DNA from: an uncultured Actinomycetes bacterium | Lineage (GTDB): Bacteria; Actinomycetota; Acidimicrobiia; Acidimicrobiales; RAAP-2 | Length of the DNA stretch: 64,000 nucleotides | Assembly: GCA_903825035.1 (NCBI GenBank) | Contig: CAIJYV010000023.1 | Span: forward strand, 1 to 64,000 | Direction of reading: 5' to 3' | Part shown: piece after piece, positions 1 through 64,000 of the stretch | Position numbering within the stretch: position 1 is the stretch's first letter | Layout of the letters: each line of letters begins with the position of its first letter | The notes under the pieces: generated by a model | Databases searched by the model: none | Seen by the model: only the letters and a program-made list of their open reading frames with translations | Told to the model about the DNA's origin: nothing | Translations under genes and position numbers: made by a program

Positions 1-1
1 A

Positions 2-1339
2 CCTTCAACCCAGGGTTACACCTTCTTGGGTTGGAACACGGACTACAACTCGAGCACGGTGTTCTCGAACTACGCAGTCACTGGCAGCGTCACCCTCTAC
101 GCAATCTGGGCGATTGATTCATACGCAGTCACCTACGACCCAACTAACGGGAATGTTTCGACAGTTCACGTCCGTGACTACAACACGGACGTGATCTCGA
201 CTGCCCCAGTTGACCCAACGCGAAGTGCATTCACCTTCATTGGATGGAACACTGATCCTTCGGCGACTACTGGACTCGGCACTGGTTCGACCTATCTAAC
301 CGAATCAATGACTCTGTACGCTCTCTGGAGCGCGCAGACAGTGACGGTTACGTATCAGGACTCGGCAACAGCGACTGTCTACAACACCGCAAGTGAATAC
401 CCTGGATCGGATGCAGTGGCACAAGCAACTGCTAACCCAACCCGCGCGGGATACTCCTTCATTGGTTGGAGTGCGACATCATCGGCCTCAGCTGGTTCGT
501 TCGCAGTACCAGTCCCAACGCACGCCTTCACGGTGTACGCAATCTGGCACGCGAACTCCTACGCGGTGACTTATGACCCTAATAACGGTGGCACGCCTAC
601 CACTCGGACCGAAACATATGGATCGAATGCCGTCTCGCAAGCGAATACCTCACCCACACGGACTGGCTATGCACTGATTGGTTGGAGCACCGACCCAGCC
701 GCAACCACTGGTCAGAGCACCGCTCTCGTCAATGGCCCGGTAACGCTGTACGCGGTATTCGCTCCGAGCCGACTTTTGACACTTACTGAAGTTGGTCCAG
801 GATCGGTCTCGAGTTTCTCAGGCAACATTGCTGCGAATACCTCGGGTGCGGCTTCTACCTATGAATACTCAAGTGGATATGTAGAGACCCTGACTACTCA
901 CCCTGGCGCACTGCACACCTACTGGCAAGGCGCCTGTGCCGGCACGATCGGAAACGTCTGTCACGTGACGATGAATGGACCTTTGACGGTTTTGGTACGG
1001 TTCGTTCCGAACTATTCAATACCAACATTCTTCTTCGCTTCCGACAAGTACAAGGTGATCATGTCAGCGGCCCAAACGGCGACCATTGTGAGCCGCTTGA
1101 GAGCACTCGCAGCACTTGGAGTCACCCGCTACAACCTTCAGGGTTACGCTGACCATGAAGGCAACTTCACTTACAACACCGCCTTGTCGCTCCACCGCAC
1201 CCAAGCGGTTGCGGCGTGGCTGCGTGCGCTGGTCAAGAAGTACGGCATCAACCTGACATTTGAGCTGCACCCCAATGGTCAGACTCAAAAGTTCGGTGGT
1301 TCCATCGCCAACAACCGGCGCGTAGTAGTTCTGTTCTAA
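2..1339 (+). CDS. Secreted repeat protein with InlB-type repeats and C-terminal OmpA-like domain (5' partial)
   Basis: The reading frame is open from base 2, so the gene starts upstream of the window and signal peptide and start are not visible. The protein shows at least four copies of a repeat with the core (P)TRxGYxFIGWxxD, at about bases 26, 242, 464 and 680, a period of 72-74 residues. Between them are TLYAIW and YAVTYDPNNGG segments. This is the pattern of the Listeria-Bacteroides (InlB B-repeat) family found in cell-surface proteins. The last ~100 residues (from about base 1030) look like an OmpA-like peptidoglycan-binding domain: GYADHEG, NTALSLHRTQAV and a final NNRRV, keeping the Asp and Arg that bind diaminopimelate in OmpA. 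The likely role is an extracellular protein held on the wall non-covalently. The repeat call is solid; the OmpA-like call is good; function is unknown. Confidence 0.75.
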   Translation, partial: PSTQGYTFLGWNTDYNSSTVFSNYAVTGSVTLYAIWAIDSYAVTYDPTNGNVSTVHVRDYNTDVISTAPVDPTRSAFTFIGWNTDPSATTGLGTGSTYLTESMTLYALWSAQTVTVTYQDSATATVYNTASEYPGSDAVAQATANPTRAGYSFIGWSATSSASAGSFAVPVPTHAFTVYAIWHANSYAVTYDPNNGGTPTTRTETYGSNAVSQANTSPTRTGYALIGWSTDPAATTGQSTALVNGPVTLYAVFAPSRLLTLTEVGPGSVSSFSGNIAANTSGAASTYEYSSGYVETLTTHPGALHTYWQGACAGTIGNVCHVTMNGPLTVLVRFVPNYSIPTFFFASDKYKVIMSAAQTATIVSRLRALAALGVTRYNLQGYADHEGNFTYNTALSLHRTQAVAAWLRALVKKYGINLTFELHPNGQTQKFGGSIANNRRVVVLF

Positions 1340-1342
1340 TGG

Positions 1343-1376
1343 TTCTCCGCCGGGTGAGTATTCGCCCGGCGGAGAA
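1343..1376 (+). terminator. Hairpin terminator after the repeat protein
   Basis: A perfect 12-bp inverted repeat (TTCTCCGCCGGG at 1343-1354 and its complement at 1365-1376) begins 3 bases after the stop codon. The loop is 10 bases. Only a weak T-rich run (TCGGTTTA) follows, so termination may be partial. Confidence 0.6.
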
Positions 1377-1412
1377 TCGGTTTACCTTGGTTCTGCCTCT
1401 AGGGTTATAGCC

Positions 1413-2687
1413 ATGAGTTCGTCCCAACTTCCACCTTCGTTGCTGCCTGATAGCTCGGAGGTCTTGGAATCAGACGTTTTGGTCGGCGGTGTCTCACTGC
1501 TGAAACTGGCTCAAGATTTTGGAACACCGTTGTTTGTGTACGACGAAGCCACGCTTATTTCACGACTCCAGGAGGCGGCCAGGGTTTTTGACGATGGTGT
1601 GGCCTTTGCTTCTAAATCATTTCTCTGTGGCGCGATGGCAAAGTTGGCAGTTGCCAATGGACTCTGTGTTGATGTAGCCACTGATGGAGAACTCGACATT
1701 GTCTTGAGAGCGGGAGTTGACCCTCAGCGCATTGTGGTTCATGGAAACAACAAGAGCGAGGGCGAAATCCTGCGGGCCATCGAAATAGGAGTACACCGAT
1801 TAGTAGTGGATTCCTTTGACGAGATTGACAAGATTCGCCGACTGCTCCGCCCAGAACAAGCGCTTTCGTGCCTTGTTCGAGTGACGCCAGGCATCGAAGC
1901 TCACACCCACGAGTTTGTCCGCACCGGACAAGAAGACTCCAAATTTGGTTTTTCTATTTCCAGTGGCGATGCTCGTCGGGCAATCAACGCATTGCAGGGA
2001 ATCCCAGGTGTACTTCTTCACGGCGTTCACGCGCACATTGGTTCACAAATCTTCGACACCATCGGATTTCAAGAGGAATTGAAGGTCCTAATTGAGTTCA
2101 CGAAAGGAGATCGGTTCTCCGAACTCTGTATTGGCGGAGGCCTCGGTGTTGCCTACGTGGAGGGTGAATCAGCGCCGTCTATTGAAGAGTGGGGCGCAAT
2201 GGTTCGTTCAACCGCCGCGCAATTGGGCCTCGATAGCTCGGTAAAACTCACCGCCGAGCCTGGGCGAGCGATTGTGGCGCAAGCTGGCATGACCCTGTAT
2301 GAAGTGGGTACCGTCAAAGAGCTCGCCATGCGAACTTATGTGGCGGTTAATGGTGGCATGAGTGATAACCCCCGGCCGGTGCTCTACGGTTCGGGTTACG
2401 AGGCCTTTGACGTCTCAAGACCCTTGGCGCCACGTCCGCGGGAGGTGCGCATTGTTGGAAAACACTGCGAGAGCGGTGATGTGCTCGTTGATCAGGCGTG
2501 GCTCCCGATAGAAACCGGAGTGGGCGACATTATTTCCACCCCCGTCACTGGCGCCTACGGATACTCCATGGCGTCAAACTACAACCGAGTTCCCCGGCCG
2601 GCGGTGGTGTTCGTTAAGGATGGACTGGCCCGACTCGTTTTGAGACGCGAGACCCTCGATGACCTTGCGAATCTCGAAGTCGAATGA
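1413..2687 (+). CDS. lysA: Diaminopimelate decarboxylase
   Basis: It decarboxylates meso-2,6-diaminopimelate to L-lysine with pyridoxal phosphate, the last lysine step, in the cytosol. The 424-residue protein has the fold III decarboxylase pattern: the PLP lysine K68 in FASKSF, HIGSQIFD, the glycine-rich CIGGGLGVAY, AEPGRAIV and the late HCESGD motif whose Cys acts from the partner subunit. Length is normal for the family. Start is the ATG at 1413; no strong Shine-Dalgarno is visible. hom follows on the same strand after 32 bases, as in many actinobacteria where lysA-hom-thrC cluster. Identification is firm. Confidence 0.95.
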   Translation: MSSSQLPPSLLPDSSEVLESDVLVGGVSLLKLAQDFGTPLFVYDEATLISRLQEAARVFDDGVAFASKSFLCGAMAKLAVANGLCVDVATDGELDIVLRAGVDPQRIVVHGNNKSEGEILRAIEIGVHRLVVDSFDEIDKIRRLLRPEQALSCLVRVTPGIEAHTHEFVRTGQEDSKFGFSISSGDARRAINALQGIPGVLLHGVHAHIGSQIFDTIGFQEELKVLIEFTKGDRFSELCIGGGLGVAYVEGESAPSIEEWGAMVRSTAAQLGLDSSVKLTAEPGRAIVAQAGMTLYEVGTVKELAMRTYVAVNGGMSDNPRPVLYGSGYEAFDVSRPLAPRPREVRIVGKHCESGDVLVDQAWLPIETGVGDIISTPVTGAYGYSMASNYNRVPRPAVVFVKDGLARLVLRRETLDDLANLEVE

Positions 2688-2706
2688 TGCAATCCCTTTC
2701 GTGCGT

Positions 2707-2712
2707 TAGCCT
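2707..2712 (+). promoter_or_regulatory. -10-like element TAGCCT directly before hom
   Basis: TAGCCT lies 7 bases before the hom ATG (2720), and there is no Shine-Dalgarno between them. The spacing places the transcript start at or next to the ATG, as in leaderless actinobacterial mRNAs. No convincing -35 is visible. Confidence 0.4.
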
Positions 2713-2719
2713 TTAATTT

Positions 2720-4015
2720 ATGGAATCCAAGCCAATTCGCATCGGAATAATCGGTGCCGGTTTTGTCGGCTCCGCATTCGCCCGGCTACTTTTGGATGAT
2801 TCTCGTTCACGTGCGCTCACTGACGCCGCAACTGTTCCGGTAGAACTCGTGGGAGTTTGCGTTAAGGACGCTCAGAAGAAGCGAACGGGCGTACCGAACG
2901 ATTTGATTACTGACGATGTCGATGCACTCTTCGCCAAAGACTTGGACATATTGGTTGAAGTCATCGGCGGTATTGAACCGGCCAAGGGATTTATCGAAGA
3001 AGCGTTAAAGAACAAAATTTCTGTCGTGACTGCGAACAAAGCGCTCCTCGCCGCACACGGCTATGAGCTTTCGCAACTGGCCGACGAAAACGAAGTGGAC
3101 CTTTTTTATGAAGCGGCCGTGGCTGGAAGTATTCCAGTACTTCGCAGCCTGAGAAGCTCGCTGGCCGGCGAACAAATTGTGCGCGTCATGGGCATCGTGA
3201 ATGGCACCACCAACTTCATTCTTTCAAAAATGACCAACGATGGTCTGGACTACGCGTCGGTGCTCGCCGAAGCCCAAGCGCTCGGTTTTGCCGAAGCTGA
3301 CCCCACCGCAGATGTAGAGGGGTTTGACCCGGCCGCCAAGATTGCCATTCTGGCTTCGTTGGCTTTCGGGACCAAGCTTGAGGGCGATGAAATTTCACGA
3401 GAAGGAATTTCGAAGATTCGCGCGGTGGACGTGGAGTTTGCTCGGCGCTCAGGGTACGTCATCAAACTATTAGGTATCGCCGAGCGAGTTGGAGACTCGG
3501 GCCTCTCGCGCCGTGTTCACCCAACTCTCATTCCTCTTAATCACCCCCTAGCCTCAGTTAATGGCGCGATGAATGCCGTATTCGTTGATGGCGCCAAGTC
3601 TGGTCCGTTGATGTGGCTCGGGCAAGGCGCTGGGGGAGAGCCCACCGCGACGGCCGTACTCGGTGACGTTTTGGATGCGGCTCGCAATCGTGCTTCGCAC
3701 CGTCACGACGTGCCCTTCACCTTTGATAATCGCCTGCATTTTGTGGCCGAGGGCGAACTCCGATCAGCCTTCTATATCAGTATTGACGTTGACGATGAGC
3801 CGGGCGTTTTGGCGTCGGTGGCCAAGGTATTCGCCGATCATGAGGTCTCCATTCTCTCGATGGAACAGTCGGGCGAGGGTCCCGAAGCTCGTCTGTCTTT
3901 CCTGACCCACGTGGCACGTACCGACTCGGTCCGAGCCACTATCGCAGATCTTGGAGAATTGCCCAAGGTCGAGCGAGTGGGCGCTTGCCTTCGGGTCTTG
4001 ACGGAGGGATTGTGA
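2720..4015 (+). CDS. hom: Homoserine dehydrogenase with ACT domain
   Basis: It reduces aspartate semialdehyde to homoserine with NAD(P)H, the branch point to threonine and methionine. The 431-residue protein starts with a Rossmann motif ([13 protein letters not shown], residues ~8-20), has the catalytic region TANKALLA and VNGTTNFIL, and the [15 protein letters not shown] segment of the substrate domain. The C-terminal ~80 residues are an ACT domain ([19 protein letters not shown]), the usual site of threonine feedback inhibition. Length matches the long actinobacterial form. The stop overlaps the thrC start by one base (TGATG), so the two are translationally coupled. Confidence 0.95.
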
Positions 4016-5052
4016 TGGCTGGTTGGGGTGGCTTGCTGCGCGAATACGCCCAGTATTTAGATTTACGCGGCGTAGAGGAAATTGTGACCCTTCAAGAGGG
4101 CAATACCCCTTTGATTCGCGCTGACCGGTTGAGCGAGAGGCTCGAGGCCAACGTCTGGCTGAAGTTTGAAGGGCTCAACCCAACGGGCTCATTTAAAGAT
4201 CGCGGCATGACTATGGCTATCACTAAGGCCAAGGCGGCGGGAGCTCAGACAGTGATTTGCGGGTCTACCGGAAACACTTCGGCCGCGGCCGCGGCCTACG
4301 CAGCCAAAGCGGGTTTGGACTGTGTGGTGCTCGTGCCCGAAGGCAAAATCGCAGTCGGCAAGTTAGCCCAAGCTCACATGTACGGAGCGACCGTTCTGCA
4401 AATTCGAGGGAACTTCGACCAAGCTCTTAATCTGGCTCGCGAGCTCACCCAACACATGCCCATCACAATCGTGAACTCGGTCAATCCTGACCGCATTGAA
4501 GGTCAAAAGACGGGCGCCTTCGAAATAGTTGAGGTGCTGGGCGACGCTCCGGACATCTTGAGTATTCCAGTGGGTAACGCCGGAAACATCACTGCCTACT
4601 GGCGAGGCTTCTTGCAATTTCACGAACTTAACAAGTCGCCCACCTTGCCACGCATGTGGGGCTTCCAGGCGGCCGGCGCAGCGCCAATCGTTCTCGGTCA
4701 CCCCGTGGAAAATCCCGAAACAATTGCCACCGCCATTCGGATTGGCAACCCTGCGAGTTGGGTACCGGCACTCGATGTAATCAATGAGTCGCACGGTGAG
4801 ATTCGCGCCGTGACCGATGAAGAGATACTCGACGCCTACACCTACCTCGCAAAGCATGAATCAATCTTTTGTGAACCGGCTTCGGCTGCTTCGGTCGCGG
4901 GACTTCTTAAGTACGGGGTGCCTCAGGGCTCGACGGTAGTGAGCGTACTGACCGGAAACGGCCTGAAGGATCCTGACACCGCGGTGAGCCTGTCGGCCGC
5001 GCCACAGGTAGTTGATGCCACCTTAAGCGCCCTCCTTGGGGTACTTAGCTAA
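4015..5052 (+). CDS. thrC: Threonine synthase
   Basis: It converts O-phosphohomoserine to threonine with pyridoxal phosphate. The start is taken as ATG 4015, which overlaps the hom stop by one base and has the Shine-Dalgarno GGAGG at 4003-4007; upstream in-frame starts lie inside hom. This gives 345 residues. PLP lysine is K61 in TGSFKDRGM; the phosphate-binding loop is [20 protein letters not shown] and the C-terminal [10 protein letters not shown] are typical of the family. Homoserine kinase (thrB), which often follows in actinobacteria, is absent: rho comes next. Confidence 0.95.
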
Positions 5053-5111
5053 AGTTGTCAGGTCGCGAGTGAGCGACTACACTTGAATTTGTCGACATCC
5101 CACTGACTTGT

Positions 5112-5184
5112 GTGGAGTTTTCCAAAGTTTCGACATCTTCCCGTTTTTTCTCCACCTTTTATTTTTCTTGGTGGAACGAAAGGA
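5112..5184 (+). promoter_or_regulatory. rho leader with alternative hairpins and T-rich tract
   Basis: The 140-base gap before rho holds two mutually exclusive 6-bp stems. GTGGAG (5112-5117) can pair with CTCCAC (5150-5155), which is then followed by a 14-base T-rich run. TCCACC (5151-5156) can instead pair with GGTGGA (5170-5175), just before the Shine-Dalgarno GAAAGGA (5178-5184). rho is autoregulated by leader attenuation in other bacteria; this arrangement could serve that here. The switch is inferred from pairing only. Confidence 0.4.
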
Positions 5185-5192
5185 ATAACACT

Positions 5193-6791
5193 ATGGCTGC
5201 TGCAGCCAACAACTCACCAGATCTTGAGGGTAAGTCTCGCGAAGACCTCGCCCAAATCGCCGCCGCTCGCGGCCTCGAACTCCCCTCACGGGCGAGCAAG
5301 GCCAGCTTGATTGAAGCAATCAAGGGCGCCGAGACCCCCAAGCCCAGCCGTGCGGTGCGCTCGCGTCGTACCGCTGCGACGCCGGACTTGGACTTTGAAG
5401 ACATCGTGGCTGAAAACGACTCGTACGCCAAGAGCGAAAAGCCCCAGGCGACGACACCCGCTCCCTCCGCTGCAAGCGAAGAACGCCCCCGTCAAAATAA
5501 TCAACCTCGTCCCGAGCGTCAACCCCGTGACTTTGGTGATGGCGGACGTAACAACCGTCGAAACAACCGCAATCGCCGTCAGGGCCGTGACCGATTCGAA
5601 GGTGGCGGTGGCGGTGGAAGTATGCCCAAAGATGACGCCCCCTACAGCGGCGACTTGATTGACGTTGAGGGCATTGTCGATTTGCGCGATGACGGCTACG
5701 GCTTCTTGCGGGTAAAGGGATATCACGCCAGCTCCGGAGACGTCTACATCTCAATTAACAACGTTCGCCGATTCAACATACGTAAAGGCGACACCGTTAA
5801 GGGTGGATACCGTCCGGCTCAGTCAAATGAGAAGTACCCCGCGATGTTGCGCATTGACACCGTAGCTGGGTTTGATCCCGAGGTCGCGAAGCTACGTCCA
5901 CGTTTTGATGAACTCACTCCGTTGTTTCCGGACGAAAAGCTCAAATTGGAGTCGCCCGAAGGCAAGTCCGATTTGACTCCTCGAATCGTTGATCTCCTTT
6001 CACCAATTGGTAAGGGCCAGCGCGGACTCATCGTCGCACCACCAAAGGCCGGTAAGACGACCATCATGAAGCAAATCGCCCAGGCGATTGAGCTCAACAA
6101 CCCTGAAGTGCACCTCATGATTCTGCTCGTTGACGAGCGGCCCGAAGAGGTCACCGACATTCGTCGAAGTGTTCAGGGCGAAGTAATCGCCTCGACCTTT
6201 GACCGCCCCGCCGATGAGCACACTCACATCGCCGAACTCTGCATCGAGCGCGCGAAGCGTTTGGTTGAACAGGGTAAGGATGTCGTGATCATTCTGGACG
6301 GTATTACCCGTTTAGCTCGTGCGTACAACTTGGCCGCACCCGCAACTGGACGAATTATGTCCGGTGGTGTCGACTCGGGAGCCCTCTACCCACCCAAGAA
6401 GTTCTTCGGTGCCGCTCGAAACATTGAAGAGGGCGGTTCATTGACCATCCTCGCCAGTGCTCTGGTCGAAACCGGTTCAAAGATGGACGAAGTCATCTTC
6501 GAAGAGTTCAAGGGAACCGGAAACATGGAGCTAAAGCTCGACCGGCGACTTTCCGAGCGTCGCCTGTTCCCCGCGATCGACGTCAACGCCTCATCAACCC
6601 GTCACGAAGAGCTGCTCTTCAGCCGTGAAGCCTTGCCCCAGGTCTGGAAGCTCCGTCGAGTCCTTAATGGACTGGCCGCCGAAGGCCGCGATGCGGCCGG
6701 CCTGGAGCTTTTAATCGAGAAAATCAAGACAACTAAGTCAAATGACGAGTTCTTGGCCGAGATTGCCAAGGGCCCGGCACCCACTAGTTAG
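5193..6791 (+). CDS. rho: Transcription termination factor Rho
   Basis: It is the hexameric RNA-dependent ATPase and helicase that ends transcription at Rho-dependent sites. Start is ATG 5193, preceded by GAAAGGA; a GTG at 5112 would add 27 residues encoded by the T-rich leader. The 532-residue protein has an N-terminal Rho_N (SAP-like) helix bundle ([20 protein letters not shown]), then ~110 residues of low-complexity Arg/Asn/Gly-rich sequence, an insertion typical of actinobacterial Rho. The cold-shock-type RNA-binding fold ([15 protein letters not shown]) follows, then the ATPase core with Walker [10 protein letters not shown] (K288) and Walker [11 protein letters not shown]. Identification is firm. 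Confidence 0.97.
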
Positions 6792-6828
6792 CCATCCGCT
6801 AGAATTGTTATCCGCACTAAGGAGCATC

Positions 6829-7056
6829 ATGAAGTCAGATATCCACCCAAACTATGGCGACTCGTCAGTCACCTGTTCCTGTGGCAACACCTTTACGACC
6901 AAGTCCACCAAGGCCACTGTGGTCGTGGAATTGTGCAACGAGTGCCACCCCTTCTTCACCGGTAAGCAGAAGCTTGTCGACACTGGTGGCCGTGTTGAGC
7001 GTTTCCAGAAGCGCTACGGCCAGAAGACTGCAAAGGCTCGCACTCCAAAGGCATAA
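6829..7056 (+). CDS. rpmE: 50S ribosomal protein L31, zinc-binding form
   Basis: A small ribosomal protein at the subunit interface. Start is ATG 6829 with AAGGAG just upstream (6819-6824), giving 75 residues, normal for L31. It has the zinc ribbon pattern CSC and CNEC of the C+ form, so it is the zinc-replete paralogue. A -10-like TAGAAT at 6800-6805 suggests its own promoter after rho. The stop codon sits in the loop of a hairpin before prfA. Confidence 0.95.
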
Positions 7057-7065
7057 TGCCTTTGG
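7045..7065 (+). other. Hairpin spanning the rpmE stop codon
   Basis: CCAAAGGCA (7045-7053) pairs perfectly with TGCCTTTGG (7057-7065); the 3-base loop is part of the rpmE stop codon region (TAA at 7054-7056). No T run follows, so it is not a standard terminator. It may be a processing or stability element between rpmE and prfA. Confidence 0.5.
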
Positions 7066-7080
7066 GCGTGACACCCGCAC

Positions 7081-8160
7081 GTGCGCCCGATAGACGAAAC
7101 ACTTACCAAACTCACCGAAGAACTGAAGGTCGTCGAAGCGGCCCTCTCAGAGCCGGACGTGGCCAGCGACGTTGCGCGACTGAGAGATCTTTCTCGTCGC
7201 CACAAGGAGCTCAACGAGATTTCCGTCGCCTGGGAGGATCTCAAAGCGGTGCAGTCTGATCTTGCGACCGCTAAGGAGATGTTCAACGAGTCTTCGGGAG
7301 AAGATCGCGAACTCTGGCGCGAGGAAGTGAACGCCGCTGAAGCGAAGTTACCCGCACTCGAAGAAAACCTCGAAACGTTGTTGTTGCCTCGTGACCCCAA
7401 CGTCGGACGCAACGTCATTATGGAAATTCGTGGGGCCGAAGGTGGGGAAGAGGCAAATCTCTTCGCCGGTGACCTCGCCCAGATGTACAAGCGCTACGCC
7501 GCGAACCGTGGCTGGAAGCTCGAAGTAATTGAAGAATCGGAGTCCGAACACGGTGGCATCGATGGGGCAACCTACCTCATCAAAGGTGAGGACGCCTGGG
7601 CTCGATTAGAACAAGAAGGTGGCGTGCATCGCGTCCAACGTGTACCCGTTACCGAAGCTAAGGGCCGCGTCCACACCTCATCGGCGACCGTTTCCATTCT
7701 TCCCGAGGCCGAAGAGGTTGACGTTGACATCAACCCCAACGACCTAAAGATTGACGTCTATCGCTCCTCTGGTCCCGGTGGTCAGAGTGTTAATACCACT
7801 GACTCGGCCGTGCGTATTACTCACTTGCCGACCGGCATCGTGGTGTCAATGCAAGATGAGAAGAGCCAGATCCAAAACCGAGCCAAGGCGCTCATTGTTC
7901 TTCGCTCGCGCCTCTTAAAGGCCGCCCAAGATGAGCAAGCTCGCGAAGTTGGAGATCTAAAACGCTCGCAGGTTGGAACTGGTGGACGAGGCGAGAAGAT
8001 TCGAACCTACAACTTTAAAGAAAATCGCGTTACCGATCACCGCATCAACCTGACCCACTATTCCCTTGACGCAGTCTTAAATGGAGAGCTCGACCCGTAC
8101 GTCGACGCCTTGCTCGCCGAAAAGCGAGCCCGACAATTGGCCGAAAGCGATGGACGCTAA
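7081..8160 (+). CDS. prfA: Peptide chain release factor 1
   Basis: It recognises UAG and UAA stop codons and triggers peptide release. The 359-residue protein starts with GTG 7081 and has the RF1 layout: N-terminal coiled-coil domain, the codon-recognition region with RVPVTEAKGRVHTS (PVT at the place of the PxT motif, separating RF1 from the SPF of RF2), and the catalytic GGQ in SSGPGGQSVNTTDSAV. The 3' end overlaps prmC, the enzyme that methylates this GGQ, by 11 bases. Confidence 0.95.
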   Translation: MRPIDETLTKLTEELKVVEAALSEPDVASDVARLRDLSRRHKELNEISVAWEDLKAVQSDLATAKEMFNESSGEDRELWREEVNAAEAKLPALEENLETLLLPRDPNVGRNVIMEIRGAEGGEEANLFAGDLAQMYKRYAANRGWKLEVIEESESEHGGIDGATYLIKGEDAWARLEQEGGVHRVQRVPVTEAKGRVHTSSATVSILPEAEEVDVDINPNDLKIDVYRSSGPGGQSVNTTDSAVRITHLPTGIVVSMQDEKSQIQNRAKALIVLRSRLLKAAQDEQAREVGDLKRSQVGTGGRGEKIRTYNFKENRVTDHRINLTHYSLDAVLNGELDPYVDALLAEKRARQLAESDGR

Positions 8161-8965
8161 GCCGGTTACGGCCGCCGACTTAGTTGCGGCGGGAATTGAG
8201 CGACACGAGGCGAGGTGGCTGCTCGAAGAGTACGGACCGAACGAGGGTCTCGAGCTCAGTCGGGCCATTGCTCGTCGAGTTGCGGGAGAACCACTGCAGT
8301 ACATTTTGGGCCACTGGCCCTTTCGAGACCTTGATCTACTGGTTGATCCTCGAGCACTGATTCCGAGGCCCGAATCCGAGGAACTCGTCACTCGCGCCCT
8401 GGGTGAGCTGCAACGCCAACACCTCACCCAAGTCAAGATGATGGATCTGGGCTGTGGGACTGGGGCCATTGGCCTGGCCTTGGTTCAAGAACTCGGCTCT
8501 CAGGGAATCAAGACTGAGTTGGTCAGTGTTGACCTATCGGGAGAGGCACTGGCTCTAGCAAGAGAGAACCGTGACCGACACCACCTAGCGAACGTCGCAT
8601 TTGTTCAGTCTTCGTGGTTTGAGTCGGTTGACCAGAAGCACCTCGGGACCTTTGATTTGATTACGGCGAATCCTCCCTACGTGGGCGAAGTGGAGTTCGC
8701 CACGCTCGACCCTATTCTCCGTTACGAACCGCTACTGGCGATCGTGTCACCAACGGGCAATGAGGTACCCGGTTTTAAGGACTTGGCTGAAATCATCGCC
8801 GAAGCCCCGAAGTGGCTCTCGGCGAATGGAGTCTTGGTCTGCGAACACGCCGACATTCATCGTGAGGCGGTGCTGGCTGCGGCTCACCAAGCGGGTTTTG
8901 CCACCGCGGAAGATTTTGATGACCTTGCGGGTAAACCCCGCATATTGATTGCGAAGATGTCGTGA
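8150..8965 (+). CDS. prmC: Release factor glutamine methyltransferase
   Basis: It methylates the Gln of the GGQ motif in release factors, using S-adenosylmethionine. The start is taken as ATG 8150 inside the end of prfA (an earlier in-frame ATG would extend far into prfA), giving 271 residues. It has the N-terminal helical domain, then a class I methyltransferase fold with MDLGCGTGAIGLAL and the catalytic TANPPYVGE. The gene overlaps both neighbours, and prfA-prmC-tsaC is a widely conserved block. Confidence 0.93.
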   Translation: MDAKPVTAADLVAAGIERHEARWLLEEYGPNEGLELSRAIARRVAGEPLQYILGHWPFRDLDLLVDPRALIPRPESEELVTRALGELQRQHLTQVKMMDLGCGTGAIGLALVQELGSQGIKTELVSVDLSGEALALARENRDRHHLANVAFVQSSWFESVDQKHLGTFDLITANPPYVGEVEFATLDPILRYEPLLAIVSPTGNEVPGFKDLAEIIAEAPKWLSANGVLVCEHADIHREAVLAAAHQAGFATAEDFDDLAGKPRILIAKMS

Positions 8966-9558
8966 CTCTTTCGCTAAGTCAAGCCCACGCTGAATTACTT
9001 CGTGGCCAGGTAGTGGCGGTCGGTACCGATACGGTCTACGGGCTAGCGGCCACGCTGGATAACCCCGAGGCAATTTCGGCGATCTATGAACTGAAGGGCC
9101 GTCCCGAGGGTATGGCCCTACCGATTCTCATCAACAGCCTCGAACAAGCACAAGAGTTGGGAGTTCAACTTGATGAACGTGCAGAAAGTTTGTCGCTCTT
9201 ATGGCCCGGGGCGCTCACCATTGTCGTACCGGCCCCCCAGGCGCTCGCGAGCCTTGTTCATGGGTCTAGCAGTGTGGGTCTTCGTATTCCCGACCATGGA
9301 TACCTCTTGGAGCTCTTGGCCCTCACTGGCCCTTTGGCGGTCACCAGCGCCAATCCGCACGGTCAGCCACCCGCCACCTCAGCGGAAATGGCCGAGCAGT
9401 ATTTTGCGAACCACGCCACATTCGCCGGCGTCTACGGCGAGGAAATTGGTACGGGGAGTGCTTCGACAATCATTGATTTAACGCGAGATGAGTGGTCAAT
9501 CCTGCGCGAAGGCGGGATCTCTCGGGCGGTGCTGGAGGCTCTGCTTTTTAAAGGGTGA
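8962..9558 (+). CDS. tsaC: Threonylcarbamoyl-AMP synthase (TsaC/Sua5 family)
   Basis: It makes threonylcarbamoyl-adenylate from threonine, bicarbonate and ATP, the first step of t6A37 tRNA modification. The start GTG 8962 overlaps the prmC stop (GTGA). The 198-residue single-domain protein has the YrdC fold motifs GTDTVYGLAA, ELKGRP and SLLWPGALTIV, and VTSANPHGQPP near the end. It lacks the extra Sua5 C-terminal domain, so it is the short TsaC form. Confidence 0.93.
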   Translation: MTLSLSQAHAELLRGQVVAVGTDTVYGLAATLDNPEAISAIYELKGRPEGMALPILINSLEQAQELGVQLDERAESLSLLWPGALTIVVPAPQALASLVHGSSSVGLRIPDHGYLLELLALTGPLAVTSANPHGQPPATSAEMAEQYFANHATFAGVYGEEIGTGSASTIIDLTRDEWSILREGGISRAVLEALLFKG

Positions 9559-9575
9559 CAGGTAGGGTAGAGGGC

Positions 9576-10034
9576 ATGCGTATTGCCCTCGGCTCCGATC
9601 ATGCGGGATTTGACCTCAAGGACACCCTCAAGAATTCCCTAGTGGAGTGGGGCATCGAGGTGCTCGACCTTGGTGCTACTGACGCGACGACTTCCGTGGA
9701 CTACCCGGACTACGGCGCAGCGGTGGGACACGCCGTCACGAGTGGCAAAGCGGACCTCGGGGTAGCGGTGTGTGGTTCGGGAATCGGTATTTCGATTGCG
9801 GCTAATAAAGTCGCGGGCATCCGGGCCGCCTTGGTGCACGATGTCACCGGCGCCCACCTAGCGCGAGAGCACAATCACGCCAATGTTTTGTGTTTTGGCA
9901 GCCGGCTCACGGGAGCGGCTGTCGCTATTGAGGCGCTACGGGCGTGGCTTGACGCCACTCCCGGTGAGGGCCGACACTTGGGACGAATCGAAAAATTAAG
10001 CGCTCTTGATGCTCAAGAGAATGAAAGGGATTAA
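9576..10034 (+). CDS. rpiB: Ribose-5-phosphate isomerase B
   Basis: It interconverts ribose 5-phosphate and ribulose 5-phosphate in the pentose phosphate pathway. The start is taken as ATG 9576, preceded by GGGTAGAGGG and matching the usual N-terminus MRIALGSDHAGFDLK; a GTG at 9555 overlapping the tsaC stop is also possible. The 152-residue protein has the active-site signature VCGSGIGISIAANK and the HDxxxAxLAREHNHANVL-like segment. glyA begins on the next base after its stop. Confidence 0.93.
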   Translation: MRIALGSDHAGFDLKDTLKNSLVEWGIEVLDLGATDATTSVDYPDYGAAVGHAVTSGKADLGVAVCGSGIGISIAANKVAGIRAALVHDVTGAHLAREHNHANVLCFGSRLTGAAVAIEALRAWLDATPGEGRHLGRIEKLSALDAQENERD

Positions 10035-11324
10035 GTGAGCTTCTCACCAATCGACAACTGGATTAGCAACGACCCTGAAGTAACCGGCCTGTTACAAAAG
10101 GAATGGCACCGTCAAACAACCACCATTCAGCTCATAGCGAGTGAGAACTTCGCCTCACCTTCGGTCATGGCCGCTACCGGCTCGATCTTGACCAACAAGT
10201 ACTCAGAGGGGTATCCGGGTCGTCGCTACTACGGCGGTAACCAAGTGGTTGACGAAATTGAAGACCTCGCTCGCCGGCGCCTCACCGCACTCTTTGGGGC
10301 CGATCACGCCAACGTCCAGCCCCACAGTGGGGCCAACGCCAACGTAGCCGTGTACCAGGCGCTCCTCGAACCCGGTGACACCGTTTTGGCGTTGCGCTTA
10401 GATCAAGGCGGCCACCTCACTCACGGCTCGCCCGCCTCGCTCACCTCAAAGTTCTGGAACTTTGTTTCCTACGGCGTTACTCCCCGTAACGACGACCCCG
10501 AGAACCCCGGTGAGTTAATTGACTTTGACAACCTCCGGGCCCAGGCACTCGAGCACCGTCCGAAGTTGATTATTGGTGGCGCGACCGCGTACGCCCGCAA
10601 GATTGACCCCCGCCCATTTCGAGAGATTGCCGATGAGATTGGTGCAATGTTGATGTTTGACTCAGCGCACGTCGCGGGCCTCATTGCGGGTGGATCGCAC
10701 CCTTCACCGGTGCCCTACGCCGACGTAGTTACCTTCACCACCCACAAAACCTTGCGCGGACCTCGTGGTGGGGCCATTTTGTGTCGCGAAGAGCACGCGA
10801 AGAAGATTGACTCGGCGGTATTCCCCGGTCAACAGGGTGGACCACTCGAACACTCCATCGCCGCCAAGGCGGTAGCTTTTCGCGAAGCCGCTCAAGAGAA
10901 CTTCTCAACCTATACCGACCAAATCGTTAAGAACTCAGTCGCCTTTGGCGAGGCGTTGGTCAAAGAGGGCTTCCGTTTAGTTTCTGGCGGAACCGAAAAC
11001 CACATGCTCTTGCTCGACCTCGGTGAGTTTGACGCCGAATTGACTGGTAAAGAAGCGCAAGAGGTATTGGACCGGGCGGGTATCACCACGAACCGCAACA
11101 CGATCCCTGACGACCCACGTAGCCCCTTTATTACCTCAGGTCTTCGTGTCGGAACGGCGGCCGAAACCACTGCGGGCATGAAAGAAAAGGACTTCGCGAC
11201 GGTGGCCGAGCTCATGACCCGAGCGTTACGTAACCGCAACGACGAAGCGGCCGTCACGAAGGTTCGTGAGGATGTGGCGTCGCTGTTGACAGACTTTAAC
11301 CCCTACGCCAACTTTACGAAGTAG
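10035..11324 (+). CDS. glyA: Serine hydroxymethyltransferase
   Basis: It interconverts serine and glycine and charges tetrahydrofolate with a one-carbon unit, with PLP. Start is GTG 10035 directly after the rpiB stop, with GAAAGGGA upstream. The 429-residue protein has IASENFASP, the EGYPGRRYYGG segment, HSGANANVAVY, and the PLP lysine K238 in TTHKTLRGPRGG. Length is typical. Confidence 0.96.
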   Translation: MSFSPIDNWISNDPEVTGLLQKEWHRQTTTIQLIASENFASPSVMAATGSILTNKYSEGYPGRRYYGGNQVVDEIEDLARRRLTALFGADHANVQPHSGANANVAVYQALLEPGDTVLALRLDQGGHLTHGSPASLTSKFWNFVSYGVTPRNDDPENPGELIDFDNLRAQALEHRPKLIIGGATAYARKIDPRPFREIADEIGAMLMFDSAHVAGLIAGGSHPSPVPYADVVTFTTHKTLRGPRGGAILCREEHAKKIDSAVFPGQQGGPLEHSIAAKAVAFREAAQENFSTYTDQIVKNSVAFGEALVKEGFRLVSGGTENHMLLLDLGEFDAELTGKEAQEVLDRAGITTNRNTIPDDPRSPFITSGLRVGTAAETTAGMKEKDFATVAELMTRALRNRNDEAAVTKVREDVASLLTDFNPYANFTK

Positions 11325-11327
11325 GTC

Positions 11328-12446
11328 ATGAACAATCTCGTCGATTATGCAGTAGTTGCGGGTGCCGGTGCACTCGTCACCGCACTACTCCTTCGACCGG
11401 CCCGGCTGATATCGATTCAGTTGGGGTACCAAGCCATGCCCGACGAGCGCAAAGTGCATGAATCGCCAACCCCTTACGGTGGGGGAGCGGCGATGCTGAT
11501 CGGACTGTGTGTCGCGATGCTCGTGGCTTTTGTCATCCCGTCGCTGCACAACGTAATGGTTTCGTCGAACGAAATGCTCGGCGTGCTGCTTGCCGCGGGC
11601 GTGATTTTCATCGTGGGAGCGGTCGACGACTTTCGTCCGATGAGCGCTCCAGCCAAGGTGGCCGGACAATTCTTGGCCGCCTCAGTGCTCTATTTCTCTG
11701 GATGCACGATGTACCAATTGAAACTTCCTTTTGCCGGCTTCGTGGTACTAGGTCCTTCAATCTTGCCCATCATCACTGCGGTCTGGGTCTTTGCGTTAGC
11801 GAACGCCATTAACTTGATCGACGGACTGGATGGTCTCGCCGGGGGCATCGTGGCAATTGCGTCGGGAACCCTCTGTCTTTATGGGCTGCGCTTAGAAGAG
11901 CTTGGCCTCTTGCCGGTCACGAACGTGGGTCCACTCATCGCTGCTCTGACTTGCGGGGTAAGTCTGGGCTTTCTTAAGGACAACTTTCATCCCGCAAAAT
12001 TATTCATGGGCGACGCCGGAGCATTGCTGTTAGGACTCTTGATGAGCGCGTCGACGATGGTTATTGGTGGTCGCACCCCGCCGGCCAGTGGTGTGACCTT
12101 CTTTTTCTTCGCCCCCTTGTTAATTCCCGTTTTCATTCTTGGCGTACCGCTGCTCGACGCTGTCTGGGCCTTCGTTCGACGTACTCTCTCGGGCCAGGGA
12201 TTCCACACTCCCGACAAGAACCACATACATCACCGACTTATGCGACTTGGACACGGGCACCGGCGTACGGTCGTCATTTTGTGGGCGTGGACGGCGGTTC
12301 TCTGTGGCTTCGTGTTGCTGCCCCTTTTTAACGCCTCGGTCAACGTCTGGGTCACCGTCGGGGTAGGAATTTTGGTGGTCTTCTTATTCACTTGGTTCAG
12401 CCCGCTGCTCGAGAAGTTTCGGGGGCTCTTCGGTCACCACCACTAG
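11328..12446 (+). CDS. wecA: Undecaprenyl-phosphate sugar-1-phosphate transferase (WecA/TagO type)
   Basis: A multi-pass membrane enzyme of the MraY/WecA superfamily that moves a HexNAc-1-phosphate onto undecaprenyl phosphate to start a cell-surface glycopolymer. The 372-residue protein has about ten hydrophobic segments and the family motifs: the aspartate pair GAVDDF, NAINLIDGLDGLAGG, KLFMGDAGA and the cytoplasmic histidine cluster HIHHRLMRLGH. The position just before the atp operon is the actinobacterial one, where it serves arabinogalactan or teichoic-type polymers. The sugar specificity cannot be read from the sequence. Confidence 0.88.
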   Translation: MNNLVDYAVVAGAGALVTALLLRPARLISIQLGYQAMPDERKVHESPTPYGGGAAMLIGLCVAMLVAFVIPSLHNVMVSSNEMLGVLLAAGVIFIVGAVDDFRPMSAPAKVAGQFLAASVLYFSGCTMYQLKLPFAGFVVLGPSILPIITAVWVFALANAINLIDGLDGLAGGIVAIASGTLCLYGLRLEELGLLPVTNVGPLIAALTCGVSLGFLKDNFHPAKLFMGDAGALLLGLLMSASTMVIGGRTPPASGVTFFFFAPLLIPVFILGVPLLDAVWAFVRRTLSGQGFHTPDKNHIHHRLMRLGHGHRRTVVILWAWTAVLCGFVLLPLFNASVNVWVTVGVGILVVFLFTWFSPLLEKFRGLFGHHH

Positions 12447-12460
12447 AGGAGGGCTCGTCT

Positions 12461-12691
12461 ATGAGTAAAGAGCACCCTGAGCCAGAAAAGCCGGTCGCGG
12501 ACTTGCCTGGAGCAGCCGCCCTGGCGATGATGGGCACCTCGATTGCCCTCTCCGAGGCCATTGGAATTTGGGCCGGTTTGTGGGCCGATCACCACTGGCT
12601 GAGCGCCCCTTGGGGTCTGATTTTCGGGATAGTGTTGGGGACGGTAATTGCCGTCCTTGGCGTAATTCGCCAAATTCGCCAGTACCTCTAG
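12461..12691 (+). CDS. AtpZ/AtpI-like small membrane protein
   Basis: Start ATG 12461 has a strong Shine-Dalgarno (GAGGAGGG, 12446-12453), giving 76 residues. After a charged N-terminus there are two transmembrane segments, one with MMGTSIALSEAIGIWAGLW and one with GLIFGIVLGTVIAVLGV. This matches the two-helix AtpZ family encoded at the head of F1Fo operons, which helps assemble the c-ring or moves Mg2+/Ca2+ in some species. A short gap separates it from the next operon gene. Confidence 0.7.
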   Translation: MSKEHPEPEKPVADLPGAAALAMMGTSIALSEAIGIWAGLWADHHWLSAPWGLIFGIVLGTVIAVLGVIRQIRQYL

Positions 12692-12701
12692 AAAATATCC
12701 C

Positions 12702-13109
12702 GTGTTTGACAATCTTCCCCCCAGTGCAGTTCCTAATTTGTTGCGCCGAGTCGCCATCATGGCGATCGTGGTCGGGGGCATCGGTTTTGCCGTGGCGGTG
12801 GCTTTCTTTCCGCCAACCTCGGCGCTCGGTGAACTCATCGGGATTGGCTTAGCCTTCGTGAATTTCCGTATTTTTGTGCGCCACACCACCAAAGTTCAAC
12901 TTCGGGGCGAACAATCCAGCAAGGCCGTTCGCCGTCAGTTAGGCTCAAATACCCTAAGCCGGTTAACACTTATTACCGGGGTTGTCATTGGAGCCTTGGT
13001 TCTCAATGGTCCCCTCGGAGTAGGTATTGTGGCAGGGCTGGTGTTGTATCAAATTGTCTTTGTCATGAACGTGCTTCGCGTCGTGCTGGGACAGGGAGGA
13101 ATTCAGTGA
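12702..13109 (+). CDS. atpI: ATP synthase I-like protein
   Basis: A 135-residue protein with four predicted transmembrane helices (VAIMAIVVGGIGFAVAVAF, ELIGIGLAFVNFRIF, LTLITGVVIGALVL and IVAGLVLYQIVFVMNVL) directly upstream of atpB. Start is GTG 12702. Size, topology and position fit the AtpI family, a c-ring assembly helper; sequence conservation in this family is weak. Its stop overlaps the atpB start (GTGA). Confidence 0.65.
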   Translation: MFDNLPPSAVPNLLRRVAIMAIVVGGIGFAVAVAFFPPTSALGELIGIGLAFVNFRIFVRHTTKVQLRGEQSSKAVRRQLGSNTLSRLTLITGVVIGALVLNGPLGVGIVAGLVLYQIVFVMNVLRVVLGQGGIQ

Positions 13110-13864
13110 GAATGCTGTACGCAGCGAAGGCGATTCACGTTGGGGATCACCCCACCATCAGCCTTTTTGGACTCACCGTCAATCTCGACATCTTGATGTC
13201 GACTCTTCTCGCCGCCGCCATCTTTTTGTTCTTGGGCTGGCGTGTAACGCGATCAGCCACCTCGGGTGTTCCCACCAAACTTCAAGTTGCCTACGAGGCA
13301 ATCATTGGCATGGTGAGCGAACTCGCTGACTCGGCCGTTGGCCCTAAAGGTCGCAAGTTCGTCCCCATTGGTGTGACGTTGTTCATCTTCATCTTGATCT
13401 GTAACTGGATTGGCTTCTTGCCTTCGGCGATGCAGCCGGGTGTTTCGGGAGAAATTCTTCCATCGCCCACGAGCGACATCAACTTGCCACTTGCGATGGC
13501 CGCCATTGTCATTATCTGGGTTCACATTGAGTCCTTCCGCGCTCGTGGCATCCGGGGCTATTTCAAGCACTACGCCCAGCCCTTCGCCGCTCTCGCTCCG
13601 ATCAACATTGTGGAAGAAATCACAAAGCCCATCACCATGACCTTCCGATTGTTCGGAAACATGTTCTCCGGTGGACTCATGTTGGCGGTTATGACCACCC
13701 TTCTCCCAATCTTCGTCGTTCCATTCGGCGAAATCATTTGGAAACCCTTCGACCTCGGAATTGGCGCGATTCAGGCCTATATCTTCATGCTGCTTACGAT
13801 TTTGTATTTCGGCATGGCGATGAGCCACGAACAGCACCACGAAGAGCTAGAGCCCTCGCATTAA
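13106..13864 (+). CDS. atpB: ATP synthase Fo subunit a
   Basis: The membrane stator subunit that forms the proton half-channels against the c-ring. The 252-residue protein has the essential channel arginine R181 in TMTFRLFGNMFSGG, the GPKGRKF segment and PFDLGIGAIQAYIFMLL near the C-terminus. Start is GTG 13106 overlapping the upstream stop (AGGGAGGA is the ribosome site); ATG 13112 is an alternative start two codons later. It ends 22 bases before atpE. Confidence 0.95.
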   Translation: MRMLYAAKAIHVGDHPTISLFGLTVNLDILMSTLLAAAIFLFLGWRVTRSATSGVPTKLQVAYEAIIGMVSELADSAVGPKGRKFVPIGVTLFIFILICNWIGFLPSAMQPGVSGEILPSPTSDINLPLAMAAIVIIWVHIESFRARGIRGYFKHYAQPFAALAPINIVEEITKPITMTFRLFGNMFSGGLMLAVMTTLLPIFVVPFGEIIWKPFDLGIGAIQAYIFMLLTILYFGMAMSHEQHHEELEPSH

Positions 13865-13886
13865 CTAATCCAGGAGGAAAAGAAAA

Positions 13887-14150
13887 ATGGCAAATACAGA
13901 CATTGCATCAGCGGTACGAATCGCCGGCGCCCTTATCGGTGGCGGTCTCGCCCTCGGTGGCGGTGCTATTGGTGCGGCCGTCGGTGACGGTTTGGCCGGT
14001 AGCCAGACCATCGCCGCAATTGCACGTCAGCCCGAGATCGAGTCGAAGGCCCGTACGTACTTCTTCTTGACCGTAGGTCTAGTGGAGGCTATGTACTTCA
14101 TTAACCTCGTGTTCTTGGTCGTGTTCGTTTACGTCTTCAAGGCGCAATAG
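13887..14150 (+). CDS. atpE: ATP synthase Fo subunit c
   Basis: The rotor-ring subunit: a hairpin of two transmembrane helices. The 87-residue protein has the glycine-rich first helix ([18 protein letters not shown]), the polar loop ARQPE and the ion-carrying glutamate E67 in VGLVEAMYF. The polar side-chain pattern that marks sodium-type c subunits is not seen, so protons are the likely ion. A strong Shine-Dalgarno CAGGAGGAAAAG lies before ATG 13887, fitting the high copy number needed. Confidence 0.96.
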
Positions 14151-14207
14151 TCCACTCTTGAGCTCACGCTCACGTTTCCCTATCCCTACGAGTAAAGGTC
14201 ATACGAG

Positions 14208-14726
14208 ATGATTGCAACATCACTCTTTCTCCTGCCCAACGGCACCTTCGTTGTTGAAGTGGTTGTTGTACTGGTGATCCTTTGGGTCATGAAGAAGAAG
14301 GTCCTGCCCGTACTCAACAAGTCAATTGCTGAGCGACAGGACAAGATTCGCACCGCCCTCGAGGCGGCCGACCAGGCACAGGCCCAGGCGGCAGCGGCTG
14401 GTGATGAGCGCGAGAAGCTCTTGAGCGCTGCTCGCGATCAGGCTCGGGAGATTGTGGCTAACGCCCAAACGACCTCAGACCAGATCAAGGCCGAGTCGGG
14501 AGCTCGCGGACAGGCCGAGTACGACCGCATTTTGGCTAACGCCGATGCAGAAGTTGCTCAGGCTCGCCAACGCGCTATCGACGAAGCGAGCGCCAAGATG
14601 GGTGAAATCGTCTTTGAGCTCGTAGCCAAGATCGTTGGCCGTGAAGTTGACCAAAGCGCGCACCAAGAGCTGGTGCGCGAAGCGGTTGCTTCACTCGTTG
14701 CTGAGTCCAAGGGATCGAACAAGTAA
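14208..14726 (+). CDS. atpF: ATP synthase Fo subunit b
   Basis: The peripheral stalk subunit: one N-terminal membrane helix (TFVVEVVVVLVILWVM) followed by a long charged, Ala/Gln-rich coiled coil. It is 172 residues, the usual length. The conserved stretch KKVLPVLNKSIAERQDKIRTAL follows the membrane anchor. It is not fused to delta, unlike the mycobacterial arrangement; atpH starts 2 bases after its stop. Confidence 0.93.
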   Translation: MIATSLFLLPNGTFVVEVVVVLVILWVMKKKVLPVLNKSIAERQDKIRTALEAADQAQAQAAAAGDEREKLLSAARDQAREIVANAQTTSDQIKAESGARGQAEYDRILANADAEVAQARQRAIDEASAKMGEIVFELVAKIVGREVDQSAHQELVREAVASLVAESKGSNK

Positions 14727-14728
14727 TC

Positions 14729-15640
14729 ATGCTGCCCCAGGTCGAAGGTTTCGCTTCAGCGCTACTCGAAGTAGCTGACAAGTCCGTGGTTGCCACGGTG
14801 GTTAGCGAACTCGCGTCGCTCGAAGAGACGGTGCTTGCTCGACCCGACTTGCGCGCGATGCTTACTGACACCTCACTACTCGCACCAGTACGTGCTCAGG
14901 TTTTCCTGGACCTGTTGCACGACAAGGTGAGCGAGACGACGTTGCGACTTGCGGTGTACACCGCGGCCTCAACGCCCGCCCAAGAGGTCCCTCACGAGAT
15001 CGCTGAACTCAGTTACTTGGCCCGCACCTTCGCCCAAGACGGTTCCATTACGCACCCAAACTTGAGCCTGCTCAACGCTCGACGTCGCGTGGCTGGATTT
15101 GCTGACGCGGTCCTCGACCGTCACGACACCTCGCTGTTCGCCCAGATTGAAGAGGAGCTCTTCCGCTGGGCGCGCACAATTGAGGGCAACCTAGAACTTC
15201 GTCGTCTGCTCCTCGACCGTGATGCCCCCTTGGCCTCACGAGTCGGAACGGCCGAGGCGCTGCTCAAAGGAAAAGTTGTCCAGCCTGCGTGGGAACTTGC
15301 ACGCTTCGTACTCGAGGGTGGACGCCCCCGAGATGTAGTGGGAACACTTGATTACCTCGTTGACTATGTCGCCAAAGTGCGCGATTGGCGTGTGGCTCGA
15401 GTGCACACCGCCCGCGCCCTCGACTCAGCCAGCCAAGCCGAGCTTGTCGCGTCACTCGCGGCGCTCACCGGAAAGAACGTGGAACTCCAAATCGCCGAAG
15501 ACGCCGCCCTCTTGGGTGGCGTAATTGTCGAGGTGGGCGACCTCCGTCTAGATGCCTCAATAAAGGGTCGTCTAGGAAGTTTGCGCGACGCAGTTTCTGC
15601 GGGACGCGTATTCGAATCGACCCTCGTTAGTAACGACTAA
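14729..15640 (+). CDS. atpH: ATP synthase F1 subunit delta, long form with duplicated N-terminal domain
   Basis: It links the b stalk to the top of the F1 head (OSCP role). At 303 residues it is much longer than the ~180-residue E. coli subunit. Residues ~5-85 (VEGFASALLEVADK, LARPDLRAMLTD) and ~115-200 (VAGFADAVLDRHD, EGNLELRRLLLD) align as two copies of the N-terminal helical domain; the C-terminal delta domain (ALDSASQAELVASLAALTGK, DAALLGGVIVEVGDLRLDASIKGRL) occurs once. Long delta subunits are known in actinobacteria; the duplication is my reading of the sequence. Confidence 0.9.
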   Translation: MLPQVEGFASALLEVADKSVVATVVSELASLEETVLARPDLRAMLTDTSLLAPVRAQVFLDLLHDKVSETTLRLAVYTAASTPAQEVPHEIAELSYLARTFAQDGSITHPNLSLLNARRRVAGFADAVLDRHDTSLFAQIEEELFRWARTIEGNLELRRLLLDRDAPLASRVGTAEALLKGKVVQPAWELARFVLEGGRPRDVVGTLDYLVDYVAKVRDWRVARVHTARALDSASQAELVASLAALTGKNVELQIAEDAALLGGVIVEVGDLRLDASIKGRLGSLRDAVSAGRVFESTLVSND

Positions 15641-15655
15641 GAAAAGGAAATTGTG

Positions 15656-17173
15656 ATGACTGAGCTCATTATCAGCGCGAGCGAAATCACTGATGCGCTG
15701 CGCAAGCACGTGACCGAGTTCAACCCCGCTGTGGGTGCTGAACAGGTTGGACGTGTCGTAGAGGTTGGTGACGGTATTGCCCGTGTATCCGGCCTACCTT
15801 CAGCCAAGGTAAACGAACTCCTCGAGTTCGAAGACGGCACCGTAGGTCTCGCGATGAACCTCGACGAAGAGACCATTGGTGCGGTAGTTCTCGGTGCCGT
15901 TGATGGCATCGAAGAAGAGCAGGTCGTAAAGGCCACCGGACGGATCTTGTCGATGCCCGTTGGTGACGCACTGCTCGGTCGCGTGGTGAACGCACTGGGC
16001 GAGCCAATCGACGGCAAGGGCCCACTGGTTGGCGCCAAAGAGCGTCGTATGGAAATTCAGGCCCCTGGTATCACTGGACGCCAGCCTGTAGGCGAGCCAC
16101 TCCAAACTGGTATCAAGGCTATTGACGCCATGACCCCAATTGGCCGTGGCCAGCGCGAACTCATCATCGGCGACCGTAAGACCGGTAAGACCACCGTCGC
16201 CATTGACACGATCTTGAACCAGAAGGGCAATGGCGTGAAGTGCATCTACGTCGCCGTTGGTCAAAAGAACTCGTCAGTGGCTCAGACTGTGAAGACCCTC
16301 GAGGACCACGGCGCAATGGAATACACCGTTGTGGTCGTTGCCTCAGCGGGTGACCCCGCACCTTTCAAGTTCCTCGCTCCCTACGCCGGTTGTGCAATCG
16401 GCCAGGAGTGGATGGACAATGGTCAGCACGCTCTCGTGGTCTACGACGACCTCTCCAAGCAGGCTGAGGCGTACCGACAGATTTCCCTTCTCCTTCGCCG
16501 CCCACCAGGACGCGAGGCATACCCGGGAGACGTTTTCTACTTGCACTCCCGCCTTTTGGAGCGCGCAGCGAAGCTGAGCGACGACCTCGGTGGTGGTTCA
16601 CTAACCGCATTGCCAATTATTGAGACCAAGGCCGGTGACATCTCGGCATATATCCCAACCAACGTGATTTCCATCACCGACGGTCAGGTGTTCCTTGAGT
16701 CGGACCTCTTTTACTCTGGTGTTCGTCCCGCGATCAATGTCGGTAACTCCGTGTCCCGTGTAGGTGGGGCCGCACAGATCAAGGCGATGAAGTCAGTCGC
16801 CGGTACTTTGAAGATTGACCTAGCTCAGTTCCGTGACCTTGAGTCATTCGCAACCTTCGGTTCCGAACTCGACAAATCTTCACAGCAACAGCTCGACCGC
16901 GGTTACCGCTTGACCGAATTGCTCAAGCAGGGTCTCAACGCGCCGGTGCCGGTAGAAGAACAGTGCATCGTCATCTACGCCGGTACTCGTGGCTGGCTCG
17001 ACACCGTGCCCGTGAGTGATGTCCGTCGCTTCGAGCAGGAGTTGCTGCAGACCTTCCGTGCTACGCACGCGGACATGCTCACCCAGATTAAGACCCAGGG
17101 CACCTTGCCCGACACCGCTGCTCTTGACGCTGCGCTGCAGTCCTTCGTGGACGGCTTCGCGGTCACGAAGTAG
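15656..17173 (+). CDS. atpA: ATP synthase F1 subunit alpha
   Basis: The non-catalytic nucleotide-binding subunit of the F1 head. Start is ATG 15656 after AAAAGGAAA; a GTG codon directly before it (15653) is an alternative. The 505-residue protein has the N-terminal beta barrel ([16 protein letters not shown]), Walker [10 protein letters not shown] (K178), and the alpha signature [18 protein letters not shown]. Length is normal. Confidence 0.97.
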
Positions 17174-17207
17174 TTCTAGGTAACGAGAAGAGAGGAAAGG
17201 AGGAACC

Positions 17208-19544
<2,337 letters not shown>

Positions 19545-19545
<1 letters not shown>

Positions 19546-19964
19546 TGGCAACAATGTTCGTAGAAATAGTCTCGCCCGAAGCGGCGTTGTGGTCGGGTGA
19601 GGCAACTCAGCTGATGGCTCGCTCGAGCGAGGGTGAATTTACGATCATGCCGCAACACACGTTGACGGTGGGTGACTTGGTCCCAGGCCTCGTACGCGTG
19701 ACGAGCGCCGAAGGTACCGAGTCATTCATCGTGCACGGTGGTTATTTCAATGTCGGCACCGGGACGGATGGCCAAACCCGCGTAAGCGTGCTGGCTTCAG
19801 TGGCTGAAGACTTGAAGCAACTCGACATTCCACGCGCTCAGAGCGCAAAAGACCGTGCCGAGGCGGTGCTGGCTGGGGGCGATCGCGTCGACCCCGCCGC
19901 GGTTTCAATCGCTCAGGCGGCCCTACAGCGCGCGGAACTTCGCCTAAGTTTTTCTAGTAAGTAG
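19545..19964 (+). CDS. atpC: ATP synthase F1 subunit epsilon
   Basis: It completes the rotor foot and can inhibit ATP hydrolysis. The 139-residue protein has the N-terminal beta sandwich (FVEIVSPEAALWSGEATQLM, EFTIMPQHTLTVGDL) and a C-terminal helical hairpin (AQAALQRAELRLSF). It is the last gene of the atp operon. glpX converges on it with an 8-base gap and no clear hairpin terminator between. Confidence 0.93.
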
Positions 19965-19972
19965 TAGTTCGC

Positions 19973-20959
19973 TTAGAAAATAGCGGTGGAGAATTCTGCC
20001 AATTTGTTGTGGCGGTGGAAGGTCTCAATGGTACGAACCGTGCCAGAACGTGAACGCACAACCAGTGACTGAGTCGTGGCTCCGAATTCGGTAAAACGAA
20101 CGCCCCGCAAAAAGTCTCCGTCGGTTATCGCGGTCGCGGAAAAGAAGCAATTGTCCGATGCCACCAGGTCATCAGTAGTGAGGACCTTGCTGAAGGAATA
20201 GCCCAGTGCCTCAGCTTTTATGCGAGTATCTTCATCGTTGGCGTGAAGCACACCTTGGATCTCTCCACCGAGTCCCTTGAGTGCGGCAGCGGCGATTACG
20301 CCCTCGGGGGTTCCACCAATACCAAGCAAGATGTCAGCACCCGAGTTTGGCCAACCCGTTGCAATAGCTCCGGCGACATCGCCATCAGAAATTGAAAGTA
20401 CGCGAGCACCACATTCTCGAATTTCTCCAATGAGCTCATCGTGGCGAGGCCGGTCGAGCACGACGACACCAAGTTCTTGGATCGGCTTCTTGAGTCGCTT
20501 GGAGAGTTCGGTCAAGTTGTCGCGGACCGAGGCGTTAATGTCGATCGCACCTCGACCCCGTGGGCCAACGGCAATCTTGTTCATATAGAAACAGGGGCCG
20601 GGATTAAACATCGTTCCCTTTTCAGAGAGCGCAATCACCGAGAGCGCACCATTGCGGCCCATCGCGGTCAGAGTGGTGCCATCAACGGGGTCGACGGCAA
20701 CGTCTACCGCGGGGGGATTGCCATCGCCAATGAGTTCTCCGTTATAGAGCATCGGAGCTTCGTCCTTCTCGCCCTCGCCGATGACCACAACACCTTGCAT
20801 TTGGACGCCACTTAGGACGATACGCATTGCATCAACGGCGGCTCCGTCGGCGGCGTTCTTATCACCTCGACCAGCCCAGCGAGCAGCAGCGATAGCGGCC
20901 GCCTCGGTAACTCGAATTAATTCGAGGGCAATATTGCGATCCGGGCGCGGTGATTCCAT
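19973..20959 (-). CDS. glpX: Class II fructose-1,6-bisphosphatase
   Basis: It hydrolyses fructose 1,6-bisphosphate in gluconeogenesis, needing Mn2+ or Mg2+. The 328-residue protein has the class II signatures GEGEKDEAPMLYNGE and VDPVDGTTLTAMGRNGA that hold the metals, plus LGIGGTPEGVIAAAALK. Class II is the usual sole FBPase in actinobacteria. It is divergent from murA, about 80 bases apart, so promoters of both lie in that gap. Confidence 0.94.
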   Translation of the reverse strand: MESPRPDRNIALELIRVTEAAAIAAARWAGRGDKNAADGAAVDAMRIVLSGVQMQGVVVIGEGEKDEAPMLYNGELIGDGNPPAVDVAVDPVDGTTLTAMGRNGALSVIALSEKGTMFNPGPCFYMNKIAVGPRGRGAIDINASVRDNLTELSKRLKKPIQELGVVVLDRPRHDELIGEIRECGARVLSISDGDVAGAIATGWPNSGADILLGIGGTPEGVIAAAALKGLGGEIQGVLHANDEDTRIKAEALGYSFSKVLTTDDLVASDNCFFSATAITDGDFLRGVRFTEFGATTQSLVVRSRSGTVRTIETFHRHNKLAEFSTAIF

Positions 20960-21025
20960 TAGTCCAGTTTACCCCTGACCCATGGATTTGAAGGAGGGCG
21001 AGAGTCCATTGACGCCTTGACCTGC

Positions 21026-21031
21026 GATACT
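21026..21031 (+). promoter_or_regulatory. -10-like element GATACT before murA
   Basis: GATACT, preceded by TGC in an extended -10 manner, ends 6 bases before the murA GTG (21038). There is no Shine-Dalgarno. The spacing fits a leaderless transcript. Confidence 0.35.
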
Positions 21032-21037
21032 TAATGG

Positions 21038-22300
21038 GTGAGTTCACTGCTGGTTTCACCCAATGGCCCGCTTCATGGCGAGGTTTATGCCTTTGGGGCT
21101 AAGAACGCCATTCTCAAGGAGATGGCCGCCTGCCTCTTAGCTTCTGGAACACACACGCTCAGAAACGTTCCCAACATCACTGATGTTGACATCATGATCG
21201 AACTGCTCGAGGCGTTAGGTTGCTCGGCCAGCAAACTAGGAAATCACGTCGTCACGATTACAGTCCCCGAGTCTGATTCGATACATCCGTATGCACCCGC
21301 CCACCTCTTTGAGGCGATGCGCGCTTCAATTGTTGTCCTTGGACCATTATTAGCAAGATGTGGGCAAGCCTCCATGGCCCTGCCTGGGGGCGATGACTTT
21401 GGCGGGCGACCAATCAATTTTCACACTGAAGGACTTAGCGCCATGGGTGCGAACTTTGCCTCTGGGGAAGCGGCCATTGTGGCGACCACCAAAGGGGCAA
21501 GACTTCGAGCGACGCGCGTTACCTTGGAATACCCGAGCCACACTGCCACGGACAACCTCCTTATGGCCGCGGTCTTGGCTGATGGTCGAAGCGTTATCGA
21601 CAACGCTGCACGAGAGCCAGAGGTTGAGGATCTGGGCCGCCAGTTAATAGCCATGGGCGCAAGAATTGAGGGGCTGGGAACCTCGCGACTCACAATTGAG
21701 GGAGTGAGCGAACTCTCGCCCGCTGACCACACCGTCGTAACGGACCGAGTTGTGACCGCCACCTACCTCGCCACGGCACTTATTACCGGGGGAGAGGTTC
21801 GAGTAGTTGACGCCCACCCCGAGCACATGGAGATGTTGCTCAAGAAGCTCACTGCCTTTGGCGGAATTATTGATAGTTCAAGTGAGGGAGTTTCGGCGAA
21901 GGGCCCCGTGCGACTGACGGCTTGCGACGTTGCCACCTTGCCGTACCCCGGTGTGGCTACCGACTACAAGCCGCTTCTCACAACAATGCTGAGTGTCGCA
22001 GAAGGCACCTCGGTCGTTACCGAGAATTTGTTCGTTGGCCGATTCCGCTACGTTGACGAATTGAACCGGCTCGGTGCAGATATCTCTACGGAGGGGCACC
22101 ACGCGGTAGTTCGAGGCGTGCCGAAGCTGACCGGAACCACGGTTCGAGCAACCGACATCAGAGCTGGCGCGGCACTTGTTTTGGCGGGACTTGTGGCTGC
22201 TGGTGAAACAACGGTTGAAGGCATTGAGCACGTTCATCGGGGTTATGACGACTTTGAAAATCGCCTGAAAACCCTCGGTGCGAAGGTCCAAGTCCTCTAA
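21038..22300 (+). CDS. murA: UDP-N-acetylglucosamine 1-carboxyvinyltransferase with Asp in place of the fosfomycin-target Cys
   Basis: It adds enolpyruvate from PEP to UDP-GlcNAc, the first committed step of peptidoglycan synthesis. The 420-residue protein has the substrate-binding K22-N23 in FGAKNA and R124 in the active loop. That loop reads PGGDDFGGRPINFH; by alignment to PGGCTIGARPVDLH of E. coli MurA, D119 (codon 21392-21394) replaces Cys115. Enzymes with Asp here (as in mycobacteria) work but are not alkylated by fosfomycin. Start is GTG 21038. murA lies just after the atp operon, as in other actinobacteria. Confidence 0.95.
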   Translation: MSSLLVSPNGPLHGEVYAFGAKNAILKEMAACLLASGTHTLRNVPNITDVDIMIELLEALGCSASKLGNHVVTITVPESDSIHPYAPAHLFEAMRASIVVLGPLLARCGQASMALPGGDDFGGRPINFHTEGLSAMGANFASGEAAIVATTKGARLRATRVTLEYPSHTATDNLLMAAVLADGRSVIDNAAREPEVEDLGRQLIAMGARIEGLGTSRLTIEGVSELSPADHTVVTDRVVTATYLATALITGGEVRVVDAHPEHMEMLLKKLTAFGGIIDSSSEGVSAKGPVRLTACDVATLPYPGVATDYKPLLTTMLSVAEGTSVVTENLFVGRFRYVDELNRLGADISTEGHHAVVRGVPKLTGTTVRATDIRAGAALVLAGLVAAGETTVEGIEHVHRGYDDFENRLKTLGAKVQVL

Positions 22301-22310
22301 CAATCTCCGC

Positions 22311-22316
22311 TAGCGT
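22311..22316 (+). promoter_or_regulatory. -10-like element TAGCGT before the small membrane protein
   Basis: TAGCGT ends 7 bases before ATG 22324, with no Shine-Dalgarno between, again fitting a leaderless start. Confidence 0.35.
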
Positions 22317-22323
22317 TTTACCC

Positions 22324-22776
22324 ATGAGCGGAAAATCAACTATGTATGACATTGCCTTTGTAATCCACATTGTGGCCGCCCTGGCTACCTTTATCGTGTT
22401 GATCTCAATGCGCAGCGCGGCACTCCTCGTTGCCAACGGTGCTGACGTAGAGCGTCAGAAGCGCCGCCTTCCCAATCGTCGAAACATGGCCGCTCGAGTG
22501 GTCCACATTCTTCCCCTAACCGGTTTCATGATGGTGTTCCCCAGCACGAAGGACGTGTCCATCGGGAAGCTCTGGGTTTTGGTTGGCATTGTCTGCTACC
22601 TCGCCGCAGTAGGACACCTTGAAGCTCGCACGCTTCCCGCCGAGCGAGAACTCGCTAAGGCACTCCACGAGAATGGCAATGTTGCTCCAGCGGAAGCTAA
22701 GCGTCTAGTTAGAAGCCTTGACGTTGTCTTCCTGATTCTCACCATCGCGTTAGTTGCGATGATTATTCAGTTTTAG
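22324..22776 (+). CDS. Small four-helix membrane protein, function unknown
   Basis: A 150-residue protein with four hydrophobic segments (IAFVIHIVAALATFIVLISM, VVHILPLTGFMMVF, LWVLVGIVCYLAAVGHL, LDVVFLILTIALVAMII). Histidines lie at the membrane edges of helices 1-3, and there is a basic loop QKRRLPNRRN. Topology recalls DUF2269/CopD-like small membrane proteins, but I cannot assign it firmly. It follows murA by 23 bases on the same strand and is not clearly coupled. Confidence 0.6.
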   Translation: MSGKSTMYDIAFVIHIVAALATFIVLISMRSAALLVANGADVERQKRRLPNRRNMAARVVHILPLTGFMMVFPSTKDVSIGKLWVLVGIVCYLAAVGHLEARTLPAERELAKALHENGNVAPAEAKRLVRSLDVVFLILTIALVAMIIQF

Positions 22777-22830
22777 TTAATTCCGCTTAGGCAAGAACCA
22801 ATTCATTCGCTACTTAGCGCTGGAAACTTG

Positions 22831-23178
22831 TTAAAGTGCCAAGTGAAGGCGAAGTGCTTCGTCGATATCTTCCATTAAAGAATGTGGAACTTCACCAATA
22901 TGTGCGCTTAGTCGGTTCACGGCTACAGATCTAAGTTGTTCGGCTTGTGCCTTGGAATCTACGTTTAGACCTGTAACTGAAGCTTTTAATAAAACTTGGA
23001 ATGGATAAACCTGGGTTACGTTGGAAGTGAGTGGTATGACGGTGATTACGCCATGGCCATTGCGATTCGCTGAGCCATTTGCGCCATCATTACTTACAAT
23101 TACTGCTGGACGAACTTTGTTCGCTTCGCCACTCTTCGCAGGTTCAAAATTTACTAAGTAGATATCACCGCGGAGCAC
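22831..23178 (-). CDS. MazF/PemK-type endoribonuclease toxin
   Basis: A 115-residue toxin of the MazF family, which cuts mRNA (sometimes tRNA or rRNA) at short sequences. It has the N-terminal RGDIYLVNFEP, the catalytic arginine in NKVRPAVIVSND and the catalytic threonine in VIPLTSN. Start is GTG 23178, abutting the antitoxin stop (TAGGTG), so translation is coupled. Base composition is visibly more AT-rich than the housekeeping neighbours, suggesting acquisition. The cleavage site cannot be predicted. Confidence 0.88.
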   Translation of the reverse strand: MLRGDIYLVNFEPAKSGEANKVRPAVIVSNDGANGSANRNGHGVITVIPLTSNVTQVYPFQVLLKASVTGLNVDSKAQAEQLRSVAVNRLSAHIGEVPHSLMEDIDEALRLHLAL

Positions 23179-23391
23179 CTAGGCGATCCCGTCACTTGAA
23201 ATTGAGCCCCAAAGTTCCTCTTCCATTTGCCACTCGTTCCAAGCTGCTTCATAATCTTTTCCAAGCCCATTCGCTTTCAATAGGCGAACTGCCCTGTGGA
23301 GTGCGGCTGAACGTGAAGGCAGCTGCTTGAGTTCGACATATTGATCCAGGAACTCCACGTCCGAGTCTGGAAGGCTCATGCTAATTTTCAT
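23179..23391 (-). CDS. Ribbon-helix-helix antitoxin (MazE-like)
   Basis: A 70-residue protein upstream of the MazF toxin. The N-terminus MKISMSLPDSDVEFLDQYV is a ribbon-helix-helix DNA-binding arm; the C-terminus is acidic and Trp-rich (YEAAWNEWQMEEELW), as expected for the tail that wraps and blocks the toxin. ATG 23391 lies inside a palindrome that is the likely operator, and there is no Shine-Dalgarno, so its mRNA is probably leaderless. Confidence 0.85.
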   Translation of the reverse strand: MKISMSLPDSDVEFLDQYVELKQLPSRSAALHRAVRLLKANGLGKDYEAAWNEWQMEEELWGSISSDGIA

Positions 23392-23426
23392 ACTTTAATA
23401 CTACTAAAGTAGGAAGAAAGTAGCAA
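23391..23426 (-). promoter_or_regulatory. Promoter and operator of the toxin-antitoxin operon
   Basis: On the minus strand a -35 TTGCTA (23421-23426) and a -10 TAGTAT (23398-23403) are separated by exactly 17 bases. The -10 lies between the arms of an inverted repeat, TACTTTA (23391-23397) and TAAAGTA (23405-23411). The expected transcript start coincides with the antitoxin ATG. Binding of the antitoxin here would cover the promoter, which is classical toxin-antitoxin autoregulation. Confidence 0.6.
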
Positions 23427-23505
23427 GCTAAAAAAGTTCGACAAGACACGGCGCCTTAACGCTAAAGGAATAGAGCGAGTTGGTTATTCGCGAAAGGGAG
23501 TTCCG

Positions 23506-24762
23506 CTAGAGAAAACTCGGTCGGCCAATCATGCCGGCAGCAACGGTTGCGTTGGTAACTTCATCCACAAGGACGAAGCTGCCCGTAGCGCGGTTCACTT
23601 GATATTCGTCGACCACCAGAGCATCAGCGCAGGAAATCTTGGCTAGGCCGATTTCGTTGACAGTTAGCTGATCGCTGGGCCCGACGTTTAAGTGCTCGAT
23701 GTCGACCAACCCGTCGAGTTGAACAATTCGAGCTGGCGTGGACCTGGAGGTGTGCTTAAGACGGAGCCTTTGACCAGGAGTCATTGGCTTTTCACCAAAC
23801 CAACAGATTGTGGCGTCGAATTCTTTCGTGACCGTAGGGAGAGGCTCTGAAGCAATCATGTCGCCTCGGCCAGCGTCAGTTTCAGCCACGAGGTCAATAT
23901 CCGCCGAAAGGCCTGCGTAGGCGTCAGTCCGGTCAGCGCCTCCGAGTCGAAGAGCCGAGATTGTGGTTTCAATACCAGCAGGCAACAAGGTCACCTTGTC
24001 GCCAACGTGGAAAGTTGCGCCGTTGACCATGCCGGCGTAGGTTCGACCACCACCATTTTGGCGAAGAACCCACTGAATGGGTAGTCGTGCACCTTGAGTA
24101 GTGGTTGAGGGATCTCCGGCGTGAGTTGCCTCTAAGGCTTCGAGAACACTCGGGCCGTTGTACCAAGGTGAAGCATCCGAGCGATCAACAACGTTGTCGC
24201 CGAGGAGGGCAGAAACAGGAATTACTTCACAAGAGGCGAAGCCGAGCTCGTTGCTCACCGCCGCGACCTGGTCGGCAACGGCAAGGAATGCTGCATCAGA
24301 CCATTCGACTCGGTCCATTTTGTTTACTGCAACGATTAGATTGCGAACTCCCAAAAGAGCTGCGATGCAGAGGTGGCGACGAGTCTGCTCTTTGAGGCCA
24401 GCGGCGACGTCAACAACCGCCAGCGCCAGATCTGCCGTTGAAGCACCGGTCGCCATATTGCGGGTGTACTGAACGTGCCCGGGGCAGTCTGCGATGATGA
24501 ATTTGCGAGTTGGGGTAGCGGCGTAGCGGTAGGCCACGTCAATGGTGATTCCCTGTTCGCGCTCGGCACGAAGTCCGTCAGTGACGAAACTGAGGTCTAG
24601 ATCGCCAACGCCACGTCGCTCAGAGGCTTCCGCTACTGCGTCGAGTTGATCATCAAATAGTTGACGGGTGTCGACGAGCAGGCGGCCGATAAGTGTTGAT
24701 TTTCCATCGTCAACTGAACCGATTGTGGCGAGTCGGAGGACATCCTTTGTTTGAATGCTCAT
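23506..24762 (-). CDS. cysN: Sulfate adenylyltransferase subunit 1 (GTPase)
   Basis: The EF-Tu-like GTPase that drives ATP sulfurylase to make adenosine 5'-phosphosulfate. The 418-residue protein has G1 GSVDDGKSTLIGRLL, G3 DCPGHVQYTRNM and G4 VNKMD, then two beta-barrel domains. It lacks a fused CysC kinase domain (length ends after the barrels). Its ATG overlaps the cysD stop by one base (TAATG), so the two subunits are made together. Confidence 0.94.
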   Translation of the reverse strand: MSIQTKDVLRLATIGSVDDGKSTLIGRLLVDTRQLFDDQLDAVAEASERRGVGDLDLSFVTDGLRAEREQGITIDVAYRYAATPTRKFIIADCPGHVQYTRNMATGASTADLALAVVDVAAGLKEQTRRHLCIAALLGVRNLIVAVNKMDRVEWSDAAFLAVADQVAAVSNELGFASCEVIPVSALLGDNVVDRSDASPWYNGPSVLEALEATHAGDPSTTTQGARLPIQWVLRQNGGGRTYAGMVNGATFHVGDKVTLLPAGIETTISALRLGGADRTDAYAGLSADIDLVAETDAGRGDMIASEPLPTVTKEFDATICWFGEKPMTPGQRLRLKHTSRSTPARIVQLDGLVDIEHLNVGPSDQLTVNEIGLAKISCADALVVDEYQVNRATGSFVLVDEVTNATVAAGMIGRPSFL

Positions 24763-25676
24763 TAGAAGTAACCCTCACGCTTTCGGTCTTCCATGGCAGT
24801 TTCTGAGAACTTGTCGTCGGCGCGGGTGGCTCCACGCTCTGAAACGTTGGCCACCGAAACTTCGGCCACGATGTCGGCCAAGGTGGCAGCCTTTGAAAGA
24901 ACTGCGCCGGTGCAGTTGGCGTCACCAACGGTGCGGAATCGCACAATCTTTGACTCGATTGTCTCGGAAGGCTTGGGTTCAACAAAACGCCCCACTGCGA
25001 GCCACATGCCGTCACGGAAAACGACTTCGCGTTCGTGGGCAAAGTAGATCGTTGGCAGTTTCATTTCCTCGCGTTCGATGTACTGCCAAATGTCGAGCTC
25101 GGTCCAGTCCGAAAGGGGGAAGGCCCGTAGGTGCTCTCCAGAGTTCACGCGACCCTGGTACAAATTCCAGAGTTCAGGGCGTTGCGCTTTAGGGTCCCAT
25201 TGGCCGAAGCTGTCACGGAAACTCAAGATGCGCTCTTTGGCCCGGGCCTTATCTTCATCGCGCCGAGCTCCGCCAAAAGCAGCATCGAATTTGTTGTCGG
25301 TGATGGCATCAAGCAACGTCACCGACTGAAGTCGATTTCTAGAACCCATCGGGCCGGGATCGGCAACGCGACCTTGGTCAATTGACTCTTGCACTGAAGC
25401 AACGATGAGTCGTGCGCCATAGTGCTCGGCAGCCCAGTCACGGTACTCAAGCACCTCGTCAAAGTTCTGACCGGTGTCGACGTGCATGATTGGAAAGGGG
25501 AGTTGTTGAGGGGCGAAAGCTTTGGCTGCAAGGTGTAGTAAAACCGCCGAGTCTTTACCGCCCGAGAACAGCAAAACTGGGCGTTCACATTCAGCTGCGA
25601 CTTCGCGCAGTATGAACATCGCGTGCGACTCGAGAATGTCGAGGTGATTGGTCAGGGTGGTGGAGGGGGAAGCCAT
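24762..25676 (-). CDS. cysD: Sulfate adenylyltransferase subunit 2
   Basis: The catalytic PP-loop subunit of ATP sulfurylase. Start is taken as ATG 25676 (a TTG directly before it is the only other choice), giving 304 residues. It has the ATP loop LLFSGGKDSAVLLHL, the MHVDTGQNF segment, GGARRDEDKARAKERI and the SDWTELDIWQYIEREE motif of the PAPS reductase/ATP sulfurylase family. It is divergent from cysH and leads cysN. Confidence 0.95.
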   Translation of the reverse strand: MASPSTTLTNHLDILESHAMFILREVAAECERPVLLFSGGKDSAVLLHLAAKAFAPQQLPFPIMHVDTGQNFDEVLEYRDWAAEHYGARLIVASVQESIDQGRVADPGPMGSRNRLQSVTLLDAITDNKFDAAFGGARRDEDKARAKERILSFRDSFGQWDPKAQRPELWNLYQGRVNSGEHLRAFPLSDWTELDIWQYIEREEMKLPTIYFAHEREVVFRDGMWLAVGRFVEPKPSETIESKIVRFRTVGDANCTGAVLSKAATLADIVAEVSVANVSERGATRADDKFSETAMEDRKREGYF

Positions 25677-25725
25677 CAAAGTAATTCTATTCTACTAAAT
25701 CACTTGATTATGTTAAAATTAGCCC
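25677..25725. promoter_or_regulatory. AT-rich divergent promoter region between cysD and cysH
   Basis: This 49-base AT-rich gap must drive both directions. Toward cysH, TAAAAT (25714-25719) ends 6 bases before the ATG. Toward cysD, TTAACA and TAGAAT are spaced 16 bases. Between them is a small palindrome AATCACTTGATT (25698-25709), a candidate site for a sulfur regulator. Elements are predicted by eye. Confidence 0.4.
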
Positions 25726-26403
25726 ATGCCTCAATTGAGCCCTTCCCCAGAACTACTGGAAAACCTCGCGGCCCTCAATGCCCAGTTCGAGCGGGCCACA
25801 CCTGGGGAGATCCTCGATTGGACCTTCGCCACTTACGGTGATGACACCCTCTTTGCCTGCAGCTTCGAAGATGTTGCCCTGTTGCACATGGTGTGGCAGC
25901 GGAGTCCTTCGACTCCGATTTTGTTCTTGGATACGAAGGGTCACTTTCCCGAGACTCTGTCGTTCGTCGAGCGGATGCAAGACCTTTGGAATCTCACGAT
26001 CGTTACTACCGAACCGGGCCCCGAGGCCGACGCCTTTCCCTGTGGAACTGATAGGTGCTGTGAACTACGCAAAGTAGCACCTCTGACTGCAGCATTAAAG
26101 GGCCACTCGGCTTGGCTGAGCTCGGTGAAGCGGGTTGATGGACCAACAAGAACTTCAATGCCCATTGTGATGTGGGATGAGAAGTTTGGACTCGTGAAGG
26201 TGAATCCTCTTGCGACATGGACCGATGAGGACGTTGCGTATTACTTGCAATCTCAAGGATTACCCGAGCATCCACTGTGGGAGCAGGGGTACGCATCGAT
26301 TGGGTGTGCGGCGATGACGGTAAAGCCTCTCGTCCCTGGAGATCGTCGTTCGGGTCGATGGGTTGGTCTCGATAAAGCTGAATGCGGACTGCACGAAAGC
26401 TAA
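25726..26403 (+). CDS. cysH: Phosphoadenylyl/adenylyl-sulfate reductase with an incomplete Fe-S cysteine set
   Basis: It reduces APS or PAPS to sulfite with thioredoxin. The 225-residue protein has the family fold (LFACSFEDVALLHMV, FLDTKGHFPET, SSVKRVDGPTR) and the catalytic tail ECGLHES (C220). APS reductases bind a 4Fe-4S cluster through CC and CxxC. Here CC is present (C111-C112), but the second pair reads GCAAMT: C194 is kept and the fourth ligand is Met197 (codon 26314-26316). PAPS-type enzymes lack all four, so this is intermediate. No cysC is in the window, which favours APS as substrate. Identification as CysH is firm; substrate and cluster are open. Confidence 0.9.
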   Translation: MPQLSPSPELLENLAALNAQFERATPGEILDWTFATYGDDTLFACSFEDVALLHMVWQRSPSTPILFLDTKGHFPETLSFVERMQDLWNLTIVTTEPGPEADAFPCGTDRCCELRKVAPLTAALKGHSAWLSSVKRVDGPTRTSMPIVMWDEKFGLVKVNPLATWTDEDVAYYLQSQGLPEHPLWEQGYASIGCAAMTVKPLVPGDRRSGRWVGLDKAECGLHES

Positions 26404-26479
26404 CTATCCACCAAAAAATGGCAAAATAGCACTAAATTTGTTTCAATTGCAGTGCTAAGCCATATCGGGGTATGTCGGA

Positions 26480-27097
26480 ATGCTCTACATAGCGTTTGTC
26501 GTATTTTGGGCGGTGATTCTTACCCCCTTGGCCATAGGCTACCTTCGCGACCGCGGACCCGAAAAGTCGATCCAGCACTTCCACGAAGAACACGCTCGCT
26601 TCGCCGAACGCGAGCACTCCGCCGAGCCTGTTAATCGCTTAGAGCCTGGATACGCTCGACCCATTGGTCGCGGAACCGTATTTGCGGATGATAATTACGA
26701 TCGTGGTTACGCACCAGCTAGCGACTACGAGCCTTTTGCACAAACCCCGACTGGACGTGATTACGCCTCGCGTCGGACTTCGTGGCAGCGCCGCCGATTG
26801 ATCACTTTTACTTTGGGTACTCTCAGTATTGTTTCATGGGTCTCCGCCGCGTTCATTGGCGGGGTGGCGATCATCGCAAGCGTAATTCTTTTCCTCGCTG
26901 ATCTGTCGTACGTCGGTCTGTACTTTGTGGCGGTGTATTTCGGATTCATGGGTTATCAGCGTTCGTATTACGTCGAGGACGCCCCATCGGTGATTGACAT
27001 GGCTGAACACCGTGAAGTTCGATACTCCCAGGAACCCTCTAACTACTACGAGCCTGAGGAATACGGCGACAAATATCGTCGAGACGCACTGGGCTAA
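26480..27097 (+). CDS. Membrane protein with N-terminal anchor and two further helices
   Basis: A 205-residue protein. An N-terminal helix (LYIAFVVFWAVILTPLAIGYL) is followed by a charged segment (HFHEEHARFAEREHS), a Tyr/Asp-rich soluble part, a basic patch SWQRRR, two helices between residues ~108 and ~160, and an acidic, Tyr-rich tail. The N-terminal anchor followed by a charged loop resembles the actinobacterial SepX-type envelope proteins in layout only; I do not recognise the family. It stands alone after cysH. Confidence 0.6.
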   Translation: MLYIAFVVFWAVILTPLAIGYLRDRGPEKSIQHFHEEHARFAEREHSAEPVNRLEPGYARPIGRGTVFADDNYDRGYAPASDYEPFAQTPTGRDYASRRTSWQRRRLITFTLGTLSIVSWVSAAFIGGVAIIASVILFLADLSYVGLYFVAVYFGFMGYQRSYYVEDAPSVIDMAEHREVRYSQEPSNYYEPEEYGDKYRRDALG

Positions 27098-27112
27098 ACT
27101 TAATACCTCCTC

Positions 27113-27188
27113 GGGGGTGTAGCTCAATTGGCAGAGCGCGTCGTTCGCAATGACGAGGTAGTGGGTTCAAATCCCATCACCTCCACCA
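27113..27188 (+). tRNA. tRNA-Ala (anticodon CGC)
   Basis: The sequence folds as a full cloverleaf: acceptor GGGGGTG with CACCTCC, D stem GCTC/GAGC, anticodon stem CGTCG/TGACG with loop TTCGCAA (anticodon CGC, codon GCG), T arm GTGGG-TTCAAAT-CCCAT. The G3-U70 wobble, the main alanine identity element, is present, with A73 and an encoded CCA end (27186-27188). Confidence 0.95.
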
Positions 27189-27315
27189 AGGGTTGTCCAG
27201 ATGACGTAAGTTGTGCCTTTGCGTTCGAATTACCGCACAGCCGATTTGAGCCCGGTCGTTTTGTTTTCTTAAATCGCAGACGTCCGTAAACTTGCCCAAT
27301 AAGAAAGTCGGTCAT

Positions 27316-29205
27316 ATGAGTATGCATTCTGGAGGGTCGGCTGGCCGAGCAGGCCGGATGAGCATGCGATCAATGACCCGGGACCGGAAACTTTTGGAGC
27401 ACCAGGTCAAGAAGGGCACCCTTCGACGAATTCTGAAGTTCGCACGGCAATATCGGGGTCTGTTAATAATTTTCCTCGTAGCGGTCATTTTGGACGCTGC
27501 ACTCTCGTCCGTGGCTCCGTTGCTACTTCGCGCAATTATTGATAACGGCATTGCCAAACACAATCAACGACTCATTATTTGGCTCGCTTCAATTACGGCC
27601 ATTTTGGCCATCAGCAGCGCGGGCCTCTCCTTAGTTGAACGAAGGATTTCATCGGTGATAGGCGAAGGGCTTATCTACGACATGCGTTCACGGGTGTTCG
27701 AGCACATCCAAAAAATGCCCATCGCCTTCTTTTCACGGACCCAAACGGGAGCGCTCATTAGCCGTTTAAATAACGATGTGGTCGGCGCCCAGCAAGCCTT
27801 TACTGACGTTCTTTCCAATGTGGTCGGAAATTTCATACTGGCAACAATCATCATCGTTACCATGTTGTTTTTGAACTGGCAGATCACTTTGGTCGCGCTT
27901 GTCTTGTTGCCCATTTTCTTGGTTCCCGCCCGCCGAGTCGGAAAGCGCCTCGGCTCAATGTTCCAACGTGGCATGAATCTCAATGCAGAGATGAACATGG
28001 TAATGAGCGAACGGTTCAATGTCGCTGGTGCCATGTTGGTGAAACTATTTGGTCGCCCCAACGATGAAGTGGCTTTTTTTAGAGATCGAGCCGGTCAGGT
28101 GCGCGATATTGGAATCCAGCAAGCCCTCTATCAGCGCTTCTTCTTTATTGCGCTCTCGCTCACCGCGTCATTAGCAACCGCCTTTGCCTATGGCTTTGGC
28201 GGAATTGAAGTCCTCCACGGCACGTTGGCGGTTGGAACGGTAGTCGCATTGACCGCTTACCTCGGACGTATTTATGGACCGCTAACCCAGCTTTCAAGTT
28301 TCAATATTGACTACATGTCAGCGGTAGTGAGTTTCGAGCGCGTTTTTGAGGTACTCGATCTCGAGCCAATGATTCAAGAATCCGAGCACCCCGTCGAGAT
28401 CCCCGCCGGCCCGGCCTCATTAGTTTTTGATCACGTCAGCTTTTCGTACCCCAAAGCCGAAGAGGTATCTCTCGCTTCATTGGAATCAGTCGCTCGCTTA
28501 GAAGAAAGCTCACGGCAGGGAATATTGCACGATCTTTCCTTTGAAGTGGCCCCCGGCACCATGACGGCTCTAGTTGGGCCGTCGGGCGCCGGTAAGACAA
28601 CAATTTCGATGCTGGTGTCACGCCTCTATGACGTGCGCGAGGGTTCGGTGCGAATAAATGGCGTAGATGTTCGTGAGGCCAGTTTTGCCTCGGTAAACGC
28701 CACCGTTGGTGTAGTGACGCAAGACCCTCACCTCTTTCACGATTCACTGAGGACCAACCTCTTGTTCGCCAAGCCTGATGCTACCAATGAGCAGATGTTC
28801 GAAGCATTGCGTGAAGCCCAAATTGGCTACATCGTTGACGAACTTCCCGATGGCTTAGACACCGTGGTGGGCGAGCGTGGTTACCGCCTCAGCGGGGGAG
28901 AGAAGCAGCGTGTAGCGCTGGCCCGACTGCTGCTGAAGGCACCACGACTCGTTGTTCTCGATGAAGCCACAGCGCACCTGGATTCTGAAAGCGAATCAGC
29001 GGTGCAGCGTGCCCTCGAAGAAACCATGCACGAGCGAACCTCACTGGTCATCGCTCACCGTCTATCGACCATTCGTAACGCCGATCAGATCCTGGTCATC
29101 GATGATGGATCAATCAGGCAACGCGGTACCCACGCCGAACTTTACGCCGAAGGCGGGCTTTACAAGGATCTGTACGAAACGCAGTTTGCCGGACAAGATC
29201 GTTAA
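27316..29205 (+). CDS. ABC exporter, fused membrane and ATPase domains
   Basis: A 629-residue half-transporter of the multidrug/lipid exporter type. The start is taken as ATG 27316 (a TTG at 27292 is the alternative). Residues ~1-50 are cytosolic and basic, ~50-320 form six membrane helices, and the rest is the ATPase: Walker A GPSGAGKTT, signature LSGGEKQRVALARLLL, Walker B LVVLDEATAHLD, and H-loop IAHRLSTI. About 35 extra residues (AEEVSLASLESVARLEES) lie between the A-loop tyrosine and Walker A. It would work as a homodimer, or with a partner not seen here. The substrate is unknown. Confidence 0.9.
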   Translation: MSMHSGGSAGRAGRMSMRSMTRDRKLLEHQVKKGTLRRILKFARQYRGLLIIFLVAVILDAALSSVAPLLLRAIIDNGIAKHNQRLIIWLASITAILAISSAGLSLVERRISSVIGEGLIYDMRSRVFEHIQKMPIAFFSRTQTGALISRLNNDVVGAQQAFTDVLSNVVGNFILATIIIVTMLFLNWQITLVALVLLPIFLVPARRVGKRLGSMFQRGMNLNAEMNMVMSERFNVAGAMLVKLFGRPNDEVAFFRDRAGQVRDIGIQQALYQRFFFIALSLTASLATAFAYGFGGIEVLHGTLAVGTVVALTAYLGRIYGPLTQLSSFNIDYMSAVVSFERVFEVLDLEPMIQESEHPVEIPAGPASLVFDHVSFSYPKAEEVSLASLESVARLEESSRQGILHDLSFEVAPGTMTALVGPSGAGKTTISMLVSRLYDVREGSVRINGVDVREASFASVNATVGVVTQDPHLFHDSLRTNLLFAKPDATNEQMFEALREAQIGYIVDELPDGLDTVVGERGYRLSGGEKQRVALARLLLKAPRLVVLDEATAHLDSESESAVQRALEETMHERTSLVIAHRLSTIRNADQILVIDDGSIRQRGTHAELYAEGGLYKDLYETQFAGQDR

Positions 29206-29581
29206 GTGCGCCATCCAATTAAGCAACTAACGAAATGCAATTTTCGTAATCTGCTGTCTTGGATTCCTGCCAAGCCCACTTGTTTTGAATCAGTCAAATG
29301 GACTAGATCGCATTTCGCCCAGATTGCCAATCCAGCCTGATCCTCGCATGGCCTTAGCTTCTTTTATTGACATGGGCTTGATGGAGAGAAAATTTCGAGC
29401 AGAGGCGACCGGAATTTGGTTTCGTTTAAAAGGGAAGTAAACCGCTATGAATTTGATTCCTTAATAAAAGTCGATTTTCTTCATGTGGTCAATCTACGCC
29501 TCCGATGCAAAAAGCAGTCCCGACTTATCCGTAGGGCGAATTCCCTACGAAAACATAAATCTGACGAATTATGAGCCGTCT
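29206..29581 (+). pseudogene. Gene-poor stretch with a possible decayed DUF2087-like gene
   Basis: No intact gene is seen in this 376-base stretch. Two short frames look like pieces of one reading frame: IPAKPTCFESV near 29266 and, one frame over, ALASFIDMGLMERKF from about 29351 ending at a TAA near 29440. The pieces resemble the start and end of the small DUF2087 DNA-binding-like domain (IPAK...; LRRxLVDxGLLxR...YWR), with a deletion and frameshift between. The match is by eye and weak. Confidence 0.25.
29530..29549. repeat. Inverted repeat CGTAGGG/CCCTACG
   Basis: Two perfect 7-base arms (29530-29536 and 29543-29549) flank CGAATT, 33 bases past the end of the acetyltransferase gene. No T run follows on either strand, so it is not a typical terminator; it may be an operator relic or an end of a lost element. 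Confidence 0.4.
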
Positions 29582-30511
29582 TTACGGAATTGAACGGTAG
29601 AGCCTGAAGAAGGTTGGTTCAAAACCAAGCTTTGGCCAGGTATGAGCGGCAATTAAATTCGTCGCTCTCCAGTCCGTGATGAGCGTATCGATCTCGTTTT
29701 CCTTGGCCCATTCCAGTGCCACTTGGGTTAACGCTCTCGCAATACCTCGGCGACGAAACGCTGGGTCCACGCTTGCGCTCGATAGGTCAATGCTGCGAGA
29801 AGGAACTCGCAAGTCTCCCTCTGGACGGCGATAAAGGAATAATTCCCCAACAATTTGGCCGTCGACCTCGCAGCACCAGGCGACGTACCGATCGTCGCTC
29901 TCCATAGACATCCAAGATTGAGTGAATTCTTCGAGGCTTTCTACATCAATCTTTGAAAAGCTGGGGCTTTCTCGTAGTGACAGGAAGAGTTCGCGTTCTA
30001 ATCGGGCAACATGGGGATAGTCGGCTGTTTCAACGCGGCGAATGATCACTTTAGGAATCTTCCAGTCGTTGGCAACGGCGACTGGGTGTGCGGCCATGAC
30101 TGCTGAAAGACCGAAACCTAATCGAAACCAGGGATCCACGTACTCCGGATTCGCAGGGGAGAAGACGAAGTGTCTAGTCAATCCTTGTTCAACCCAATGC
30201 TTGGCTGCAAAGCAATACAGGCCGTCGATTAGCTCGGGGGCCTCAGCCGCGTGTCCAGCCAGGTGGCTCCATACGTGTGGACCAATGTCATCACTTTGCG
30301 TCTTTCCCAGTAAGTAACCGACGACTTCGTTGTTGCAAATCGCAACCGCGCCAGAGGATTCTTGAGATGCGGTTCTTATCTGCTCGACAAAATCAATTTT
30401 CCTCGCTAAGGGAGAGCCAGACTTAAGAAGTCGAGCATGACGATCTGCAAGAACTTGTGCGGCTCCAACAATGTGGCCAGGGGTGAAGACTTGATACTCG
30501 ACTTCAGTCAT
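29582..30511 (-). CDS. Tandem-domain GNAT acetyltransferase
   Basis: A 309-residue protein with two GNAT-like halves. The C-terminal half (from about residue 155) is complete: VIRRVETADYPHVARLERE, the acetyl-CoA loop RRRGIARALTQVALEWA (R-x-x-G-x-A form) and LGFEPTFFRLYRSIP. The N-terminal half (EVVGYLLGKTQ, VFSPANPEYVDPWFRLGFG) lacks a clear CoA loop and is probably structural. The substrate is unknown. The gene runs opposite to the ABC exporter and follows a YCII-domain gene on the same strand by 15 bases, perhaps as a pair. Confidence 0.82.
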   Translation of the reverse strand: MTEVEYQVFTPGHIVGAAQVLADRHARLLKSGSPLARKIDFVEQIRTASQESSGAVAICNNEVVGYLLGKTQSDDIGPHVWSHLAGHAAEAPELIDGLYCFAAKHWVEQGLTRHFVFSPANPEYVDPWFRLGFGLSAVMAAHPVAVANDWKIPKVIIRRVETADYPHVARLERELFLSLRESPSFSKIDVESLEEFTQSWMSMESDDRYVAWCCEVDGQIVGELFLYRRPEGDLRVPSRSIDLSSASVDPAFRRRGIARALTQVALEWAKENEIDTLITDWRATNLIAAHTWPKLGFEPTFFRLYRSIP

Positions 30512-30526
30512 GCTTGCTCTGATTCA

Positions 30527-30850
30527 TTAGTGAAGCTGCCGTAGTTCTACTTTTCGATTACACGCCTTAGAGCCTTCGCCGGCTAGACGCTCGGCGGTGG
30601 CTCGGTCAGGCACCTCAATCAACCAAAAACCACTTATGAACTCTGGGTTTTCAATAAGTGGACCCTTCTTGATTTGACCAACGCCTCCACGGTTGTCGAA
30701 GACGATTGATTCACTGGGGGAATGGATTCCATGAGCGCGAATCCAAAAGCCAGAGGCCTCTAAAGACTCATTAAAGGCATCAATCGCGGTCATTTCATCG
30801 CCCGTTGCGGATTCACTTTGATTATCTATAACGTTCATCAAAAACTGCAA
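30527..30850 (-). CDS. YCII-related (DGPF-type) domain protein
   Basis: A 107-residue single-domain protein. The start is taken as TTG 30850, because the family begins with a beta strand like MQFLMNVIDN and an AAAGGAG ribosome site lies 7 bases upstream; ATG 30838 would cut that strand. It contains AFNESLEASGFWI, GPLIENPEFISGFWLIEVPDRATAERLA, matching the YCII/DGPF family of small ferredoxin-like dimers linked to sigma factors or dioxygen chemistry. The role here is unknown. Confidence 0.75.
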   Translation of the reverse strand: MQFLMNVIDNQSESATGDEMTAIDAFNESLEASGFWIRAHGIHSPSESIVFDNRGGVGQIKKGPLIENPEFISGFWLIEVPDRATAERLAGEGSKACNRKVELRQLH

Positions 30851-31174
30851 GGTCCGCTCCTTTAACTCTTATGACTATTTGACAGTACTTGGAAACAAGA
30901 AATCCCGCAAAATTACATTGATGCAAGATGTTGAGAAGATGTGGGCTTCCTCGGTCCTTATTCCACAAGGAAGGAAGTTCCCGTGGAAAAGGGCTATTTG
31001 TCTGGGCAAAGCTTGTGAATTGGTGATTTCCCATTGGACATCCTGAGGTCAATCTGGCAGAGTCTCTTGCGTAGTTCACGCAGTACCTGGCAACACCAAG
31101 ACTTCGCAAGAAGTATTGGCGGGTGGGGGAAGGTCTCGCAAGGGATTTGATCTCGTTAGAGATAAGTGGAGTTC
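30851..31174. other. Intergenic stretch without a recognised gene
   Basis: About 320 bases upstream of the YCII gene and of the structured RNA. Apart from the YCII ribosome site (AAAGGAG) I see nothing here that I can name. Short open frames exist on both strands but have no family-like sequence. The promoter of the structured RNA downstream should lie in this stretch. Confidence 0.4.
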
Positions 31175-31266
31175 GGTCTTCTTGTTTCGTTGCCGAGGAA
31201 GCGTGAAATGCTCGCCGGTATGGCGGCTCTGTCCGACATGGAGCCTACGTACTGCGCCAGAAGACC
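31175..31266 (+). ncRNA. Candidate structured small RNA
   Basis: GGTCTTCT (31175-31182) pairs perfectly with AGAAGACC (31259-31266), closing a ~92-base domain. Inside, TGGCG (31221-31225) pairs with CGCCA (31255-31259), and GCTC (31226-31229) with GAGC (31241-31244), with an inner TGT/ACA. A strong terminator begins at the 3' strand of the closing stem. No gene follows in the same direction (the next is convergent), so a stand-alone RNA is more likely than a riboswitch. It matches no RNA family I know. Confidence 0.45.
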
Positions 31267-31315
31267 CCGAGAGGCGGGCGAGTCTGACTCGCTAGCCGCT
31301 CGGGGTTTTCGTTTT
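31265..31315 (+). terminator. Strong intrinsic terminator with nested hairpin
   Basis: CCCCGAG (31265-31271) pairs with CTCGGGG (31299-31305); nested inside is GCGAGT (31278-31283) with ACTCGC (31287-31292). TTTTCGTTTT follows (31306-31315). It is oriented to the plus strand and ends right at the 3' end of the convergent SRAP gene. Confidence 0.8.
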
Positions 31316-32020
31316 CTAGAAAAGGGATTGGGGCGCCTCGAACTCAATGAGCTCGGGCCCGTCGTTATATATCGAACCAACCGCTGCGCCAACGCTGATG
31401 TGCTGAAGTATGCCCGGTCGCGATGGGGCGAGTAATTCGTGACGTTGAGCGGGGGATTGATTGACAATATCTAGCCAGCGATCCGCGACCTCTTGTTCCA
31501 GAACGACCGGTTGGCGGTCGTGAATGCCGTCGATATCTTGGCCAGGTTCGGTCGTAATTACAGTGCAGGTTGCGATTGGGGCAGCGTCGCTAGGTAGGCG
31601 TGGGTCTCGCCAATATTCGTAGAGTCCAGCGAAAAGGAGCGGCTCACCATCGCGGCGTGTGAAATAGTGAGGTTGCTTCGGGCGGTGCCCTTCGGATCCC
31701 CATTCATAAAATCCGTCGACGGGAATAATGCATGGGCGTTTAAGGTAGGCCGCCTTAAAGGATGGCTTCTCCTCAGCGGTTTCCTGGCGAGCATTGATTG
31801 TCTGGTTGGCGATAGCTGGATCGCTGGCCCAGGGTGGAATCAGGCCCCAGCGAAAGGCGGAGAGTATGCGTCCTTCAGCGTCATCGGTGAGGCCAAAGAG
31901 GGTTCTCGCCGGACCAACATTCCAGCTTGGTGGTGTGGCCTCGAGCCCAGCGGCGAGGGTGGCGTCAAGAAAGCGGGCCAAGCGCAGAGGTGGGCTATAG
32001 AGCGCAACGCGACCGCACAT
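31316..32020 (-). CDS. SRAP (HMCES/YedK-like) abasic-site DNA-protein crosslink protein
   Basis: It covalently traps abasic sites in single-stranded DNA through its N-terminal cysteine, shielding them from breakage. The 234-residue protein begins MCGR, so Cys2 is the nucleophile after Met removal. Other family residues are seen: WNVGPA, GLIPPWA, INARQETA, the glutamate in DGFYEW and the histidine in GIHDRQPVVL (usually HxRMP, here QP). GAAAGGG precedes ATG 32020. It is a DNA-damage protein a few kilobases from the SOS mutasome, on the other strand. Confidence 0.9.
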   Translation of the reverse strand: MCGRVALYSPPLRLARFLDATLAAGLEATPPSWNVGPARTLFGLTDDAEGRILSAFRWGLIPPWASDPAIANQTINARQETAEEKPSFKAAYLKRPCIIPVDGFYEWGSEGHRPKQPHYFTRRDGEPLLFAGLYEYWRDPRLPSDAAPIATCTVITTEPGQDIDGIHDRQPVVLEQEVADRWLDIVNQSPAQRHELLAPSRPGILQHISVGAAVGSIYNDGPELIEFEAPQSLF

Positions 32021-32112
32021 TTAGCCCTTTCCTTTCGCTTCCGCATAACAATTTACCCAAAAATTCTTCCTTAATGCTCGCCCTCCCTGGGCACTGCTTG
32101 TAAATTTCAAGT

Positions 32113-33204
32113 ATGAGAAATAGCACTATTAAAAAGAAACTTTTTGTCGGCGTGGCCTTACCCCTTCTTTTGGGGACCACGGTATTGGCACCAATCGCTG
32201 GCGCCACCGTAATCACAAGTAAGAACTGGCGTTTCGAGGCTCCAATTACTGGACCAACGGCGATAACGGCTCCAGCTGACATTACCTTAGACAGTGCTGG
32301 AAACTTCTGGGTGGCCAACGTGAGCCAAAATACAATCCAGGAGATCAAAAAGGTAGGCAGCAACTACGTTCCCCAAGAACCGCTTTCGGGATCAGGCCCA
32401 ACCGCCCTTTTGAGTCCTGGATCTGTCGTTGCTGACCACTCGGGAAACCTTTGGGTGACTAACTCCGGTGGCAATTCAATCGAGGAATTCACCTATTCCG
32501 GCGGTGTTTACACCGCGCAGACACCCATCGACGGCTTTAACTCGCCAATGGGAATTCAAATTGACAGTGCGGGAAACCTCTGGGTTGACAATTCGGGCTC
32601 TACTTACGGAGGAACGGGGAATGGCGGCATTCAAGAGGTCGTTAATGTTTCGGGCACTTGGACGCTGCAGAGTGAAATCACCACCACTAATTTGATTAAC
32701 CCATACGACATCGCACTCGTAGGCACTAACGAGATTTGGGCCTCTGACCAGGTCCAGGGGACTAGCGGCCCAGGAAATGTCTTACGACTTGTTAAAAGTG
32801 GTGGCACCTGGCACGAAGCGAATCTCTTTGAGCCAACCGGCAACAACACTTTTGTTGGACCCCAAGGCGTCACGGTCGACAAGGCTGGCAACGCTTGGGT
32901 GATGAACTTTGGCGCAAACTCGATTCAAGAAATTGCTAAGAACGGCTCGACCTACACAGTTGAGGCGCCGATCGCCTCCGCGGGACACCCCTTTGACCAG
33001 CCCAACGGTATTGTGATCGATCCCAAGGGGAACTTGTGGACTGCGAACTTTGGCGGAAATTCGATCCAGGAGATCACCTTCACCCCAACGGCGGACTTGG
33101 CTTCAACTGGGTTCTCCGCGCTCAATTTCACTATTGGTGCAAGCCTGCTGCTCGTCTTCGGAGTAGTGGCCACCCGAACCAGTCGTCGCAAGCTAGCGCT
33201 GTAG
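32113..33204 (+). CDS. Secreted beta-propeller (NHL/Vgb-like) protein with LASTG sorting signal
   Basis: A 363-residue surface protein. Residues 1-~31 are a signal peptide (KKKLFVGVALPLLLGTTVLA, then AGA). The body is made of ~45-residue repeats of the type ITLDSAGNFWVANVSQNTIQEI, found 6-7 times, as in NHL or streptogramin-lyase-like propellers. The C-terminus is a sortase signal: LASTG (residues 329-333, bases 33097-33111), a hydrophobic helix (IGASLLLVFGVVA) and a basic tail RTSRRK. LAxTG is the class E sortase motif, and a matching sortase lies at 54083. A TAAATT 6 bases before ATG 32113 suggests a leaderless transcript. The binding target is unknown. Confidence 0.85.
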   Translation: MRNSTIKKKLFVGVALPLLLGTTVLAPIAGATVITSKNWRFEAPITGPTAITAPADITLDSAGNFWVANVSQNTIQEIKKVGSNYVPQEPLSGSGPTALLSPGSVVADHSGNLWVTNSGGNSIEEFTYSGGVYTAQTPIDGFNSPMGIQIDSAGNLWVDNSGSTYGGTGNGGIQEVVNVSGTWTLQSEITTTNLINPYDIALVGTNEIWASDQVQGTSGPGNVLRLVKSGGTWHEANLFEPTGNNTFVGPQGVTVDKAGNAWVMNFGANSIQEIAKNGSTYTVEAPIASAGHPFDQPNGIVIDPKGNLWTANFGGNSIQEITFTPTADLASTGFSALNFTIGASLLLVFGVVATRTSRRKLAL

Positions 33205-33238
33205 TACGAAGCGGCTTGAGCTGCGAAGGGCATTACGA

Positions 33239-33270
33239 AACTGCGGGCCGCAAGGCCCGCAGTTTTCTTT
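33239..33270 (+). terminator. Intrinsic terminator after the LASTG protein
   Basis: An 11-bp perfect stem (33239-33249 with 33254-33264) with a GCAA tetraloop is followed by TTTTCTTT. Its core CTGCGGGCC/GGCCCGCAG recurs in the terminator at 36082. Confidence 0.9.
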
Positions 33271-33490
33271 GGCGAGGCTTGGGAATTTTGAAATTCATCA
33301 TGCAGATTCCAATGGACGAATCGGGCAAAACTGCGTCGAGGTCTCTGAAAGTGCCCCATTGTGTTAGACACCTACTGGCAGGAGACCAAATTTCAACTAG
33401 TAAATCGTTCGCAAGCGAGGGGATAGGGCAATACAGATCCCCGTCCAAGAACCGCTGGTGAGCCCCTTTCGGGTATAACTTTGAATCACT

Positions 33491-36013
33491 ATGAGCATTT
33501 ATAAAAAATTATTCCCCGTAGCACCACGTCTCGCGGCGGGATTTGGCTTGGTCCTCTTTTCCGTAGTCGCGTATCTCCCGGGTTTGCAAAATCAAACAGC
33601 GGGGGCTTCAGCGTACGGATACGTTCCTATGACCGCCCTCATCGATGGGACTACCGTTTCTGGTTCAAGTAGCGTCGAGCAATTAGCGCTTGAGGCTCAA
33701 GGTTTTACAGTCACGGTCATTGATGACGCCACCTGGCAGGCTCAGCCGCATTCTTATTTCGCTAAATTCCAATTATTGGTAATTGGTGATGCAACTTGCA
33801 ACCTTGATACCAACTCCATCGCCGGCGCGGTGAGTTCTGAAACGGCTTGGGCGCCAGCAATTAACGGAAGCATCCTCATCATTGGCACGGACCCCGTTTT
33901 TCACTTCACGAACGGCACCCCTGGCGCCGGCAAGTTAATCAGCCAAGGACTTGCCTACGCTGGTGGTCAGACTGGCAAAACGGGACTCTATTTGGACTTA
34001 AGTTGCATGTATGCCGGTGCCATGGGCCCGGGCAGTGGTGTGTCAAATCAAGATGTTCCAATCGTTGACGGACTTGGGTTTGGCGGCGCCACGGTGACAT
34101 CGGCAATTTGCGATGACAGCATTCACGTTGTTGCTTCAGCTCAGCAACTTCTCGGAATAACGGACAACGACCTTTCGGGCTGGGGCTGTTCGGTTCATGA
34201 ATATTTCAATACTTGGCCTTCGGTCTTTGTGCCCTTCGGTCTTGATACCAGTACTGATCCAATATTTACGGCAGCCGACGGATCGTCGGGGGCCCCCTAT
34301 ATTTTGGGATATGGCGGTGGAATCACACTTGGGACCATAGGACTCGCTGTCGCGACAGACCCCGTTGCGACCGGTTCCACCACGACCCTTACCGCCTCTT
34401 TGCAATCGGGTGGTGCGCCAATTTCTGGCGCGACCGTCACCTTCACCTGCACCTCGGGACCTTGTGAGGATGGGGGCACTCAAACGTCGACTTCGGACGT
34501 CAATGGTGTAGCCACATTGAGCTACTCCTCCGCTACGGTCGGCACCGACATTTGGACTGCCTCGTACGTACCCGATACGGTCCCAGTTGCCAGCTCGTCG
34601 GAATCAATCGTGTGGCGAGCCCCAACTTCGTTCAGCACCGTTTCAGACTCCTTGAGTTATTACTATGGAGCGCAAGTTCAACTAACCGCAAGTGGTCTAC
34701 CCTCGGACGCAACCGGCACGGTTGACTTTGTCTCAGCTAGTGGAGTGCTCTGCAGCGCGTCGGTGGTGAGCGGATCGGCGACCTGTACTACTGATCCCAT
34801 CAGCGGGGGCGGCTACTCTGTCCGGGCCACGTATTCGGGCGACACAAACTACTTAAGTTCGTCAAGTAGGGCATCCTTCATTGTCCTTCCACTATCCTCC
34901 TCTTTTTCAGCGACCTCAACGCCGAGCTCCACTGCTTATGGCAGCACCATTGACCTAGCGATTTCGGGTTTAGCTACTGACGCAACGGGGCAGGTCCAAT
35001 TTGCCACTACTGGAGGCACTCTCTGCACCGCCTCGGTATTGAATGGGGCCGCTGACTGCACTACCGCCATTTTGTCATCTGGAACCTATAACGTGACGGC
35101 AACCTATTCGGGGGACTCGAACTACCTGACGAGCACTAGTTCAACGTCCTTCAGCATTTCGCAAAACCCTTCGTCAATCACGGCCACTTCCGAAAATGCG
35201 ATAGCGCTTACCGTTTCGAATCTGCCTTTGGGTTCTACCGGTTTTGTTACCTTTTCTTTAGGATCGACATTATTGTGTACGGCCACTGACACGGAGGGAG
35301 TGGCTTCGTGCAACACGTCGGCGCTACCTGTTGGGAGCAACTCAGTAGATGCGGTGTACTCGGGTGACGTGAACTTTGTCGGATCGACCAGTACCATTAC
35401 GGTCAACGTCTTGCCGTCCGCGACCGCTATCGCACTCTCTGGTACGGCAACTCCTGGCCTGATTACTCTCTCTCAGTCTGGGCTGCCTAGTGCGGCAACG
35501 GGTTCGGTAAGTTTCAGTTTTTCGGGTCAACCACTCTGCACCGCAACTGTGCATAGCGGGTCATCTTCGTGCACGGTCTCGGTGCTGCCTACTGGCAGTG
35601 ATTTGATTACGGCTGTTTATTCTGGCGATGCGTCGTACACGATGGCCTCTGGAAGCACAACGCTAACTGTCACGCTGCCATCTTTTGGGTTAACGCTCGT
35701 ATTCCCCAATAGCAAGGCGGTGCTCTCGAAGGCCTTCGTGGCGAGCATCAAGCGGTACGTGGCTACTGTTAAGACTAAAGAATTCACTCATATAACGATC
35801 GTGGGCTACTCAAAATCCGGAGGTAAGGCCTCGGTAGCGCGCACGGTGAGTATCGCTCAAGCTAGTGCCGTCGCAAAGGCGGTAAAGGCGCAACTGCGTG
35901 CGGCCGGCGTGACGCGAGTTGTCGTGACCTTCAGCGGAGTTGGCGCGACCGCGTTCCACGTAGTACCCGGGAAGTCTTCTCGTAACCAGCAGACGGTTAT
36001 CACGGCTAGTTAA
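33491..36013 (+). CDS. Large secreted protein with Cys-paired Ig-like repeats and OmpA-like tail
   Basis: An 840-residue protein with a signal peptide (LAAGFGLVLFSVVAYLPGL). Residues ~40-290 form a module with VTVIDDATWQAQPHSYF and FQLLVIGDA, recalling a flavodoxin/ThuA-like fold but not assigned. A Big_1-like domain follows (PISGATVTFTC, DVNGVATLSY). Residues ~380-730 hold four Ig-like repeats of ~85-90 residues, each ending in TATYSGDxNYL-type sequence and each with two cysteines 10-11 apart (GTLCTASVLNGAADCTT), a likely disulfide. The last ~110 residues are OmpA-like but degenerate (IVGYSKSGG, IAQASAVAKAVKAQLRAAGV, SSRNQQTVI). There is no sorting motif. A surface or adhesion role is inferred. 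Confidence 0.78.
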   Translation: MSIYKKLFPVAPRLAAGFGLVLFSVVAYLPGLQNQTAGASAYGYVPMTALIDGTTVSGSSSVEQLALEAQGFTVTVIDDATWQAQPHSYFAKFQLLVIGDATCNLDTNSIAGAVSSETAWAPAINGSILIIGTDPVFHFTNGTPGAGKLISQGLAYAGGQTGKTGLYLDLSCMYAGAMGPGSGVSNQDVPIVDGLGFGGATVTSAICDDSIHVVASAQQLLGITDNDLSGWGCSVHEYFNTWPSVFVPFGLDTSTDPIFTAADGSSGAPYILGYGGGITLGTIGLAVATDPVATGSTTTLTASLQSGGAPISGATVTFTCTSGPCEDGGTQTSTSDVNGVATLSYSSATVGTDIWTASYVPDTVPVASSSESIVWRAPTSFSTVSDSLSYYYGAQVQLTASGLPSDATGTVDFVSASGVLCSASVVSGSATCTTDPISGGGYSVRATYSGDTNYLSSSSRASFIVLPLSSSFSATSTPSSTAYGSTIDLAISGLATDATGQVQFATTGGTLCTASVLNGAADCTTAILSSGTYNVTATYSGDSNYLTSTSSTSFSISQNPSSITATSENAIALTVSNLPLGSTGFVTFSLGSTLLCTATDTEGVASCNTSALPVGSNSVDAVYSGDVNFVGSTSTITVNVLPSATAIALSGTATPGLITLSQSGLPSAATGSVSFSFSGQPLCTATVHSGSSSCTVSVLPTGSDLITAVYSGDASYTMASGSTTLTVTLPSFGLTLVFPNSKAVLSKAFVASIKRYVATVKTKEFTHITIVGYSKSGGKASVARTVSIAQASAVAKAVKAQLRAAGVTRVVVTFSGVGATAFHVVPGKSSRNQQTVITAS

Positions 36014-36081
36014 TCGAGGACTCCGTCGCCCAGCCGGTACGTTTCAACGGATAGGGCAATCGGAGAGCAATTTGTATTTTT

Positions 36082-36115
36082 CCCTGCGGGCCCTCGGGCC
36101 CGCAGGGCCAATTTT
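36082..36115 (+). terminator. Intrinsic terminator after the Ig-repeat protein
   Basis: CCCTGCGGGCC (36082-36092) pairs with GGCCCGCAGGG (36097-36107), loop CTCG, followed by CCAATTTT. The stem core is identical to that at 33241-33262. Confidence 0.75.
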
Positions 36116-36123
36116 CAGCCAAT

Positions 36124-36169
36124 TTGGCAGGTGTCACTCGGGCTGACTACTCTTACGAACGTATGTTCG
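36124..36169 (+). promoter_or_regulatory. LexA (SOS) box and promoter of the imuA-imuB-dnaE2 operon
   Basis: CGAACGTATGTTCG at 36156-36169 is a perfect match to the Gram-positive/actinobacterial SOS box CGAACRNRYGTTYG. Upstream, TTGGCA (36124-36129) and TACTCT (36148-36153) are spaced 18 bases. The box covers the expected transcript start and the imuA ATG (36163), so LexA would block the promoter directly and the mRNA is nearly leaderless. Confidence 0.8.
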
Positions 36170-36819
36170 CCTCTGCCCACCCCCGCCCAACTCTTTCGGC
36201 TGAGCTGATTGCCAAGGTCCGGCCCATAGCTCTCGCCACCACTAAAACCCTGCCCTTGGGAGAGCCCTGGCGGGGGATGGTGTCCAGCGGCGCTTTGCGT
36301 CGTGGAACAACCACTGTGGTCGACGCGGCTCCTGGCCAGGGTGGCCTCAGTTTGGCGCTGGGACTGGTGGGGGCGGCCAGTATGAAGGGACACTGGGTTG
36401 GAGTCGTGGGGGTCGATGACCCAGGGGTGGTGGCGATGACCGATCTCGGAGTGGACCTGCGACGAGTGCTCTTCGTCCCGCGTCCTCGTGGAGCATGGGC
36501 TGAGTCAACCGCGGACCTACTTGACGGAGTGGACCTCGTGATTGTCCGACCTCCATCAATTCCCGCCCACGGTGCAGTTCGCAAACTCATGGACCGAGTT
36601 CGTGAACGTGGGGCGGTGTTGATTGCCCTGAGCGAACCTCGATCACCGTGGCCATTGCCAGCGGATCTCTCATTCAAAATTGCCCATAGTGAGTGGCGGG
36701 CGTCGAGTCGTTTGGAGGGCCGTCAAGTGACGATTGTTTTGGGTGGTCGTGGATCAGCCCATAACTCCACCGAACATGTTGTCATGCTGCCCTCGGCACT
36801 GGGGAAGGGTGAGAAGTAG
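36163..36819 (+). CDS. imuA: Mutasome accessory protein ImuA' (RecA/SulA-like)
   Basis: It is the first gene of an SOS mutagenesis cassette; ImuA' is thought to help recruit or regulate the error-prone polymerase complex. The start ATG 36163 lies within the LexA box and gives 218 residues; a longer TTG frame at 36124 begins in the -35 element. The fold resembles the RecA core (VVDAAPGQGGLSLALGLVGAA, WVGVVGVDDPG, VDLVIVRPP), but the P-loop lacks the Walker A lysine and threonine (APGQGGLS), so it probably does not hydrolyse ATP. It abuts imuB (TAG then ATG). Confidence 0.8.
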   Translation: MFASAHPRPTLSAELIAKVRPIALATTKTLPLGEPWRGMVSSGALRRGTTTVVDAAPGQGGLSLALGLVGAASMKGHWVGVVGVDDPGVVAMTDLGVDLRRVLFVPRPRGAWAESTADLLDGVDLVIVRPPSIPAHGAVRKLMDRVRERGAVLIALSEPRSPWPLPADLSFKIAHSEWRASSRLEGRQVTIVLGGRGSAHNSTEHVVMLPSALGKGEK

Positions 36820-37899
36820 ATGGAGCGACTACTTGCCGTATGGGTCGAAGAGATTGCCACTGAGTCGCCCGAGGGCGGCACTGTTCGCATGAACATTGCA
36901 CTCAATGAAGCACTTACGCTGCTCTGCCCCTTTACCGAAATTATTCGCTTAGGGCTCTTTGTCCTGCCGGTACGTGGGCCAAGCCGATTCTTTGGTGGTG
37001 AAGAGGCGGTGCTACACGCAGTGTTGCAGTGCGTGTTTGACATCACGAGCCGGCGAGCTCGAGTGGGCATAGCCGAGGGTCTCTTTTGCGCTGAGCTGGC
37101 CGCTAAGGCCGAGTTGGTTATCGCCCCAGGAGAGAGCGAGGCTTTTCGCCGGACTCAACCCCTAGAGGCTCTGGGGCGTAAGGATTTGGCCGCCACTGGT
37201 CACCGACTAGGCATTCACAGCGTGGGGGCTTTCGCCGATATTGCTCCGGCGCGTATCGCCGAACGCTTTAACCGCCACGCCTTTGTCCTGCACCGAGTGG
37301 CTCGCGGAGAACTCTCCGAACTCCCTGGGCAGCGTGACACCTCGCTGACTCGACGCATAACGAGACTCAACGACTCTGGAGAGTCGGTGCGAGAACAATT
37401 GGGATTCTTTGGCCAACGTGGCGCGGGGGAGATACGCGCCGAAGAGGCAGCCAAGCGTGTGCGCCACCGTCTAGGTCCAGAATCGATTCAAGTGGCGAAC
37501 GTGGCTGCGGGTCGCACTCCACAAGATCGAACCGCCATGGTCCCCTGGGGATCCCCAGCGGCTATTCGTGACTCGGGCGCACCGTGGCCCGGTCAGGTGG
37601 GGCACCCTTCTCCCGTTACCGCACTCCGTCACCCCATCACCGTGCAACTACGCGATGAATTCGACCAGCCAATCCGAGTTGGGGAACGGGGCCTCCTGAG
37701 CGCCGCTCCGGCGTACATCATGTTCACCCCACCACAACGAAGGTCTATTACTTGGCACGCCGGCCCCTGGCCGTTGGTCGAACGCTGGTGGCAGCAGTCG
37801 CGACGACGAGCCCAAATGCAGATTCTGCTCGACGGTGGTGAAGCGATGTTGCTCGCTAACGAAAACCAAGCGTGGTGGCTCACCGGTATCTACGACTGA
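36820..37899 (+). CDS. imuB: ImuB, Y-family polymerase-like scaffold without catalytic residues
   Basis: A 359-residue Y-family polymerase homologue. The N-terminus MERLLAVWVEEIAT lacks the catalytic aspartates of the DxD-type palm, as in other ImuB proteins, so it should not synthesise DNA but bridge DnaE2 to the sliding clamp. A clamp-binding-like motif QLGFF is at residues 193-197 (bases 37396-37410). The finger/thumb region (LGIHSVGAFADIAPARIAERFN) is recognisable. The stop overlaps the dnaE2 start (TGATG). The C-terminus carries a TPQDRTAMVPWG-like segment typical of ImuB. Confidence 0.87.
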   Translation: MERLLAVWVEEIATESPEGGTVRMNIALNEALTLLCPFTEIIRLGLFVLPVRGPSRFFGGEEAVLHAVLQCVFDITSRRARVGIAEGLFCAELAAKAELVIAPGESEAFRRTQPLEALGRKDLAATGHRLGIHSVGAFADIAPARIAERFNRHAFVLHRVARGELSELPGQRDTSLTRRITRLNDSGESVREQLGFFGQRGAGEIRAEEAAKRVRHRLGPESIQVANVAAGRTPQDRTAMVPWGSPAAIRDSGAPWPGQVGHPSPVTALRHPITVQLRDEFDQPIRVGERGLLSAAPAYIMFTPPQRRSITWHAGPWPLVERWWQQSRRRAQMQILLDGGEAMLLANENQAWWLTGIYD

Positions 37900-40800
37900 T
37901 GGCTACCTACGCTGAGTTGCACGCCCATTCGGGCTTTAGTTTTCTCGACGGCGCGAGTGACCCCGAAGAGCTCGTCGCCGAAGCAGTTCGACTGGGCCTT
38001 TCGGGGCTAGCCCTTACCGATCACCACGGACTGTACGGCGTGGTTCGCTTCGCCGAGGCCGCCCGCGCCCTGGGGCTTCCCACTATCTTTGGCGCTGAAC
38101 TCACCTTGAGTGCCAGCGATGATCGCCACGGAATTCCCGATCCGAGTGGCACACACCTCGTTGTCCTCGCTCGCTCGGTCAAGGGGTACCGCGCACTTTC
38201 GACCATGCTCGCAGAGGCCCACCTAGCCAAGGGCGAAAAAGGGGTACCGGACCTGTCGTGGGATGAGATCACCGCGAGCGCCCAAGACTGGCTAGTCCTT
38301 ACTGGCTGTCGCAAAGGGCCACTAGCGAGGGCCCTTAACGAGGGCACCGCCGCGGGTCGAGTCGCCATTGACACTCTCGTCGCACGGTTTGGTCGGGAGA
38401 ATCTTGCGGTTGAGATTTGGGACCACGGCTCTCCTAATGACCACGCACGCAACGAGGCCCTCGTAGATCTCGCTAACTACGCCAAGGTGCAAGTGGTCGC
38501 GACGAATAATGTTCACTACGCCACCCCCAAGGACTTTCGCCGAGCCAATCTGCTCTCTGCGCTTCGAGCAAGGCGCTCGCTCGATGAAATGGAGGGCTGG
38601 CTCGACGCTGCGCCAACAGCGCACCTCCGTAGTGACGCCGAACAGCGTCAGCGATTTAAGCGCTGGCCGGGGGTGGTTGAACGAGCGGGTGAACTGGCTG
38701 AAGAATTGGCCTTTGACTTGAGGCTGGTGGCGCCGCAGCTTCCCACCTTCCTCACGCCAGCGGGAATGAATGAGCAGCAGTACTTAGAGGAGTTGGTGGA
38801 GGAGAGAGCCACACAAAAGTATGGAACGAGAGAGAATGAGCGAGTTCCGGGTGCTTGGCGACAGATTGAACACGAGCTGAACGTCATTAAGACCTTGGGC
38901 TTCGCGGGTTATTTCCTTACGGTGTGGGACATTACCGAGTTTTGTCGCCAATCCAATATCTACTGCCAGGGTCGAGGATCAGCAGCTAACTCGGCGGTCT
39001 GTTATTCACTGGGGATAACTAACGCCGATGCGGTGGCGCTTAATCTCTTCTTCGAACGGTTCTTATCTCCCGCTCGAGATGGTCCACCGGATATTGATGT
39101 TGATATCGAGTCGGGGCGACGCGAAGAGGTGATTCAGTACGTCTTCGAGCGCTACGGTCGTCGTCACGCCGCCCAGGTAGCGGCGGTTATTACCTATCGT
39201 CCACGCTCGGCTCTGCGTGATGTCGCACGGGCCTTTGGTTACAGCGAAGAGCAGGCCAATGAGTTTCGTGACCGCGTTGATCGACAAGAGATGATTGCGA
39301 AGGGTGATGACGTCTCTCCGCTCATGCTCGAGATGGCGACTGAGTTATTGCATCGCCCCCGACATCTCGGGATTCACTCGGCGGGAATGGTGCTCTGTGA
39401 CCGACCGGTGATTGAGGTGTGTCCCGTGGAGTGGGGGCGCATGCCTGGACGCACCTTGTTGCAGTGGGATAAGGATGACTGTGCGGCGAGTGGGCTCGTG
39501 AAGTTTGACCTGCTGGGACTGGGCATGCTCGAAGCCCTGCACCGAGCGGTCGACGAGGTTAAGTCGACCTACGGCGTCAGCCTGGACTTGAGCACATTGC
39601 CCCAAGAAGAAGCGGTCTACGACCTCCTCTGTGAGGCCGACACCGTCGGGGTATTCCAAGTGGAATCCCGTGCTCAGATGGCCACACTGCCTCGAATACG
39701 GCCACGTACCTTTTACGACATCGTTATTGAAGTGGCGCTCATTCGCCCCGGTCCCATTCAGGGCAATGCCGTAAATCCCTATATTCGCCGTCGCCGTGGT
39801 GATGATCCGGTGACCTACTTGCACCCCCGCCTGGAGCCAATCTTGAAACGCACGCTAGGGGTACCGCTCTTCCAAGAGCAGTTAATGGAAATGGCCGTAG
39901 CGGTGGCGGGGTTTTCACCCGCGGAAGCTGACGAACTTCGCCAAGCGATGGCGTCGAAGCGCTCAGAGATTCGCATGATGAAACTCAAGAGCCGCTTCTA
40001 CGCCGGAATGGCGCAAAACGGCATTGTTGGCGAGCCGGCTGACGAACTTTTCCACGCGCTCTCGGCTTTCGCGAATTTTGGGTTCCCGGAGTCTCACGCA
40101 GTCTCTTTCGCACACCTCGTGTACTGCTCGGCCTGGATCAAGGTCCATTACCCCGAATGTTTTTTGGTATCACTCCTCAACGCACAACCCATGGGGTTCT
40201 GGTCTCCGCAAAGTCTGGTGGCCGACGCTAAACGACACGGCGTTACCGTGTTGCGACCTGACGTAAATCGTTCAAGCACTGGCGCGCAGACCGAGCGGTA
40301 TGAAGACCGGTGGGAGGTTCGACTGGGGCTCGCGAGCGTAAGAGGCATTGGTACTGAAGTGGCTGAGCGCATTGTGGCGGGCGCTCCTTGGCAGAGCCAA
40401 AACGACCTCGTTCGCCGGGCCCAACTTCAACAATCACACCTTGAGGCCCTCGCCAGTGCTGGTGCGTTAGATGAGTTTGGTAGCTCGCGCCGGGCTCTCA
40501 TCTGGAGTGCCGGAGCGGCGAGCCAGGGGACTGAAGACCGACTCGAAGGGGTGGTGACCGGATTAGAGGCTCCTGCTCTGACAACTCCGTCACCGGTTGA
40601 GCGAGTAGCGGATGATCTTTGGTCGCTGGGTTTAACGACCGAAGCAACCGCAATTGAATTGATGAGAGATGAGTTGAGCGCCCGAGAAGTTGTGACTGCG
40701 TCGAGTCTCACGACATCCACCGCACGGCGGGTAACGGTGGCTGGCGTTGTAACGCACCGCCAGCGTCCAGAAACCGCACGGGGGGCAGTCTTTCTAAATC

Positions 40801-40997
40801 TCGAAGATGAGACCGGGCACGTCAATGTGGTCTTTTCGAAAGGGGCGTGGGTTCGTTGGCGTGAGATGGCCGATGGATCGCCGGCACTGATTATTCGAGG
40901 CACCCTAGAGCGCGGACAAGGAACGCTTAACTTGACCGCAGAATTTGTCGAGCCGCTGGCTCTAGGAGCGACCGCCCCATCGAGGGACTGGCACTAA
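37899..40997 (+). CDS. dnaE2: Error-prone DNA polymerase DnaE2
   Basis: A C-family translesion polymerase of 1032 residues, shorter than replicative DnaE1 (~1180). Start is ATG 37899, coupled to imuB. The N-terminal PHP domain begins YAELHAHSGFSFLDGAS with TDHHGLYG. The polymerase palm has PPDIDVDIESGRR with the catalytic aspartates, and AVCYSLGITNADAV, HLGIHSAGMVL. An OB fold is near the C-terminus (VTVAGVVTHRQRPETARG, FLNLEDETGHVNVVF). With ImuA' and ImuB upstream and the LexA box, this is the canonical damage-induced mutagenesis cassette. Confidence 0.95.
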   Translation: MATYAELHAHSGFSFLDGASDPEELVAEAVRLGLSGLALTDHHGLYGVVRFAEAARALGLPTIFGAELTLSASDDRHGIPDPSGTHLVVLARSVKGYRALSTMLAEAHLAKGEKGVPDLSWDEITASAQDWLVLTGCRKGPLARALNEGTAAGRVAIDTLVARFGRENLAVEIWDHGSPNDHARNEALVDLANYAKVQVVATNNVHYATPKDFRRANLLSALRARRSLDEMEGWLDAAPTAHLRSDAEQRQRFKRWPGVVERAGELAEELAFDLRLVAPQLPTFLTPAGMNEQQYLEELVEERATQKYGTRENERVPGAWRQIEHELNVIKTLGFAGYFLTVWDITEFCRQSNIYCQGRGSAANSAVCYSLGITNADAVALNLFFERFLSPARDGPPDIDVDIESGRREEVIQYVFERYGRRHAAQVAAVITYRPRSALRDVARAFGYSEEQANEFRDRVDRQEMIAKGDDVSPLMLEMATELLHRPRHLGIHSAGMVLCDRPVIEVCPVEWGRMPGRTLLQWDKDDCAASGLVKFDLLGLGMLEALHRAVDEVKSTYGVSLDLSTLPQEEAVYDLLCEADTVGVFQVESRAQMATLPRIRPRTFYDIVIEVALIRPGPIQGNAVNPYIRRRRGDDPVTYLHPRLEPILKRTLGVPLFQEQLMEMAVAVAGFSPAEADELRQAMASKRSEIRMMKLKSRFYAGMAQNGIVGEPADELFHALSAFANFGFPESHAVSFAHLVYCSAWIKVHYPECFLVSLLNAQPMGFWSPQSLVADAKRHGVTVLRPDVNRSSTGAQTERYEDRWEVRLGLASVRGIGTEVAERIVAGAPWQSQNDLVRRAQLQQSHLEALASAGALDEFGSSRRALIWSAGAASQGTEDRLEGVVTGLEAPALTTPSPVERVADDLWSLGLTTEATAIELMRDELSAREVVTASSLTTSTARRVTVAGVVTHRQRPETARGAVFLNLEDETGHVNVVFSKGAWVRWREMADGSPALIIRGTLERGQGTLNLTAEFVEPLALGATAPSRDWH

Positions 40998-41845
40998 TTC
41001 TTAAACGCAAACTCAGGCCGCTCACCACGAGCGACCTCTTCGCGCACCAATATCTGCGCTAGCGGCAAGTCGTCTGCGTGGGTGACACCAATGCAGCGAG
41101 AGCGAGTTGGCAATACGTCAAAGCGAAACGGTGTGCGGTGAAGGATTGAGCCCACAAATACCGGGAGCTGAATCTCGGACTCTGCCTCGAAGTCGTGCTC
41201 GGCCACACACCTTTCCATAAAGGGCAAAATCTCTGGACGAAATCCCCAAAGATTCATTGACACCAAGGTGCTGGGGTTCAGGACAGAAGGCTCGAGACCG
41301 TCGTTGGCGACAAAACCATCGAGAGTGGCCTGAACGTTCTTTCGCTCGGCGATCTCCGTCAAGTGACCGTTCACAACATGGCAAGTACCGCGAGAAACAG
41401 GCAAAGTGCCAACCAGCGCCTGGTCGAGTTCAAATCCAACAAGGCAGTTATTTGTAGAATTAATGAGGTGTGAGCCCAATTTCATAAATGCGTCACGCCC
41501 ATACAGATCGTCGGCGTTTGAAACACCAAATGGCTTCGATGTATCGAGGGCAGGAACCGCTGACAGAACTGCGTCGACAGTGCCACGAAGTTGATCTTGA
41601 TAGGTGAAGGAAACCTTGTGGTCCTTCGGCCAACTAGCGGCCACGTGTTCTTTGATCGAATCTCCGGTGTCGCGGTTGACGACAATGACGATGTCATCGA
41701 AACCCGCGGCGTAGGCGTCCGAAGCCAGTAGGTCAATGATTCCTTCGCCGTGAACGCCAATGGGAGCGAGTTGCTTTAGTCCGCCGTAGCGACGGGCACG
41801 GCCCGCGGCCAAGATGACGAGCGATGGTCCGGTCACATTGACCAT
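40994..41845 (-). CDS. Sugar nucleotidyltransferase-like protein
   Basis: A protein of ~283 residues with the NTP-transferase signature LVILAAGRARRYGGLKQL and the metal-binding aspartate region FGVSNADDLYG. The family transfers nucleotides to sugar phosphates or similar alcohols, but the substrate is not evident. The start could be ATG 41845 (13-base overlap with fabH) or GTG 41836 (GTGA overlap, as elsewhere in this genome); no Shine-Dalgarno decides it. The 3' end overlaps the convergent dnaE2 end by 4 bases. Confidence 0.75.
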   Translation of the reverse strand: MVNVTGPSLVILAAGRARRYGGLKQLAPIGVHGEGIIDLLASDAYAAGFDDIVIVVNRDTGDSIKEHVAASWPKDHKVSFTYQDQLRGTVDAVLSAVPALDTSKPFGVSNADDLYGRDAFMKLGSHLINSTNNCLVGFELDQALVGTLPVSRGTCHVVNGHLTEIAERKNVQATLDGFVANDGLEPSVLNPSTLVSMNLWGFRPEILPFMERCVAEHDFEAESEIQLPVFVGSILHRTPFRFDVLPTRSRCIGVTHADDLPLAQILVREEVARGERPEFAFKN

Positions 41846-42756
41846 TTCAGCACAGAAGAGGCCCAAGTCATTCCGGCCCCAAAGCCAGTCATGAGGGCGT
41901 ATTCGCCCTTCTTTACGCGACCTTCGTCACGAGCGTGCCAGAAGGCCATCGGAATAGAGGCGCTGGAAGTGTTGCCGTAGCGGTCGAGGGTAATGACGGC
42001 ATTCTCCATCGGAATTCCCAGTCGCTCGCTCGCGGCCTGGATGATGCGAATGTTGGCTTGGTGGGGGATCATCAAACTGATGTCCTTAGCCTCAATGCCG
42101 GCCTTTTCGATGGCCTCGGAGGCTGAATCCACTACGACGCGTACCGCTCGACGAAATACTTCCTTGCCGTCCATGAAGAAGTAGGAACCGTGGTCGCAGG
42201 TCAGCAGGTCAGCGTCAACGCCCGAGGCGCCGAGCACGAATGACAGAATGTCGTTGTCGGTGTCGGAGTACTCCAGCACCGTGGCGCCAGCTCCGTCGGC
42301 CAACAAAACCGCTACGTTACGGTCTGTCCAGTCAACCCAGCGAGAGAGCGTCTCGGCACCAATGAGCAAGATGCGCTTGGTGCCCGTTTCGATGAGCCCT
42401 TGCGCGACGCGAACGGCATAGGGAAAGCCCGCACAGGCGGCATTGACGTCCAGGGCGGGACAGGTCAGCCCCAATTCAGCTTGAATGAGAGCCGCAGTCG
42501 AAGGAGCCATGCGGTCGGGAGTAGTAGTGGCGAGGAGGACGAAATCAATATCTTCCGGGCCGACCTTGGCATCTTCCATGGCGCGGCGACCGGCCAAGGC
42601 GCCGAGTTCGGTGGTGGTGCCACCAATATGACGTTGGCGGATGCCGGTACGCTCAGAGATCCACTCGTCAGAAGTATCTAGGGTCTTAGATAGGTCGTCA
42701 TTGGTAACAATCTTGTCGGGCACAGCCATGCCCCAGCCCACAAATCGAGTACCCAT
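41833..42756 (-). CDS. fabH: Beta-ketoacyl-ACP synthase III
   Basis: It starts fatty acid synthesis by condensing an acyl-CoA with malonyl-ACP. The 307-residue protein has the catalytic triad: C108 in DVNAACAGFPYAV, His in MIPHQANIRII and Asn in DRYGNTSSASIPMA. The N-terminus MGTRFVGWGMAVPDK and TSDEWISERTGIRQRH are typical. It stands apart from a fab cluster, next to a thioesterase gene on the same strand, so a special acyl starter or another condensation is possible. Confidence 0.92.
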   Translation of the reverse strand: MGTRFVGWGMAVPDKIVTNDDLSKTLDTSDEWISERTGIRQRHIGGTTTELGALAGRRAMEDAKVGPEDIDFVLLATTTPDRMAPSTAALIQAELGLTCPALDVNAACAGFPYAVRVAQGLIETGTKRILLIGAETLSRWVDWTDRNVAVLLADGAGATVLEYSDTDNDILSFVLGASGVDADLLTCDHGSYFFMDGKEVFRRAVRVVVDSASEAIEKAGIEAKDISLMIPHQANIRIIQAASERLGIPMENAVITLDRYGNTSSASIPMAFWHARDEGRVKKGEYALMTGFGAGMTWASSVLKWSM

Positions 42757-42812
42757 GCGTCTTCCTCACTCTTTGGTATCGGAACAGTCTAGGACTTTTG
42801 GGGATTATTCCC

Positions 42813-43217
42813 TTACCGGGCCTTAATTACCTGGAGGGTCATGCGTCCGGTTGCGAAGAGTTCGCCTGACTCATTAGTAAGGTCCACATTCCAGACCTGA
42901 ACGGTGCGGCCCTTACGAATTGGCGTCGCGGTGGCTCGGATGACGCCTGAATTGACCGCCCGCAGGTGAGAAATGTTCAATTCGGTTCCCACGCAGACCT
43001 GATCTTCGGGCACGCTGACAATCCCACCCATTGAGGCCGCGCCCTCGACCATGAGCGCCGAGACGCCACCGTGCAGTAACCCAAAGGGCTGGTGGGTTTT
43101 GGGGCCGACCTCGCATTCGAGTACGCAGCGCTCGGGGCTGAGCTCGACCACACTGATGCCCAGTGCGTCGTGGGCGGTGGGGCGGTCAGGGAAGCGGTGG
43201 GCGTATTCACTGGTCAT
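42813..43217 (-). CDS. Hotdog-fold thioesterase (PaaI/YdiI family)
   Basis: A 134-residue acyl-CoA thioesterase-like protein. The start is ATG 43217 (a TTG two codons upstream is less likely). It has the family core PFGLLHGGVSALMVEGAASMGG and the strand pairs GTELNISHLRAVNSG, VQVWNVDLTNESGELFATGRMTLQV. Members hydrolyse aromatic or menaquinone-pathway acyl-CoAs; substrate here is not known. It lies 56 bases upstream of fabH, same strand. Confidence 0.85.
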   Translation of the reverse strand: MTSEYAHRFPDRPTAHDALGISVVELSPERCVLECEVGPKTHQPFGLLHGGVSALMVEGAASMGGIVSVPEDQVCVGTELNISHLRAVNSGVIRATATPIRKGRTVQVWNVDLTNESGELFATGRMTLQVIKAR

Positions 43218-43282
43218 CTCCAAACCTTATTACCGTTAGGTGTGGGAAAATGAATTAGCCATCCACTAACCGGAACGAACCT

Positions 43283-44305
43283 ATGACTCAGCCCCTAGTT
43301 GACCTACGAAGTGACACCCTGACCCAACCCACTGCCGCCATGCGCGAAGCCATGTACGAGGCAGTTGTGGGCGACGACGGGTACGGTGAGGACCCGACCG
43401 TTGCCAAACTCGAATCCCTCTTCGCGAATCTGGTGGGAAAGGAGGCGGCAATTTTTGTTCCCTCCGGCGTTATGGCGAATCAAATGGCGATGCGGGTACA
43501 CACCCGACCCGGGGATGTAGTTATTTCCGGTCGAACCCAGCACGTCGTGGGATTTGAAATGGGAGCGAGCGCGGCGAACGCTTCAGTGCAGTTCAACTTC
43601 GTCGACGACGTCAACGGAGTCTTTAATCTTGAAGAGGTCGCTTCGGTACTCGACGCCCAGTTTGATCATCAGCCAACTATCAATTTAGTTTCGCTCGAAA
43701 ATTCGCACATGGCCTCTGGTGGGCGGACCTGGGCACCAGAACAAATCACCGCACTAAAAAAGGTCGTTGGCCCGTTACCTATGCACTTAGACGGCGCACG
43801 CCTCTTGAACGCTGCGGTCGCTCGTGGCGTGAGTCCCAAAGAATTCACCACCCACGTTGACACCGTCATGACCTGTTTAAGCAAGGGCCTGTGCGCACCG
43901 GTGGGTTCGCTGTTGGCCGGCTCTCAAGTTCTGATGGACCGCGCTCGCATTGAACGAAAGCGCCTGGGTGGAGCCATGCGCCAAGCTGGTTTTTTGGCCG
44001 CGGCGGGAATTGTCGCGCTCGACACCATGATCGACCGCTTGGCCGACGATCACGCTCGCGCCAAAGTATTAGCTGAAGCATTCGCCCAAAAGTTCCCTGA
44101 GTCCAACTACGACCCCGCAATCTGCGAAACCAACATCGTTTCTTTCAATCATCCCCAAGCGCGAAAGATTGTCGCACGGCTCGAAGAGGTTGGGGTGGCG
44201 GGTGGCACGGTGGCCCCACAGCGCGCACGCTTTGTCACCAGTGCTCTCGTGGATGATGCGGCCATCGAACGGGCCGTCAGCGCAGTTAAGTCTCTCCAGA
44301 TTTAG
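43283..44305 (+). CDS. ltaE: Low-specificity L-threonine aldolase
   Basis: A PLP enzyme that cleaves L-threonine or L-allo-threonine to glycine and acetaldehyde. The 340-residue protein has [33 protein letters not shown], the aspartate in [14 protein letters not shown] and the PLP lysine in [14 protein letters not shown]. The length is normal. It is divergent from the thioesterase gene. Confidence 0.93.
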
Positions 44306-44320
44306 AGAAATCATTGACAA

Positions 44321-44358
44321 TTCACCGAGTTGTCACGGTGAAGGCCAAATTTTCTTGG
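44321..44358 (+). terminator. Weak intrinsic terminator after ltaE
   Basis: TTCACCG (44321-44327) pairs with CGGTGAA (44336-44342), followed by GGCCAAATTTTCTT. A second pairing, TGACAA with TTGTCA, overlaps it. The stem is short and the T run distant. Confidence 0.4.
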
Positions 44359-44404
44359 GTATTTCAGCACTTTAGGGGTAGCCTTGAGGGGCTTACGAGC
44401 AACT

Positions 44405-45664
44405 ATGACTGAAATCCTGCACCTCTCCACATTCTTGCGTCGACCGATTTTTGACGCCGACGGCGACCGGATTGGTCGCGTCCAAGACCTGGTGGCTCGA
44501 CTGGGTGATGATGCGCACCCGCCAATCGTGGGAGCGGTTATTCGCATTGAGGGTCGGAATCTATTCGTGCCGATTCGCAAGATTGGCGGTCTCTCACAAG
44601 GCAAGGCCACCTTCGAAGGACGTCGAGTAGACCTTCGCCGCTTCGAACGCCGTCCCGGCGAGATGCTCCTCGCCGAGGACCTTCTAGCTCGCCACCTCAT
44701 CAACCTGGTGCGCGGACGCTTAATTACCGCCAACGAGATCGAACTCGCTGAGGTTAATGGACAGTGGGAGGTCGTGGGCGTGGACGCAGGCCGTCGCCCA
44801 CTGCTGCGTCGAATTCTCGGTTCTCGATTTGGTAGTCGTGTTAAGGCCGACTCGATCGTTGACTTTGCCTCAATCGAACCATTTGTTGGTCACGTACCTT
44901 CGGCTCGCTTGCGTATTCCGTATCGCAAACTCGCCAAACTCCACCCCGCCCAAATCGCTGACCTTGTCGAGCAGGCCAGTCACGAAGAGGGTGAAGAGAT
45001 TATCTCTGCGGTTGGCCTCGACCGCGAACTCGAAGCCGACGTCTTCGAAGAGTTGGACACCGAGCACCAGTTGGAGTTCATTGAATCGCGCACCGACATT
45101 GAAGCAGCTCGTCTACTGTCTCGGATGGAACCCGATGATGCCGCTGACTTGATTAATGAGGTCGAACAAGACCGTCGCTTGCCGATTCTTGAAAACTTGG
45201 CGGCCGATCAGCAGCAGAAGGTCCGCCAACTGCTTTCTTACAACGCCGACACCGCTGGCGGAATTATGAACACTGACTTTGTCACTATTGGCGAGACCGC
45301 AACGGTGGATGAAGCAATCGAAGCGATCCGAAAGTCTGACGCGCCCGCTGAATCAATTCACACGGTTTTCGTGGTCGATGGAGCGGGTATGACCGTGGGC
45401 GCGCTCGCCATTGGCCAATTAATCAAGGCTCGCGGCAACGACGTGGCGCTCGGTATTGCGAAGACTCAGATGGCCCACGTGCACCCCCATTGGAATGTCA
45501 TGCGGGTGGCACGCAAGATGAGTGACTTTAATCTCATGGTCGTGCCGGTGCTTGATGAGGAACACAACGCCGTAATTGGCGTGGTGACAGTAGACGACTT
45601 GCTCGAAGAGATGCTGCCCCAGGGTTGGCGTCGGGACTTCGGCGTGACCGCGGTGGAGGAATAA
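44405..45664 (+). CDS. Soluble PRC-barrel / MgtE_N / CBS-pair protein
   Basis: A 419-residue protein (start ATG 44405). Residues ~1-150 carry a PRC-barrel-like domain (RRPIFDADGDRIGRVQDLVA). Then comes the MgtE N-terminal superhelix (KLHPAQIADLVEQASHEEGEEII, FEELDTEHQLEFIESR, LSRMEPDDAADLINEVEQ) and a CBS pair (TADTAGG-like YNADTAGGIMNTDFVTIGET through VIGVVTVDDLLEEMLP). In MgtE channels this module senses cytosolic Mg2+ and gates the pore, but the MgtE membrane domain is absent: the protein ends after the CBS pair with no hydrophobic helices. The next gene is an NRAMP-like permease. A regulatory subunit role is inferred. Confidence 0.85.
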   Translation: MTEILHLSTFLRRPIFDADGDRIGRVQDLVARLGDDAHPPIVGAVIRIEGRNLFVPIRKIGGLSQGKATFEGRRVDLRRFERRPGEMLLAEDLLARHLINLVRGRLITANEIELAEVNGQWEVVGVDAGRRPLLRRILGSRFGSRVKADSIVDFASIEPFVGHVPSARLRIPYRKLAKLHPAQIADLVEQASHEEGEEIISAVGLDRELEADVFEELDTEHQLEFIESRTDIEAARLLSRMEPDDAADLINEVEQDRRLPILENLAADQQQKVRQLLSYNADTAGGIMNTDFVTIGETATVDEAIEAIRKSDAPAESIHTVFVVDGAGMTVGALAIGQLIKARGNDVALGIAKTQMAHVHPHWNVMRVARKMSDFNLMVVPVLDEEHNAVIGVVTVDDLLEEMLPQGWRRDFGVTAVEE

Positions 45665-45821
45665 CCGTGGTTAATCGTCTCGTTCTAAGGGGTGCTTTCT
45701 GAAACCCCCGAGTACCCCAAAATTTGTAGTGACACAACCAGGTAACGAAGCGCGCAAGTAGCCCTCCTCCGCACGTGGTTGTTTCGACCAACGACCACGA
45801 GCGAACGGAAGGAGGTGGCGC
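45665..45821 (+). promoter_or_regulatory. Structured leader that can bury the NRAMP-gene Shine-Dalgarno
   Basis: The full-length Shine-Dalgarno AAGGAGGTG (45809-45817) can be masked. CCTCCTCC (45763-45770) pairs with GGAAGGAGG (45807-45815, one bulged A), GC with GC, and the hairpin continues as CGTGGTTG (45774-45781) with CAA and CCACG (45789-45799, 3-base bulge). Upstream, GGGGT (45689-45693) can pair with either ACCCC at 45704-45708 or at 45714-45718. This is consistent with a metal riboswitch or other translational switch; no known class is recognised. Confidence 0.5.
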
Positions 45822-47405
45822 ATGTCGAACGAAGTAACCCAAGAAGCTCAAATTAAGGGAGCCTTTGGCACCATTGACACCCATGCGCCATCGGGTCGAC
45901 GCGGACTCAAGGCGAGATTTTTAACCCTCTTGGCCATCATCGGCCCCGGTCTCATCGTGATGGTTGGAGACAACGATGCCGGTGGCATCTCGACCTACGC
46001 CCAAGCGGGTCAGAACTTTGGCTACAGCCTCTTGTGGACTCTGCCGCTGCTTATCCCGGTACTGATTGTCAACCAAGAGATGGTGGCGAGACTCGGGGCA
46101 GTAACTGGTCAGGGTCACGGACGGCTCATTCGCGAGCGCATTGGCAAGCGGTGGGGCAATGTCTCGATCGGTTCAATTCTGCTTTTGAACTTCCTTATCA
46201 TCATCACTGAGTTCATCGGCATTTCCCTCTCTATGCGCTACTTCGGGGTGTCGCCCTACCTCTCAGTGCCTATATCGGTAGTTCTACTCTTCCTAGTGAC
46301 CGCCACCGGATCGTTCCAACGCTGGGAGCGATTCATGATGCTCTTCGTGGCGATTAACTTCCTCGTCGTTCCTTTGGTACTTCGCGTCCATGTCTCGACG
46401 CACCAGGTCCTGCACCACTACGTGAGTGCGGGAATTCGCGGGGGACCAACCTCAGCCGGAGTGTTGTTGATCATCTCGATCATTGGCACCACCGTTGCAC
46501 CCTGGCAGTTGTACTTCCAAGAGAGCAACATAGTTGACAAGAAGATTTCGCCCCGTTACCTCAACTACGAACGGGTTGACACCGTAATTGGTTCGATCAT
46601 CGTGGTGGCCGTCGCCACTTTGCTCATTGGCCTTACCGCTGCTGGGTTGTCGCATCACGGTGGCACCAATTCCTACACCGATGCACTGGGCGTCGCACGA
46701 GGTCTCGCTCACTACGTGGGCCGAGACACGGGCGCTCTGTTTGCCATCTTGTTGCTTAACTCTTCGGTGATCGGTGCTGCCGCGGTAACGCTCGCGAGTA
46801 GTTACGCAATGGGGGACCTATCGGGAAAACTGGCCCAGGGATTGAATACTCCGTTAAAAGAGGCCAAGGGCTTCTACGGAGTCTTCGCTGGCCTGTTGGT
46901 CGTTGCGGGCATTGTGACCCTGATCCCCAGTGCGCCTCTGGGACTGATTACCTTGGCGGTGCAGGCAATGTGCGGTCTCATGCTGCCGAGCACCACAATT
47001 TTCGTTTTGCTCTTGGCAAATGACAAAGAGACGCTCGGGCCGTGGGTTAACTCTCGAGCGCTCAACGCCCTGGCGGTCATCATCGTGGCCATCCTCGCCG
47101 TCTTATCGGTTGTGATGATGGTATCGACCCTGTTTCCATCGGCCCCGGTCTTGCCACTCTTGGAGTGGCTCGGAGCTATTGCGCTCATGGGCCTTCTGGT
47201 GGGTCTACCTATTGGACTGAGGCGAATGGGCCCGCGCCCGGAGTTTGGGGTTGACAAGTTGGACTGGCGCATGCCTCGACAAGCGTTGCTCGCACCAGCG
47301 CCTCGCACGCGGGCGCGAAAGATTCTCCTCGGGGTAACCGGAACCTACCTCGCGGTGGCGGGGACCTTGTTAGTTGTGCGCATCGTGCAGTTAGCGACCT
47401 CCTAA
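45822..47405 (+). CDS. NRAMP-related divalent metal transporter
   Basis: A 527-residue membrane protein with about eleven helices and the NRAMP/LeuT layout. In helix 1 the canonical DPGN metal motif reads GDNDAGGIST (D50, N51, D52), and in helix 6 the canonical MPH region reads VAPWQLYFQES, without the metal-binding Met. Such changes occur in NRAMP relatives that carry Mg2+ or other hard ions instead of Mn2+/Fe2+. Together with the adjacent MgtE_N/CBS protein this points to Mg2+ or a similar ion; that is inference. Translation starts at ATG 45822 behind a perfect but foldable Shine-Dalgarno. Confidence 0.85.
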   Translation: MSNEVTQEAQIKGAFGTIDTHAPSGRRGLKARFLTLLAIIGPGLIVMVGDNDAGGISTYAQAGQNFGYSLLWTLPLLIPVLIVNQEMVARLGAVTGQGHGRLIRERIGKRWGNVSIGSILLLNFLIIITEFIGISLSMRYFGVSPYLSVPISVVLLFLVTATGSFQRWERFMMLFVAINFLVVPLVLRVHVSTHQVLHHYVSAGIRGGPTSAGVLLIISIIGTTVAPWQLYFQESNIVDKKISPRYLNYERVDTVIGSIIVVAVATLLIGLTAAGLSHHGGTNSYTDALGVARGLAHYVGRDTGALFAILLLNSSVIGAAAVTLASSYAMGDLSGKLAQGLNTPLKEAKGFYGVFAGLLVVAGIVTLIPSAPLGLITLAVQAMCGLMLPSTTIFVLLLANDKETLGPWVNSRALNALAVIIVAILAVLSVVMMVSTLFPSAPVLPLLEWLGAIALMGLLVGLPIGLRRMGPRPEFGVDKLDWRMPRQALLAPAPRTRARKILLGVTGTYLAVAGTLLVVRIVQLATS

Positions 47406-47416
47406 CCTGTAGGACT

Positions 47417-48232
47417 GTGACTGTTACTAAAACCCTGGTGTGTGTGCACGCCCACCCCGACGACGAATCCCTCTTCACAGCCGGTATTACGGCGCACTAC
47501 GCCGAGCTGGGGTACAAAATTATTCTCGTGACCTGCACGAGTGGTCTCTTGGGTATTGACGACCAAAACCTACCCGGTTCAGCCGCCGGGCACCACCGCG
47601 AGTACGTACGTGCGACTCGAGCGAAGGAACTCCAAGAGGCCGCTCACCTAGTCGGCATCACTCGAGTTGTGACCTTGGGGTACGAGGACTCAGGACTGCT
47701 TGGGTGGCAGCAAAACTCGGCGCCGTTGGCTTTTATGAACTGCAACGTTGACGCGGTTGGTACGACCCTTGCCGCTCTCTTCGCCGAGGTCGGCGCGAGT
47801 GTCGTGGTGACCTACGACGAGAACGGTTTTTATGGACACCCAGATCACATCATGGCGAATCGGGTAACAAAAAATGCGGTAGCCAAGTCGCCATCGGTCG
47901 AGCGTCTCTACTATCCGGTGATGCCCTCAGACCTCATGGCCGAATTTGTTATCCGCGCTAGCGCGCAACAGGTTTCGTTGCCCAAGTGGGTAACCGACGC
48001 CAGTGTGGACATTGACCGTTCACTGATTTCAACGGTGATGGATGTTTCTCGGTTCTCAAGTCTGAAGCAACAGGCCATAGCTACTCACGCCTCACAGACC
48101 GATAACGCTGATCTGGTGACGATGAACCCCGAACTATTTGCCATGCTCTTCGGCACCGAGTTCTATCAGCGGGCCTTTTCAAAAACCCCTACCTCGGCCG
48201 ATAGTGCAGACCTTTTTGGAGGACTCTCATGA
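47417..48232 (+). CDS. PIG-L family N-acetylglucosamine deacetylase/amidase, copy 1
   Basis: A 271-residue zinc hydrolase of the PIG-L/MshB/Mca family. It has the zinc motif VHAHPDDESLFTAG, VTCTSGLLG, and the later GHPDHIMANRVT that gives the third ligand. MshB deacetylates GlcNAc-inositol in mycothiol synthesis; Mca cleaves mycothiol S-conjugates. Which applies cannot be told from sequence alone. Start is GTG 47417; the stop overlaps copy 2 (ATGA). Confidence 0.85.
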   Translation: MTVTKTLVCVHAHPDDESLFTAGITAHYAELGYKIILVTCTSGLLGIDDQNLPGSAAGHHREYVRATRAKELQEAAHLVGITRVVTLGYEDSGLLGWQQNSAPLAFMNCNVDAVGTTLAALFAEVGASVVVTYDENGFYGHPDHIMANRVTKNAVAKSPSVERLYYPVMPSDLMAEFVIRASAQQVSLPKWVTDASVDIDRSLISTVMDVSRFSSLKQQAIATHASQTDNADLVTMNPELFAMLFGTEFYQRAFSKTPTSADSADLFGGLS

Positions 48233-49077
48233 CCCAACTCACCTTTCTTGCGGTTCACGCCCACCCCGATGACGAGGCCAGTTCTACTGGTGGTCTCTAT
48301 CGACTTTTGGCGAATCAGGGCGTTCGCACGGTGTTGGTCACCTGCACGAACGGAGAGTGCGGGGATTCACCCACGGGAGCTAAGCCCGACGCCGACGAGC
48401 ATGACATGGATGAGGTGGCGGCGGTTCGAAAGGTCGAACTCGATAACGCCGTGGAAATCCTTGGAGTAAGCCGCTTGGTGCGTCTGGGTTACCGAGACTC
48501 TGGGATGATGGGATGGCCTCACAACGCGAACGACGGCAGCTTTTGGGGTACCCCCGTCGAACTGGCGGCTCGGCGGCTCGCCGATATCTTGCTAGAAGAG
48601 CGCCCGCAGGTCATTGTCACCTATAACGAAATTGGCTTTTATGGTCACCCTGACCACATCCAAGCCAACCGAATTACCTTGGCGGCGCTTGAACTGTTGG
48701 ACTACGAACCAACCCTTTATTACAACGCCATTCCCGACTCGGTCTTCGCCGAGATGCGCAAACGTTGGGAAGAAGAGGACGAAGCTCGTCGTGAAGAGGG
48801 CAAAACCTCATCGGCCCTCGAAGAGGTCGAAGAGGAGATCCCCGAGCAAATGAGCACGCCCGATGACCAAATTTCGGCCGCGATTGACATCAGCGCGGTC
48901 AACAGCGTGAAGTTTGACGCTCTCGCAGCCCACGCCTCACAGATTGCCGACTCCTTCTGGATGAAGATGGGTCGTGAAGCGTTCTGTGAGACCAACAAGA
49001 CGGAATGGTTTTTGCGCGTGACGAACCCCCAAAAAATTGATGGTTTAGTCACCGACCTCTTTGCCGGTTATCGCTAA
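48229..49077 (+). CDS. PIG-L family deacetylase/amidase, copy 2 (MshB/Mca-like)
   Basis: A 282-residue paralogue of the upstream gene, translationally coupled to it. It has VHAHPDDEASSTGG, VTCTNGECGDSP, the RLGYRDSGMMGW stretch shared with mycothiol enzymes and GHPDHIQANRIT. A charged insertion (EEEDEARREEGKTSS, EEVEEEIPEQM) precedes the C-terminal region HASQIADSFWMKM. The GYRDSGM motif favours the MshB/Mca branch. Together the pair suggests a mycothiol-type thiol pathway. Confidence 0.87.
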   Translation: MTQLTFLAVHAHPDDEASSTGGLYRLLANQGVRTVLVTCTNGECGDSPTGAKPDADEHDMDEVAAVRKVELDNAVEILGVSRLVRLGYRDSGMMGWPHNANDGSFWGTPVELAARRLADILLEERPQVIVTYNEIGFYGHPDHIQANRITLAALELLDYEPTLYYNAIPDSVFAEMRKRWEEEDEARREEGKTSSALEEVEEEIPEQMSTPDDQISAAIDISAVNSVKFDALAAHASQIADSFWMKMGREAFCETNKTEWFLRVTNPQKIDGLVTDLFAGYR

Positions 49078-49083
49078 GAAGTT

Positions 49084-50523
49084 TTAGTAGCGGTAGGTGT
49101 CGGGCTTGTAGGGGCCTTCGACCGTTACGCCGATGTACTCAGCCTGCTGCTTGGTCAACTCGGTCAATTTCACGCCCAGCGCGTCCAAGTGCAAACGAGC
49201 AACCTTTTCGTCGAGGTGCTTTGGCAACACGTAGACCTTCTTGTCGTACTGCTCGTTGCGAACGTAGAGTTCGATCTGAGCTAGTACCTGGTTGGTGAAG
49301 GAGTTACTCATTACGAAGCTTGGGTGACCAGTTGCGTTTCCGAGGTTGAACAATCGACCTTCGGAGAGCAAGATAATGGTGCGACCATTTGGCATCGTCC
49401 ACTTGTCAACCTGAGGCTTGATGGTCTCGCGCTTTGCGCCAGGTAGGGCCTGCAGCCCAGCCATGTCGATTTCGTTGTCGAAGTGACCAATGTTGGCCAA
49501 AATGGCCTGCTCTTTCATCATCATCATGTGTTCAACGGTGACAATGTCCTTATTTCCGGTGGCGGTGATGATGATGTCAGCGGTGGGAAGTGCCTCTTCG
49601 AGGGTGGTGACTTGGTAGCCATCCATCGCAGCTTGCAGCGCACAGATGGGGTCAATCTCGGTGACAATGACTCGAGCGCCCTGCCCGCGTAATGATTCGG
49701 CTGAACCCTTACCAACGTCGCCGTAGCCACAAACGATTGCAACCTTGCCACCAATTAACACGTCAGTGGCGCGGTTTAGACCGTCCACTAGTGAGTGGCG
49801 ACATCCGTACTTGTTGTCGAACTTGGACTTGGTCACCGCGTCATTTACGTTGATAGCGGGGAAGAGCAATACGTTGTCGCGCTCCATCTCGTAGAGACGG
49901 TGGACACCGGTCGTGGTTTCTTCCGACACACCAATGATGCCAGCGGCCATAGGGGCAAAAGACATCTCCTTGTTGCCAACCAAACGGGTCAACAATTCGA
50001 GAATGACGCGGTACTCCTCGGAGTCAGCGGTCTCTGGAGAGGGTACAACACCAGACTTTTCGAATTCGAGTCCCTTGTGAACGAGCAAGGTGGCGTCGCC
50101 GCCATCATCCAAGATCATGGTGGGACCGGCGTGTCCGGGCCAGCGAAGTAGCTGTTCGGTGCACCACCAATACTCTTCTAGAGTTTCGCCCTTCCAAGCG
50201 AAGACTGGAACGCCCTGTGGGTTGTCAACGCTTCCGTTGGGGCCAACGACAACGGCCGCAGCAGCATGGTCTTGGGTTGAGAAGATATTGCAACTAACCC
50301 AGCGCACATCAGCGCCGAGCTCGACGAGGGTTTCGATCAACACTGCAGTCTGAATGGTCATGTGAAGCGAACCTGAGATCCGGGCGCCCTTCAGGGGCTT
50401 GGTCGCACCAAATTCAGCGCGCATGGCCATGAGGCCAGGCATCTCGTGTTCGGCCATGATGATTTCGGCGCGGCCAAAATCAGCCAAGGAAAGGTCAGCT
50501 ACTTTAAAGTCGAATGGGGACAT
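49084..50523 (-). CDS. ahcY: S-adenosylhomocysteinase
   Basis: It hydrolyses S-adenosylhomocysteine to adenosine and homocysteine, removing the inhibitor of methyltransferases, with bound NAD+. The 479-residue protein has [29 protein letters not shown], the NAD loop [20 protein letters not shown] and the C-terminal KPDTYRY that reaches the partner's NAD site. AGGAGC precedes ATG 50523. No SAH riboswitch is recognisable in the 77 bases upstream. Confidence 0.97.
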
Positions 50524-50600
50524 GATGCTCCTAGAGAAGTCGATTGCTTATGGGCGCCGACCTCTGTCGCAAACGCCTTCCAACAGCGTAGCGGAGGGGT

Positions 50601-51446
50601 TTACTTCGTGCGGCGAACGGCACGACGCTTGGAGGCGAGCACCAACGAGGTTCCCACTGCCATCAATCCGCCGGCGAGTCCCGCGATGAGCCCAGTGTTG
50701 GCACCGGTGTGGGCAAGATCAACCGGGAGAGCGAAGCGCAAAAGAACTTCACCCGATCCGCCAGATTGCGTTGCTGCGGTGCCGTCACCAAGGTTGCCAC
50801 CATCACCCGTATTAACTGGAGCGGCCGCTGTCGCTGATGGTGATCCACCCGCGCCGAGGGCTACTTCTCCAGCAATGACGGGAAACAAAGTGGTGTCTAC
50901 ACCAGAAATTGCGCTTGGAAGAATCCCAGGACCAGGCTGGCTGTCACTGATGGAAGTCCCACCGGCTCCGGCGCCAGAAAGGAAACCCGATACAGTGCCA
51001 CTGCCTGATGAGCCACCGACTCCAGTGCCGCTTCCGCCACCGAGAGCGTCGGTCGACGAGTAGCCGGCTATTGAAGTAACCCCACCGGTGCTAGCTGGCG
51101 TGTTGCTGGAATCTCCGCCAGCCCCAATCGTGATCTCTAGTGGAGCAGTAGTTGCGACTTGGTCAATGTAGGTAACAGCGCCACCGCCACCGCCATATTG
51201 AGTACCGCTTAAGACCGATCCACCGCCACCACCGACAAGAACAGCAGACAGCTTTTGAATTCCAGTGGGCAAAGTGAGGGTTTCGGAGTGGGTCACCTGG
51301 ATTTGACAAACTCCAGGGGCGACGAGTGTCGAGTCAACCGGGCAAGAGGTGGCTGAAGCACTGGCGCTCATTAACATCACGGGCATGGTGGCGAGTGCGG
51401 CAACACCGGTAGCGGTAGCAATCTTGGAACTCTTGAATTCGGTCAT
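50601..51446 (-). CDS. Glycine-rich secreted protein with LAHTG sorting signal
   Basis: A 281-residue surface protein. It has a signal peptide (KIATATGVAALATMPVMLMSASASA), a short Cys-containing N-terminus (SCPVDSTLVAPGVCQI), and a long Gly/Ser/Thr-rich body (VLVGGGGGSVLSG, SGAGAGGTSISD) of the glycine-rich surface-domain type. The end is a sortase signal: LAHTG at residues 244-248 (bases 50703-50717), a hydrophobic helix (LIAGLAGGLMAVGTSLVL) and a basic tail (KRRAVRR). A ribosome site TAAGGAGTC lies before ATG 51446. The sortase at 54083 is a plausible anchoring enzyme. Confidence 0.82.
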   Translation of the reverse strand: MTEFKSSKIATATGVAALATMPVMLMSASASATSCPVDSTLVAPGVCQIQVTHSETLTLPTGIQKLSAVLVGGGGGSVLSGTQYGGGGGAVTYIDQVATTAPLEITIGAGGDSSNTPASTGGVTSIAGYSSTDALGGGSGTGVGGSSGSGTVSGFLSGAGAGGTSISDSQPGPGILPSAISGVDTTLFPVIAGEVALGAGGSPSATAAAPVNTGDGGNLGDGTAATQSGGSGEVLLRFALPVDLAHTGANTGLIAGLAGGLMAVGTSLVLASKRRAVRRTK

Positions 51447-51483
51447 TTTGACTCCTTAACTTAGAAATTAGATTACTAAATAA

Positions 51484-52914
51484 TTAGTGGGCACCGAGGA
51501 CCTGTTGCGCAAGGTCGGCGCGCATGACCTTGCCCATGGCGTTGCGAGGAATTTCCCTTACCGCTACAACGAGGGCGGGCCTAGCGTCACCAAAGAGAGT
51601 GAAGCACTCGGCAGCAAAATCTTCTGGGTTAAAAACGCTGGTGGGGACAATAGCCACCCCCCAATTCGAGTTGCCCTGGGCGTCTAAGTAGGAAAAGCAG
51701 GCCGCTTCTTTGACGTGGTTTAGCTCTGACATTTTTAAGTCCGCGTCCAGGGGGTCAATTTTGGTTCCCCCGGCTGAAATCCGCTCGTTAATGCGCCCCG
51801 CTAGGAAGAGTTCTCGGTGTTCGAGGTAGCCGAGGTCGCCAGTACGAAACCACCCGTCTTTCAGATACGAACTATCTTCATCGGAAGTGGCAAAGTATTC
51901 TCGCACCATCATGGGTCGAGTCACGAAGACCTCGCCCTCTTGACCATCTCCTAGGGGAGTCCCATCCGGGTCACGTATTTCAACGGTCACCTCAGATATC
52001 AAGACTCCCGCCGAGCGAGAATCCATTTTCATGGGACCAATACCGATTATGCCGGTTTCGCTTGAGCCGTAGTGCGAATAGACCTCACACCCGGCTGATT
52101 CTTTGAATTGCGAGTTCAAGGTTGACCCCAGTCGGCCACCGGCGCAGCGTACTGCCTGAAGATTCCACCCCGTCCTAATTGCCGAGGTGCTCGCATCGGC
52201 TACGGCTCGCAGATAATTAGGAGATCCGTAGAGGCATTTAACTTGGTATCGATCAATAATCTCTACGTTGTGCGAAGCCGAGCCCGGTACTAAGTAGGGC
52301 AGTCGAAGGGCGAATGCCACCAGCGCCGTTTCGAGTGGCAATAAAGATGGCAATCCGAACAGAGTGAGCAGCGGGTATTCGGGTCGGAACCGTTCGAGAA
52401 ATAGCTGTAGCCACGTTTCGGTAATTTCTGCGCTCATGGGCAAGGCTTTGCGATTGCCAGTTGTCCCGCTTGACAGTGTGTAAAAACAGACCTCGTCAGA
52501 TTTGAATTCGTAGGGATCAGTGGGGTCGAGGCGAGCGAGGCTGAGCCACGTGTCGGTCAGGACTATCGCGCGCGAGTCAGCGGCACTCGCACGGTTGGGG
52601 GTGGTTATCACGTGGGTGAAAGGCAACTGTAATTTCTCGCTCGGTCCAAGCCACAATGTCCACTTGGCGCCCATATGAATAAGTGCGAGTGCGGAAATGA
52701 TGGCTAATTCATCGCCGACGTCCACTCCGACCAGCGAATCGGGCGTCACTCCCGCATCAGTTAGGCCATTGGCCATGGCGTAAAGAATTTCCAGTAGCTC
52801 AGATGCGCTCAGGGTCATTGACTCACCGACTAGCGCAACAGCGAGCTCGTCAATCTCGACCCACTGTTTCAAGTTCGTCGCGGGCTGAAAGTTTTCGAGC
52901 AATGGATACTCCAC
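51484..52914 (-). CDS. AMP-forming adenylating enzyme (ANL superfamily)
   Basis: A 476-residue acyl-CoA-synthetase-like enzyme. It has the P-loop YTLSSGTTGNRKAL, SHYGSSETGI, the hinge aspartate in WFRTGDLGYLEHRELFLAGRI-type sequence and the C-terminal catalytic lysine in RNAMGKVMRADL. It activates a carboxylate as acyl-AMP; the substrate (fatty, aryl or amino acid) is not evident. No carrier protein gene is beside it. The start is GTG 52914, 9 bases after ychF on the same strand, so it may be co-transcribed with ychF and the LAHTG gene. Confidence 0.82.
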   Translation of the reverse strand: MEYPLLENFQPATNLKQWVEIDELAVALVGESMTLSASELLEILYAMANGLTDAGVTPDSLVGVDVGDELAIISALALIHMGAKWTLWLGPSEKLQLPFTHVITTPNRASAADSRAIVLTDTWLSLARLDPTDPYEFKSDEVCFYTLSSGTTGNRKALPMSAEITETWLQLFLERFRPEYPLLTLFGLPSLLPLETALVAFALRLPYLVPGSASHNVEIIDRYQVKCLYGSPNYLRAVADASTSAIRTGWNLQAVRCAGGRLGSTLNSQFKESAGCEVYSHYGSSETGIIGIGPMKMDSRSAGVLISEVTVEIRDPDGTPLGDGQEGEVFVTRPMMVREYFATSDEDSSYLKDGWFRTGDLGYLEHRELFLAGRINERISAGGTKIDPLDADLKMSELNHVKEAACFSYLDAQGNSNWGVAIVPTSVFNPEDFAAECFTLFGDARPALVVAVREIPRNAMGKVMRADLAQQVLGAH

Positions 52915-52923
52915 CGGTGTTGG

Positions 52924-54003
52924 CTACGCGCCAACTCTAAATTCGACGACGTCGCCATCTTGCATGACATATTCTTTGCCCTCAATGCGAGCTTTGCCCG
53001 CCGCTCGGGCGTTAACGACCGAGCCAGCATCAACGAGGTCATCGAAGCCGATTACTTCGGCCTTGATGAAGTGCTTTTCAAAGTCCGTATGGATTTCGCC
53101 AGCTGCTTGTGGAGCACTGGCACCTTGATGGATTGTCCAGGCACGAGTTTCCTTGGGCCCAGCGGTCAAGAAGGTCTGGAGTCCCAGCGTGTGAAATCCA
53201 ACTCTGGACAATTGCGCGAGTCCAGATTCGCTCTGACCAAAGGACTGCAACATCTCCAAGGCCTCTTCATCGTCTAACCCGGAGAGTTCTGCTTCGACTT
53301 TGGCGCAGAGAACGACAGCGGGAGAGGGTGAGACACTATCGACAAGTGCTTGCTTCTTACCATTGTCACCAATGGTCTCCTCGTCCACGTTGAACACGTA
53401 GATGAAAGGCTTATCGGTCAGCAGGTGCAGGTCAGCGATTTGCGTGCGGTCAATTTCTTTACCAACCCGCGAGAGCACTCTGCCGTCATTTAGGAAAGTT
53501 TGCGCCTTCTTTACTTCGGCCAACTTGACTGCAGCGTCGGGACTTCGCTTTGAATCCTTCTCAATACGCACAAGTGCTTTTTCCACCGTTTGCAAATCAG
53601 CCAAGATGAGTTCGGTTTCGATGGTGGAAACGTCGCTGGCTGGATCAATCTTTCCGTCGACGTGAATAACATCGTCGTCTTCGAAGGCGCGAACGACTTC
53701 ACAAATGGCGTCAGACTCGCGAATCGCGGCCAAGAACTGGTTGCCCAAACCTTCGCCCTCACTCGCTCCGCGGACGATGCCCGCAATGTCAACGAAGGTA
53801 ACGGTGGCGGGCAGGATACGTTCAGAGCCAAAGATCCCAGCCAAGACCGCGAGTCGAGCGTCGGGAACCGAGACGATTCCGACGTTCGGCTCGATAGTCG
53901 CGAACGGGTAGTTTGCCGCCAAGACGTTGTTCTTGGTCAGTGCGTTAAAGAGCGTTGATTTGCCCACGTTAGGTAGGCCGACGATTCCAATTGAGAGTCC
54001 CAT
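52924..54003 (-). CDS. ychF: Ribosome-binding ATPase YchF
   Basis: A universally conserved Obg-family nucleotide hydrolase that prefers ATP and binds ribosomes. The start is ATG 54003, giving the family N-terminus MGLSIGIVGLPNVGKSTLFNAL and 359 residues. It has NYPFATIEPNVGIV, DIAGIVRGASEGEGLGNQFL, a coiled-coil insertion and the C-terminal TGS domain ending in VMQDGDVVEFRVGA. Identification is firm. Confidence 0.95.
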   Translation of the reverse strand: MGLSIGIVGLPNVGKSTLFNALTKNNVLAANYPFATIEPNVGIVSVPDARLAVLAGIFGSERILPATVTFVDIAGIVRGASEGEGLGNQFLAAIRESDAICEVVRAFEDDDVIHVDGKIDPASDVSTIETELILADLQTVEKALVRIEKDSKRSPDAAVKLAEVKKAQTFLNDGRVLSRVGKEIDRTQIADLHLLTDKPFIYVFNVDEETIGDNGKKQALVDSVSPSPAVVLCAKVEAELSGLDDEEALEMLQSFGQSESGLAQLSRVGFHTLGLQTFLTAGPKETRAWTIHQGASAPQAAGEIHTDFEKHFIKAEVIGFDDLVDAGSVVNARAAGKARIEGKEYVMQDGDVVEFRVGA

Positions 54004-54082
54004 GTGTCCATTGAGGCTAGTGCAGGGCGCGAGAATCTCAAAAGCAAAATAATTTGTCACTTTTCTTGGCTACCCTTGTGGG

Positions 54083-55099
54083 GTGGAACAGTGGGAATTA
54101 TTTAAATACCGAGTCAGTCACGCCCCTTTTTGGTGGCGCATGCTCAATCGCACCGGTAAATTTCTCATCGGTCTGGGCCTACTCACCGCTTTCTTCATTC
54201 CGTATGAATTGGTGTACACCAATCAACTCGAGGCGGCAACTCAAACGACCGCTGAAGCACAAATAAAGAAGGTCCTACCAAGTTCGATTCCTGATATTTA
54301 TACGACAAAGTTGCCAACCGGACCCGCAGTGCCAGTGGCGAATCAGAACCAGCCGCCGGTAAACAGTTGGATTGGTCTCATTCAAATTCCAAAAATCAAT
54401 CTCTCAATGACCATCATTCAAGGTACCGATTCGCCACAGCTACGAATGGGTCCTGGTCACTACCTCAGCACCGCAACGTTGGGGTCCAACGGAAACGCCG
54501 CTATCGCTGGCCACCGCACCACCTGGGGCCGACCATTCCGATACCTCGATCATTTAGTGGTGAATGACCCCATCATCGTCACCACCACCCAAGGAAGGTT
54601 TCTGTATCGCGTAGTTGATAGCCGCGTCGTGCAACCATCGGACCTGAGTGTCTTGGCCCCATCAGCCACCCCCATCCTCACGCTGACCACCTGTAATCCG
54701 CCCTATTCTGCGGTTACGCGCTTGGTCGTTGTTGCTCGACTCGCCGCTGTTGATCGCCCGAAGGTCTCTCCGAAGGGTCCCGCGGTGCCGGTAATTAATC
54801 CCAACACTGGAAAGCCAATCGTTAAGAAGGGCTCGACTACCACGACGACTTCGCCCCCGGTAGTGACGAAGACTCTCCCCAAGGCTCAGAACGTCTCGGC
54901 CAATCCAAGCTGGGGATCAACATGGGGCATCGTTTGGTTCTTTGGTGGCATCATCTGGTTCCTCTGGTGGGTCTTCGTTCGACTGAAGGGTGGACCGTGG
55001 TGGTCACTCTTCGCCATGGCGGGCATTGTCGTAGTGACGGTGCCACTGCTTCTAATTTTCTACGGCGCGGTAACAATGATTCTGCCGGCGGGTTACTAA
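54083..55099 (+). CDS. Class E-like sortase with C-terminal membrane helices
   Basis: A 338-residue transpeptidase that would join LAxTG proteins to the cell wall. An N-terminal membrane helix (FLIGLGLLTAFFIPYEL) is followed by the sortase barrel: GLIQIPKINLSMTIIQG, catalytic H144 in AIAGHRTTWG, catalytic C204 in LTLTTCNPPY and R213 in VTRLVVVARL. A Pro/Thr-rich linker leads to two further hydrophobic helices, which many sortases lack. The TLTTCNP and LVVxAR patterns fit actinobacterial class E. Start is GTG 54083. It diverges from ychF. Two LAxTG proteins occur in this window. Confidence 0.88.
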   Translation: MEQWELFKYRVSHAPFWWRMLNRTGKFLIGLGLLTAFFIPYELVYTNQLEAATQTTAEAQIKKVLPSSIPDIYTTKLPTGPAVPVANQNQPPVNSWIGLIQIPKINLSMTIIQGTDSPQLRMGPGHYLSTATLGSNGNAAIAGHRTTWGRPFRYLDHLVVNDPIIVTTTQGRFLYRVVDSRVVQPSDLSVLAPSATPILTLTTCNPPYSAVTRLVVVARLAAVDRPKVSPKGPAVPVINPNTGKPIVKKGSTTTTTSPPVVTKTLPKAQNVSANPSWGSTWGIVWFFGGIIWFLWWVFVRLKGGPWWSLFAMAGIVVVTVPLLLIFYGAVTMILPAGY

Positions 55100-55152
55100 G
55101 AATGTTAAGAAATGTGAGATTTGAAATCTTGCATTGAGAGTTGGCTTTCGCC

Positions 55153-55158
55153 TACTGT
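55153..55158 (+). promoter_or_regulatory. -10-like element TACTGT before the iminopeptidase
   Basis: TACTGT ends 6 bases before ATG 55165; TTGCAT (55129-55134) lies 18 bases upstream of it. There is no Shine-Dalgarno, consistent with a leaderless mRNA. Confidence 0.45.
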
Positions 55159-55164
55159 TCCTCT

Positions 55165-56067
55165 ATGGGACAACTAACTGTGACTGAAGGCTTCGCGCCA
55201 TTCAATGGAATGCAGACTTGGTACCGAATCACCGGTGATCTTTCTTCGCCTAAGACCCCACTCGTCGTCGCACACGGCGGACCGGGATGCACGCACGACT
55301 ACGTACTCTCTATTGCCAAAATTGCGGATTTCGGTCGTCCCGTCATTCATTACGACCAAGTCGGTAACGGCAAGTCGACTCGCCTCAAGGACAAAGGCCC
55401 CGAGTTCTTTACCGTGGATCTGTTCTTGGATGAGTTGAACAATTTGGTTGAGCACCTCGGTGTCGCCGACAAGTACTTCTTGCTAGGACAGTCGTGGGGC
55501 GGCATGCTTGGCGCAGAACACGGGATCCGTCAGCCCGCGGGGCTCAAGGGGCTCGTGATTTCTAATTCGCCAGCTTCGATGGAACTTTGGGCGAGCGAAG
55601 CGAAGGTCCTTCGTTCACAATTGCCCAGTGAAGTGCGCGACGCACTCGATCGCCACGAGGCCAACGGAACAATGGATGACCCCGAGTACATTGCGGCGGC
55701 GGACAAGTTCTACGCCGAGCACGTCTGTCGCGTTATTCCAAACCCACCCGAGGTGGTGGCCACCTTTGAGTGCATGCAAGAGGACAACCACGTGTACTTA
55801 ACGATGAATGGACCATACGAGTACTACTGCATTGGCACCCTCAAGGATTGGTCGGTCGTTGATGAGGTGCACAAAATCACCGCTCCAACCCTGCTCCTCT
55901 CGGGTCGTTACGATGAGGCAACTCCCGCCACCGTGCAACCATTCTTTGACAATATTCCTGATGTGCAATGGGAAATTTTCGAAGAGTCGAGTCACATGCC
56001 GTTCGTCGAAGAGTCGGATCGCTACATGCAAGTAGTCGAAGAGTTTTTGGCGGCGCACGAAAACTAG
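55165..56067 (+). CDS. Proline iminopeptidase-like alpha/beta hydrolase
   Basis: A 300-residue alpha/beta hydrolase of the prolyl aminopeptidase/amino-acid amidase family (peptidase S33). The start is ATG 55165. It has the oxyanion HGGPGCTHDY motif, YDQVGNGKS, the nucleophile serine in LLGQSWGGMLG, the aspartate in LLSGRYDEATP and the histidine in EESSHMPFVEE. It removes N-terminal proline or other residues from small peptides. It lies directly upstream of an oligopeptide ABC importer, which suggests use of imported peptides. Confidence 0.88.
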   Translation: MGQLTVTEGFAPFNGMQTWYRITGDLSSPKTPLVVAHGGPGCTHDYVLSIAKIADFGRPVIHYDQVGNGKSTRLKDKGPEFFTVDLFLDELNNLVEHLGVADKYFLLGQSWGGMLGAEHGIRQPAGLKGLVISNSPASMELWASEAKVLRSQLPSEVRDALDRHEANGTMDDPEYIAAADKFYAEHVCRVIPNPPEVVATFECMQEDNHVYLTMNGPYEYYCIGTLKDWSVVDEVHKITAPTLLLSGRYDEATPATVQPFFDNIPDVQWEIFEESSHMPFVEESDRYMQVVEEFLAAHEN

Positions 56068-56106
56068 GTCGCAGTAAAAAAAGAAGTAACTAACTAAGGG
56101 GAATAC

Positions 56107-57801
56107 ATGTTGAAGTTCAAGTCCACGCGAAAGCTCGGGGTAGTTACCTCGGCCCTCGCACTCACTATGACCGGACTGGCTGGTTTTTCAGCGAGCCCAG
56201 CAGGCGCTTCGAGTTACCAGAAGGCTCACGCCGGTGGAACGCTAACTTTGCTCGCGTCAACTGCGGGCGGTACGTTGGACCCACAGGTGAACTACACCTT
56301 GGAATACTGGCAGCTCTACCAGGCCACTTACGACGGTCTCGTTACGTTCCAGAAGGTCAATGGACCCGCATCATTCACCGTCGTTCCAGACTTGGCAACC
56401 GCCTTGCCCAAGGTCACCAATGGTGGCAAGACCTATACCTTTACTCTTCGCAAGGGAATCAAGTTCTCGAACGGTCAAACAGTAACGGTGAACGACGTGA
56501 AGGCCTCCTTCATTCGACTGTTCAAGGTCTCGAACCCTAACTCTGGCTCTTGGTACAACGCTATTGCGGGTGGCGACGCCTGCGTGGCCACCCCCGCCAG
56601 TTGTACGTTGAGCGGACTCACTGTCAATGCGGCGACCAACACTGTGACCTTCAACCTCGCGAAGGTCGACCCTGAGTTCATTGATCAGCTGGCCGTGCCA
56701 TTCGCAGCGATTATCCCTGCGAGTACTCCAACCAAGGATGAAGGTTCGTCCCCAGTTCCTGGTACCGGCGCGTACACCTTCAAGAGCTACAACCCGAACT
56801 CCAGCTTGGTAATGGTTCGCAACCCGTACTTCAAGGTCTGGAATGCCAAGGCTCAGCCACAGGGTTACCCCAACAAGATTGTTGAAAACTTTGGTTCAAC
56901 CGTTGAGTCTGAGGTCACCGCCGTGGAAAACGGTCAAGCTGACTGGGTCTTTGACCCGCTGCCATCAGACCGCTTGGGTGAGATTTCAACCAAGTACGCC
57001 AGCCAGCTGCGGGTTCACCAATTGACCGCTGACTGGTACGTGCCAATGAACACCAACATCGCACCCTTCAACAACTTGAAGGCTCGCCAGGCAGTTAACT
57101 ACGCAATCAACAAGAACAACATTGTGAAACTCTACGGTGGGTCAAAGCTGGCGAACCCGACCTGCACCATCTTGCCAAAGGGCTTCCCCGGTCACACTAA
57201 TTACTGTGGTTACACCAAGGGTGGCGGCTCGAGCTACAACGGACCAGACATGGCTAAGGCCAAGGCTCTCGTAGCGGCATCGGGCACCAAGGGTGCGGTA
57301 GTGAAACTCGTGGCGACTAACGATGCGGTGAACGCGGCAGTTGCGCAGTACATCGTTTCGGTACTGAACCAGATTGGTTACAAAGCTTCAGTGGTTCTGC
57401 AGAGTGCGAACATCCAGTTCAACTACATCCAGAACACCAACAACAAGGTTCAGATCTCGCTGACCCAGTGGTACCAGGACTACCCGGCACCATCGGACTT
57501 CATCAACATCTTGTTGGGCTGCTCGACCTTCCACCCAGGTTCAGACAACTCGATCAACATTGCGGGTTTCTGCAATGCCGGCATCGATGCTCAGATCAAG
57601 GCGGCGGAGACGCTCACTATCACCAATCCGACTGCGGCCAACGCTAAGTGGGGCCAGATCGACAAGACTCTCATGGCGAAGTACGCGCCATGGGTTCCAT
57701 TGATCAACCCCAAGTTGACCGACTTCGTGTCAAGTCGAGTTGGTAACTACAAGTTCTCACTCGAGTTCTACATGTACGTGGACCAACTTTGGGTGAAGTA
57801 A
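56107..57801 (+). CDS. Oligopeptide/dipeptide ABC transporter binding protein (family 5)
   Basis: A 564-residue extracellular solute-binding protein of the OppA/DppA type. The signal peptide (KLGVVTSALALTMTGLAGFSA, PAGA) has no lipobox cysteine, which is unusual for a monoderm. The family segments are clear: YTFTLRKGIKFSNGQTVT, VNDVKASFIRLF, GTGAYTFKSYNPNSSL, ARQAVNYAINKNNIV. TAAGGGG precedes ATG 56107. Its end overlaps the first permease gene, and genes to 61774 make the rest of the importer. Peptide is the likeliest cargo; nickel or others cannot be excluded. Confidence 0.9.
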   Translation: MLKFKSTRKLGVVTSALALTMTGLAGFSASPAGASSYQKAHAGGTLTLLASTAGGTLDPQVNYTLEYWQLYQATYDGLVTFQKVNGPASFTVVPDLATALPKVTNGGKTYTFTLRKGIKFSNGQTVTVNDVKASFIRLFKVSNPNSGSWYNAIAGGDACVATPASCTLSGLTVNAATNTVTFNLAKVDPEFIDQLAVPFAAIIPASTPTKDEGSSPVPGTGAYTFKSYNPNSSLVMVRNPYFKVWNAKAQPQGYPNKIVENFGSTVESEVTAVENGQADWVFDPLPSDRLGEISTKYASQLRVHQLTADWYVPMNTNIAPFNNLKARQAVNYAINKNNIVKLYGGSKLANPTCTILPKGFPGHTNYCGYTKGGGSSYNGPDMAKAKALVAASGTKGAVVKLVATNDAVNAAVAQYIVSVLNQIGYKASVVLQSANIQFNYIQNTNNKVQISLTQWYQDYPAPSDFINILLGCSTFHPGSDNSINIAGFCNAGIDAQIKAAETLTITNPTAANAKWGQIDKTLMAKYAPWVPLINPKLTDFVSSRVGNYKFSLEFYMYVDQLWVK

Positions 57802-58835
57802 TACCGACGGCTGTCGATAACACGACAGCGGCCAGTGCGCCAGCGACCGCCAGGGGACCAGAAAGCCCCTGGCGGTCCTCGCTGCGCCAACTTCGACGTA
57901 ACAAAGCTTCCATGGGCGCACTCGGCGTCTTGATTTTTATCGTTCTGATTTGTCTTTGCGCGCCGCTCTACGCCCACTACTGGGCGCACGTAAATCCCTT
58001 CAGTTCAAACATCAGTGGCCGCATATTTATCAATGGTCACTGGCGCAGCGTTATTCAGTCCAACTCGACCGGTTATGGCGAATCGCCAATCGGGCCGACC
58101 TGGCATATCAACAATTACTTCCTCGGCGCCGACTCTCAAGGCCGTGACGTCTTCGCACGACTTCTCTACGGTGGTCGTGACAGTTTGCTCATCGGCACCG
58201 CCTCGGCACTCATCTGTGTCTTCTTCGCCACCATTTCGGGCCTGGCGGCTGGCTACTTCGGTGGCGTCATTGACTGGATTGTCTCTCGAATGCTCGACAT
58301 CACTTGGGCCTTCCCGGTGTATCTCTTAGCTATTTCACTTTCGGTGATTCTGGTGACCGCCGGTTTCAGTGTCGGACCAATTCACGTGCAAGCCGGTTCG
58401 CTGCTTTTGCCGATCATTATCATTGCTCTGATTTATGTTCCCTACGTTGCGCGCCCGCTGCGCGGAATTGTGATGACGCTAAAAGAACGCGAGTTCATTC
58501 AAGCGGCCATTGGCTCGGGGGCATCGGACTGGAGAATCTTGCGCAAAGAGATTTTGCCTAATGTCGCGCCCAGCATCATTGTCTTCTTTCCGTTGATGGT
58601 GGCATTCAATATGCTGACCGAATCGGCACTCTCTTTCTTGGGAGTTGGCGTACAGCCCCCGAACGCGTCGTGGGGGACCATTATCAATGACGGATTAGAG
58701 CTGCTCTACACCCGTCCGTGGGTGGCGATGGCCCCGGGGCTCATGATTGTTATCACCGCCGGCGCCCTCAACTTGCTGGGTGACGGCTTCCGAGACGCCT
58801 TCGATCCCAAGGCGAAGCTGCGGGGTTCGATCTAA
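57789..58835 (+). CDS. Peptide ABC transporter permease (DppC type)
   Basis: A 348-residue permease. The only workable in-frame start ahead of the conserved N-terminus is TTG 57789, overlapping the binding-protein gene by 13 bases; ATG 57912 would drop the cytosolic RRNKASMGALG segment. It has the DppC-type N-terminal helix, the inner-membrane EAA loop (REFIQAAIGSGASDWRIL) and LSFLGVGVQPPNASWG near the end. Six helices are expected. The stop overlaps the next gene (TAATG). Confidence 0.88.
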   Translation: MGEVIPTAVDNTTAASAPATARGPESPWRSSLRQLRRNKASMGALGVLIFIVLICLCAPLYAHYWAHVNPFSSNISGRIFINGHWRSVIQSNSTGYGESPIGPTWHINNYFLGADSQGRDVFARLLYGGRDSLLIGTASALICVFFATISGLAAGYFGGVIDWIVSRMLDITWAFPVYLLAISLSVILVTAGFSVGPIHVQAGSLLLPIIIIALIYVPYVARPLRGIVMTLKEREFIQAAIGSGASDWRILRKEILPNVAPSIIVFFPLMVAFNMLTESALSFLGVGVQPPNASWGTIINDGLELLYTRPWVAMAPGLMIVITAGALNLLGDGFRDAFDPKAKLRGSI

Positions 58836-59803
58836 TGCTTTCATTTTCCCTCCGGCGAATTCTCTCTGCCGTCTTAGTACTCTTCGCAATTTCGATTGCG
58901 GTCTTCCTCATCTTCTTTGCGACTCCCGGGGTAGATCCGGCCGCTCGCATCGCGGGCCGTAGTGCATCGCCCGCCACCCTGGCGCACGTTCGGGCAGCCT
59001 TTGGTCTTAATCGTCCAATTTTCATCCGCTACCTGCTGATGATGGATCACCTCTTTATTAAGCGAGACTTGACGAGTTACGTAAATGTGGGGCTCAAGGT
59101 CGTCCCCCAGGTACTGAAAGCGGCACCCATTACTTTGGCGCTCGTATCTGGCGCTGCAGTGATTTGGTTAGTGGTGGGAATATTCGGTGGAATTATCGCC
59201 GCGGCCAATCGAGGCAAGTTTATTGACCCGCTGGTGATGTTCATTGGCATCGCCGCAGTCTCGGTCCCCGCGTATTGGCTCGGCGAGGTTGTTAATTTGA
59301 TCACACAGTCTCGACTGCACTCGAGCCTCTTCTCGTGGGTTCCGTCGGGCGGCTACACACCCTTCACCCAAAATCCTTGGCAATGGGCGCTGCACCTGCT
59401 CTTCCCATGGTTAACCCTGGCGGCGCTGTACGCCGGAATTTATGCGCGCGTGTTACGGGCGGAGCTGGTTAACGCGATGAACGAGGATTACGTGCGAACC
59501 GCTCGAGCTAAAGGCTTGAGCGAGCGACGCATTTTGATTCGTCACGCCCTGCGCTGTTCGTTGGTATCCATTGTCTCGCTCTTCGGATTGGACTTCGGTG
59601 CTTTGATTGGTGGGGCGGCGCTACTCACTGAGGTTGTCTTCGGTCTCCAAGGAGTGGGGATGCTCACCTACACCGCCCTGCAGAACTTGGACCTACCGGT
59701 GATTATGGCCTGTGTGCTCTATGGCTCATTCTTCGTCGTACTCGCCAACGCGGTCGTTGACATTCTCTACGCGTTCTTAGATCCGAGGGTTCGAGTTGCC
59801 TGA
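58835..59803 (+). CDS. Peptide ABC transporter permease (DppB type)
   Basis: A 322-residue permease with the DppB N-terminus (LSFSLRRILSAVLVLFAISIAVF, then a periplasmic loop with GVDPAARIAGRSAS and LNRPIFIRYL), the EAA loop (MNEDYVRTARAKGLSERRIL) and LTEVVFGLQGVGMLTY. Order in this operon is binding protein, DppC-type, DppB-type, two ATPases; the C-before-B order is less usual. Confidence 0.9.
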   Translation: MLSFSLRRILSAVLVLFAISIAVFLIFFATPGVDPAARIAGRSASPATLAHVRAAFGLNRPIFIRYLLMMDHLFIKRDLTSYVNVGLKVVPQVLKAAPITLALVSGAAVIWLVVGIFGGIIAAANRGKFIDPLVMFIGIAAVSVPAYWLGEVVNLITQSRLHSSLFSWVPSGGYTPFTQNPWQWALHLLFPWLTLAALYAGIYARVLRAELVNAMNEDYVRTARAKGLSERRILIRHALRCSLVSIVSLFGLDFGALIGGAALLTEVVFGLQGVGMLTYTALQNLDLPVIMACVLYGSFFVVLANAVVDILYAFLDPRVRVA

Positions 59804-60794
59804 TTCCCCCATTCTGTCAGTTCAAGATTTACAAGTCACCTTCGCCACTCGCCAAGGCCCTCTTCGTGCCGTAGACGGCTTGAGCTTTGACGTCGCGCCC
59901 AAAGAGGTCGTGGGCATCGTCGGGGAGTCCGGGTCGGGCAAATCGGTTTCGATGTATTCGGTGCTCGGTCTAGTCCGTGACGCCAACGTACAAATCAATG
60001 GTTCGGTGAAGTTCCAGGGTCGCGAGATTCTGGGACTCTCCGACCAAGAGATGCAGCCAATTCGCGGTGGCGAAATCGGCATGATCTTTCAAGACCCCAT
60101 GACCGCTCTCACCCCTGTGTACACCGTGGGTTGGCAGATTGCTGAACAACTTCGCGCGCACTCCGGTATGACCAAGCAGCAGGCTCGCGAACGAGCCATT
60201 GAGCTGCTCGGCGAGGTGGGGATTCCCGACCCGCGCAAACGAGTTGACCGCTATCCCCACGAATTCTCCGGCGGTATGCGCCAACGCGTCGTGATTGCGA
60301 TGGCCCTCTCTTGCAACCCCAAACTGCTGATTGCCGACGAGCCAACAACTGCGTTGGACGTGACGACCCAAGCCCAGATCTTGGATCTCATGCTCAAGCT
60401 CCAAGACTCCTACAACTCTTCAATTGTCATCATCACCCACGACATGGGAGTCATTGCCGAGATGGCGCACAAGGTTGTTGTGATGTACGCCGGGCGCCCA
60501 GCAGAGATTGGGCCCGAAATCGACGTGGTGCGCAACCCTCGCCACCCCTACACCTGGGGACTGCTGGGGGCGGTGCCACGGGTCGAGTCACGTAACGATC
60601 GCCTGACCACCATTCCGGGTAACGCGGTTTCGCCACTGGATATTCCCGAAGGGTGCGCTTTCGCCGATCGGTGCGAGTACCGCATGGATATCTGCACGAA
60701 GCGTCCACAATTAAAGGGGACCAATAGCCACCTCGACGCGTGCTGGCTCAGCGACGAGCAGCGCCTCACAATTCGTTCAAAGGCGGTACGGTGA
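59796..60794 (+). CDS. Peptide ABC transporter ATPase (DppD type)
   Basis: A 332-residue ATPase. Start is TTG 59796, overlapping the previous gene by 8 bases. It has Walker [11 protein letters not shown], the DppD-type [15 protein letters not shown], signature [15 protein letters not shown], Walker [13 protein letters not shown] and the C-terminal oligopeptide-specific cysteine region [14 protein letters not shown], which holds an Fe-S cluster in some homologues. It is one half of the heterodimeric motor. Confidence 0.92.
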
Positions 60795-61774
60795 CCGACG
60801 AAATCCTTCTCAAGGCGACCGATGTTATAAAGACCTTCTCAACCAGGTCGAAGAAATTTGGCCGGCCTCACTTGGCGACCGCCGTTAACGGTGTCTCTCT
60901 CGAGATTCGTCGCGGCGAGACATTGGGAATTGTGGGGGAGTCGGGTTGTGGCAAGTCCACCCTGGCGCGTTGTTTGGTTCAGCTTTTACCCACCACCTCG
61001 GGCAGTGTGTTCTTTGAGGGCACTGAGATTTCCAAGCTCAGCCGTCGAGGACTTAGGCCCCTTCGCCGCAAGATGCAACTGGTTTTTCAAGATCCCTACG
61101 CCTCATTGAATCCACGCCGTACGGTGGGTGACATTGTCGCCGAGCCACTTCGTATTAATAAGTTCGGCACCGAAGAGATAATTCGAGAGCGAGTTCGCGA
61201 ACTGTTTCGCACGGTGGGCCTCGACGTGAATTCGCTCACTCGCTATCCCCACGAGTTCTCAGGTGGACAGCGGCAGCGTATTGGCATTGCGCGAGCTCTC
61301 GCACTCAACCCGTCGTTGGTGGTGGCCGACGAGCCGGTCTCGGCGCTTGATGTTTCAGTGCAGGCTCAAGTCCTGAACCTCATGGCGGACCTGCAGGACA
61401 AGTTCAACCTGACCTATCTCTTCATTGCGCACGACCTCGGCGTTGTACGCCACGTGTCTGACCGCGTGGGAGTGATGTACCTCGGAGAAATTGTGGAGCT
61501 GGGTGAGGCCGATGAACTCTACGACCGTCCAATGCACCCCTACACCGACGCGTTGCTCTCAGTCGTTCCTGAACTAAACGACACCGACGCACCCCGGCGT
61601 GAGCGCATCATTCTCAAGGGCGACGTGCCAGACCCGTCAGATCGTCCCTCGGGATGCTCCTTCCATCCGCGCTGCCCAGTCGCTACTGAACGCTGCGCAG
61701 TGGAGAAGCCGGCCTTGGTGGAGATTCGTCCGGGCCGAAGCGTGGCCTGCCACTATCCAAAAAATGCTGGCTGA
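60791..61774 (+). CDS. Peptide ABC transporter ATPase (DppF type)
   Basis: A 327-residue ATPase, partner of the upstream one. Start is GTG 60791, overlapping the previous stop (GTGA). It has Walker [30 protein letters not shown], signature [15 protein letters not shown], Walker [13 protein letters not shown] and the terminal [14 protein letters not shown] region. It closes the peptide importer. Confidence 0.93.
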
Positions 61775-61795
61775 GTTTGACCTACATTGGACGGA

Positions 61796-62557
61796 ATGAG
61801 TAGTTCCTCACTTCTGGAATTGCGGGGGATATCTAAGACCTTCGCAAGTACCACCGCCCTCAGCACAATGGATCTCACTATCGAACGGGGCAGTTTTGTC
61901 TCCATCGTCGGTCCTTCAGGTTGCGGCAAGTCGACGCTCTTTAATGTCCTCTCGGGACTTATCCAGCCCGATGGCGGGAGCATTAATCTCGAAGGTCGAG
62001 ATGTCATAGGCGCTACCGGTCACGTCGGGTACATGTTGCAAAAAGACCTCTTGGTTCCGTGGCGCACCGTGTTGGGCAACATCACTCTGGGGGCTCGCCT
62101 CAAGGGCAAGGTGACCGCTGAAGACCGCGACCAGGCCAAAGGTTTTGCTGAGAAGTATGGCCTGGGTGATTTTCTCAATCACTATCCGAGTGCGCTCTCG
62201 GGTGGAATGCGTCAACGCGTAGCCCTGATGCGCACCCTCGCGACTAACCATCAGCTGCTCTTGCTCGACGAGCCCTTTGGCGCGCTAGATGCGCAGACTC
62301 GTTTCGAGATGCAGCAGTGGCTGTTGCAAGTGTGGCGAGATACTCAACGCACCGTTTTGTTTATTACTCACGATGTCGATGAGGCGGTCTTCTTGTCCGA
62401 CCGAATTTTAGTGATGTCGCCCAGACCCGGACGGGTTGTTGACGATCTGGCGGTGAATCTCCCGCGACCACGTACCTTAGAGACGCTCGTGAGCCCGGCC
62501 TTTACTGAAATTAAGAGCAAGGTGCTTCACCAGCTACACCACGAGCGTGCACTGTGA
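61796..62557 (+). CDS. ABC transporter ATPase (nitrate/sulfonate/thiamine-precursor type)
   Basis: A 253-residue ATPase of the SsuB/TauB/ThiZ family. It has Walker [15 protein letters not shown], signature [15 protein letters not shown], Walker B LLLLDEPFGALD, and the family-typical MLQKDLLVPWRTVLGNI and MSPRPGRVV. The start is ATG 61796; TACATT (61783-61788) lies 7 bases before it, so it may have its own leaderless promoter despite being only 21 bases after the peptide importer. Its stop overlaps the permease (GTGA). Confidence 0.9.
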   Translation: MSSSSLLELRGISKTFASTTALSTMDLTIERGSFVSIVGPSGCGKSTLFNVLSGLIQPDGGSINLEGRDVIGATGHVGYMLQKDLLVPWRTVLGNITLGARLKGKVTAEDRDQAKGFAEKYGLGDFLNHYPSALSGGMRQRVALMRTLATNHQLLLLDEPFGALDAQTRFEMQQWLLQVWRDTQRTVLFITHDVDEAVFLSDRILVMSPRPGRVVDDLAVNLPRPRTLETLVSPAFTEIKSKVLHQLHHERAL

Positions 62558-63366
62558 CCAAGAAGAAGCTACTGCTCAATATTTTCGGACCGATTCTGTC
62601 GGTAGTAGTACTGATCGGCATTTGGCAGGCGATTGTGGTGTGGGGAAATGTTGCGCCCTACATTGCCCCAAAGCCGTGGGACGCAATAAATGCGGTCACC
62701 TCGAATTGGTCAACTCTCGCACCACTGACCTGGTGGACGATCAAAGAAACGGTCTACGGCTATTTAGTGGGGGCATTGCTCGGCGCCTTTTTGGGTGTGG
62801 TCTTAAACAAGATTCCCCTAATGCAACGCGTGCTCTATCCGCTCTTAATCCTGACTCAGGCTATTCCCATCATCGCCCTGGCGCCTCCGCTGGTCATGAT
62901 TTTGGGGTTTGGCGTAATGCCCAAGGTCGTGATCGTCGCGTGGATTGTCTTCTTTCCGGTCACCGTGTCCGTCCTCGATGGGTTGAACCACGTTGACAAG
63001 GACCTCATGACTTTGGCCAAGGTGTTCGGTGCGAATTCGTTGCGTCGGTTCGTAGTACTCGAAATGCCCGCCGCCGTTACCCAACTCTTCAGTGGTCTAA
63101 AGATTGGCGCCACCTACGCCGTTACCGGTGCAATTATTGGTGAACTCGCCGCCTCGAGTGGCTCCTCCCTCGCGCTCTACCAGCGCTCCGCCTCGGGCTC
63201 GCTCGACGCCGCGGGCGTATACGGCACGACCCTAATCATGACCGCCATCGGGATCGTTTGGTTTCTCTTGGTTGTTGGGGCTGAATACATCGCTACGCCG
63301 TGGCAACGCCGCTCCACCGCCCGACAATGGCGCCGTGGTGCTAAACCTGTAGTAACAAATAACTAG
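62554..63366 (+). CDS. ABC transporter permease (SsuC/ThiX type)
   Basis: A 270-residue permease with six helices. It starts at GTG 62554, coupled to the ATPase gene. It has ALLGAFLGVVLNKIPLMQR, LTQAIPIIALAPPLVMILGFG and the EAA-type loop VDKDLMTLAKVFGANSLRRF followed by LEMPAAVTQLFSGLKIG. This is the nitrate/taurine/sulfonate/HMP-precursor permease family. GGGGGAAT before 63377 serves the following binding-protein gene. Confidence 0.9.
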   Translation: MTKKKLLLNIFGPILSVVVLIGIWQAIVVWGNVAPYIAPKPWDAINAVTSNWSTLAPLTWWTIKETVYGYLVGALLGAFLGVVLNKIPLMQRVLYPLLILTQAIPIIALAPPLVMILGFGVMPKVVIVAWIVFFPVTVSVLDGLNHVDKDLMTLAKVFGANSLRRFVVLEMPAAVTQLFSGLKIGATYAVTGAIIGELAASSGSSLALYQRSASGSLDAAGVYGTTLIMTAIGIVWFLLVVGAEYIATPWQRRSTARQWRRGAKPVVTNN

Positions 63367-63376
63367 GGGGAATCGC

Positions 63377-64000
63377 GTGAAGCGAAACTTTTTGTCACTG
63401 TCCGTAGCGGGAGCCGTACTGGCCCTCTCCTCTGTCACCGTTCTGAGCGCCGGTTCGATTGCCTCGGCGTCAACCTTGACTGCGGTCAAATTCGTTTATG
63501 ACTTTCCAGGTCCCGACATGGAAATCATTCCAGTCGTTGTCGCTCAAAAAGAGGGCTTCTTCAAGGCCAATGGTCTGAATGTCTCCGTCGAGTTCCCACC
63601 ATCAACCTCTTTAACCACTCAGCTCTTGACCACCGGCTCCGGTGACATCGGCTTCATCACCACTTCGGACATGGCCGTAGCGGTTGAAGCCAAGGCACCG
63701 GTTATCTCGGTGGCTAACTACTCAATGACTAACAATTGGGGCCTGTTCGCCAAGCCGGGTTCAACCCTGACGCTGGCTTCATTAAAGGGTAAGAAGATCT
63801 TTTCCTGGGGCGACACCTGGACTAATGCAATGATTCCATTTGTGCTGAAGAAGGCTCACCTCAAGGCCAGCGACATCACCATCGTCACGGGCGCAAATGA
63901 CACGCCATTGTTGATGAACGGCACCATTAACTTCACCACCTCGACGACTAACTACGCGATCCCCGGCATCACCGAAGCCACCAAGAGCGCTCCGGTAGGC
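63377..64000 (+). CDS. NMT1/SsuA-like ABC transporter binding protein (3' partial)
   Basis: An open frame from GTG 63377 runs to the window end (208 codons, no stop). It begins with a signal peptide (KRNFLSLSVAGAVLALSSVTVLSAG, ASA cut site) with no lipobox. The mature part has VKFVYDFPGPDMEIIPVVVA, KEGFFKANGLNVSVEFPPST, LLTTGSGDIGFITTSD and TLASLKGKKIFSWGD, the pattern of NMT1/THI5-like and SsuA-like binding proteins. It completes the ABC importer with the two genes upstream. A pyrimidine or amine thiamine precursor, sulfonate or riboflavin-like cargo are all possible. Confidence 0.85.
   Translation, partial: MKRNFLSLSVAGAVLALSSVTVLSAGSIASASTLTAVKFVYDFPGPDMEIIPVVVAQKEGFFKANGLNVSVEFPPSTSLTTQLLTTGSGDIGFITTSDMAVAVEAKAPVISVANYSMTNNWGLFAKPGSTLTLASLKGKKIFSWGDTWTNAMIPFVLKKAHLKASDITIVTGANDTPLLMNGTINFTTSTTNYAIPGITEATKSAPVG

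Follow-up and report, generated by a model that had tools for sequence, protein, structure and literature searches.

The closest described systems come from the NRMT branch of the NRAMP family and from the MgtE Mg2+ channels. Shin et al. (2014) named NrmT and reported an MgtE-N-like gene next to the permease gene in most members, for whose product either cytoplasmic feedback regulation or a chaperone role was proposed (PMC4072509). The same paper describes an Acidobacterium capsulatum permease that gave full rescue of a Mn2+-transport mutant and Mg2+ rescue only at low millimolar Mg2+, co-expression of the A. capsulatum MgtE-like protein making rescue of the Mg2+-transport mutant no better (PMC4072509). 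The pair is therefore already known and Mn2+ is a real alternative substrate; a preliminary description of the present locus, according to which no worked-out pair of this kind was known, has to be corrected accordingly. NRMTs are defined by DxxG and TxxA/T motifs that replace the DxxN and A/CxxM of other NRAMPs, and EleNRMT of Eggerthella lenta carries both Mg2+ and Mn2+ in liposomes that contain no sensor, and does so without proton coupling (PMC8806188). In the cytosolic region of Thermus thermophilus MgtE, Mg2+ is bound by Asp91 and Asp247 (Mg4), Asp226 and Asp250 (Mg5), Asp95 (Mg6) and Glu59 (Mg7), ligands that are needed for closure or for Mg2+-induced changes, while the plug-helix residues Glu258 and Asp259 belong to Mg2 and Mg3 (PMC5882242). 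What is new here is the demonstration of the pairing across several phyla and, for this lineage, of an undescribed conserved leader in the intergenic gap.

The window (the whole 64,000-nucleotide stretch that was analysed) belongs to a 1.42 Mb genome that is 96.5% complete. The sensor and permease genes lie on its forward strand in that order, separated by an intergenic gap of 157 bp; the ATG start of the sensor reading frame is kept in relatives. The closest named record is the uncultured actinobacterium L124 (95% identity for the sensor, 92% for the permease), after which the nearest named records are mostly Acidimicrobiaceae MAGs.

Features of the sensor-permease locus. Nucleotide positions are those of the window; residue numbers are those of the respective protein.
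Feature	Position	Strand	Basis or remark
Soluble sensor gene	44405..45664	+	419 aa; Pfam, AF2 model, fold matches
Tandem PRC barrels	sensor residues ~1-160		fold match; PF05239 in homologues
MgtE_N superhelix	sensor residues ~173-277 (Pfam match 179-281)		E 6.8e-20
Codons of D212, D244, D248	45038..45148	+	alignment; equivalent to T. thermophilus MgtE E59 (Mg7), D91 (Mg4), D95 (Mg6)
CBS pair	sensor residues ~284-403		Pfam E 5.5e-17
Codons 398-401	45596..45607	+	alignment; D398 equivalent to MgtE D247 (Mg4), E401 to D250 (Mg5)
Plug-helix remnant, short	sensor C-terminal end		chain ends soon after CBS2
Leader core GTTCTAAGGGG..CTGAAACCCCC.AGTACC	45673..45719	+	R1 match 54.6 bits; alignments
P2 stem of leader	45689-45692 with 45705-45709	+	one of five pairs lost in this genome
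SD-hiding hairpin region (candidate)	45762..45815	+	folding and sequence check
Anti-SD CCCTCCTCC	45762-45770	+	within SD-hiding hairpin region
Hairpin stem	45774-45783 with 45790-45799	+	folding
SD AGGAGG	45810-45815	+	sequence check
NRMT-type NRAMP permease gene	45822..47405	+	527 aa; PF01566 E 5e-68
TM1 metal-site motif D52-A-G-G55	permease		agrees with NRMT DxxG
TM6 metal-site motif T223-T-V-A226-P-W228	permease		agrees with NRMT TxxA

The permease matches the Nramp family model (PF01566) and carries DNDAGG and TTVAPW, as the preliminary description had observed when it called the protein an NRAMP relative with an altered metal site. Identification as MntH, the Mn2+-transporting NRAMP, can be rejected, given that DNDAGG and APW stand in place of DPGN and MPH and that the score against the MntH model is 94.6 bits, far below the cut-off of 430. 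These deviations are the known NRMT signature. Among solved relatives, EleNRMT (7qia) is the best match (E 1.7e-63), other NRAMP structures following at 1.2e-21 or weaker. The signature is shared by nearly all of the 71 permeases found paired with a sensor: the TM1 Asp is present in all 71 and the Gly in 67, the TM6 Thr is again present in all 71 and is accompanied by Ala in 57 or Thr in 10, and the NRAMP His is replaced by Trp or Tyr in 71 of 71, the residue in the window permease being Trp228, as in EleNRMT. A threonine equivalent to Thr224 of EleNRMT, which serves Mg2+ binding, is also present. A quick tree, with long branches and few outgroups, places the paired permeases together with EleNRMT and apart from the Bfra and Dra Nramp proteins. 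We conclude from the signature and the closest solved relative that the permease is most likely of the NRMT type.

The sensor has the domain organisation that the preliminary description had assigned to it, a PRC region, an MgtE_N superhelix and a CBS pair with no membrane domain, as judged from Pfam, from the predicted fold and from the absence of any transmembrane segment over its 419 residues. The MgtE membrane domain (PF01769) was found neither in the sensor nor elsewhere in the genome. An AlphaFold2 model built from 73 homologues has a mean pLDDT of 91.6, and its residues ~174-408 superimpose on the Mg2+-bound cytosolic domain of MgtE (2yvy) with Z 20.4 and an rmsd of 2.5 over 243 residues; the score against another MgtE cytosolic domain, 8gpv, is Z 21.5, and the ATP-bound cytosolic structure 5x9g is also among the top matches. 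Assignment of the N-terminal region relies on relatives and on fold. In the window sensor itself the PF05239 match falls below the Pfam cut-off (E 0.0019); 52 of the 73 homologues match this family, with a best E of 4e-9, and the N-terminal 168 residues, folded alone, match the tandem-PRC protein CdpB1/CdpB2 (8qzo; Z 11.3 over 128 residues), with weaker matches to single PRC barrels. The homologue matches and the fit to 8qzo thus confirm the PRC assignment of the preliminary description and show that it comprises two barrels. A phosphofructokinase match below the Pfam cut-off (E 6e-4) was discarded, being found in only one of the 73 family members. Our literature search found no paper combining MgtE, NRAMP, CBS and PRC, or PRC barrels with MgtE.

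An alignment of 119 sensors shows which of the MgtE ligands are kept. The equivalents of Glu59 and Asp247 are Asp in every sequence, that of Asp91 is Asp in 118, that of Asp95 is Asp or Glu in all 119, and that of Asp250 is Asp or Glu in 116. The Mg5 ligand Asp226, on the other hand, corresponds to Asn in 89 of the 119, and the equivalents of Asp214 and Glu216 are not consistently kept; the plug helix is shortened, since the sensor chain stops soon after CBS2. The aligned sequences thus indicate retention of the sites at which the N domain is joined to the CBS/plug region and loss of those near the pore; the lack of Asp214 and Glu216, together with the shortened plug helix, is what would be expected once a sensor has become separate from its pore. 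With its superhelix, CBS pair and ligand acids, the protein has the features of an MgtE-type cytosolic Mg2+-sensor domain and is predicted to bind Mg2+, although the retained Asp residues could instead serve folding.

We put at roughly 60% the probability that the pair comprises an NRMT Mg2+ importer and a detached MgtE-type sensor that lowers permease activity by direct contact. The two genes would then form one magnesium-uptake unit. The permease, with a metal site unlike the Mn/Fe type, would accept largely hydrated Mg2+, probably without proton coupling, and the upstream protein would act as a free-standing form of the MgtE cytosolic Mg2+ sensor. With enough Mg2+ in the cytosol, ions binding between the N superhelix and the CBS/plug region would draw the sensor into a compact, closed state, as in MgtE, and the closed sensor would most likely lower the activity of the neighbouring permease on contact. 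The PRC barrels would serve as docking or oligomerisation modules, and the structured leader would probably add control of permease translation. Mg2+ as the physiological substrate in this species, the physical contact and the direction of control are what we infer from the comparisons presented here.

Comparisons with other genomes establish that the adjacency of the two genes is not a matter of chance. Sensor and permease occur in this order on the same strand in nearly all of 36 genus mates, with a gap mostly of about 150-200 bp. A genome-wide scan with the sensor alignment yielded 80 named loci from several phyla; the permease lies within 700 bp on the same strand in 71 of these (by our own reading, 67 downstream of the sensor and 4 upstream), a proportion that is biased upward because the reference used for ranking was a permease-paired sensor. 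In the remaining loci the permease is 2.6 kb away (one case) or missing (eight cases, two of them at a contig end). The neighbourhood search that the preliminary description had called for therefore comes out in favour of conserved adjacency. Sensor and permease distances are correlated (r 0.87 for 68 pairs), a value uncorrected for species phylogeny that we do not count as evidence of contact.

Other neighbours of related sensors bear on whether the MgtE-like protein gates the permease at all. It could instead be a PRC scaffold, a metal chaperone or a regulator of some other process that is co-transcribed through a shared Mg2+ response. Related sensors adjoin DUF1003 proteins in L062, L065 and L176; in the Acidobacteriota loci L114 and L116 the neighbours are DNA alkylation repair enzymes; MgtC is encoded nearby in L138; and PRC barrels are known from RimM and archaeal CdpB proteins as well. 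Gating is further opposed by the ability of isolated NRMTs to work without a sensor, by the NRMT copies in L076 and L077 that have no neighbouring sensor, and by the A. capsulatum study, in which adding the MgtE-like protein made no difference to Mg2+ rescue and the permease behaved as a Mn2+ transporter (PMC4072509). The NRMT neighbour in 71 of 80 loci and the 424-residue pore-only tandem MgtE that adjoins the sensor in L064 nevertheless both suit a transporter regulator, and the retention of MgtE-like Mg2+ sites in the sensors likewise speaks against a non-gating role, which we consider rather improbable. If the sensor does gate an NRAMP fold, one Mg2+ sensor module would regulate unrelated membrane folds. 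The pore-only MgtE and DUF1003 neighbours suggest such a portable regulator and give DUF1003 a testable role; no paper tying DUF1003 to magnesium was found in our literature search.

The link to magnesium comes from riboswitches and from the inventory of transporters. Among 45 named loci scanned, an M-box lies upstream of the sensor-first pair in L153 (Mycolicibacterium sphagni), L163 (Desulfosporosinus), L149 and L156, and upstream of the permease-first pair in L137, L146 and L158; an M-box upstream of a 'manganese/iron transporter' is also on record for M. avium (PMC3774663). In the window itself, positions 44250-47500 gave no match to the M-box model (RF00380) up to E 1. CorA, the MgtE channel and MgtA were not detected in the 96.5% complete source genome, which has one CNNM/CorC-type gene; the NRMT is therefore the only dedicated Mg2+ importer found in it. 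Within the genus, MgtE occurs in 0 of 37 genomes and CorA scores above cut-off in 3 of 36 mates. Across 25 family-level lineages of the order, CorA and MgtE are both missing in 4 of the 5 that have the pair, compared with 3 of the 20 that do not (Fisher p 0.012), two of the genomes behind these last three being 70-80% complete. The pair is probably the main Mg2+ uptake route of the lineage, and a lineage with no detected CorA, MgtE or MgtA offers a clean place in which to test the role of the sensor.

The same evidence weighs on the possibility that the permease serves mainly to import Mn2+ or divalent metals in general, with a sensor that answers to Mn2+ or a nucleotide and not to Mg2+. EleNRMT also carries Mn2+, a search of the genome for NRAMP genes gave no second one, and the A. 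capsulatum permease, encoded beside an MgtE-like gene, rescued a Mn2+-uptake mutant (PMC4072509). CBS pairs often bind adenine nucleotides, and a top fold match of the sensor, 5x9g, is ATP-bound. A manganese system would, however, sit poorly with the M-box Mg2+ riboswitches that precede several related pairs, with the frequent absence of CorA and MgtE from lineages that have the pair, and with the NRMT metal-site signature of the permease, and we judge it unlikely. The preferred reading, a Mg2+ importer with a detached sensor, agrees with the split system envisaged in the preliminary description, in which such a sensor regulates a different permease fold: the adjacency, the ligand acids, the M-boxes and the complementarity with CorA and MgtE all fit, although the regulation itself is a matter of interpretation.

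The intergenic gap holds a leader that the preliminary description had overlooked. Its core follows the consensus GTTC[TA]AAGGGGG-N5-6-CTGAAACCCCC-N-AGTACC, and a search with a covariance model built on it recovers a single copy in each of 75 of the 77 genomes of the genus, and likewise in two from a sister genus. The core is also present in L120 and L134 and, weakly, in L132, and lies between sensor and permease in every case checked. In L074, L075 and L083 the permease lies farther downstream and is of a more distant type (54-60% identity), but the leader has kept its position next to the sensor, a pattern that suggests in-place exchange of the permease. A search of 248 genomes of the order gave strong matches only in the family of the window, matches near E 0.03 outside it being judged chance. 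Neither the window leader nor those of relatives match any Rfam family (up to E 1 at the window). Downstream of the core, CCTCC at the base of a predicted hairpin pairs with GGAGG of the Shine-Dalgarno (SD) sequence. The last ~80 nt of 33 leaders fold with a mean z of -2.7 relative to upstream shuffles, with pairing at 87% of SD positions as against 71% in the shuffles.

We take the leader to be a genuine, conserved cis-element and a fair though putative candidate for a regulatory RNA. A possible alternative is a role as a DNA operator or as a signal for mRNA processing. The stem of the core is short and almost without variation, a dyad in which both sides change at only one of five P2 pairs (A-U for G-C, in three sequences), and RNAalifold on a MAFFT alignment of the leaders gives 11 pairs in which only two helices are supported, with almost no covariation. 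A closing P1 stem was rejected, not being uniform across single-sequence folds, and so was a universal P3 hairpin (mean z -0.67), which is strong in the distant members L089, L090, L132, L042 and L080 and weak in many others. An operator, on the other hand, would not readily account for the asymmetric conservation, which favours the loop TGAAA and the 3' flank AGTACC and not both half-sites, for the replacement of GGGGG/CCCCC by GGAGG/CCTCC in L079 and L120, or for the stable hairpin, able to hide the SD, that follows the core in most leaders. For the leader we infer a regulatory role; its more specific identification, as an undescribed class of cis-regulatory RNA (45673-45815), most plausibly Mg2+-responsive, that hides the permease ribosome-binding site to control translation, is tentative and on balance rather doubtful. 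If it is true, the leader would be the counterpart, in this Acidimicrobiaceae-like lineage, of the M-box that controls the same operon in Mycolicibacterium and the Clostridia, and uptake would be controlled twice, by leader RNA and by a detached protein sensor. As a candidate for a novel regulatory RNA linked to Mg2+, the leader is a concrete one.

Set against known systems, the locus most closely resembles the NrmT and MgtE-N-like pair (PMC4072509), with which it shares both the gene pair and the feedback proposal; PRC barrels and an undescribed leader between the genes are noted here for the window pair, which is without an M-box. Its permease has DxxG/TxxA and the substitution of APW for MPH in common with EleNRMT (7qia; PMC8806188), the closest solved permease, which was studied without a sensor; the C terminus of the window permease extends about 90 residues further and includes an additional hydrophobic segment. 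With the cytosolic domain of MgtE (2yvy, 2zy9, 5x9g, 8gpv) the sensor shares the MgtE_N and CBS fold and the acids of Mg4, Mg6 and Mg7, whereas it has no pore, a shortened plug helix and an added tandem PRC, the Mg5 residue Asp226 being mostly Asn in sensors. Its N-terminal 160 residues find their best fold match in archaeal CdpB1/CdpB2 (8qzo), at 16% identity and in the PRC part only. Finally, where related sensor-NRMT operons of Mycolicibacterium, Desulfosporosinus and others are preceded by an M-box (ykoK, RF00380), the window has a different leader, placed between the genes.

The conserved leader between the sensor and permease genes has no entry in Rfam, and includes a hairpin able to mask the ribosome-binding site of the permease. 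At three loci from other genomes (L074, L075 and L083), the leader is still present even though the sensor-adjacent permease is a more distant NRMT, with 54–60% identity; L074 also retains a start-like remnant. The permease has apparently been swapped in place at these loci. Second NRMT copies, with 45% identity to the window permease, are found at L076 and L077 with no sensor gene adjoining.

Genes like the two PIG-L deacetylases, both of which score below the curated cut-offs, likewise lie 3′ of the permease in some relatives. The position of the DUF1003 genes directly 3′ of sensors (L062, L065 and L176) suggests a role for this family that is linked to Mg2+. At L064, the sensor is a separate protein encoded near an MgtE that consists of the pore alone.

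Features at the sensor and permease genes of the window and at related loci (L-numbers) in other genomes
Feature	Locus	Position	Context
Conserved leader	window	45673-45815	between sensor and permease genes
Two consecutive PIG-L deacetylases, MshB/Mca type	window	47417-49077	3′ of permease gene
DUF1003 membrane-protein gene	L062	3716-4255	immediately 3′ of PRC-MgtE_N-CBS sensor gene
DUF1003 membrane-protein gene	L065	3762-4325	immediately 3′ of PRC-MgtE_N-CBS sensor gene
DUF1003 membrane-protein gene	L176	1290-1820	immediately 3′ of PRC-MgtE_N-CBS sensor gene
Tandem PF01769 (MgtE membrane domain) protein, 424 residues, without N or CBS domains	L064	2416-3687	~0.6 kb downstream of sensor gene
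DNA alkylation repair gene	L114 (Acidobacteriota)	5225-5926	directly 3′ of sensor gene, in the transporter's place
DNA alkylation repair gene	L116 (Acidobacteriota)	5225-5893	directly 3′ of sensor gene, in the transporter's place
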